DNA of 29,300 nt. It comes from a virus. The position numbers were made by a program, and so were the translations under genes. Shown here piece by piece: positions 1 through 29,300 of this stretch (the stretch's first letter is position 1; the number at the start of each line of letters is the position of its first letter). The stretch spans positions 1-29,300 of IMG/VR virus record IMGVR_UViG_3300007071_000005. One strand, given 5' to 3'. The notes below the pieces were generated by a model. It made no database searches. It was not told the DNA's origin and was given only the letters and a program-made list of their open reading frames with translations.

Positions 1-374
1 AGGCGCGTGTTCAGATCTGCGACCGCCGTGCCGACCTGGGCGAAGTCGACAGGCACGCGCGCAGCCACGGCCCGGAAATCGTCCTGAAGCTGCGCGAGCG
101 TTTCTCCGGTCGCGCCGGTGCCGGCACGAATCGTGTCGAACGCCTCGTCGAAGCTCTCACCGATCTTGAACGCAGCCGCGCCAATGCCGACCGCAGCGGC
201 GCCGGCCGCAGTGACACCGGCAACGAGTCCGGTTCTGATAGCTCCACCGAGACCTCCGAGCCGCTCGCTCAGCGACTGTCCCGTCTGCTCAGCGCGCTCT
301 TCGACCTCCTCGAGCCCCTTGACCGCCTCCTCGCTATTGATCGCGATGGTCGCGAAGAGCTTGAGAATCTCCAT
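1..374 (-). CDS. Tail tape measure protein, N-terminal part (cut by window edge)
   Basis: The reading frame starts at ATG 374 with MEILKLFATIAINSEEAV and stays open to position 1. The visible 124 residues have the look of a tape-measure N-terminus: a short beta start, an acidic helix (EEAVKGLEEVEERAEQ), a Gly/Ala-rich hydrophobic stretch around residues 44-70 (GAIRTGLVAGVTAAGAAAVG), then FDEAFDTIRAGTGATG, the motif that opens many phage tail tape measure or minor tail proteins. The protein would fix tail length and take part in DNA ejection. It overlaps the end of the preceding tail chaperone gene by about 40 bases, normal for this junction. The rest of the gene lies outside the window to the left. 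The call rests on residue pattern and gene order. Confidence 0.8.
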   Translation of the reverse strand, partial: MEILKLFATIAINSEEAVKGLEEVEERAEQTGQSLSERLGGLGGAIRTGLVAGVTAAGAAAVGIGAAAFKIGESFDEAFDTIRAGTGATGETLAQLQDDFRAVAARVPVDFAQVGTAVADLNTR

Positions 375-711
375 GGTGCCGTGCCCTCTCTGGGCGCCTG
401 AAGGCCTCGATGACGCGTCGCACGTTCTCTTCCGCCCGTTGCTTCTCGCGAGCGCGCTCGTGTAGGGTCATGCGAGGCCTGCGCTCGTCGTGCAGGCCGA
501 GCGCTGCCAGCCATTGCATGAACGACAGGTGACGCTTCCCTCGTGGGAGCGGGGTCGTGAGGTACACCTGCCAGCCGATGAATGCGGCGCGCATCCAGCG
601 CTCCCGCGTCTCGTCCGCTTCCTGTTCAGCTGACGCCTCGACGAGAGCGATGAAGTCTGCGTAGGGGATGCCGTGGAGGAGTTCCTGCCATCCCCACCCG
701 TAACGGCTCAA
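334..711 (-). CDS. Tail assembly chaperone, T-like downstream part
   Basis: This 125-residue frame starts at ATG 711, which overlaps the stop of the upstream chaperone gene as ATGA. It begins SRYGWGWQELLHGIPYADF, then a charged helical region with W and R residues, and ends in a basic, low-complexity tail. Position (after the first chaperone, before the tape measure) matches the lambda G-T arrangement, in which the T part is made mainly as a G-T fusion by a ribosomal -1 shift. The frame is open upstream of its ATG as far as the slippery heptamer at 777-783, so a fusion of about 267 residues is possible. Whether the stand-alone ATG is also used cannot be told. The last 40 bases overlap the tape measure start. 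Confidence 0.7.
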   Translation of the reverse strand: MSRYGWGWQELLHGIPYADFIALVEASAEQEADETRERWMRAAFIGWQVYLTTPLPRGKRHLSFMQWLAALGLHDERRPRMTLHERAREKQRAEENVRRVIEAFRRPERARHHGDSQALRDHRDQ

Positions 712-1136
712 GAGGCGGTCGAGCGACCGGTAAACGCCCGCAGCCTCGGATCGCTGAGGAGATGCGTGAACTTTTCGAAAAAAGCTTTGAGATCAGGGTG
801 CTCGCTGAGTGCCTGCCCGATGTCGATGAGCGCGTGCATCGGGAAGAGCTCGGGATCGGCGAGCTCTCGTGGCTCGACCCCGAGGATACTCGCGAGAAGC
901 TCGAGAGCCTCGCGCTCGGCATACGGCACGCCGGCGACGAGGAGCATGACGACCGTCTCAGGGGTGAGCTCGTAGCGGCTGAGCTCGGAGCCGAGGCGGG
1001 CTGCGCCAGTCGCCAGGATGCGAGCGAGACGGAACGTGTCGAGCACGCCCAGCCGCCGCAGGCGATACTCTCGCCCATCGACGATAACGACTGGTGTCTC
1101 CGCGAGAAAGGCGGGTATTTCGTGCTCCTTCGTCAT
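708..1136 (-). CDS. Tail assembly chaperone, G-like upstream part
   Basis: A 142-residue protein beginning MTKEHEIPAFLAETPVVIVDGREYRLRRLG. It sits between the tail tube gene and the tape measure, the position of the lambda gpG-type chaperone that coats the tape measure during tail assembly. The N-terminal part has the short beta strands and the RRLGVLDTFRLARIL segment often seen in such chaperones; the rest is mostly helical and ends in DLKAFFEKFTHLLSDPRLRAFTGR. The FF codons at residues 119-120 are the slippery site for a G-T fusion. The start ATG at 1136 follows the tail tube stop by 14 bases. Identification depends mainly on gene order and on the frameshift. Confidence 0.7.
   Translation of the reverse strand: MTKEHEIPAFLAETPVVIVDGREYRLRRLGVLDTFRLARILATGAARLGSELSRYELTPETVVMLLVAGVPYAEREALELLASILGVEPRELADPELFPMHALIDIGQALSEHPDLKAFFEKFTHLLSDPRLRAFTGRSTAS
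777..783 (-). other. Candidate -1 ribosomal frameshift site (TTTTTTC) in tail chaperone gene
   Basis: On the minus strand the sequence is GCT TTT TTC GAA in the frame of the upstream chaperone gene, so the heptamer reads T TTT TTC, the canonical X XXY YYZ form. A slip of -1 here continues as CGA AAA GTT CAC and stays open into the SRYGWGW frame of the downstream chaperone gene. The site lies about 70 bases before the zero-frame stop at 708-710. Confidence 0.6.
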
Positions 1137-1150
1137 GCGTCACCTCGTTC

Positions 1151-1747
1151 TCACGAGACCTGCGGGTGATAGATCGCCCACGGCTCGACGCGAGGCTCGC
1201 CTGGATCGAAATGGCCGACGAACGTCACCTCGATCCCGCCCTCGTTCTTGTCTTCCAGTGCGAGCTCCGGGCCTTCGAGGACGAGCGCGTTCTTGACCAC
1301 CACGATGACCGGTTTCGTGCTGCCGGTGTAGGTGGCCAGGAGCGCGACGTTCGGGATGTAGCTGGTATCGAGGATCGGTCCACCGGTGATCTTCTGGAAC
1401 TGGCCGGCCGTCGTCACGGTGGCTCCCGCGATCGCCTTGAGCAGGTTGTCTACCGTGAGCTCAACGAAGGTCACCGTGAGCTGTGGGCGGACCTCCTCGC
1501 GACGGGCCAGCCCCATGTACGGCCCGAGCTTGCCATCGACTTCGACCTCACGGACCGAAAGCCCACGCGTGAACGTCGCACCGCCCCGGGTCGCGCCGAG
1601 CGGGATCGCCGTGGCGAGCGCCGCCGTGACGGGGTCAGTGTTCGCCGGGTCTTCGAGCTCGTTGAGGTCGATGTTGAAGTAGACCATCCCGGCGTCGAGC
1701 ACGAGCCGCTCAGGTGTCGCTGCCGACAGTCCAGTGAGTCCCTGCAT
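1151..1747 (-). CDS. Major tail tube protein
   Basis: A 198-residue protein starting MQGLTGLSAATPERLVLDAGMVYFN. Features typical of phage tail tube proteins are an early 'LDAGMVYFNID' strand, a 'GATRGGATFTRGLSVREVEVDGKLGP' segment and later beta-rich stretches (TVTFVELTVDNLLKAI, IEVTFVGHFDP). It would polymerise around the tape measure as the inner tube of a long non-contractile tail; no sheath gene is seen nearby, which supports a siphovirus. It lies between the tail completion protein and the chaperone pair, as expected. The start ATG is at 1747, four bases after the preceding stop. Confidence 0.75.
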   Translation of the reverse strand: MQGLTGLSAATPERLVLDAGMVYFNIDLNELEDPANTDPVTAALATAIPLGATRGGATFTRGLSVREVEVDGKLGPYMGLARREEVRPQLTVTFVELTVDNLLKAIAGATVTTAGQFQKITGGPILDTSYIPNVALLATYTGSTKPVIVVVKNALVLEGPELALEDKNEGGIEVTFVGHFDPGEPRVEPWAIYHPQVS

Positions 1748-1751
1748 CGGT

Positions 1752-2192
1752 TCATCCTCCTCTCGTCACGATCGCTGTGAGCTCACGCTTCGATGCGTAG
1801 CGGACGCCCCACTCAGACGTCCGCCGCCAGATGTTCTTCTCGTCTTGCGGTACGGGTTCCCAGCGCTCGTTCCAGAAGCGGACGATGCCGAGTTCTGGGA
1901 GCTCGAGGTAGGCGAGGTCGAGGAGCTCGGTCAGGCGCCGCTGGATCGCTGCGAGCCGTGCTGCGGTCGGCGCATGGTCCCAGATATCGATGACGTACGT
2001 TCCGAGCCGCATCCCCGGTGTGGGCGCAGGCGCGCTCCGGAAGCGGTGGACGAGGTATGGGAACGGCGCGTCCGGCTCTGCCCACTCGTGGTACTGCCGG
2101 GCTCGTCCCCCCATCAGGCTCGCGAGCATGCTGTCCGCCGCGAGCCGGCTCCACACTGCCTCCACGATGAGGTCGTCTGAGCTCAGTGTCAT
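1752..2192 (-). CDS. Tail completion / tail terminator-like protein
   Basis: About 146 residues starting MTLSSDDLIVEAVWSRLAADSMLASLMGGRARQYHEW. The ATG at 2192 overlaps the stop of the upstream gene as ATGA, so I prefer it to the GTG nine bases earlier. The pattern of an N-terminal helix, a 'PFPYLVHRF' strand, a 'GTYVIDIWDHAPT' strand and a following helix (AARLAAIQRRLTELLDL) resembles the tail terminator or completion fold placed between the HK97 gp10-like gene and the tail tube gene. It would close the tail end that joins the head. Assignment is from pattern and gene order. Confidence 0.6.
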   Translation of the reverse strand: MTLSSDDLIVEAVWSRLAADSMLASLMGGRARQYHEWAEPDAPFPYLVHRFRSAPAPTPGMRLGTYVIDIWDHAPTAARLAAIQRRLTELLDLAYLELPELGIVRFWNERWEPVPQDEKNIWRRTSEWGVRYASKRELTAIVTRGG

Positions 2193-2614
2193 TCGTCCCA
2201 CCTCTGCGACAGGATGGCCTCGACCTCTGCTCTGGTCTCCTCGAAGGCCGGGCCGAGGAACGGGCGCGGCGCCATGGACCGTGTCCCTTTCTCGAGCCAG
2301 ACGGCCTTCTCGAGGTCGGAGCCGACGTGCGCCGCGACCTGGTGCTCGTCCTGGGTGAGCTGGACCTGGATACTCTGGCGGAGCCGGCCGAGCATCACTG
2401 CAGGCGGCTCGCCTGGTGCAGATGCGGTATAGAGGCGGTTCGTCCCTGGGACACGGTACTGCCGCCCAGAACGGGGACCAGCGAGTTTCTCGATGACCCG
2501 GTTCCGGACCAGGTTAGCCGCCTCGACGACACGTGCTCCGGCCGTCCGGTCGATGTGAGCGACCACCTGAGTCACGCTCGACACGAGCTTGACGTCCACC
2601 GAGACCCGTGCCAT
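2189..2614 (-). CDS. HK97 gp10-like head-tail / tail component
   Basis: A 141-residue protein, MARVSVDVKLVSSVTQVVAHIDRTAGARVVEAANLVRNRVIEKL onward. The middle has the family hallmark 'GEPPAVMLGRLRQSI', and then 'YV/HVGSDLEKAVWLEKGTRSMAPRPFLGPAFEE', which closely fits the HK97 gp10 pattern 'YA.ylE.GT..M.arPFl.pA'. These proteins act at the head-tail interface or in tail assembly. It follows the head closure protein gene by 14 bases and overlaps the next gene by four bases. High-confidence family call; the exact structural role is less certain. Confidence 0.85.
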   Translation of the reverse strand: MARVSVDVKLVSSVTQVVAHIDRTAGARVVEAANLVRNRVIEKLAGPRSGRQYRVPGTNRLYTASAPGEPPAVMLGRLRQSIQVQLTQDEHQVAAHVGSDLEKAVWLEKGTRSMAPRPFLGPAFEETRAEVEAILSQRWDE

Positions 2615-2628
2615 GACTACCCTCGCTG

Positions 2629-2961
2629 CTAGGAGTCACCCTGGAGCTCGACCGTGACGGTCGTCCAGCGTCCCGTGCCGTCCGGGTCGACTGCAGGCTC
2701 GACGGGCGCGAGGATCTGCCCTCGCCAGCGGAAACGGTGCTGCCCGAGAGAGATGGCATGCCGCCCGCGCAGCCGGACGACGTGTGTCGCCTGGGAGTGC
2801 GCCACCTGCTGGTATGCTGCGCGACCGCTCACGGAGAGCGGGATCACATCGGCCCAGAGCATCCGCTCCGTCACCCACGTTTCTGGTGGCTCGTATGGGC
2901 TGCCCCGCTCGAGCGCGACACGGCGCTGGAGTTCGATCGGGCGCAGCCGGGCGAGCTGCAT
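2629..2961 (-). CDS. Head closure / head-tail joining protein (SPP1 gp16-like)
   Basis: A 110-residue beta-rich protein starting MQLARLRPIELQRRVALERGSPYEPPETWVT. The segments 'WADVIPLSVSGRAAYQQV', 'THVVRLRGRHAIS' and 'HRFRWRGQILAPVEP' match the phage head-tail adaptor family whose members have the form 'w..v..l.g.e...a.....t+.v.iRy...i....Ri...g..y.I..v'. It would stopper the portal-connector channel after packaging. The ATG at 2961 has a strong ribosome binding site (GAGGAGG, six bases upstream). The order of connector, closure, gp10-like and terminator is conserved in HK97-type siphoviruses. Confidence 0.75.
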   Translation of the reverse strand: MQLARLRPIELQRRVALERGSPYEPPETWVTERMLWADVIPLSVSGRAAYQQVAHSQATHVVRLRGRHAISLGQHRFRWRGQILAPVEPAVDPDGTGRWTTVTVELQGDS

Positions 2962-3004
2962 CGCTCACCTCCTCGCGATGATCGAGCGTGACGGCCGGGC
3001 GAGC

Positions 3005-3343
3005 CTAGAAGCCGGGGATCCGCCGGTACGGCCAGAGCAGCGAGAAGTCGTCCTCGCCATACGTGACGCTGCCAACCCCACTGACCTGCTCCGCGGTGAC
3101 TCCCTCGATGCGACGCTGGTACAAGCGCGCCACACGCTGGAGTACCCAGGTCTTCACAGCAGCCGGGATCGGGACTGGGCTGCCGCTGGCATCCGTGAAC
3201 GGGTTGTCCAGGTAGGCGTCTGCAGCTTCCTTCGCTGCCTCGATGAGCGACACGATCAGCGTGTCGTCGGCATCGTCGTCGATGCGGAGCCAGGCTTTGG
3301 CCTCTTCGAGCGTGACCGTGAGCCGGTCCTTGACTGCGCCCAT
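3005..3343 (-). CDS. Head-tail connector protein (HK97 gp6-like)
   Basis: A 112-residue protein: MGAVKDRLTVTLEEAKAWLRIDDDADDTLIVSLIEAAKEAADAYLDNPF, followed by 'IPAAVKTWVLQRVARLYQRRIEG'. This is the classic gp6/phage connector pattern: a 'vtLeeaK.wLRid.ddeD.li..li.aA.e.ve.yl' helix-turn-helix, then a conserved 'i..av...va.ly.nRe' helix. It forms the ring under the portal. It lies between the zinc-finger protein and the head closure gene. The start ATG at 3343 follows the previous stop by four bases. Confidence 0.85.
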   Translation of the reverse strand: MGAVKDRLTVTLEEAKAWLRIDDDADDTLIVSLIEAAKEAADAYLDNPFTDASGSPVPIPAAVKTWVLQRVARLYQRRIEGVTAEQVSGVGSVTYGEDDFSLLWPYRRIPGF

Positions 3344-3347
3344 ATCC

Positions 3348-3704
3348 TCACTCGCTCAGCCGTTCTGGTCGCGCGACTTCACGCCCGTGCGCGCGCTGCT
3401 GGTGCGTCGAGAGCCCCTGGCGCGTCTGGAACTCCTTCCCGCACTCGTCGCATCGGAAGGCATACGAGATGCCACCCGCAGTGACGCGCCCGGCACCCGG
3501 CTCGTCCTCGCCACCGGTGCTCGCTTCTTTCGTCTCCAGTGGCCCTGCCGGCTTCGTCTCGGACGGGCCCGCCGGCTTGACCTCGCGGGCCAGGCCGCGC
3601 TGGATCAGCAGGCGGGCGCGGGCCGGGGGAACCGTGATCCGGCTCCCCCGGCGCACGAACCCTTCTTCGCCGAAATACGTGCGCACGACCTCGAGCTCGA
3701 TCAT
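3348..3704 (-). CDS. Small head-region protein with C2H2 zinc finger
   Basis: About 118 residues starting MIELEVVRTYFGEEGFVRRGSRITVPPARARLLIQRGLA. The first 40 residues resemble short head proteins found after the capsid gene in HK97-like phages ('v+.....g....kGe.i.v...rA..Li.rGlA'). A Pro/Glu/Lys/Thr-rich linker with the near repeat 'VKPAGPSETKPAGPLETKE' follows. The C-terminus, from about residue 83, has 'FRCDECGKEFQTRQGLSTH', continuing to a second histidine: a textbook Cx2C-x12-Hx4H zinc finger. Such fingers are uncommon in phage structural modules. The protein could be a head decoration or accessory protein, or a nucleic-acid- or protein-binding factor that shares the operon. Start ATG at 3704, 13 bases after the capsid stop. 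Confidence 0.7.
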   Translation of the reverse strand: MIELEVVRTYFGEEGFVRRGSRITVPPARARLLIQRGLAREVKPAGPSETKPAGPLETKEASTGGEDEPGAGRVTAGGISYAFRCDECGKEFQTRQGLSTHQQRAHGREVARPERLSE

Positions 3705-3717
3705 GCGTCCTGCCTCA

Positions 3718-4932
3718 TCACGCCGCCGGTGGGTTGTCGAAGACGCCGCGGACGAACGCCTCGGGCCGGTAGACCGTGAGCGCAATCCGCTCCTCGGCGA
3801 GGATGGCGTAGAGGTTCCGCGTGAAGTAGTCGGCATGGCTGTCCGAGATCCGGATCGCCGCCTCCTCGCGGTCCCAGATGGCCGCACCGAGGCTGAACGC
3901 GCCGGTTAGGAACTCGCCCTCGTTGATCGCGGTCGTCTCGACCACGGGGACGCGCCAGAGTCGCGGCACGCCACCGTCCTCGACCCTGACCCAGATGTAG
4001 TGCTGGTCGGAGCCCTTGAGGAGCTCGATGTCTTCCCAGTCGTTCGGGTGCAGCACCAGGCCAGTCACCGGGTACTCGGCGACTCGTGCCTTCGTCATCG
4101 CGCGGCGGATCGCGTCGACCTTGGTATCGCCGGGCTGTCCCTGTGACCAGCTGTACGTCTGGATGTCCGGATCGGTCATGATGCCGGAGAGGTTCGGGCC
4201 CGTGCCGTCGCCGTACAGGATCTGCCGGTCTTCTGTGAGCTTGAGCCCGACGATGAGCCGGTTCTCGATGTAGCTCTGGAGCTGTGCCGCGTCTGCGATG
4301 ATCTGGCGAGTGACGGGCAGGTAATGAGCGATCGTCTTCACTGAGGTCGAGACGATCTCGAAGCTGAGGCTCGACTCCGGCTTCGCAGCCCCCTCGGCGA
4401 CCGGGGCAGCGGCATTGGTGAAGCCTGTCTCGCGGACGAACTCGATGACCCCGGTCGTCGTCCGGTTCACCGGGAGGAGGTCGCGAATCCGCTGGACACG
4501 GTCGGGGAGGGCGATGAGCTCAGCGAGACGCTCCGCCGGGAACAGGTAGGCAGGCACGGTACCGAGCGGGCTCGTCAGTGTGGCCTTCGTGAAGAACGAC
4601 TTCACCGGGAAGGGGGCTGAGAACCCGGTCATTCCTCCCTCGAGGTACCGCTTGTAGGCATCCGACTCGACGAAGCGCTCGCCGAGGCTCTTGGCGTCCG
4701 TGTAGCCGACCACTGGCCGTGCGTGTTGTGCCTCGCTCGCGTCGAGCCGTGTCCGGACAGCCTGGAGTTCCTGCGCGAGCTCGTCGAGCCGCTTGGTCGC
4801 CGCGTCGAGCCGCCGCCCGGTCTCCTCGCGGGCAGCACCGAGCGTGCGGATCTCGTGTTCCTGGCGTTCGACGAGCGTCTTCACCTCTCGAAACGCCTCA
4901 TCGAGGTACCGGGCAAGTTCTCGCAGTTCCAC
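3718..4932 (-). CDS. HK97-type major capsid protein
   Basis: A 404-residue protein. I place the start at GTG 4932 because GGAGG lies seven bases upstream. Residues 1 to about 75 form a charged heptad-like coiled coil (LARYLDEAFREVKTLVE..., LDELAQELQAVRTRLD), the delta or scaffolding domain that the prohead protease removes. The mature part contains the family landmarks: 'LGTVPAYLFPAERLAELIAL', 'VIEFVRETGFTNAAAPVAEG', 'VKTIAHYLPVTRQIIADA', 'LKLTEDRQILYGDGTGPNLSGI', 'VLHPNDWEDIELLKGSD' and a terminal 'IRISDSHADYFTRNLYAI... ERIALTVYRPEAFV'. The neighbours, protease upstream and connector genes downstream, are as expected. Confidence 0.93.
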   Translation of the reverse strand: MELRELARYLDEAFREVKTLVERQEHEIRTLGAAREETGRRLDAATKRLDELAQELQAVRTRLDASEAQHARPVVGYTDAKSLGERFVESDAYKRYLEGGMTGFSAPFPVKSFFTKATLTSPLGTVPAYLFPAERLAELIALPDRVQRIRDLLPVNRTTTGVIEFVRETGFTNAAAPVAEGAAKPESSLSFEIVSTSVKTIAHYLPVTRQIIADAAQLQSYIENRLIVGLKLTEDRQILYGDGTGPNLSGIMTDPDIQTYSWSQGQPGDTKVDAIRRAMTKARVAEYPVTGLVLHPNDWEDIELLKGSDQHYIWVRVEDGGVPRLWRVPVVETTAINEGEFLTGAFSLGAAIWDREEAAIRISDSHADYFTRNLYAILAEERIALTVYRPEAFVRGVFDNPPAA

Positions 4933-4934
4933 TG

Positions 4935-6323
4935 TTACACCTCCGTGTGCAAGGATTGGGTGACGCTCCGGAGCTCGCGGAGCAGCTGCTCCTTGCGAGC
5001 CCAGGTCGAGAGTTGCTCGAGTGCTGCGAGGAGCTCGCTCGCGCCATCCGAGTGAGCAGAGCCCGGCTCGGCTCGGCAGCACGCACAGGCCTGAGTGCGC
5101 TCCTTGCGCGGCTCGGCGAGTGCGAGGAGTTCCTCGAGCACCTCGACAGCTTGCTGGAGTGCCTCGATCGCGTTGCGGACCCGCTGGACGTTGGCTTGTG
5201 ACAGCACCCGTCCTTCCTTGAACTGGGGCTGTGACGGGTTCCGCCGGTGCTCGCCCGGCCACATCCCAGTGCACTGGTAATGGAGCCAGGCGCAGAACGC
5301 AGCCTGGTCGGTGGGATCGAAGTCTCCGAGGCTCGACTCCATGCAGCGGGTGAAGAGACCGGGGTCTGGGCCGAAGTAGTTGCACAGCCCCTCGAGCAGC
5401 TGCGGCGGCATCTGCTTCGGCGAGACGGTGAGCGTTGTGAGGCCCTTCTCGCGCATCGCCTTCGCCGTCGCCGGGCACAGCCGCTCGACGGACTCGAGCG
5501 AGAGCGTGACCGTCCCGCCGTGCTTCTCGAAGAGCTTCTGCACCTCGCGTTCCCAGTCGACCGACCGCTGGCCCGGCCACTCGCCCGTGATCTGGTAGTG
5601 GAGCCAGGCGCAGAACCCCTCGGGTGACTCCTTGTCCTGGTTGCGGCGCACGCAGTCCTCGAAGTCTTGGTATGGCCCGAACGGTTTCCCGGCGGGTGGG
5701 AGCAGCGAGCTGGCGATCCGGTCGAGCCGCTCCGCCTCGCGGCGCCACTGGTCAAGGGCGATCTGGAGCAGGTGTGGCACCTCGTCAGACTCGAAGTGCC
5801 CGTTCTTGAGCGCTTTCTCGAAGCGAGCGATGCGCTCTTTCAGCGAAGCCGCGGAAGGCGTACCCTTCACCCCGACCACGCGAGCGACATCGAGCGCGGC
5901 GAAGGTGACGAACGAGTACTCCCAGAGCCTGACTTCCTTGAGTAGCCGCTCCCCTCGCTCACCACGGGCCGTCTTGATCGGGTCGTAGCCGATCGAGAGC
6001 TCGGTGATGATCCCGTCCTGGACGAGGGAGAGGACGTCGCGCGCGATGGGTGTTCGTGCGAAGAGCGTCTCAGTGTACAGGCCATGCGCATCTTCGAGGA
6101 TTTTCAGGGGACGCCCGACTGGCCAGGACGGCTCGTGCTGGTACAGGGCCTTGATCCGGTTCTTGCCGGACGGTCCCCACTCGGCGATGGTCTTCTGGAA
6201 CGCGCCAGGCTCGACGACGTCTCCCTGGTCATCGAGCACGCCGAAGACGGACGGGTAGGCGATCACGATCCCCTGCGTAGGGTCGAGATCCTTGACCGCC
6301 TGCGGTGTGAGCTTGAACTCCAT
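4935..6323 (-). CDS. HK97-type prohead protease with duplicated C-terminal FCAWLH motif
   Basis: A 462-residue protein, much longer than the roughly 200-residue HK97 protease. I choose ATG 6323 (GGAGG five bases upstream) over an in-frame TTG 15 bases earlier. Residues 1 to about 165 are the serine protease domain, with His near residue 63 (ALYQHEPSWPVG), Ser near 110 (ITELSIGYDPI) and Glu near 135 (LWEYSFVTFAALD). Two copies of a Cys/Trp-rich segment follow, near residues 215-251 and 315-357, each with 'FCAWLHYQ-TG-WPG'. The rest has a helix-rich linker and a 'CACC' cysteine pair near the end. The protease trims capsid scaffolding; the repeated segment is of unknown role. It is followed two bases later by the capsid gene. 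Confidence 0.88.
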   Translation of the reverse strand: MEFKLTPQAVKDLDPTQGIVIAYPSVFGVLDDQGDVVEPGAFQKTIAEWGPSGKNRIKALYQHEPSWPVGRPLKILEDAHGLYTETLFARTPIARDVLSLVQDGIITELSIGYDPIKTARGERGERLLKEVRLWEYSFVTFAALDVARVVGVKGTPSAASLKERIARFEKALKNGHFESDEVPHLLQIALDQWRREAERLDRIASSLLPPAGKPFGPYQDFEDCVRRNQDKESPEGFCAWLHYQITGEWPGQRSVDWEREVQKLFEKHGGTVTLSLESVERLCPATAKAMREKGLTTLTVSPKQMPPQLLEGLCNYFGPDPGLFTRCMESSLGDFDPTDQAAFCAWLHYQCTGMWPGEHRRNPSQPQFKEGRVLSQANVQRVRNAIEALQQAVEVLEELLALAEPRKERTQACACCRAEPGSAHSDGASELLAALEQLSTWARKEQLLRELRSVTQSLHTEV

Positions 6324-6334
6324 GCCTTCCTCCT

Positions 6335-8383
6335 TCAACGGACGATGCTCTGGGCGACGACACAGCGGCAGTTGACGACCTCGCTTGCGTCCGTCGCGTC
6401 AGGATCGAGTGGGTACAGCAGGCCATTCGAGAAGCGGTCCTCCAGCCCGACGGTCTCGCCATCGAGCTGGCGGTGCGACTCGCGCACGTGGTCGTCTCGG
6501 GACGAGATCCAGGTCTTGACGATCGTCATCTGAAACTCGTCCCGCGCCTGCCGCCCGGCCTCCTGGACGGCGAAGTTCATGGCCGACCCAGCTTCGGTAC
6601 GGGCGATGCGGTACGAGCGCGGCACGTCGATCTCGCTGTCGTCCGGTGGCTCGGCCCAGCGCTCGTACGTTTCGCGGATCCGGCGAGCGATCTCGCGCGT
6701 GTCCTCGTTGGCAAGTAGCCCTTCGGTGATCGCCGCGCCGATCGCGCGCCGTGTGGCCTCCGTCAGGTAGCTCACCTTGAGCGCGGCGTACCGGGAGGCC
6801 CATGTCTTGATGCGGTCGCTGAGAGCGCGGAACTTGCGGGCAGCAGGGGCCGCTTTGACCGCCTGCGCTTGCAATCGCTCGAACTCCTCGCGTCCCCAGT
6901 GCTCGATGGTGGCGAGGTAGGCAGCCTCGAGGAAGGCACGCCATTCCGTGGCCGCGGCATCGATCGCGGCATAGGCAGCGGCCTCTCCGCCTCTCGCGAA
7001 CGCGCGTGCGACGACCTGCCCTTCAGCGAGGAACTGTTGCGCGATGCGGTCCGCGAGATAGCGTTCCCAGCGGCGCCGTGCCGTGTCGCGCTGCCTCCAG
7101 AACGCCGCCTTGCGCTCCTCCGGCCACTCGCTCGCGAGGTCTGCCTTGAAAGACCGTGGGCCGGTCGCGAGCATCACGGTTGGACCGAGTGAGGGCTGGT
7201 CGCCCCACGGGACGTTGTCGAACCCGAGCCCGAGGCGCTGGTTCACCTGGTTCAGGGTGTAGCCGAGCCGTACGAGCCGTTCAGCGATCTCGACCTTGGT
7301 GCCGAAGTCCTCCTGGAGCGCGGTCACACTCGAGATGTCGTAGACGACGCGGAGCTTCGGCGGGGCTCCGGGCTGCCTAGCCTCGGGGTCCCAGTACGGC
7401 ACGAGGACGGCATTGAACGCCTCGGCCAGGTCGTCGAGGAAGGGCAGGAAAACGTCCTGCCAGACCATGCGGACGGCAGTTTCGAAGTTGCGGTACGTCC
7501 CCTCGCCGGTCAGGACGACGAGCGGGATACCCATCGCAGCGGCAATCTCCTCACGGGTGAGCCGCCGGGAGTTGAGCCAGTCGAGCTCGGCAGCCGTGGT
7601 GCCGACCTCCTGGATCTCGCCGGGCATGGAGGCGAGGAAGATGCCACGCGCGTTGTCCGGCCCCATGTGCTGCTCGCGCAGCATGCGGCGTGCTTCTTCC
7701 CACTGCTCGCGCGTGAGCGGCTGCGAGGGGAAGTAGATGAGGTCCTTGACCGTGCGGTTCTGGAGGGCGGTAAGGTTCCAGTGCACGGCGGCCGTGTCCG
7801 TGTCGACCACCTTCGCTGCTGCCTGGAGCGGTGAAAGCCCCCAGTAGGGGTTCGCCGGATCGACGAACTGCAGGTGGATGACCTCTTCTGGCGGGAACGC
7901 GTGCACCTGCCCAGACGGGTCGCGGTACTCGTAGTGCGAGAGGAAGCGGCTCGGATCAGGGACCGGCTTGACGCGGTCAGGAGAGAGAGGCCAGATCTCG
8001 ACAGGTGTACCGCGCACGAGGACGAGCTTGCCGAGCGCGTTACCACCGAGCCAGAGATGGTAGACCCACCGCTCGCGGAGATCCTGCCCCGTCATGAACG
8101 GGTTCGGCTCGTTCAGCAGCACGGCGAGGGGGTGACTGGGGTCTCGTTGCCAGGTCCCTCCTGCCTGCAGGACCTCGACGTGCCAGGGCACCCGGGAGAC
8201 GTTCGTCGCGATGCGGCGGACCGCAGCGTAGACCCAGACACTCGCCTTGAGCCCATGTTGAATGGCACGCTCAGTGCTCCAGTCGGAGGTGATCGGCCGT
8301 CCAGCTTGCCAGCCCGAGACCAGCGGAGGCCGCTCTCCTCCGGTGTCTCGCTTGATCAGCGTGGTGAGCCAGCGGCGAACCAT
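6335..8383 (-). CDS. Portal protein fused to MuF/SPP1 gp7-type minor head protein
   Basis: A 682-residue protein starting MVRRWLTTLIKRDTGGERPPLVSGW (ATG 8383, two bases after the terminase stop). Residues 1 to about 410 are an HK97-type portal: 'VWVYAAVRRIATNVSRVPW', 'HPLAVLLNEPNPFMTGQDL', 'WVYHLWLGGNALGKLV', 'EEVIHLQFVDPANPYWGLSP' and 'LTREEIAAAMGIPLVVL'. Residues from about 450 to the end are an Mu F/SPP1 gp7-like domain, ending in 'TWISSRDDHVRESHRQLDGE' and 'EVVNCRCVVAQSI', the conserved signature of this family. The portal is the DNA entry channel and the MuF domain is a minor head protein injected or bound near the portal. Fusion of the two is known in some phages but is not the usual layout. 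Confidence 0.92.
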   Translation of the reverse strand: MVRRWLTTLIKRDTGGERPPLVSGWQAGRPITSDWSTERAIQHGLKASVWVYAAVRRIATNVSRVPWHVEVLQAGGTWQRDPSHPLAVLLNEPNPFMTGQDLRERWVYHLWLGGNALGKLVLVRGTPVEIWPLSPDRVKPVPDPSRFLSHYEYRDPSGQVHAFPPEEVIHLQFVDPANPYWGLSPLQAAAKVVDTDTAAVHWNLTALQNRTVKDLIYFPSQPLTREQWEEARRMLREQHMGPDNARGIFLASMPGEIQEVGTTAAELDWLNSRRLTREEIAAAMGIPLVVLTGEGTYRNFETAVRMVWQDVFLPFLDDLAEAFNAVLVPYWDPEARQPGAPPKLRVVYDISSVTALQEDFGTKVEIAERLVRLGYTLNQVNQRLGLGFDNVPWGDQPSLGPTVMLATGPRSFKADLASEWPEERKAAFWRQRDTARRRWERYLADRIAQQFLAEGQVVARAFARGGEAAAYAAIDAAATEWRAFLEAAYLATIEHWGREEFERLQAQAVKAAPAARKFRALSDRIKTWASRYAALKVSYLTEATRRAIGAAITEGLLANEDTREIARRIRETYERWAEPPDDSEIDVPRSYRIARTEAGSAMNFAVQEAGRQARDEFQMTIVKTWISSRDDHVRESHRQLDGETVGLEDRFSNGLLYPLDPDATDASEVVNCRCVVAQSIVR

Positions 8384-8385
8384 CC

Positions 8386-9735
8386 TTATACCCGCCCGAA
8401 CAGGAATACGGGACGCTGAGTCGGTGCCCAGAACGCCAGGGCGAGCGCGTCGGCCCGGTCCGGAGACGGGAGGCCGCGCGCGCGGAGCTGCTCTTTCGAC
8501 TCGATCCGGATCCGGCCGCGACTGTCGACCGTGTAGCGACGGGTCGCGAGCTGGCCGATGAGGTCGTCGTCGCGGGGGATCGAGATCGATCCCTGCTCGA
8601 AGAGCGTGCGGAGCGTGCCCCACAAGAGGGACGGGAAGTCGGCGTAGTGGTCGTCTCCGCCGCCCGCGAACGTCACCGGCACGACCTCGATCGGGAGCTC
8701 CCGTTCGAGCTCGCGGAGGCCGTCCGTCACGCCGCCACCGACGCCCGTGTCGTCCACCTTGACGCGCACACGCTCCGTGCCGGTCTCGTCGCGCAGGCGG
8801 CGGACGGCCTGGACGACGAGCCCGACGACCTCAGTGACCGCCCGCTGGCGGTAGGCGAGGAGCCAGAGGGCACGGAGCCCCTGCCTGGCACAGATGACGG
8901 TCTCCGAGCTGCCGTAGCGGGCGACGTCGACGCCGATCTCGACCGGTCCGCCAGGCGGGACGTCCCGCTCGACGGCTGCCTCGACGAGCTCGAGCGGGAT
9001 GAGCGTGTCGTCGCTTCCGAGTGGGAACTCGCCGAGCACGCGGACGCGGTACACGTCGGAGTCGCATCCCCACTTCGCGGCCATCTCCGCGACCCAATCA
9101 CGAGAGACGCGCGGCGAGTCCTCGGCGCTCACGTGGAACGTCTTCCAGAAAGCGCGGTGCCGGTGGAAGGCTTGATAAAAGCCGCCGGAGCGCCGCGTCG
9201 GGTTCCCGACCGCGAGGACGACCGCCCCGCTCGTCGTCCGGGCGCCGTCGATGACTTCCCAGGTGTAGTCGGGGATCCCCGATGCCTCGTCGACGACATA
9301 GAGGAGGTGGTCCGCATGGTACCCTGCGAGCCGCTCCGGCTGGTTCGACGAGCGGGCGACGGCGAACCAGGACTTCTCTGCGCCGCGCAGCGCGATACGG
9401 GTTGCGGTGACCTCGAAGAGCGAGCGGATCGGGCTGCGCTCGATCCACTTCGCGATTTCCGGCCAGAGGATGTCGAGGAGCTGGTGCTGCGTCGGCGCGG
9501 TCGCTGGCACGCGGGCATGCGGGAAGCAGGCGAGCTTCCAGATCACCGCCCAGGCAGCGAGCGCGGTTTTGCCGACGCCGTGGCCCGAGCGGACGGCGAC
9601 GCTCTTGCCGCGTGCGAGCGCGTCGAGGGCAGCAGCCTGCCATGGGTCAGGCGTCGCGCCGATGAGGTCCTCGACGAACTCGACAGGCCGGTCAGCGTAG
9701 TGGTCGATGGCGAGTTCAAGCTTCGTTGCGACCAT
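8386..9735 (-). CDS. terL: Terminase large subunit
   Basis: A 449-residue ATPase-nuclease that packages phage DNA. The N-terminal ATPase has a Walker A 'SGHGVGKT' at about residues 50-57 and a Walker B 'LLYVVDEAS' with D149/E150, preceded by the adenine-binding 'DPWQ' near residue 30. The C-terminal RNase H-like nuclease has its acidic residues in 'GVDVARYG' (D270), 'VKVDDTGVGGGV' (D328 region) and 'PDRADALALAF' (D429). Length and motif order are complete. The start overlaps the preceding DpdA-like gene by 20 bases; no strong Shine-Dalgarno is seen. The portal gene follows two bases after the stop. Confidence 0.95.
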   Translation of the reverse strand: MVATKLELAIDHYADRPVEFVEDLIGATPDPWQAAALDALARGKSVAVRSGHGVGKTALAAWAVIWKLACFPHARVPATAPTQHQLLDILWPEIAKWIERSPIRSLFEVTATRIALRGAEKSWFAVARSSNQPERLAGYHADHLLYVVDEASGIPDYTWEVIDGARTTSGAVVLAVGNPTRRSGGFYQAFHRHRAFWKTFHVSAEDSPRVSRDWVAEMAAKWGCDSDVYRVRVLGEFPLGSDDTLIPLELVEAAVERDVPPGGPVEIGVDVARYGSSETVICARQGLRALWLLAYRQRAVTEVVGLVVQAVRRLRDETGTERVRVKVDDTGVGGGVTDGLRELERELPIEVVPVTFAGGGDDHYADFPSLLWGTLRTLFEQGSISIPRDDDLIGQLATRRYTVDSRGRIRIESKEQLRARGLPSPDRADALALAFWAPTQRPVFLFGRV

Positions 9736-11251
9736 CGAGCACGAGACTCCCGAGTTCGTCGTCGCTCGATTTCCGACGGAACAAGTGAGCGAAGCGCGCG
9801 AGGTTCACCGCTGCGGCGATGAAGACCGTCGAGACGAGGTCGTCGCCGAGCACGTCGGTAACCGAGACGCTGTGCCCGCCAGGCGACCAGAGCTGGCCGT
9901 ACTGCGAGATCTTGAGCAGGTAGTTGTGGTCGATCGAGACGACGTACGGGCGTGCCGCGCGCCAGTACCGGTACTGGTCCTCTGGCGACCCACCGAGGAG
10001 GTGGATCCGCCGCCCGAAGAAGCGCTCGATCGGGAGCGGCGTGCCGCCGTGACTCGTTGGGATCGAGTAGCCGAGGACGTATCGCTCCGGGATCTCGTCG
10101 AGGCAGTCGTACTTCGGGATGACGATGACGTGCTCGGCGTACTCCTCGAGCTCCTCCGCCCAGCGCAGGATGGTGTCGAGCGGGTAGTACGGGATCCCGG
10201 CGTCTCGACACTGCTCGCGCGACATGACGTCGCGCACCGTCGCGTACTTCGGCCGGTACCGCGCGACGGCCTCGAGGTGGCGGGCGTGGTCGTAGTTGCG
10301 GTAGTCGCAGTCGACGAAGGCGACCTCGTGGCCACGCAAGCGACCGGCCTGATAGCACACGGGTTCCGACGACTGGACCCCATAGCGAAAGCCGTACTTG
10401 ACGGCGATGCAGCAGACGACGAACCCCGCCCCGTACGTCACGATGACGTCGAGCGTGTCGGGAGGGGCCTCGGTCGTGTCTTCGTCTCCTATTTCCTCGA
10501 GGTCGACCGGACCGCCGGCGAGCAACTTCTGCTCGAGGCGAGCGAGCAGTACGTCGAGCTCCGCGCGGTCGAACCCGGTCAGATCGAGCGCTCCGGCGTC
10601 GTCGAGCTCTTCGAGGAGCGCTGCGAGCATCGCCTCGTCCCACTCGCCCTGGATCTTGTTGAGCGCGACGTTGAGCGCCTTTTCCTTTTCGAGCGGGAGA
10701 TCGACGACCGAGACGTCGACCTCTTTCACGCCCCGCTCGAGGAGCACGCGCAGGCGCTGGTGCCCGCCGACGAGGTGACCGGTGCGGCGGTTCCAGAGGT
10801 ACGTGACCTGTTCGTCGCGCCGGTAGATCGGCTGGAACTGCGGCGCGCTCTGGCACGAGAGCGGCATGGTCGGGTAGAGCGCGCAGCCGAGCACGCGCAG
10901 GTCGCCACCGCGCCCGGGCACGAGGAAGAGGCACCGCCCGTCCCGCCAGTTGTCGGCGACGGTCGCAAGCGTCACGCGCCGCCCGTTCACGGTGACCGTC
11001 CGCTCGCGGAAGTGCCGCTGGAACTCCGGCGGGAGCGCGGCGCGTTCCGACGGCAAGAGGTCGAGCGAGAACGGGAGGCAGCAGGCAGCGCAGCCGGCGG
11101 CGCAGGCGAACCGCCGCCAGAACTGTGGCCCGATGCGGATCTCGCGCGGTGGCCCCGGGAGCGGCTTCCCGTTATAGGTGACCGGTACGGTCGCGAGCGC
11201 AGCGAGCTGGCGGACGACCTTCTCGGCCGAGTCCGGGCACGAGACGGTCAC
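9716..11251 (-). CDS. YkgJ-like / ParB-like / DpdA-family (DUF6610) fusion, putative DNA 7-deazaguanine transglycosylase
   Basis: About 511 residues from GTG 11251, which overlaps the small terminase stop as GTGA; an in-frame GTG at 11305 is possible. Three parts are visible. Residues about 50-133 have a YkgJ-type cysteine pattern: CAAGCAACC, then GRCLFL, then GCALYPTMPLSC. Residues about 145-225 are the core of a ParB-like domain (NRRTGHLVGGHQRLRVLLE, then EKEKALNVALNKIQGEWDE), but the usual first strand and helix are missing. Residues about 268-460 match the DpdA-related DUF6610 pattern: FVDCDYRNYDHARHLEAV, VIPKYD, VLGYSIPTSHGGTPLP, RIHLLGGSPEDQ and SIDHNYLLK. DpdA proteins exchange guanine in DNA for a 7-deazaguanine base. 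The transporter gene upstream fits this role. Activity and the precise base are inference. Confidence 0.7.
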   Translation of the reverse strand: MTVSCPDSAEKVVRQLAALATVPVTYNGKPLPGPPREIRIGPQFWRRFACAAGCAACCLPFSLDLLPSERAALPPEFQRHFRERTVTVNGRRVTLATVADNWRDGRCLFLVPGRGGDLRVLGCALYPTMPLSCQSAPQFQPIYRRDEQVTYLWNRRTGHLVGGHQRLRVLLERGVKEVDVSVVDLPLEKEKALNVALNKIQGEWDEAMLAALLEELDDAGALDLTGFDRAELDVLLARLEQKLLAGGPVDLEEIGDEDTTEAPPDTLDVIVTYGAGFVVCCIAVKYGFRYGVQSSEPVCYQAGRLRGHEVAFVDCDYRNYDHARHLEAVARYRPKYATVRDVMSREQCRDAGIPYYPLDTILRWAEELEEYAEHVIVIPKYDCLDEIPERYVLGYSIPTSHGGTPLPIERFFGRRIHLLGGSPEDQYRYWRAARPYVVSIDHNYLLKISQYGQLWSPGGHSVSVTDVLGDDLVSTVFIAAAVNLARFAHLFRRKSSDDELGSLVLDGRNEA

Positions 11252-11763
11252 TCGCCGGGCTTCGCGACCCGTCGTTCCCAGGCGCGGATGACCGCGTCGA
11301 TCCACGGGTGCCGTTCCTCGGTGATCGTCTCGGGCTCGCCGCGGGAGATCCGCTCGAGCTTCGCGGCCTCGATGAAGTAGCGCAGCACGTCGCCTGGCGA
11401 GAGCTCGGATGGGTCGAGCTCGCGCAGCCGCTGGAGCGCCTTGGTCTGCAGCGCGACCGCCTCCTGGGCGTGCCGGCGCAGCATCTCCTCGACCGCCTCA
11501 CGCTGGGCTTCGCGCCGGAGGCGATCCTGCTCGTCGTCCCAGGCGAGCGCCCGGTCGACCCAGCGGTAGCGCCGCGACCACTTCTCGATCGTCGCCGGAA
11601 CCTTGAGGCGTCCCTTCTTGTCCTTGCTCCTGCCGTAGCCGAGCACCTCGGCGACCCGGCGGAGCGAGCGCTCTTTCGGCGACAGGTCGCGGTAGATCGT
11701 GAAGGCGTGATACGCCTTCGCCGGCTCGCCGGGGAGGCGTTCCCAGGGCTTCGTCTCGGTCAT
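11248..11763 (-). CDS. Terminase small subunit-like protein
   Basis: A 171-residue protein starting MTETKPWERLPGEPAKAYHAFTIYRDLSPKERSLRRVAEVLGY. The pattern 'W..LpGE..kAY.AF..Y.dl.p.eRSl..va..lG' followed by 'IEKWSRRYRWVDRALAWDDE' is a DNA-binding HTH region common in phage proteins encoded just before the large terminase. A long charged helix (DRLRREAQREAVEEMLRRHAQEA) and 'ELSPGDVLRYFIEAAKLERISRGEPE' follow. It would recognise the packaging site. The ATG at 11763 overlaps the transporter stop (ATGA). Unusually, the DpdA-like gene is inserted between it and the large subunit gene. The role is by analogy. Confidence 0.7.
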   Translation of the reverse strand: MTETKPWERLPGEPAKAYHAFTIYRDLSPKERSLRRVAEVLGYGRSKDKKGRLKVPATIEKWSRRYRWVDRALAWDDEQDRLRREAQREAVEEMLRRHAQEAVALQTKALQRLRELDPSELSPGDVLRYFIEAAKLERISRGEPETITEERHPWIDAVIRAWERRVAKPGE

Positions 11764-12284
11764 GCCACCGCCTCGCGCCAGATCGTCCGCGTGAGCACGA
11801 ACGCCCAGACTGCCCCGCCGAGTACCTTCGCAGCGAACTCGCTCGCGGTCACGAGCGGCACGATGCTCCCGAGCGCGACGGTCGGCCAGACGAGGCTGTC
11901 GGTGAGCGCGCCGGCCAGGTTCGAGCGCAGGACGCGCTCGAGGCGTGGTCGCTGGCGGGCGAGCGCGTAGACGGCAGCGTCGGCGAGGCCGGACGCGACG
12001 AACGCGAGGCACGAGGCGAGCGCGATCCGGCCGGCCGCCCCGTTGAGCGTGTACGAGAGGAGGCCTCCGGCCCCGATGAGCGCTGCCATGCGCGGCCAGA
12101 GGCTGCGGCCCTCCCACCGCTCGTGCAGGGCATCGCGCACGACCAGGTCGACGGCGATCAGCGAGAAGCAGACGAGGACGTCGACGGCGAGGAAGGTCGA
12201 GAGCGGTGCGCCAGCGACCGCCGTCATGGCCAGGTTCGCCGCCACGACCGCAGCGAGGTAGGCGAGGCAGTAGACCGCTGTCAA
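11760..12284 (-). CDS. VUT/YhhQ-family 7-deazaguanine (queuosine precursor) transporter
   Basis: A 174-residue membrane protein with about five hydrophobic helices. The only credible start is TTG 12284: the frame has a stop further upstream with no ATG or GTG between, and the first helix (VYCLAYLAAVVAANLAM) would be lost with the later ATG at 12227. Family landmarks are 'FLAVDVLVCFSLIAVDLVVRDALHERW', 'SYTLNGAAGRIALAS', 'FVASGLADAAVYALAR' and 'RSNLAGALTDSLVWPTVALGS'. These fit the VUT family (YhhQ), importers of preQ0/preQ1-type bases. Some phages carry YhhQ together with DpdA to modify their DNA. It is the first gene after the intergenic gap, with the small terminase and DpdA-like genes directly downstream, so it seems to be part of the late operon. 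Confidence 0.82.
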   Translation of the reverse strand: MTAVYCLAYLAAVVAANLAMTAVAGAPLSTFLAVDVLVCFSLIAVDLVVRDALHERWEGRSLWPRMAALIGAGGLLSYTLNGAAGRIALASCLAFVASGLADAAVYALARQRPRLERVLRSNLAGALTDSLVWPTVALGSIVPLVTASEFAAKVLGGAVWAFVLTRTIWREAVA

Positions 12285-12340
12285 CGGGAGTTACTCCCTT
12301 CCTGGGCAGACGATCCGATTCTACACCCAGGATAGCACGT
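12285..12340 (-). promoter_or_regulatory. Leader of the transporter/late operon: candidate promoter and hairpins
   Basis: This is the only clear gap inside the leftward block. On the minus strand it holds a TAGAAT -10-like box at 12323-12318 with no good -35, as expected for an activator-dependent promoter. The box lies in the loop of a hairpin with arms CCTGGG/CCCAGG (12301-12306 and 12326-12331). A second perfect palindrome, GGGAGTTACTCCC (12286-12298), covers the ribosome binding site just before the TTG start. This may be a late promoter, an operator or an RNA switch; the sequence alone does not decide. Confidence 0.35.
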
Positions 12341-12784
12341 TTAGTTCACTCTCGTCCAGTCTCTGTCGGGTAGCGTCTCGGACAGGAGTGGAAGGAGGAA
12401 GCGGTAGGCCTCGATGCACCGGCGATAGACGGTCGAGTAACCGAGGTCGAGGTCGAGCGCGGCGAGGGCGCGGCGGGAGGTGAGCGAGAGCTGGAGGCGG
12501 GCACGTATCTCGCGAAACCAGGCCTGGTCACTCGTGTAGTCGGCGTGCGAGGGGTCGGGGTACGGGATGCAGTGCACGAGCTTGATTACGAGCCAGAGCT
12601 GCTCGCGATAGGAGCGGAGGACGACGAGCGCACGGTCGAGGTCGGTGCGCTCGATGACGGCCCGCTCGAAGCGCGCGGACGCTCGCCGGCGTGGCTCGTC
12701 GCGGGCGATGACGAGGCCTGGGTGCGACGTGCGGTCGAGCTCGTGGTAGCGCTCGAGCAGGGCCTCGACGTCGTCGATCTGCAC
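12341..12784 (-). CDS. Putative late-transcription regulator (RinA/sigma region 4-like HTH)
   Basis: About 147 residues from GTG 12784, which has AAGGAGG five bases upstream. The first part is charged and helical ([43 protein letters not shown]). The C-terminal part, '[20 protein letters not shown]' followed by [11 protein letters not shown], looks like a helix-turn-helix of the RinA/ArpU or sigma region 4 type. Its place as the last early gene, just before the late operon leader, is where late activators of Gram-positive phages usually sit. Function is inferred from the HTH-like pattern and position only. Confidence 0.5.
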
Positions 12785-12794
12785 CGTCCCCTCC

Positions 12795-13196
12795 TTACCC
12801 GACGAGGATCCGCAAGGCCGTGCACGCGCGCGTGCCACGCTCGCGGCAGAGGCCATACCAGTAGTACGCCTCGTTCTCGTTCTCCGTGAGGAGATGCAGC
12901 CCGCGGGCGACGCGTTCGAGGCGCTCGACACTCTCGATGGGAGAGAGCGCGAGCGCGTAGAGCGCGAGGCGCACGCCGAGCGGCTCGGGGACCAGAGACG
13001 GTTGCGAGTTTTCCGGGAGCGTGTAGCCGGCGCGTTCGCAGTCCATTGCGAGGTACGGGCGTGCCACGTCGAGCGCGAGGCCTTTCAGCGTGCCGATGCG
13101 CTCGACGACGCGCGACTTCCCGTCGCGCCGTGCCTCGAGGACGTCGATCCGCGTGACGGTGCCGTGGTCGCGCTCGACACGCACGAGGAACGTCAT
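12795..13196 (-). CDS. Conserved-looking protein of unknown function in recombination cluster
   Basis: A 133-residue protein starting [39 protein letters not shown]. The N-terminus reads as beta strands ([14 protein letters not shown]) and the C-terminus as helices, ending '[16 protein letters not shown]' and '[10 protein letters not shown]'. The general plan reminds me of DUF7680-type proteins, but I cannot verify this. It overlaps the nuclease gene upstream as ATGA and is followed ten bases later by the putative late regulator, so it is translated with the replication and recombination genes. No catalytic motif is apparent. Confidence 0.7.
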
Positions 13197-13498
13197 GCGT
13201 CACCTCCTCCGAGCGGGCCGAACCACTCCTCGAAGTCCGCGAGCCGCAACACGACCAGTGCGTCGCGGTAGCGCTGGCCGTGCTCGTGCAGGACGGCGAC
13301 GGGGAGCTGGCCGGGCTGGGCGGCGGCCCGGGCCTGGGCGAGTGCGGAGAGAAGCCAGCGGGGGAGAGACCGGCGGTGCTTGACCTCGATCGCGAGCCAC
13401 GGGTGCACCACGTCCGGCTGGCCGGCCCGCCCGCTCACCGGCACGCGCTGGCCGCCGAGACGGCGCGCGACCGCTCGCTCGACGTCCTTCCAGCTCAT
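13193..13498 (-). CDS. Holliday-junction-resolvase-like PD-(D/E)XK nuclease
   Basis: A 101-residue protein starting MSWKDVERAVARRLGGQRVPVSGRAGQPDVVHPWLAIEVKHR. The layout is that of a small archaeal/phage Hjc-like nuclease: an N-terminal helix with Glu, then 'GQPDVVHPWLAIEVKHR' giving the PD...ExK active site (D near residue 29, E-V-K near 38-40), then a helix 'WLLSALAQARAAA' and the 'PVAVLHEHGQRYRDALVVLRLADFEEW' strand. It may resolve branched DNA during replication or packaging. The ATG at 13498 overlaps the exonuclease stop (ATGA) and has GGAGG six bases upstream. A much longer in-frame extension upstream is a shadow of the exonuclease gene. Confidence 0.75.
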   Translation of the reverse strand: MSWKDVERAVARRLGGQRVPVSGRAGQPDVVHPWLAIEVKHRRSLPRWLLSALAQARAAAQPGQLPVAVLHEHGQRYRDALVVLRLADFEEWFGPLGGGDA

Positions 13499-14193
13499 CG
13501 CCCACCTCCGAAGCGTTCGAGGAGCGACTCGGTCTTGAGCGCGCGGAACAGCCCGAGCGCGGCGAGGAACCCGTCGCCCGCGGCATCGAGGTCGACGGCG
13601 TAGACCTCGGGCTCGTCGTTCGCGAGCGAGACGACGTAGCCGGACGAGATCGTCTCGCCGGTCATCTCGTCGAGCGCGACGGCGTAGGCGCCGGCTTGCA
13701 GGGCGTGCTCGGGCCAGACGCTGCCGCTCTTCCAGTCGACGAGCGCGAGCGTGCCGCCGGCGTCCTCCGCCACGAGGTCGCACGTCCCAGCGAACCCGTA
13801 ACGGCGCGAGACGAGCGTGACCTCGTAGGCGAGCGGGGTGAGCGCGAGCCGTTCGAGCACGCGAGCAGCGGCCGGGTGCGCGCGGAGCGACGAGGCGAGC
13901 TCGCGGTGGAGCGCGCTCCCGCGGGCGGCGGCCTCGTCGCGCTGGCGTTCCGGCTCGGAACGGGCGGAGAGGAGCGCGGCCTCGAGCTCGTCGCGGGTGA
14001 ACGCGTCGCGGCCGGAAAGGGCGCTCGCGACCGCGTCGAGCGCGACGGCCTTCGCCCAGCGGACGAGTTCCGGTTTCCCGACGACCTGGAGCACGCTCGT
14101 GACCGAGACGTAATAGACGCCTTCGACCTCGTAGAAGCGCGTGCCGCCGATGCTGACGCGCCGTGCTTTGACACGTGGGATCCGCTCTATCAC
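13495..14193 (-). CDS. RecB/Cas4-like PD-(D/E)XK exonuclease
   Basis: A 232-residue nuclease starting at GTG 14193 (GTGA overlap with the preceding stop, GGAGG just upstream). Motifs typical of phage RecB-like exonucleases are visible: 'EAAARGSALHRELA' (the conserved GxxxH), 'GFAGTCDLVAE' (catalytic D), 'TLALVDWKSGSVWPEHALQ' (the DxK core) and 'QAGAYAVALDEMTG' (QxxxY). It would resect DNA ends for recombination together with the annealing protein encoded upstream at 16298-16927. The N-terminal 'YYVSVTSVLQVVGKPELVRWAK' matches the usual start of this family. Confidence 0.88.
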   Translation of the reverse strand: MIERIPRVKARRVSIGGTRFYEVEGVYYVSVTSVLQVVGKPELVRWAKAVALDAVASALSGRDAFTRDELEAALLSARSEPERQRDEAAARGSALHRELASSLRAHPAAARVLERLALTPLAYEVTLVSRRYGFAGTCDLVAEDAGGTLALVDWKSGSVWPEHALQAGAYAVALDEMTGETISSGYVVSLANDEPEVYAVDLDAAGDGFLAALGLFRALKTESLLERFGGGR

Positions 14194-14723
14194 CGCACCT
14201 CCTCGAGCGCCGGGTAGCGGGCACCGGTGAGCTCAGCGGCGCGCTCTGCCGCCCAGGGCGGGAGGGCCCGCGCGAGCGCGAGCTCGTCGCGCGTGCGCTG
14301 GACGAGCTGCTCGAAGACGCGGCAGAACTGGGCGCGGACGACGTCGACGTGCTCGGACGTGCAGATCTCTCGCCAGCCGACGATGTCGACCGCACGACCG
14401 ACGAGCCCGGGGAGGTTCGGCCTCCCGTAGACGCCTGTCCTGCGCACCTCGGCGAGGACGAGGCCCCAGGCCTCGGCGGGCGAGAGGCGGGCGTCCTCGG
14501 GGAGCAGGAGTTCGGCCGCCTCGCGGAGCACGTCGTGCGGGGTGGGCGGGTAGGGCGAGCGACGGATCGCGCGGTCGATGGCGAGCTCGGCGACGCGGTA
14601 CGGGAGATGCCCGATGAAGTGCCGCCAGGCGGCGACCGTGACGTCGCCGAGGTGCTGGAAGCGCTCGCCGTAGGCGGCGGTGACCGGGACGAGGAGCCGG
14701 GCGATGTCGTGCGTCGTGAGCAT
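14190..14723 (-). CDS. Putative helicase loader/inhibitor (G39P-like)
   Basis: A 177-residue protein starting MLTTHDIARLLVPVTAAYGERFQHLGDVTVAAWRHFIGHLPYR at ATG 14723, which shares one base with the initiator stop (TGATG). The pattern of an N-terminal helix, 'W...L..lPY..a..AI.+a...spyPPTPHDVLREA', resembles phage helicase loader/inhibitor proteins such as SPP1 G39P. It lies directly after the initiator gene, as loaders do. No phage replicative helicase or polymerase is in the window, so it may recruit the host DnaB. The C-terminal half is Ala/Arg-rich and helical. The family call is moderate. Confidence 0.6.
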   Translation of the reverse strand: MLTTHDIARLLVPVTAAYGERFQHLGDVTVAAWRHFIGHLPYRVAELAIDRAIRRSPYPPTPHDVLREAAELLLPEDARLSPAEAWGLVLAEVRRTGVYGRPNLPGLVGRAVDIVGWREICTSEHVDVVRAQFCRVFEQLVQRTRDELALARALPPWAAERAAELTGARYPALEEVR

Positions 14724-15865
14724 CACGACCCTCTTGCCTCGCGTTCGAGCTTGAGGAGCGTCTCCATGGCGATGTCGAACGAGCGCGAGACGCCGCGCCG
14801 CCAGGACGGAAAGGCGACCACGGTGCCGAGATCGCTCCGGCGCGCCTGCTCGGCCATCTTCCAGGCCGCGATCTCGGCCTCGACACGGCGGAGGTCCGGC
14901 GTGGTCACGCGGCGCGTCGCGCGCAGGTGCTCCGTGCAGGCGGCGACGTCGTCGGCGGTAAACCCGCGCCGCACGAGACGGGCCGCGATCGAGAGCTGGC
15001 GGTTGCGCTCGGCGTCGTCCGGGAAGGGCGGCGGGGCTCCGGTCGCGTCGAGGCAGCCGAGCGCACGGCAGTGCGCGACCCACACGTCCCACTGGGGGCT
15101 CGAGCGCGACGGCGGAGCGCCGCCGGAAACGACCGAAGGTCGTTTCCGTTCGTTTTTCTCGTTTTCGTTCGTTTCACTCTCGTCTAATAGCGAAAGAATA
15201 TCTTGAACGATTACGTTCTTACGACGGCCCCGCGCGCGTCGCACACGCGCCTGCTCCCCGGCCACGCCGTTTTCCTCGTCGCGACGCGGCTCTCGCTCGC
15301 CTCGTGACGCGCTCGTGACTGCTCGTGACTCACTCGTGACATCTCGTGACATGCTCGTGACACTCGTGACATCGGCCGAGGCCCCGGTGGCTGTGGTGGT
15401 GTTTTCGGCGTCGTGAAGCCGTACCTCCGCCTCGCCCTCGTGACTCGCTCGTGACGCGCTCGTGACGCGCTCGTGACATGTCGTGACACGCTCGTGACCG
15501 CTCGTGACATCTCGTGACACGCTCGTGACACTCGTGACATCGCGCGCGCGGGAGCGGCGCTTGCGCTCGCGGGTGGCTTCGGGGAGGTCGGAAGGGTAGC
15601 GGGCGGCGCGGTACCAGGCGTGCGAGCGGTAGGACGCGCCGTCGCGTACGAGGAGGCCGAGCGTGACGCTCTTCTCGAGGACGGACTCGAGCAGTGCGAG
15701 GTCGCCGTCGCTCACGTCCACGGCGAGCGCGAGCGACGGTGCTGGGATCGCGCCCTCCTCGCGCTCGACGCAGAGGAGCGCGAGGAGGACAGCGCGCTCG
15801 GCGAGCGAGAGCGCCCGGAAGCGCGGGTCGTGGCGGGCGGTCGTCGAAAAGCGCAGGCACGCCAT
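14723..15865 (-). CDS. Lambda O-like replication initiator with the origin inside its gene
   Basis: A 380-residue protein starting MACLRFSTTARHDPRFRALSLAERAVLLALLCVEREEGA (ATG 15865, GGAGG seven bases upstream). Residues 1 to about 100 look like a winged-helix DNA-binding domain. Residues about 110-190 are a strange Ser/Thr/Val/His-rich stretch (DVTSVTSVSRDVTSGHERVT) produced by iterons in the DNA. Residues about 215-246 (QDILSLLDESETNENEKNE) are encoded by a marked AT-rich patch. The C-terminal part (AERNRQLSIAARLVRRGFTADDVAACTEHLR, then VEAEIAAWKMAEQAR) is helical and may bind the helicase loader. This copies the plan of lambda O: binding domain, origin inside the gene, and helicase-side domain. 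Confidence 0.8.
   Translation of the reverse strand: MACLRFSTTARHDPRFRALSLAERAVLLALLCVEREEGAIPAPSLALAVDVSDGDLALLESVLEKSVTLGLLVRDGASYRSHAWYRAARYPSDLPEATRERKRRSRARDVTSVTSVSRDVTSGHERVTTCHERVTSASRASHEGEAEVRLHDAENTTTATGASADVTSVTSMSRDVTSESRAVTSASRGEREPRRDEENGVAGEQARVRRARGRRKNVIVQDILSLLDESETNENEKNERKRPSVVSGGAPPSRSSPQWDVWVAHCRALGCLDATGAPPPFPDDAERNRQLSIAARLVRRGFTADDVAACTEHLRATRRVTTPDLRRVEAEIAAWKMAEQARRSDLGTVVAFPSWRRGVSRSFDIAMETLLKLEREARGS
15124..15225 (-). other. AT-rich patch and perfect hairpin, probable origin unwinding element
   Basis: In the direction of the gene, this patch follows iteron cluster 1 by about 75 bases. It contains runs such as GTTCGTTTTTCTCGTTTTCG and AATAGCGAAAGAATATCTTG, markedly richer in A/T than the surroundings. 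At its far end is a perfect inverted repeat with 11-base arms and a 3-base loop (CGGAAACGACC at 15124-15134, its complement at 15138-15148). There is no T-run after it, so it is not a standard terminator. Iterons followed by an AT-rich zone is the lambda origin layout. Confidence 0.6.
15301..15370 (-). repeat. Iteron cluster 1: seven CTCGTGAC repeats
   Basis: Plus-strand CTCGTGAC occurs exactly at 15301, 15312, 15322, 15333, 15343, 15354 and 15363. Successive starts differ by 11, 10, 11, 10, 11 and 9 bases, so the sites face the same side of the helix. The steps are not multiples of three, so selection acts on the DNA and not on the encoded protein. These are probable binding sites for the initiator whose gene they lie in. 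Confidence 0.85.
15437..15538 (-). repeat. Iteron cluster 2: ten CTCGTGAC-type repeats
   Basis: Plus-strand CTCGTGAC starts at 15437, 15448, 15459, 15470, 15491, 15501, 15511, 15522 and 15531, with one degenerate copy (GTCGTGAC) at 15480. Steps are 9-11 bases. The last three copies of this cluster and of cluster 1 are almost identical over about 30 bases, including both spacers, which suggests the clusters arose by duplication. A 66-base non-repeat segment separates them. Confidence 0.85.
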
Positions 15866-15869
15866 GTCG

Positions 15870-16280
15870 CTACCTCCGTCCTGTCTTCACCACGAGGTCG
15901 ATCGCAGTCGTCACGAGGTCGGAGAGGAGCGAGCGAGCGTCCTCGTCGAGCGCTGGATCGGCGAGCGTGCGGTCGAGCCGCTCGACGACCGCCCGGTACC
16001 AGCCGCTCGTCGCCAGCCCGAACCCGGCCAGCCCGAGCAAGCGCTGGCGCTCGGGCGGAGCGAGCCCGAGCGCAGCGGCGAGCACCTCGACCGACTCCCG
16101 CGAGGGCTCGCGCTGCCCGCTCTCGAGGCGGGAGATGAACGTGTGATCGAGACGGGCGCGACGCGCGAGCGCCGACTGCGACAGGCCGCGCTCCTCGCGC
16201 AGCCTGCGGAGTTCTGCTCCGAAGAGCGTCGGGCTGGACAGCTTCGCTCGGTTCGCGAGTCCAGGGGATCGTTCGAACAT
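15870..16280 (-). CDS. XRE-family HTH regulator (early operon)
   Basis: About 136 residues. I place the start at ATG 16280 (MFERSPGLANRAKL) because the AAAGGAGGT ribosome binding site lies upstream of it and inside the longer frame's first codons. Residues about 17-75 are a standard XRE helix-turn-helix: 'FGAELRRLREERGLSQSALA' followed by RRARLDHTFISRLESGQREPSRESVEVLAAALGL. The C-terminal region is helical (LLGLAGFGLATSGWYRAVVERLDRTLAD). It sits between the annealing protein and the replication initiator. It could regulate the early operon or act as a second, Cro- or antirepressor-like factor; its operator is not evident. Confidence 0.85.
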   Translation of the reverse strand: MFERSPGLANRAKLSSPTLFGAELRRLREERGLSQSALARRARLDHTFISRLESGQREPSRESVEVLAAALGLAPPERQRLLGLAGFGLATSGWYRAVVERLDRTLADPALDEDARSLLSDLVTTAIDLVVKTGRR

Positions 16281-16297
16281 GGTCGAGCGACCTCCTT

Positions 16298-16927
16298 TCA
16301 CTTGGATGCGAGCTGGTAGGCACGGGCTTCAGCCCACAAGACGTCCGCCTTGCGGAGCGAGCTCCAGTCGCCCCGGAGCCGCCCTGCCGCGCGGAGCTCC
16401 TGCTCGAGGGCGGCGAGCGTGAGCTCGAACCGGTCGGCGACCTGCGCGAGGTACCCCATCGCCGCGTCGCCGCTCCGCACCGGCTCGTGCGCGTGCTGGA
16501 GGAGGTCGATGAGGTGCGAGGCCTGCTCGCGCGTCTGCACGTCGCGAGCGGCGACGAGCGCGGCCGGGTCGATCTGGTACCGTGCGCAGAGCGAGGCGAT
16601 GGCGTTCCGCTGCTTGTCCGTCGCTGGCGAGGCGTCCTCTGTCCCCTCGTCCGAGTACCCGAGCGCGCGGAGGGCGCGCCCGAGCGCCTTGGTCTCGGCC
16701 TTCTCGATGTAGTCGCGGAAGTCCCCCTCCGTCTCGCTCCCGTAGGCGGTCGCGCTTCCGCCCCCCGGGATCTCGATCGAGGCACGGAAGAGCGCGAAGC
16801 CCCGTTCGCGGTCGAGTTCGACGAGCTCGGTCTGGACGCGAGCGTCCGGGTGGTCGCGGCGGAGGAGGAGCAGCCGGTGGCGGACGCTCACGTCGTCATT
16901 CGCTCGCTTCTTCCGGACGCTGTTCAT
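16298..16927 (-). CDS. Single-strand annealing recombinase-like protein (Erf/Rad52-type)
   Basis: A 209-residue protein starting MNSVRKKRANDDVSVRHRLLLLRRDHPDARVQTELVELDRERG. The core 'FALFRASIEIPGGGSATAYGSETEG' leads to 'DYIEKAETKALGRALRALGY', the signature of phage annealing proteins, where a beta sheet is followed by the 'EKAeTkAiGRALa.lGy' helix. The C-terminal part starts with 'TDKQRNAIASLCARYQIDP', a small helical domain often attached to such proteins, and ends in a coiled region. With the RecB-like exonuclease and the resolvase-like nuclease it would form the phage recombination module. The ATG at 16927 shares a base with the previous stop (TGATG). Confidence 0.75.
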   Translation of the reverse strand: MNSVRKKRANDDVSVRHRLLLLRRDHPDARVQTELVELDRERGFALFRASIEIPGGGSATAYGSETEGDFRDYIEKAETKALGRALRALGYSDEGTEDASPATDKQRNAIASLCARYQIDPAALVAARDVQTREQASHLIDLLQHAHEPVRSGDAAMGYLAQVADRFELTLAALEQELRAAGRLRGDWSSLRKADVLWAEARAYQLASK

Positions 16928-17259
16928 CAGAGCACCCCCAGGTAGGCGTCGGTCGCGATCCGCTCCACGGTCTCTTGATCCCCTTCCGCCCAGGCGCGCC
17001 CGAGCGCTGCCCGCTCATCCCGCAGCTGGTCGTAGCGGGCGGTTACGGACCGGACGGCCTCGACGAGCTCGGCGGGAGAGCGCGGCGGAACGAGCGAGTA
17101 GCAGCCGAGCGCGCTCGCGACCGCGGCCAGCGTGACCTCGAGTTCCTCGCGGTCGAGTTCCTCGAACGGGCGACGGGCCCGTGCCAGGCCCGTCCCCGCG
17201 CAGACCTCGCACCACTCCCCTTCCGCGTCGAGCCCGAAGTGACAATACGGACACCGCAT
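16927..17259 (-). CDS. Small zinc-ribbon protein of unknown function
   Basis: A 110-residue protein starting MRCPYCHFGLDAEGEWCEVCAGTGLARARR, which gives two CxxC knuckles 14 residues apart, a likely zinc ribbon. The rest is acidic and helical (FEELDREELEVTLAAVASAL, PAELVEAVRSVTARYDQLRDERAALGRAW). The ATG at 17259 has GGAGG six bases upstream, a good reason to trust it although the preceding gene's frame runs through it. The stop shares a base with the start of the annealing protein. Such proteins often sit in early operons of GC-rich phages; no function can be named. Confidence 0.75.
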   Translation of the reverse strand: MRCPYCHFGLDAEGEWCEVCAGTGLARARRPFEELDREELEVTLAAVASALGCYSLVPPRSPAELVEAVRSVTARYDQLRDERAALGRAWAEGDQETVERIATDAYLGVL

Positions 17260-17509
17260 CGCAGTCCTCCTTCCCGTTCATCCGTTCGAGCAACCGGTCG
17301 CTGGCTCGGAGGAGCGCCCGCTGGGCCCGGGCGATCGCATCGCGCGCTTCGACGACGTCGTCGACGTCGAGGACGTCGAGGTACTCGGCGAGCTCGGCAG
17401 CTTCGGTGATCGCGGCGGCCGCCTCGACGAGGTCGACGACGACAGCGTTCGAGCGGTGAATGGCGAAGAGCTTGAGGACGAGGTCACGCGTGGCGTCCCT
17501 GTCGCACAT
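17015..17509 (-). CDS. Small helical early protein of unknown function, frame runs into next gene
   Basis: The frame opens at ATG 17509 (GGAGG six bases upstream) with MCDRDATRDLVLKLFAIHRSNAVVVDLVEAAAAITEAAELAEYLD. The first about 80 residues, up to 'RASDRLLERMNGKED', are an acidic, helix-rich sequence that looks genuinely coding. From 17259 on, the frame overlaps the zinc-ribbon gene, and its translation turns into Arg/Gly-rich text typical of an out-of-frame shadow, ending at 17015. A stop (TGA at 17278-17280) lies just before the next gene but in the frame of the gene upstream. The true C-terminus is therefore uncertain: a long overlap, a frameshift or a sequence error. Confidence 0.55.
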   Translation of the reverse strand: MCDRDATRDLVLKLFAIHRSNAVVVDLVEAAAAITEAAELAEYLDVLDVDDVVEARDAIARAQRALLRASDRLLERMNGKEDCDAVSVLSLRARRGRGVVRGLRGDGPGTGPSPVRGTRPRGTRGHAGRGRERARLLLARSAALSRRARRGRPVRNRPLRPAAG

Positions 17510-17961
17510 ACCGTCCCTCCCTGAGGCACGAGCGGCGCGACGACGGCCGTGCGCGCGCCGTCGACCGCGAGCGCCGAGCCGTCGTCGCGGAGACGGAGCC
17601 GGGCACGGGCGTCGAGCGCGCCAGCGAGCGCGAGGAGCTCACGATCGAAGAGGGCGCACGCTCCCTCCGACTCGGCGAGGAGCCCGGTCACAGCCCGGGC
17701 GCGGTCGAGCGGGTCACGGACTGCGATCTCTTCGCGGCGGAGCGCGGCGGGCGGCCAGGTCGCTCGCTCCTCCCAGAGGGGGCGCACGCGGCGCTCGGTC
17801 TCGCGCGCCCAGGCGTGCCCAGGTACCTCGATCCCGGCGATCTCGTCGCGCGTCACGGCGACGGCCAGGTAGCCGTCGGTCGCGACGAGCTCGCCGTCGC
17901 ATTCGAAGACGCAGAGGAAGCCGGAGCGCGCGCTCCGGCGGAGCCACTGCTTCACCGTCAT
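17278..17961 (-). CDS. Sliding-clamp-like early protein (tentative), C-terminus uncertain
   Basis: Start ATG 17961 overlaps the DUF6166 gene stop as ATGA and has GGAGG six bases upstream. The first 150 residues have a beta-clamp-like rhythm: 'FLCVFECDGELVATDGYLAV' near the start, then 'ACALFDRELLALAGAL', then 'LRLRDDGSALAVDGARTAVVAPLVP'. This resembles phage proteins related to DnaN, but the call is weak. After residue 151 the frame overlaps the next gene (start 17509), and the translation becomes a Ser/Pro/Arg run (TSSSSSSPFTARTLSSSTSS) that looks non-coding. It ends at 17278, exactly where the following gene ought to end. See the separate finding. Confidence 0.5.
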   Translation of the reverse strand: MTVKQWLRRSARSGFLCVFECDGELVATDGYLAVAVTRDEIAGIEVPGHAWARETERRVRPLWEERATWPPAALRREEIAVRDPLDRARAVTGLLAESEGACALFDRELLALAGALDARARLRLRDDGSALAVDGARTAVVAPLVPQGGTVCATGTPRVTSSSSSSPFTARTLSSSTSSRRPPRSPKLPSSPSTSTSSTSTTSSKRAMRSPGPSGRSSEPATGCSNG

Positions 17962-18527
17962 CGCGCACCTCCAGCGAGCGCGAGCGAGCCGCGGCGAGCG
18001 GCGCACGCAGCGCAGCCGCAGCCCCAGTACTCGCCGTGACAGAGCGCGCGGCCCCAGCAGGCAGCTTCCGGCCCGAGGAGCTGGCAGCGGTCGCAGCCGA
18101 CACCGTCGACCCAGCCGTGCCAGAAGAGCCAGCCAGCTGGCGCGGCACGGAAGCGCTCGAGGAGCGCCCGTGCCTCGCGGTAGCGGGCGAGGCGCACGTC
18201 GTGCGTCACGCGCGGGAGCTGGCGCTCGCCGTGCAGCCCGGCGAGCCAGTCGCGGATCGTCGCCGCCGCGAGCACCTGCGACGGCGGGAACAGCGGCGTC
18301 GCGGCAACGACGTCCCACTTGAACGCGTGGCTATACTCGGCGGCGAACTCGGGGGAGAAGAAGTAGGAGAGGATTGCCCTGGCGAGCCGGTACGGCCCGC
18401 TCCCGCCGTAGCCCCAGGAGACGTCCTCGGCGAGGACGAGCACGCGCCCGTCCTCGACGACGAGCGCCCGTCGATCGGCGAGGAGGACGTCACGGAGCGG
18501 CCGTCGTGGTATCATCGTGCCAGTCAT
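17958..18527 (-). CDS. DUF6166-domain protein with Cys-rich C-terminus
   Basis: A 189-residue protein starting at ATG 18527, with AAGGAGG seven bases upstream. The central 'VSWGYGGSGPYRLARAILSYF' and 'YSHAFKWDVVA... IRDWLAG' segments match the DUF6166 pattern (WGYgGSGPaqLAlaIL...fk..vva). This family is common in mobile elements and has no established function. Beyond it, residues about 140-180 hold a cysteine cluster: CDRCQ, then EAACWGRALCHGEYWGCGCA and ACAA, probably a metal site. It is the third gene of the early leftward operon. Confidence 0.75.
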   Translation of the reverse strand: MTGTMIPRRPLRDVLLADRRALVVEDGRVLVLAEDVSWGYGGSGPYRLARAILSYFFSPEFAAEYSHAFKWDVVAATPLFPPSQVLAAATIRDWLAGLHGERQLPRVTHDVRLARYREARALLERFRAAPAGWLFWHGWVDGVGCDRCQLLGPEAACWGRALCHGEYWGCGCAACAARRGSLALAGGAR

Positions 18528-18545
18528 TGCAGTTCCTCCTTCCTG

Positions 18546-18866
18546 TCACCCGGCCCGGCGCTGCCCCGCTGGGCCGTTCGCGATCATGGACTTGAGCGCG
18601 GGCCGGGAGACGTACATCCGGCCCGACGTCTTGAGCACGGGCGCGCCGAAGAGCGTCCCTGACCTCGCGATCTCCTCGTAGGCCGCGCTCCGCGAGATAC
18701 CGAGGAGCGCGGCGGCCTGCGCGACCGTGCAGAGGAGCGGCTCGTCGCCTCCGGTCGCGTCTCGCTGGATGGCAGCGCAGACGCGTTCCGCGACCCTCCG
18801 CGCGATCCGCTCGGCGAGCTCGTCGAGGAGCTGGTGGATGAGGTCGCGGTCAGTGGGAGTCCGCAC
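18546..18866 (-). CDS. MerR/excisionase-type HTH protein
   Basis: About 106 residues from GTG 18866, with GAGGAG upstream; the longer frame reaching 19010 overlaps the RHH gene and looks like a shadow. After a helical start (LIHQLLDELAERIARRVAERV), the C-terminal half reads 'LLCTVAQAAALLGISRSAAY', then EEIARSGTLFGAPVLKTSGRMYVSRPALKSMI. This is the HTH_17 winged-helix form used by excisionases and MerR-like regulators. In the first operon transcribed from the early promoter it may act as excisionase for the integrase or as a regulator. Which of the two cannot be told. Confidence 0.75.
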   Translation of the reverse strand: MRTPTDRDLIHQLLDELAERIARRVAERVCAAIQRDATGGDEPLLCTVAQAAALLGISRSAAYEEIARSGTLFGAPVLKTSGRMYVSRPALKSMIANGPAGQRRAG

Positions 18867-19056
18867 GGCTCTGCTCCTCTCGCTCGAGCTCGGCGAGGGC
18901 GCGAGACAGGAGCGCGTCGACCGCGTGCGACCGGGACACGAAACGTCCCTGGCGCACGAGCTCGTCGAGGCGCTCGATCGTTTCCACGGACAGGTACGAG
19001 TAGATCCCACGGTACGGCCGGTTGGTAATGCGGGATCGCCGCCTTAGAAGCTGCAT
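18850..19056 (-). CDS. Ribbon-helix-helix (CopG-like) regulator, first early gene
   Basis: About 68 residues. I choose ATG 19056 (MQLLRRRSRITNRPYRG) because GGGAGG lies eight bases upstream and the promoter at 19082-19110 drives it; the longer frame to 19134 would start inside the promoter region. 'IYSYLSVETIERLDELVRQG' followed by RFVSRSHAVDALLSRALAEL is a ribbon-helix-helix fold: one short strand, then two helices. As the first gene of the lytic operon it is in the position of Cro. Its 3' end overlaps the next gene by 17 bases. Confidence 0.75.
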   Translation of the reverse strand: MQLLRRRSRITNRPYRGIYSYLSVETIERLDELVRQGRFVSRSHAVDALLSRALAELEREEQSRADSH

Positions 19057-19081
19057 GACTACTGCCTCCCTTCTAGCGTCT

Positions 19082-19110
19082 AGCATAGCACGACTACCAA
19101 CGGTTGTCAA
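19082..19110 (-). promoter_or_regulatory. Early leftward (lytic) promoter
   Basis: On the minus strand, TTGACA (19110-19105) and TATGCT (19087-19082) are separated by exactly 17 bases, close to the ideal sigma-70-type promoter. The first gene starts at 19056 after a strong ribosome binding site. Operator half-sites overlap the -10 side (19072-19086) and lie just upstream of the -35 (19116-19124). Confidence 0.75.
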
Positions 19111-19139
19111 TAGACGTCTAGCGTGGGCGCTCATATGCT
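19111..19139 (+). promoter_or_regulatory. Repressor (lysogenic) promoter
   Basis: TAGACG (19111-19116) and TATGCT (19134-19139) are 17 bases apart and point to the repressor gene at 19176. The weaker -35 fits a promoter needing help or tuned low. It runs back to back with the early promoter, and the shared operator copy at 19116-19124 overlaps its -35. Confidence 0.55.
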
Positions 19140-19175
19140 GTAGCTAGCTGGACGCTAGACGGGAAGGAGGTTGTC

Positions 19176-19586
19176 ATGGCTGGCGAGCTCTCGGGATTCA
19201 GCAAAGCGCTCCGGCGGCTCCGGCAGCTCCGTGGGATGAGCCAGGAACGGCTGGCCGAGCTCACCGGGATTCACCAGCGCACCATCTCGCGGATGGAAAA
19301 CACGGCCACCGAAGGGTACCTGCCGCCTCCGCACCAGGTCGTCGCCCTCGCCCGGGCACTCGATGTGAGCGTGGCCGAGCTCGTGCGGGAGGCCGGGTAC
19401 CCGATCGAGTGCGACTCGGCTCGCGAGGTCGACCTGCCGGCCCTGGCGACCTTTGCCGAGCGGTGGCTGCTCGGCCCCGGCCAGCTTCACCCGGACTCCG
19501 AGCTCGTCCGCGTGTTCGCGCAGTTCGCGCGAGCGCTCGCGCAACGTGCGAGCACGCGACAGGGCTTGACAAACGAGAAGGTCTGA
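19176..19586 (+). CDS. CI-like XRE immunity repressor
   Basis: A 136-residue protein. Residues about 8-65 are an XRE helix-turn-helix: 'FSKALRRLRQLRGMSQERLA', then ELTGIHQRTISRMENTATEG, then a helix 'PPHQVVALARALDVSVAELV'. There is no LexA-like self-cleavage domain; instead an ImmA-type protease gene follows at once, as in the ICEBs1 ImmR-ImmA system, where the protease cleaves the repressor on induction. The ATG at 19176 follows GGAGG by five bases. It is divergent from the early operon, with operators between. It should hold the lytic promoter shut in the lysogen. Confidence 0.85.
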   Translation: MAGELSGFSKALRRLRQLRGMSQERLAELTGIHQRTISRMENTATEGYLPPPHQVVALARALDVSVAELVREAGYPIECDSAREVDLPALATFAERWLLGPGQLHPDSELVRVFAQFARALAQRASTRQGLTNEKV

Positions 19587-19616
19587 AGGTATCTAAGGGT
19601 AAACTGGAGCTGCACA

Positions 19617-20078
19617 ATGGGGGGACTCCCATCCATCGCTGGGACGGCGCTCGCGGAATTCATCCGGCGGCACCGTGCGCACGATACGGTGCCGGTTCCT
19701 GTCATCGACATTGCCGAGCGCGAGGGGTGGGAGATCGAGTTCAGGAGCGATCTCGGGAAGATCAGAGGGATCTCGGGTGTCTACAGGGGTGTCAAGCTGA
19801 TGTGGATCAACGCGCTGCTCCCGCTCGAGGAACAGCGCGCCGTGGTCGCGCACGAGCTTGGCCACTGGCTGAACGGTGACCAGCGAGTCATCGAGCTCTG
19901 CCAGCATGGATCCTTCGCATACCTCTGGGATCGCAAGCTGGAGCGGCAGGCCACGCTGACCGGCGCCTGCCTGCTCGTCCCGTCGTGGGCCATCCGTGAG
20001 TACCAAACCATCGAGGCCATCGCAGCTGCCTGCGCCGTGCCACCATGGCTAGTCAAGATGCGTCTTGGGCTCGTCTAG
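19617..20078 (+). CDS. ImmA/IrrE-family anti-repressor protease
   Basis: A 153-residue zinc metallopeptidase. The motif 'RAVVAHELGHWLNGD' gives HExxH at residues 79-83, and 'KLERQATLTGACLLVPSWAI' supplies the third ligand near E109 with the usual 'A..FLvP' helix. The N-terminal part 'DIAEREGWEIEFRSDLGKIRG' and 'GVKLMWINALLPLEEQR' also fit the family. By analogy with ICEBs1 ImmA it would cut the adjacent repressor and so induce the phage. The gene starts 30 bases after the repressor stop, so the two are co-transcribed. Confidence 0.9.
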   Translation: MGGLPSIAGTALAEFIRRHRAHDTVPVPVIDIAEREGWEIEFRSDLGKIRGISGVYRGVKLMWINALLPLEEQRAVVAHELGHWLNGDQRVIELCQHGSFAYLWDRKLERQATLTGACLLVPSWAIREYQTIEAIAAACAVPPWLVKMRLGLV

Positions 20079-20095
20079 CAGGAAGGAGATCTGCG

Positions 20096-21646
20096 GTGTC
20101 TCGGCGACACGTGCGACGGCTCGCTTTAATCTTCGCTCTCGTGCTTGCGCTCAGTGGGCTATTCGTCGCCGTGCCTGCAGCTGCCAGCCCGACCGGGCAC
20201 GACGCCTTCCTCGACACCTGGGCCCGCAGCGACTTGCCCGTCGCCGCTGGACAGGTCTCCCGCACCTGGATGTGGGGGCCGGAACCGTTCACCCCACCGC
20301 TGCGCGAGCCCTACGTCGAGGCACCGGGCGGCAGCCGCCTGGTCCAGTACTTCGACAAGACGCGGATGGAGATCACCGATCCGGCCGGCGACCGCACTTC
20401 TCCCTGGTACGTCACGAACGGCCTGCTGGCCAAGGAACTCGTCACCGGCCAGCTGCAACTCGGCGACGCCACCTTCGAGCCGCACCCGCCGGCCCAGGTC
20501 AACGTGGCCGGTGACCCGGACGATCCCGACGCCCCCACCTACGCCAGCTTCAGCGGGCTCCTCACTGCCCCGCCGCTCGCTCCCGGCCAGCTCGTCACCC
20601 AAACGGTCGACCGCGCCGGGCAGGTGGGCCAGGAGCCGAGCCTGGGCCAGTACGGGGTGACGGCGGCCCTCCACGTCCCGGAGACCAACCACACCGTCGC
20701 CTCCGTCTTCTGGGCCTTCATGACCGGTCGCGGCCCGGTCTACACCGGCTGGCGCTTCCGGGACGATACGCTGTTCCCGAACCCCTTCTACGCGACCGGC
20801 TTCCCGCTGACCGAGCCCTACTGGGCGCGCGTGCGCGTCGGCGGGACACCGCAGTGGGTGCTGGTGCAGGTCTTCGAGCGGCGCGTGCTCACCTACACCC
20901 CGGGGAACCCGCCCGGCTGGCAGGTGGAAGCGGGGAACGTGGGCCAGCACTACTACCGCTGGCGCTACGAGCAGCTCGGGCGACCGGTCCAGCCGGCCGG
21001 CGTCTACGAGCTGGCGACCGTCAGCAGCGTGGTCGACGGGGACACCATCGACGTCACCTTCCGGGATGGGCGGACGGCGCGCGTCCGCCTGATCGGCGTG
21101 GACACGCCGGAGGTGCACGGGCAGGTCGAGTGCTACGGCGAGGCGGCCAGCGCCTTCACCCGCTCCTGGCTGCTCGGCAAGGAGGTGGGGCTGGAGAAGG
21201 ACGTCTCGGAGACCGACCGCTACGGGCGGCTGCTCCGCTACGTCTGGGTCGGTCCTTACCTCTTCAACGAGGTCCTCGTGCGGCAGGGCTACGCGGGAGT
21301 GGCCACCTACCCGCCGGACGTGAAGTACCAGTGGCGGTTCAGCGGCGCCGAGCGCGCAGCCCGCGAGGAGCGGGCGGGGCTGTGGTCGGCCTGTCCCGTG
21401 CCACCCGTGAGCGGCGAGGAAACACCGCCGCCGGCACCGTCGCCTTCACCGCCACCGCCTCCCTCGCCCACACCGGGCCCGTCGCCGCAACCGAACTGCG
21501 ACCCGTCCTATCCGACCGTCTGCATCCCGCCACCGCCGCCCGATCTCGACTGCAGCGATATCCCGTACCGGCGGTTCGAGGTTCGTCCGCCCGACCCGCA
21601 TCGGTTCGATACGGACGGCGATGGGATTGGGTGTGAGCGGGGTTAA
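20096..21646 (+). CDS. Secreted thermonuclease (SNase domain) with Excalibur C-terminus
   Basis: A 516-residue exported protein. Start at GTG 20096 (AGGAGAT upstream) gives VSRRHVRRLALIFALVLAL, continuing to AAASP, a clear signal peptide. Residues about 35-290 are a Trp/Tyr-rich region ('HDAFLDTWARSDLPVAAGQV', 'LVQYFDKTRMEI', 'VLVQVFERRVLTYTPGNPPG') of a type I associate with Chloroflexota surface proteins. Residues about 303-437 are a staphylococcal-nuclease domain: 'VSSVVDGDTIDVTF', 'VRLIGVDTPEVHG', 'DRYGRLLRYVWVG' and 'NEVLVRQGYAGV'. A Pro-rich linker and an Excalibur calcium-binding motif (DTDGDGIGCE) end it. Situated in the lysogeny region, it is probably a lysogenic conversion gene that degrades DNA outside the cell. 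Confidence 0.88.
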   Translation: MSRRHVRRLALIFALVLALSGLFVAVPAAASPTGHDAFLDTWARSDLPVAAGQVSRTWMWGPEPFTPPLREPYVEAPGGSRLVQYFDKTRMEITDPAGDRTSPWYVTNGLLAKELVTGQLQLGDATFEPHPPAQVNVAGDPDDPDAPTYASFSGLLTAPPLAPGQLVTQTVDRAGQVGQEPSLGQYGVTAALHVPETNHTVASVFWAFMTGRGPVYTGWRFRDDTLFPNPFYATGFPLTEPYWARVRVGGTPQWVLVQVFERRVLTYTPGNPPGWQVEAGNVGQHYYRWRYEQLGRPVQPAGVYELATVSSVVDGDTIDVTFRDGRTARVRLIGVDTPEVHGQVECYGEAASAFTRSWLLGKEVGLEKDVSETDRYGRLLRYVWVGPYLFNEVLVRQGYAGVATYPPDVKYQWRFSGAERAAREERAGLWSACPVPPVSGEETPPPAPSPSPPPPPSPTPGPSPQPNCDPSYPTVCIPPPPPDLDCSDIPYRRFEVRPPDPHRFDTDGDGIGCERG

Positions 21647-21828
21647 GCCGAAGGCGGGTAAGCACGCACGGACAGTCGAGGCGATCGCGGCCGCCTTCGA
21701 GAGGCCGGTATAGCGGGTCGAGTGGTGTACCGGGTGGAGTGAGAGCATGGTTTAATTGAGTCTATTCCTATCTTCGTAGATCGCATTTCCTTGGCTACTT
21801 TCTGCGAACGTGACAGGGTGGCGCACGA
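21647..21828 (+). other. Intergenic gap before accessory island; short ImmA-tail-like remnant
   Basis: No full gene is seen. A short frame at 21633-21713 overlaps the nuclease end and encodes 'HARTVEAIAAAFERPV', which resembles the end of the ImmA-like protein (YQTIEAIAAACAVPPWLV), possibly a relic. From about 21750 to 21800 the sequence becomes AT-rich (GTTTAATTGAGTCTATTCC), probably the promoter region of the next operon, but no convincing -35/-10 pair stands out. Confidence 0.3.
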
Positions 21829-23052
21829 ATGAGTTACTCGGGGGAGCAGAAATACGAGCAGCGTGCATTCCTGCCAGACGAGGCGCGTGCGGTGTCTCCT
21901 CCGTCTGGTACAGTGTCACCTGCGCTCCTCCAATGGGCCGTTGAACGTTTCGGGAACCGTGCGGAGCTGGAACGTCGGTTTCCCAAGCTGTCTCGATGGC
22001 TCGACGGCGCGGAGCTGCCCACAGTCCGACAGCTCGAAGCGTTCGCTCGAGCTACCCTCACGCCATTCGGATACTTCTTTCTTCCCGAGCCGCCACGTGA
22101 GGAGATCGCGATTCCAGACTTCCGCGTACGCTCAGGCAAGCCTCTCCGGCTTACTGCGAAAATGCAGGCCCTTATCGGCATGCTACAGATTCGCCAGGAA
22201 TGGCTCAGCGAGTATCGGCAGAGGAGCGGCCGGCCTCGGCTCGAGTTTATCGGTAAGTTCGATGCGACAGTTGCCCCCCAGAAGGCTGCGCGTGACATGC
22301 GTGCCGTCCTTCGGTTGCCGGATGATTGGCCCAGAGCATCATCGACTCGTGCTGACGCGCTCGCGACGTTGGCTAATCAAGCTGAAGCGGCGGGCGTCGT
22401 TGTGGTGTTTAACAGTGTGCTGGGCAACAATACCCACCAGCGCCTGCGCGAAGAGGACTTTAGTGGGTTTGCACTTGTCGATCAGTACGCACCATTCATC
22501 TTCATTAATACAGGGCGAGAGAGAGCAAAGGCGGCTCAGATTTTTACCCTCGCCCACGAACTTGCGCACCTTTGGCTTGGTCAGAGTGGCATCAGCCGCG
22601 TTACGCTCGGGCAGGAAGCAGGGCAAGAGATCGAACGGGCATGCAATCGTATTGCAGCGGCCTTCCTCATGCCTGAAGCGCTGTTTCGCGCTGCCTGGCA
22701 AGAACTGCACCAAGAGCCGCTTCAGGAGATGACGTATCGCCTTTCAGAGCAGTGGAAGGTAAGCCGGGCAGCGATCGTGGTCCGTGCGCTCGAACTGAAC
22801 CTACTCGATCGAGTGCAGGGAGACACACTGCTCGAGGAACTCCGAAGCAGCTATGAAGAGCGCGAAGAGAAGGCAGCGCACGCGGGCGGTGATTTCTACC
22901 GCATGCAGATGCGGCGCCTCGGTCGTCCTTTTGTCGAGGCTGTCATCGAAGCATTAGAGGAAGAAGAACTCTCGTATCGGGAAGCGGAAGAGCTGCTCGA
23001 TGTGCGCGCGAAGGCCCTCACCAGGCTACTGGACAGATTCACGCCGAGCTAA
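21829..23052 (+). CDS. Second ImmA/IrrE-type protein, probable antitoxin partner of the PIN protein
   Basis: A 407-residue protein. The N-terminal 100 residues (LLQWAVERFGNRAELERRFP, SRWLDGAELPTVRQLEAFAR, TLTPFGYFFLPEPP, IPDFRV) have the modified-HTH pattern of long ImmA/IrrE proteins. The peptidase motif 'FTLAHELAHLWLG' gives HExxH at residues 243-247, and 'EIERACNRIAAAFLMPEALF' (E near 269) the third ligand. A C-terminal helical part (WKVSRAAIVVRALELNLL) follows. Such proteins are often paired with DUF4411 PIN-like toxins, and here the PIN gene starts six bases after this stop. The base composition is lower in GC than in the phage core, suggesting separate acquisition. Confidence 0.85.
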   Translation: MSYSGEQKYEQRAFLPDEARAVSPPSGTVSPALLQWAVERFGNRAELERRFPKLSRWLDGAELPTVRQLEAFARATLTPFGYFFLPEPPREEIAIPDFRVRSGKPLRLTAKMQALIGMLQIRQEWLSEYRQRSGRPRLEFIGKFDATVAPQKAARDMRAVLRLPDDWPRASSTRADALATLANQAEAAGVVVVFNSVLGNNTHQRLREEDFSGFALVDQYAPFIFINTGRERAKAAQIFTLAHELAHLWLGQSGISRVTLGQEAGQEIERACNRIAAAFLMPEALFRAAWQELHQEPLQEMTYRLSEQWKVSRAAIVVRALELNLLDRVQGDTLLEELRSSYEEREEKAAHAGGDFYRMQMRRLGRPFVEAVIEALEEEELSYREAEELLDVRAKALTRLLDRFTPS

Positions 23053-23058
23053 GGGGCT

Positions 23059-23547
23059 ATGGAGCACTTCGTCATTGATTCTAACGTATTCATTCACGGG
23101 GCAAATCGGTGGTATCCGATGGATATCTTCCCTGCATTTTGGCAAAAGCTCGTAGAGTTAGCTACAAATGGACAAGTGGTCAGCGTCGATGCGGTGCGCG
23201 AGGAGCTCACGAAGCGTCAGGATACCCTCGCTGAATGGGCGAAGGATAGTTTCAATGGGTGGCGCGCGGCAAAGTCTGATCCCTTGGTCCAACAGCATTA
23301 CTCAGAGGTTATACGGCATGTCAACGGACTCCGGGGCAAATCATCAGCAGCGAAATATCAATTTGCAAACAAGGCAGACGGATGGATCGTCGCGTATGCT
23401 GTAGCATACAGTGCAATTGTTGTGACACATGAGAAGAGTGTTTCAGAAACCTCCCAAAAGATCAAGATTCCTGATGTATGTCATCAATTCAATGTCGAGT
23501 GCATTCGCCTCGTCGAGATGCTCCGGCGTCTGAATGTGACGATCTAA
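23059..23547 (+). CDS. DUF4411 PIN-like ribonuclease, probable toxin
   Basis: A 162-residue protein starting MEHFVIDSNVFIHGANRWYPMDIFPAFW. The first acidic residue in 'VIDSN', 'VDAVREELTKRQDTLAEWA' in the middle and 'KADGWIVAYAVAYSAIVVTHE' later are the acidic-site motifs of DUF4411 PIN-fold proteins. These are likely Mg-dependent RNases. It lies directly after an ImmA/IrrE-type gene, a known toxin-antitoxin style pairing. The gene is visibly more AT-rich than the phage core, one more sign of transfer. Toxicity is inferred from the family. Confidence 0.82.
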   Translation: MEHFVIDSNVFIHGANRWYPMDIFPAFWQKLVELATNGQVVSVDAVREELTKRQDTLAEWAKDSFNGWRAAKSDPLVQQHYSEVIRHVNGLRGKSSAAKYQFANKADGWIVAYAVAYSAIVVTHEKSVSETSQKIKIPDVCHQFNVECIRLVEMLRRLNVTI

Positions 23548-23570
23548 GTAACATGCAAGGGCTGCTGTTC

Positions 23571-25298
23571 ATGACCGACACTTGGCGCAACCAACTCTAC
23601 TTCGGTGACAACCTCGACGTGCTCCGCGAGCACATACCGGATGCGTCAGTTGATCTCATCTACCTTGACCCGCCGTTTAACTCGAATGCCACCTACAACG
23701 TGCTCTTCCGTGAACGGTCCGGCGAGCAGTCTGCAGCCCAGATCACGGCCTTCGAGGACACTTGGCACTGGGGGATCGAGGCTGAGCGCACCTTCCACGA
23801 GCTCGTCACCGCTGGACCGAAGAAAGTCGCTGACCTCATGCAGGCACTGCGGGCCTTTCTCGGCCAAAACGACGTCATGGCCTATCTCACCATGATGGCC
23901 ATCCGCCTCGTCGAGCTGCACCGTGTGCTCAAACCCACGGGCTCGCTCTACTTGCACTGTGATCCGACGGCGAGCCATTACATCAAGCTCGTGCTCGATG
24001 CGATCTTCGGCCCGCGGCAATTCAAGAACGAGATCATCTGGAAGCGCTCGAGTGCCCATAGCGACACGAAGCAAGGGATGCGGAGGTACGGGCGAGTGCA
24101 TGACGTCATCCTCTTCTATACCAAGACGGAAACCTACACCTGGAATTCGCAGTATCTTCCTTATGATGAGAAATACGTCCAGGAGTTTTATCGTTACGTG
24201 GAACCAGAGACCGGGCGACGGTATCGCATGGATAATCTCACCGCAGCCAAGCCAGGCGGCGACACCCAGTATGCCTGGCGGGTCAAGCGCCGTATCGATC
24301 CGCCCGGCCCCTGGCAGGCCGATCTCGACGATGAGTGGCAGAACCCGCAACCTGGCTGGGAATACAAGGCAGTCTATCCCTATCGTGGCCGTTTCTGGGC
24401 ATACAGCAAGGAGAACATGATTGCATTCGAGCGTGCCGGTCGGCTGGTGTACACCAAGACCGGGATGCCCTGCTACAAGCGCTACCTGGACGAGCAGCCT
24501 GGCGTGCCGCTGCAAGATATTTGGGATGACATACCGCCAGCCCTCGGAAAAGAGGATCTCGGCTACCCGACCCAGAAACCTCAGGCGCTGCTCGAACGCA
24601 TCATCAACGCCAGCTCTAACCCGGGCGACCTCGTGCTTGATCCCTTCTGCGGCTGCGGTACTGCGGTGGTCGCTGCCGAAAAGCTCGGCCGTCGCTGGAT
24701 CGGCATTGACATCACCTATCTCGCCATCGACCTGATCGAGCGCCGGCTTCAGGACACCTTCGGTGATGAACTCCACCCCTACGAGGTGCACGGCGCGCCC
24801 AAAGACCTCCCCAGCGCTCGGGCACTCGCCCAGCGAGATCGCCACCAGTTCGAGTGGTGGGCGCTCAGCCTCGTCGATGCCCACCCAGCTCAGGACAAGC
24901 GCAAGGGCGCTGACCGGGGGATCGACGGCTTCATCTACTTCTTCGATGATGATAGCGGTCAGGCCAAGCGGATCGTCGTCCAGGTCAAAAGCGGTGCGGT
25001 CAACGTGGGCCAGGTACGGGATCTCCGTGGCGTGATCGACCGCGAGCAGGCAGCGATCGGCGTGCTCATCACGCTGGAGCCACCGACTGAGCCCATGAAA
25101 CGTGAGGCGGTGGCTGCAGGGTTCTACGAGCCTCCCCGTTTCCCCGGCCGCCGCTACCCACGGCTCCAGATTCTGACCGTCCAGGAACTGCTGTCCGGTG
25201 CACGAGTACAGTACCCGCAGTTAGCACCGGTGGCAACGTTCAAGCGTGCAAAACGGGAAAGAAAGAAACAACTTCGTCAGGAACGGCTGGCCTTGTGA
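23571..25298 (+). CDS. DNA methyltransferase fused to Mrr-like restriction nuclease domain
   Basis: About 575 residues. I take ATG 23571 (MTDTWRNQLYFGDNLDVLRE) as start; ATG 23553 is possible. Near the N-terminus 'VDLIYLDPPFNSN' is catalytic motif IV, and 'VLDPFCGCGTAVVAAEKLG' near residue 357 is the SAM-binding motif I, so the order is that of beta-class amino methyltransferases (N6-adenine or N4-cytosine). From about residue 420 there is a second domain, 'KGADRGIDGFIYFF' followed by 'RIVVQVKSGAVNVGQVRDL': a D...QxK nuclease site of the Mrr/PD-(D/E)XK type. It could be a single-chain restriction-modification enzyme. The gene follows the PIN gene by 23 bases and is probably part of the same defence-type island. 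Confidence 0.85.
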   Translation: MTDTWRNQLYFGDNLDVLREHIPDASVDLIYLDPPFNSNATYNVLFRERSGEQSAAQITAFEDTWHWGIEAERTFHELVTAGPKKVADLMQALRAFLGQNDVMAYLTMMAIRLVELHRVLKPTGSLYLHCDPTASHYIKLVLDAIFGPRQFKNEIIWKRSSAHSDTKQGMRRYGRVHDVILFYTKTETYTWNSQYLPYDEKYVQEFYRYVEPETGRRYRMDNLTAAKPGGDTQYAWRVKRRIDPPGPWQADLDDEWQNPQPGWEYKAVYPYRGRFWAYSKENMIAFERAGRLVYTKTGMPCYKRYLDEQPGVPLQDIWDDIPPALGKEDLGYPTQKPQALLERIINASSNPGDLVLDPFCGCGTAVVAAEKLGRRWIGIDITYLAIDLIERRLQDTFGDELHPYEVHGAPKDLPSARALAQRDRHQFEWWALSLVDAHPAQDKRKGADRGIDGFIYFFDDDSGQAKRIVVQVKSGAVNVGQVRDLRGVIDREQAAIGVLITLEPPTEPMKREAVAAGFYEPPRFPGRRYPRLQILTVQELLSGARVQYPQLAPVATFKRAKRERKKQLRQERLAL

Positions 25299-25475
25299 AC
25301 CGGCGGAGTATGAACTCGTGCTCCGGTGGAACGAAACGCTCTGGGGGTGGGGGCGCTTATGACACGCCGCGGACGGAGCGAGGGCTCCATGATCACGACC
25401 TGACTCCACTAGAGCGGTTTCTTAGCGCATCCTATAGCAGTGGATAGGGCGCACAACGAATGGAGGGTGCTTCCA
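25299..25475 (+). other. Gap without recognised gene
   Basis: I see no convincing gene, hairpin-plus-T terminator or strong promoter here. A TATAGC at 25433-25438 might be a -10 box for the small gene that follows, but there is no matching -35. Confidence 0.3.
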
Positions 25476-25763
25476 ATGGAAGGATTGCCAGCAGGGGAAT
25501 GGTTTGTGATCCGCGCCCCGGGAACGGCAAGCAGTGTATGGCTCTCGATTCGCGAGATTGCGTGGGTTGCAGTCGTTAAGGGGGGAGAAGAGGTCTGGGT
25601 GAGTTACAAAGGACGCACGGTGCAGACGAAAGTGACCGGCGTCTATGCGGAAGAATTGTTACACGAGATCCGTGAGTGGAACCGCCAGCACCCGGGTGAG
25701 GCTATTCTTATCGGCACATATGAGCTGGGCACTGGGAACTCGCGCGGAGCTACCGGCGCGTAG
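25476..25763 (+). CDS. Small protein of unknown function before integrase
   Basis: About 95 residues from ATG 25476 (MEGLPAGEWFVIRAPG), with GGAGGG upstream; an in-frame GTG at 25440 has no ribosome binding site. The middle looks like four beta strands (EWFVIRA, SVWLSIREIAWVAVV, EEVWVSYKGRTVQTKV), followed by a helix 'YAEELLHEIREWNRQHPG'. No family is recognised. Position directly before the integrase (42 bases) makes a recombination directionality factor conceivable, but the fold does not look like a usual excisionase. Confidence 0.6.
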   Translation: MEGLPAGEWFVIRAPGTASSVWLSIREIAWVAVVKGGEEVWVSYKGRTVQTKVTGVYAEELLHEIREWNRQHPGEAILIGTYELGTGNSRGATGA

Positions 25764-25804
25764 TCCTCTTGCGCGACAGGTCCCTGAAAGGCAAGGAGTA
25801 CGTA

Positions 25805-26986
25805 ATGGCGCGACGCGGGCGGGGCGAGGGCACAATCTACCGCAGGGCCGACGGGCGGTGGGAAGCCAAAGTCGATCTCGGGCTCGTGAACGGCAAGCGA
25901 GTCCGCAAGTCGATCTACGGCCGTACCAGGCGCGAGGTGCAAGAGAAACTGGCACGTGCGCAAGCCGACCTCCGCCGTGGACTCCCGCTGGTCGATGAGC
26001 GAACGACGGTTAGTGAGTTCCTTTCCGAGTGGCTTGACGCTGTACGCCACCGGCTCCGGCCGAAAACCTTCCGCTCTTATGAGCAGATCGTGCGAGTGCA
26101 CCTTGTCCCGTTCCTCGGCGCAATCCCGCTCGCCAAGCTCCAGCCCCACCATGTGCAGCAGCTCGTCGCCTCGCGTCTCGACCTCGGACTCTCACCCAGA
26201 ACAGCCGACTACTGTCGGGTGGTGCTCCGGGCCGCACTCAATGACGCGGTGCGCTGGGGGATCATCGCTCGTAACGTCGCCCAACTCGCTGACCCGCCGC
26301 GGCAAGAGCGCCCAGCCATCGAACCGTGGGATATCGACGAGGCCCGGCGGTTCCTGAGCGTGGCCCGCCATGACCGGCTGGGCGCCTTGTTCTCGGTCGC
26401 CCTTGCGCTCGGCCTCCGCCAAGGGGAAGCGCTTGGGCTCACCTGGGACTCGATCGATCTCGATCGCGGCACCCTCGCGGTCACGGCACAGCTGCAGTGG
26501 ATTTCAGGAGAACCAACACTCGTCCCCCCGAAGAGTTCGGCATCCCGCCGGGTCCTGATCCTCCCGCAGATTCTCCGTGAGGCCCTGCGTATCCACCGCC
26601 GGCGCCAGATTGAGGAGAGACTCGCAGCAGGATCGCTCTGGCAAGGGAACCGGTGGAACCTGGTCTTCACCACAGCGATCGGCACCCCGCTCGACCCGCG
26701 GAATGTCCGCCGCGTCTTCCGGCGGCTCTGCCAGCAGGCCGGCGTGCGGCCTATTCGCTTCCACGATCTCCGGCACACCTGTGCCACTCTCCTACTTGCG
26801 CAGGAGGTGCCACCGCGAGTGGTGCAGGAACTGCTCGGGCATTCCCAGATCACGCTCACGCTCGACACGTACACGAGCGTGCTCCCCCGCCACCTGGGTG
26901 ACGCCGCCCGGCGGATCGACGCGCTCCTAGGTGACGACCATTCTGACGACCAACGGGGCCGAACGCTGGCGGACACCAGCGGCTAG
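25805..26986 (+). CDS. int: Tyrosine site-specific integrase
   Basis: A 393-residue recombinase starting MARRGRGEGTIYRRADGRWEAKV (ATG 25805, AAGGAG six bases upstream). Residues 1 to about 50 are an AP2-like arm-binding domain, and about 65-155 a SAM-like core-binding domain (TVSEFLSEWLDAVRHRL, RSYEQIVRVHLVPFLG). The catalytic domain has R205 (ALGLRQGEALGL), H320 and R323 (FHDLRHTCATLLL), H346 (LLGHSQITLT) and the nucleophile Y356 (DTYTS). It would recombine attP, just downstream, with a host tRNA-Lys gene. Its 3' end carries one of the arm-site repeats. Confidence 0.95.
   Translation: MARRGRGEGTIYRRADGRWEAKVDLGLVNGKRVRKSIYGRTRREVQEKLARAQADLRRGLPLVDERTTVSEFLSEWLDAVRHRLRPKTFRSYEQIVRVHLVPFLGAIPLAKLQPHHVQQLVASRLDLGLSPRTADYCRVVLRAALNDAVRWGIIARNVAQLADPPRQERPAIEPWDIDEARRFLSVARHDRLGALFSVALALGLRQGEALGLTWDSIDLDRGTLAVTAQLQWISGEPTLVPPKSSASRRVLILPQILREALRIHRRRQIEERLAAGSLWQGNRWNLVFTTAIGTPLDPRNVRRVFRRLCQQAGVRPIRFHDLRHTCATLLLAQEVPPRVVQELLGHSQITLTLDTYTSVLPRHLGDAARRIDALLGDDHSDDQRGRTLADTSG
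26932..26953. repeat. Integrase arm-type site, left pair
   Basis: A 22-base element made of two TGACGACCA copies starting 12 bases apart (26932 and 26944), inside the 3' end of the integrase gene. The same 22 bases recur at 27153-27174 on the other side of the att core. Confidence 0.7.
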
Positions 26987-27058
26987 CGCACCCTGTCTTG
27001 CAGCGTACGAACGTGCTTCTGCGGACAACGGCTACTCCTGCAGGACGGGCTGGCCCTA

Positions 27059-27103
27059 ACTCTTAATCAGCGGGTTGGGGGTTCGAGTCCCTCGCGGCCT
27101 ACC
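27059..27103 (+). other. attP core: 3' half of a tRNA-Lys(CUU)-like gene
   Basis: The sequence from the anticodon loop (ACTCTTAATCAG, anticodon CTT) through the T arm (GGGGGTTCGAGTCCCTC) to the acceptor end (GCGGCCTACC) reads as the 3' half of a tRNA-Lys. There is no D arm or 5' acceptor strand upstream, so it is not a full tRNA gene. This is the common form of an attachment core in phages that integrate into tRNA genes and restore the 3' end. Confidence 0.8.
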
Positions 27104-27120
27104 GCAAGAAATCAAGGAAA

Positions 27121-27146
27121 ATCGCCCCGGGATATCCCGGGGCGAT
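27121..27146. terminator. Perfect palindrome, probable bidirectional terminator
   Basis: ATCGCCCCGGGAT followed by its exact complement makes a 26-base perfect palindrome. On the plus strand it is followed by CGCTTTT; on the minus strand by TTTTCCTTG. It would end both integrase and endolysin transcription, which converge here. Confidence 0.65.
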
Positions 27147-27152
27147 CGCTTT

Positions 27153-27174
27153 TGACGACCATTCTGACGACCAA
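27153..27174. repeat. Integrase arm-type site, right pair
   Basis: An exact copy of the 26932-26953 element: TGACGACCA at 27153 and 27165. It lies between the att core and the end of the endolysin gene. Confidence 0.7.
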
Positions 27175-27179
27175 TGCAC

Positions 27180-28457
27180 TCATGACCGCAGTAACCCCCG
27201 GCTTCGGGCCCACTCGACAACTCGTGTTGCCTCGCCGAACAGCGAGACATGGACTCGCCATGGTTCGGGCTCGCTCTCCCCATACTTGAGCACGGCTCGC
27301 TCGAACACTTGGTATACAGCCCCTGCGTACTCGAACTCCTCTGTTAGAGGCCATCCGAGTGTCCGTAACGGCAGCGTCGGATCGATCCGCTCGAGTGTCC
27401 TCCAGAACTCTAAGAAACCATGCCCGACGTGCCGCCCGAGCGGCCCGATCTGAACGACGTCGCTTGCCATCTCGCCACCCTCCAGTATTTTCGCTACTTG
27501 CTGCCGAAACCCCTCGAACCCCTGCTCCAGCAGTCGCCTCGGGCAACGCTTCCCGCTCCAGTTCTGGTGCGGTACCACTCGCTCGACTGGTAGCCCGAAG
27601 GCCCGGCAGAGAGCTGCCACCAGCCGCGCGCCGTGCTCCTGGGTGCGGGACCAGTCGCCGTCGCGATTCACGCAGAGCTCCACCGCGATGCTGGTGCGGT
27701 TGCCCGGGCCCTGGGCGCCGTCGCCGGCGTGCCAGCCGTTCTCGGTGGTGGGGAGGAGCTGCACGATGCGCTGGTCGTCGACCACGAAGTGGAAGCTCAC
27801 CCCTTCGGGGCCGCCCCCGCTGTGGACGAAGCGCTGGTGAGCCCGGGCATCGGCGCCCGGCTGCTCGTTGGCCGTCTCGTGGACCGTGATCCAGGCCGGG
27901 CGGAGGGGGTAGGCGGGGCGGTTCGGCGCCCCGCGAGGGACCAGCGCGATCTCGAGCGGTACACCTGGCACCGGTTCCTCGCCGTGCTGCGCCATGAAGC
28001 GCCGAACGGCCGCGATGTAGCTGGCCGGGTCGTTCCCGTCGGCGGCGGGAGCCCAGAGGGGGACGATCGCCTCCACGGTGTCGGCTCCGGCGCGCCGGTA
28101 GACGAAGCCGGGGTCGACCAGTCGACGGGCCAGGTCCCGGAACCCTTCGGTCCAGCTGGGGTAGCGGACGAACTGGCCGCGACCGGGCACGCTGACCGGC
28201 TGGCCCGCGCCGGTGCGGCTGGTGCGAGTGGCGCCGGGGTTGCGGAGGTCGTGCTCGGCGACCAGCCCCACGGTGCCGAAGCGCGATTCGTGGGCGAAGA
28301 TGGCCAGGGCGAAGAGAGGGTCGACCCCCTCGGCGGCGACGGCGCGCCAGCAGGCGTCTGCTTCAGCTGCAGCAGGTGACCTCGCCTCGCGAAGGATCTG
28401 TGCGAAGCGTGTCACCGAGATTCTCGGTAGTGTGCCGACCACTACTGTGCCATTCAT
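27180..28457 (-). CDS. Endolysin: glucosaminidase-like plus amidase_2 plus C-terminal wall domain
   Basis: A 425-residue protein with three parts. Residues about 15-155 resemble a lysozyme/glucosaminidase-like domain: 'LFALAIFAHESRFGTVG' with the likely catalytic E57, then 'GRGQFVRYPSWTEGFRDLAR'. Residues about 185-310 are an N-acetylmuramoyl-L-alanine amidase (amidase_2) with zinc ligands H193 (WITVHETAN), H297 (VVPHQNWSG) and C305 (KRCPRRLL). Residues about 335-425 ('GHGFLEFWRTLERIDPTLPL', 'GWPLTEEFEYAGAVYQVFER') match a segment I associate with Chloroflexota surface proteins and may bind the host wall. It is the last gene of the lysis cassette, next to attP. Confidence 0.9.
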   Translation of the reverse strand: MNGTVVVGTLPRISVTRFAQILREARSPAAAEADACWRAVAAEGVDPLFALAIFAHESRFGTVGLVAEHDLRNPGATRTSRTGAGQPVSVPGRGQFVRYPSWTEGFRDLARRLVDPGFVYRRAGADTVEAIVPLWAPAADGNDPASYIAAVRRFMAQHGEEPVPGVPLEIALVPRGAPNRPAYPLRPAWITVHETANEQPGADARAHQRFVHSGGGPEGVSFHFVVDDQRIVQLLPTTENGWHAGDGAQGPGNRTSIAVELCVNRDGDWSRTQEHGARLVAALCRAFGLPVERVVPHQNWSGKRCPRRLLEQGFEGFRQQVAKILEGGEMASDVVQIGPLGRHVGHGFLEFWRTLERIDPTLPLRTLGWPLTEEFEYAGAVYQVFERAVLKYGESEPEPWRVHVSLFGEATRVVEWARSRGLLRS

Positions 28458-28755
28458 TCAGGATCCCCTCCCGATAGCACCAGGCGAGAAACCGCCACCA
28501 GCGAAGCGTTCGTACTGGTACGTACGGGAACTCAGCGAGGTTCCGCGGGGCAGGGCACTGTGGAAGCTCGCGAGCGATGGCAGCCGCTAGCCGCTGCGGG
28601 GGTACTCCGAGGTCACCGCGCGCGACCTCGACGATCGTCCCGGGACTTATGGCGAGATAGCAGCACCGATCGTCTTCCGACCAGGCGACGGCACCGGCAC
28701 CGAGCTGCCAGAGGTACACCACGAGGTCGATGAGGCCACGGTGCACCGGCGTCAT
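28363..28755 (-). CDS. Small lysis-cassette protein of unknown function
   Basis: About 130 residues from ATG 28755 (ATGA overlap with the upstream stop): MTPVHRGLIDLVVYLWQLGAGAVAWSEDDRCCYLAISPGTIVEVARG, then 'RTLRWWRFLAWCYREGILNEWH'. The N-terminal helix is hydrophobic and there are two Trp-rich patches, but I see no clear transmembrane pair. The last 30 codons overlap the endolysin start out of frame, and the translation there looks like shadow, so the natural C-terminus may be earlier. Placed between a zinc-ribbon protein and the endolysin, it may be a lysis accessory. Confidence 0.6.
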   Translation of the reverse strand: MTPVHRGLIDLVVYLWQLGAGAVAWSEDDRCCYLAISPGTIVEVARGDLGVPPQRLAAAIARELPQCPAPRNLAEFPYVPVRTLRWWRFLAWCYREGILNEWHSSGRHTTENLGDTLRTDPSRGEVTCCS

Positions 28756-29144
28756 CGCGTACCTCCCCGGTACAGCCAGCGGTAGAACGCGAGGCGCTGC
28801 AAGGTTCTCGTATCGAGGTCCGTGAGCGCGACCTGTGCCATCGCGGTCGGGTCGTGCGCCACTACAAAAGGGCGCTGGCATTCCTCGCAGCGGTAATAGA
28901 CGTCGACGACGTGCTCGGGAGTGCCAGCCCGCTCGACTGCCATCCAAGGCCGCTCATGCCCACACCATGGGCAGCGGACCAGATCGAATGCTTGCCCGTC
29001 GGCGTCGACCCTGCGCACGCTCCCGGGCTTAAGCAGCTCGCCACAATACGGGCAGCGAGCGAGGCCCCCTTGCCAGACGAGCACGACATCGTAGGGTGCA
29101 CCACACCCGGCACATCGCTGCCAGCGGTCACGCGTGCTGGTCAT
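28752..29144 (-). CDS. Multi-zinc-ribbon protein in lysis cassette
   Basis: A 130-residue protein starting MTSTRDRWQRCAGCGAPYDVVLVWQGGLARCPYCGELLKPG. Four CxxC knuckles are visible: CAGC and CPYC (first ribbon), CPWC and CEEC (second ribbon, VRCPWCGHERPW... YYRCEECQRPFVV). The C-terminus is helical (TRTLQRLAFYRWLYRGG). It overlaps the holin end by 17 bases and the next gene by four. Zinc-ribbon proteins between holin and endolysin are unusual; it could equally be a small tail or morphogenesis gene transcribed with the cassette. Function unknown. Confidence 0.75.
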   Translation of the reverse strand: MTSTRDRWQRCAGCGAPYDVVLVWQGGLARCPYCGELLKPGSVRRVDADGQAFDLVRCPWCGHERPWMAVERAGTPEHVVDVYYRCEECQRPFVVAHDPTAMAQVALTDLDTRTLQRLAFYRWLYRGGTR

Positions 29145-29300
29145 CTCGTTTCTCTCCGAAACGATCGAATGCCTGGCGGAGCGCTTCTGGGACTGGCACC
29201 CCGATCCGCGCTGCGTTCTCGAGCACCGACAATCCCTCGTGCATGATGTAGAAACCCACCACCGGCTCGGCGATCGGCAAGCCGGTATGCCCCCCGATGA
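29128..29300 (-). CDS. Phage holin, C-terminal part (cut by window edge)
   Basis: The minus-strand frame is open from 29300 to a TGA at 29130-29128. The 56 visible residues read 'GGHTGLPIAEPVVGFYIMHE' and then 'GLSVLENAARIGVPVPEALR', ending in a charged tail (FDRFGEKRDDQHA). This is the conserved C-terminal part of the toxin-secretion/phage-lysis holin family (HtGlP..ePV..FYi.hEglSilEN...iGvPvP..L). The N-terminal membrane helices lie beyond the window. It would permeabilise the membrane for the endolysin. Confidence 0.85.
   Translation of the reverse strand, partial: IGGHTGLPIAEPVVGFYIMHEGLSVLENAARIGVPVPEALRQAFDRFGEKRDDQHA

Follow-up and report, generated by a model that had tools for sequence, protein, structure and literature searches.

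The 29.3-kb stretch of viral DNA analysed here (the window; 29,300 nucleotides of IMG/VR record IMGVR_UViG_3300007071_000005) carries a row of genes in which a short VUT-family transporter, the small terminase subunit (TerS), a fusion protein of three parts and the large terminase subunit (TerL) follow one another on the same strand (Table 1). The virus infects a bacterium. A preliminary description of the sequence had noted the transporter and a DUF6610 protein, and profile matches and coordinates confirm both genes and their placement. Each gene overlaps the next. The TerS start (ATG, 11763) and the VUT stop share ATGA, the likely start of the fusion protein (GTG at 11251, within an open frame at 9716-11305(-)) overlaps the TerS stop as GTGA, and by ORF coordinates the end of the fusion gene and the start of TerL share 20 bases. 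GC3 lies between 0.88 and 0.92 across VUT, TerS, the fusion gene and TerL.

Table 1. Features of the locus, with strand and supporting evidence
Feature	Position	Strand	Evidence and remarks
VUT, short Vut_1/YhhQ-family transporter	11760..12284	-	174 aa, TTG start; PF02592, phrog_4899
Terminase small subunit (TerS)	11248..11763	-	between VUT and fusion gene; phrog_6299 (2.6e-27)
YkgJ-ParB-DUF6610 fusion, proposed DNA guanine transglycosylase	9716..11251	-	511 aa, GTG start; PF20314, predicted TGT fold
YkgJ-type CxxxCxxCC cluster domain, N-terminal in fusion	10802..11251	-	PF03692, phrog_16018, Pan1_55
ParB-like domain, N-terminal half missing	10500..10800 (approximate limits)	-	phrog_620, phrog_498, alignment
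DUF6610 domain, predicted transglycosylase fold	9770..10460	-	PF20314; invariant Asp314, Asp341, Asp441 (511-aa numbering)
Terminase large subunit (TerL)	8386..9735	-	phrog_2 (1.1e-42)

The arrangement is repeated in a 10-kb contig (L136) whose proteins are identical except for an artefact-like patch in VUT, which we examined as a real difference and judged to be an assembly error. A sister phage (L138) has neither VUT nor the DUF6610 core, and keeps before TerS a 37-residue stretch resembling the C-terminus of the fusion protein. As the preliminary description had stated, the synthesis genes folE, queD, queE and queC were not found within the 29.3 kb, and neither was queF. The earlier proposal that modification is timed with packaging gained no support, as a terminase was detected nearby in just 11 of 80 VUT loci and 3 of 33 DUF6610 loci. 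We accordingly gave up the idea that the module generally goes with terminases; in related phages ParB-like genes occupy that slot. The thermophilic host that had been assumed is likewise unproven. The IVYWREL fraction of TerL, portal and fusion protein (0.44-0.46) presents a thermophile-like shift relative to six comparison terminases (0.38-0.41 in four, 0.42 in an Archaeoglobus MAG and 0.43 in an Anaerolinea MAG), and is only a hint because the index was made for proteomes; a "capsid" entry that proved to be out of frame was left out of this comparison. The best match in a TerL scan of genome contigs was 53% identical, in the Anaerolinea MAG, and a portal search over 400 genomes of that MAG's phylum found no close prophage.

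The transporter and its gene partners

The VUT protein matches the Vut_1 profile above its curated cut-off (PF02592, E 1.1e-8, 36 bits against 27.2) as well as phrog_4899 (E 2.5e-32), and its hydropathy is consistent with several membrane helices, so that the family originally assigned to it stands. It scores 20.1 bits against the queuosine precursor transporter equivalog TIGR00697 (cut-off 50.95) and 14.3 against the YhhQ equivalog NF008406 (cut-off 252); since both values fall below the cut-offs, we refer to the protein as YhhQ-like rather than as YhhQ.

Phage VUT genes adjoin transglycosylases almost without exception, with one encoded within 500 bp in 73 of the 80 viral-contig loci of VUT relatives. 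Moreover, queC was absent from all seven GenBank phages with VUT that were tested, and import therefore appears to take the place of preQ0/preQ1 synthesis in these phages. Phages that combine DpdA, the enzyme of phage 7-deazaguanine DNA modification, with YhhQ have been described, Pectobacterium phage PEAT2 among them (Hutinet et al. 2019, PMC6884629). The present locus resembles the PEAT2 type in having a transglycosylase-fold gene in company with a VUT/YhhQ transporter and no queC. It differs in that the PEAT2-type enzyme is a phrog_887 DpdA, whereas the enzyme here is a DUF6610 protein, whose sole link to tRNA-guanine transglycosylases (TGT) is the fold and which has ParB and YkgJ parts in the same chain. 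Other transglycosylases can stand beside VUT, TerS and TerL: in one relative (L057) a gene for fused ParB and TGT domains (PF01702, 4.2e-5) stands in one row with VUT, TerS and TerL, and the Archaeoglobus MAG has ParB, DpdA, VUT, TerS and TerL as five separate genes.

The DUF6610 domain

DUF6610 (PF20314) is recognised in the C-terminal region of the 9716-11305(-) frame, with an E-value of 1.4e-41 (142.7 bits, cut-off 27). The DpdA family profiles (PF23859, phrog_887 and NCBIfam NF041059) do not match the fusion protein, which we therefore file as DUF6610 and not as a PF23859 DpdA. Alignment of DUF6610 with a phrog_887-type alignment by hhalign was no better than chance with either 7 or 21 sequences, so that kinship at the sequence level was dropped, and a PDB sequence search returned nothing relevant. 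Of the "DUF6610/DpdA-type" domain in the preliminary description, the first half is thus upheld by the PF20314 match, while the expected DpdA-profile match fails and the relationship is rescued by the predicted fold alone.

In the predicted model, residues about 310-480 are placed at high confidence, and the best 50 PDB fold matches are all TGT enzymes (Foldseek E 1.6e-5, probability 1.00). The structural alignment with TGT covers 231 residues at an rmsd of 3.7 Å (Z 13.7), and viral fold matches include a phage queuine ribosyltransferase, phiST and, weakly, the nt-1 protein R9TGF0 (E 0.02). On this modelling, DUF6610 has the fold of tRNA-guanine transglycosylases. Asp314, Asp341 and Asp441 are invariant in 23 aligned sequences and kept across bacterial and archaeal viruses. 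The model places Asp314 and Asp441 at the ends of predicted strands, and by motif order the two would correspond to the catalytic aspartates of TGT. Zinc cysteines of the TGT type are not evident after Asp441, as read from the sequence.

The gene neighbourhoods of DUF6610 point in the same direction as those of VUT. The domain is adjoined by folE, queC, queD, queE and queF in HVTV-1, HCTV-5 and HCTV-16, and by folE, queC, queD and queE in Knocker and Rinkes. Among 18 nearer IMG/VR relatives (L023-L040), 17 have VUT or synthesis genes in the flank, the sole exception (L031) being a contig that ends just past the DUF6610 gene. No phrog_887 or PF01702 transglycosylase was found in HVTV-1, HCTV-5 or HCTV-16, nor in nine DUF6610 virus records. 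In HVTV-1 about 30% of G is present as dPreQ1, with no recognised DpdA (Hutinet 2019, PMC6884629), and its DUF6610 protein is the obvious candidate for this modification. HVTV-1 gp69 and HCTV-16 gp68, from haloarchaeal tailed viruses, share the domain and its invariant aspartates with the window protein. They lie next to folE and other preQ0 genes. The haloarchaeal proteins carry neither ParB nor YkgJ parts, and those viruses synthesise the base themselves; HCTV-1 and HCTV-16 additionally have YhhQ. DpdA4, reportedly defined by Cui et al. in 2023 as specific to archaeal viruses, may by our assumption be the DUF6610 family, in which case the bacteriophage members would widen that family.

A close parallel to the fusion is gene 1 of Knocker and Rinkes ("ParB-like nuclease domain protein"), which likewise joins ParB to DUF6610 and shows 37-39% identity over the DUF6610 part, although it lies in a full synthesis cluster beside a second DpdA. 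A single Knocker cluster thus contains a phrog_887 DpdA as well as the DUF6610-ParB protein, and in that phage DUF6610 could serve a different purpose.

The YkgJ and ParB parts

The locus is not the "minimal pair" first described, as the enzyme protein additionally contains a YkgJ-type cluster, overlooked in that description, and a truncated ParB domain. The YkgJ part scores 23.0 bits against PF03692 (YkgJ/CxxCxxCC, cut-off 23) in isolation and 20.2 within the whole frame, matches phrog_16018 (E 1.6e-5) and is 34% identical to Pan1_55. Measured against the family, its C-terminal third is missing, and its predicted fold is poor (pLDDT 64), but the seven cysteines that are invariant in its phage relatives are all retained (19 aligned sequences, the window and 18 phage relatives). 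Its phage relatives track 7-deazaguanine gene clusters, with queC present in all four YkgJ phages tested and queF a frequent neighbour. The matches of the ParB part to phrog_620 and phrog_498 begin only at profile positions 49 and 75, and alignment likewise finds the N-terminal part of a complete ParB/Srx domain absent. Many relatives also join a ParB-like domain to DUF6610. Elsewhere the parts are distributed differently: YkgJ is a separate gene in Knocker, and in Cellulophaga phage phi38:2 (gp53-gp52-gp51) YkgJ, DpdA and ParB are three adjacent genes for separate proteins, with a phrog_887 enzyme and a full synthesis cluster including queF.

The cysteine motif of the YkgJ part is comparable to that of the flagellin lysine methyltransferase FliB, which carries a [4Fe-4S] cluster and whose motif its authors likened to PF03692 (PMC8598068); the cysteine spacing differs, and the comparison is one of motifs. 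This, and the frequent queF neighbours, led us to consider YkgJ as a preQ1 methylase. In such a scheme, which we regard as rather unlikely, the fusion would insert a scavenged 7-deazaguanine that the iron-sulfur YkgJ part then decorates in the same polypeptide, for example to N-methylated preQ1, and a phage without synthesis genes would thereby acquire a hypermodified base. The plain dPreQ1 mass of a Schizotequatrovirus (PMC12028318) counts against the methylase, provided that this phage has a YkgJ gene.

Proposed function and its alternatives

We consider it probable that the fusion is a TGT-fold enzyme of the DUF6610 branch, most likely one that replaces guanine in the DNA of the phage itself by a 7-deazaguanine base (preQ0 or preQ1), with VUT supplying the base by uptake instead of the synthesis genes of other phages. 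By motif order with TGT, Asp314 would be the general base and Asp441 the nucleophile. The residual ParB part may aid DNA binding, the YkgJ part could be an iron-sulfur or metal accessory that alters the base further, and the benefit would be protection from restriction, probably by hiding the DNA from host defences. Computation yields the predicted fold, the invariant aspartates, the gene partners of DUF6610 and VUT, and the way in which import and synthesis complement each other (no queC in VUT-DpdA phages); these results give the original idea of a scavenged precursor and guanine replacement good computational support.

Several observations run against this reading: the missing profile link between DUF6610 and DpdA, the two enzymes of Knocker, the TGT zinc cysteines that are not evident, and the VUT scores under the equivalog cut-offs. 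Furthermore, Salmonella phage 7-11 and mycobacteriophage Orion, with DpdA only, contain the base in traces or not at all (PMC6884629), so such gene sets need not yield modified DNA.

It is improbable, though conceivable, that the module is decaying and the phage DNA unmodified. The truncations of YkgJ and ParB and the remnant in the sister phage would fit such a course, but the frames are open, GC3 is near 0.9, and the seven cluster cysteines and putative catalytic aspartates are all retained. We see a small chance that the DUF6610 protein works on tRNA, as a phage queuine-type transglycosylase with VUT feeding tRNA modification during infection. Its fold is that of tRNA enzymes, and a tRNA role has been proposed for phages with preQ0 genes but without DpdA (PMC6884629); the many ParB-like fusions, and the heavily modified virion DNA of HVTV-1, where DUF6610 is the only candidate, argue otherwise. 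An equally small chance attaches to DUF6610 having no catalytic role, or serving to target a different transglycosylase that it partners, here host-derived. The Knocker cluster offers a precedent, although neither bacterial nor archaeal viruses vary at the three aspartates and another transglycosylase is absent from most DUF6610 records. Conjugation of 7-deazaguanine to protein, or a part in host-virus conflict (Cap10, type IV CBASS-like), is very improbable given the ParB fusion, which points to DNA, and the coincidence of DUF6610 with modified virion DNA in HVTV-1, even though a member of the TGT family that has been reshaped to join a nucleobase to a protein is reported (PMC11996544).

If guanine replacement by the fusion protein is the correct reading, the uncharacterised Pfam family DUF6610 gains a proposed function, and the heavily modified DNA of HVTV-1, for which no DpdA was recognised in 2019, is offered an answer. 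Our results suggest that phage 7-deazaguanine systems include one more, as yet unassigned, component in the form of a YkgJ-type cysteine-cluster protein, and indicate that one transporter gene replaces the whole preQ0 pathway in phages, a salvage route that is directly testable.

Fold and architecture of the fusion protein

The C-terminal part of the fusion protein matches DUF6610 in Pfam (E 1.4e-41) and the N-terminal part weakly matches the CxxCxxCC domain, with a ParB-like stretch (PHROGs) lying between them. When an AlphaFold model of the DUF6610 protein, built from 23 sequences and confident at about residues 310-480, was compared with the PDB, all of the best 50 matches (50/50) were tRNA-guanine transglycosylases (TGTs). 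A second aligner placed the model on TGT with Z 13.7 over 231 residues (rmsd 3.7 A, identity about 10%). The best match pairs model residues 251-502 with TGT residues 21-381. As modelled, DUF6610 has a transglycosylase fold. Asp314, Asp341 and Asp441 are invariant across 23 viral sequences, and predicted strands end at Asp314 and Asp441. Two such aspartates in TGT enzymes serve as general base and nucleophile, roles that could be assigned to the DUF6610 aspartates only from motif order relative to TGT.

The preliminary description had proposed a DUF6610/DpdA-type C-terminal domain; the DUF6610 profile match and the predicted TGT fold bear this out in part, but DpdA sequence profiles were not matched. 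No sequence-profile link from DUF6610 to DpdA was found, and we therefore do not class it under PF23859 or phrog_887. DUF6610 may correspond to DpdA4, a DpdA subfamily.

The ParB domain begins at profile position 49-75, its N-terminal half being absent, and the YkgJ part lacks the family's C-terminal third while keeping 7/7 invariant cysteines. A deletion between two once-neighbouring genes would account for both losses. The YkgJ part resembles Pan1_55 (34%, E 3e-3), located between queF and a transglycosylase. Relatives of the Pan1 protein occurred in 27 of 50,697 phage records, only in Pan1, Knocker, Cellulophaga and Vibrio phages, and QueC was present in 4/4 records tested, one per group. 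In phi38:2 the gene order is queF, YkgJ, DpdA, ParB, queC, queD, queE, and at 16 of 19 YkgJ loci in IMG/VR, 7-deazaguanine genes lie no more than 5 kb away. This cysteine-cluster family (the window's YkgJ part; L203, L204, L009, L206-L224) tracks phage 7-deazaguanine clusters, often beside queF. FliB is a methyltransferase of lysine amines with a [4Fe-4S] cluster, and its cysteine motif is likened by its authors to PF03692 (PMC8598068), a comparison which suggests that the YkgJ part might N-methylate preQ1.

Gene row and terminase slot

The virus record, which the window spans in full at 29,300 bases, carries integrase, repressor-like HTH protein and endolysin genes together with head and packaging genes, and looks like that of a temperate tailed phage, possibly incomplete. 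Adjacent genes from VUT, the YhhQ-family transporter, to the large terminase subunit TerL overlap by 4, 4 and 20 bases, so that all four are very likely translated from a single message.

Coordinates of genes and segments, in the window unless a contig is named
Feature	Position	Strand	Remark
VUT	11760-12284	-	first in minus-strand gene order
TerS (small terminase subunit)	11248-11763	-	second, between VUT and fusion gene
Fusion protein, 511 residues	9716-11251	-	third, between TerS and TerL
TerL	8386-9735	-	fourth in minus-strand order
YkgJ part of fusion protein	10802-11251		N-terminal
DUF7680 protein	12795-13196		PF24728, 4.1e-18; upstream of VUT
DNA methyltransferase gene	23478-25298		phrog_67, 2.3e-70; separate, second kind of DNA modification
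L136, VUT segment	1475-1561 (window 11967-12053)		clustered X-to-G differences; rest of contig identical
L057, ParB-TGT-type fusion	3406-4980		followed by VUT, TerS, TerL
L138, segment before TerS	1129-1239		about 37 residues like fusion C-terminus
L080, TGT-like domain fused to DUF6884	163-1437		adjoins VUT; uncharacterised architecture

The cluster in L136 has the look of an artefact of sequencing or assembly.

In the related contig L057 (TerL 70%, VUT 48%), the TGT-type domain of its ParB fusion matches PF01702 at E 4.2e-5, below the curated cut-off. ParB, DpdA, VUT, TerS and TerL are five separate genes in a MAG labelled Archaeoglobus, and the sister phage L138 (TerL 71%, portal 78%) has neither VUT nor the DUF6610 core, its C-terminus-like stretch possibly being a relic. 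This comparison of the slot suggests that VUT and DUF6610 genes are acquired or lost as a pair, despite the TerS gene between them in the window. Clostridium and Selenomonas prophages carry stand-alone ParB-like genes upstream of TerS. Timing of the modification with packaging had also been proposed; terminase proximity is not general among VUT/DUF6610 loci, and we therefore find such timing unsupported.

Gene partners of VUT

Profile checks covered seven VUT phages from GenBank (PEAT2, Flyfo, RHph_N3_2, AB3P2, Phc, Opt-719 and Lg3): a phrog_887 transglycosylase touches VUT or lies within 100 bp of it in each (7/7), and QueC was found in none (0/7). A transglycosylase lies within 500 bp of VUT at 73 of 80 IMG/VR loci (59 distinct proteins). 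The loci were selected for their resemblance to VUT proteins of phages, and some are related to one another; the count does not, therefore, represent independent events. Two of the 80 have synthesis genes only; among the remaining five, three lie at contig edges, and L067 gave a weaker match in the first count. Most tested DUF6610-VUT records lack QueC, G008 being the sole exception. Precursor import seems to replace synthesis in VUT phages.

Gene partners of DUF6610

The DUF6610 gene directly follows folE in HVTV-1, HCTV-5 and HCTV-16, near queC, queD, queE and queF; in HCTV-16, folE is also adjoined by YhhQ, noted in PMC8651126. Two mycobacteriophages, Knocker and Rinkes, have a folE-dpdA-queC-queD-queE-folE cluster headed by a ParB-DUF6610 gene. 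Among 33 further IMG/VR DUF6610 loci, those nearest to the window's have VUT adjacent or else a synthesis cluster, and phrog_887 DpdA was near DUF6610 in none (0/33). HF-type haloviruses carry DUF6610 without such partner genes. Whole-record searches found no second transglycosylase in HVTV-1, HCTV-5 or HCTV-16, nor in nine DUF6610 virus records including the window's; Knocker, with another transglycosylase besides DUF6610, is the exception. In HVTV-1 DNA, dPreQ1 makes up about 30% of guanines and no DpdA was found (Hutinet et al., PMC6884629); the DUF6610 protein is the natural choice of candidate for the enzyme of this modification.
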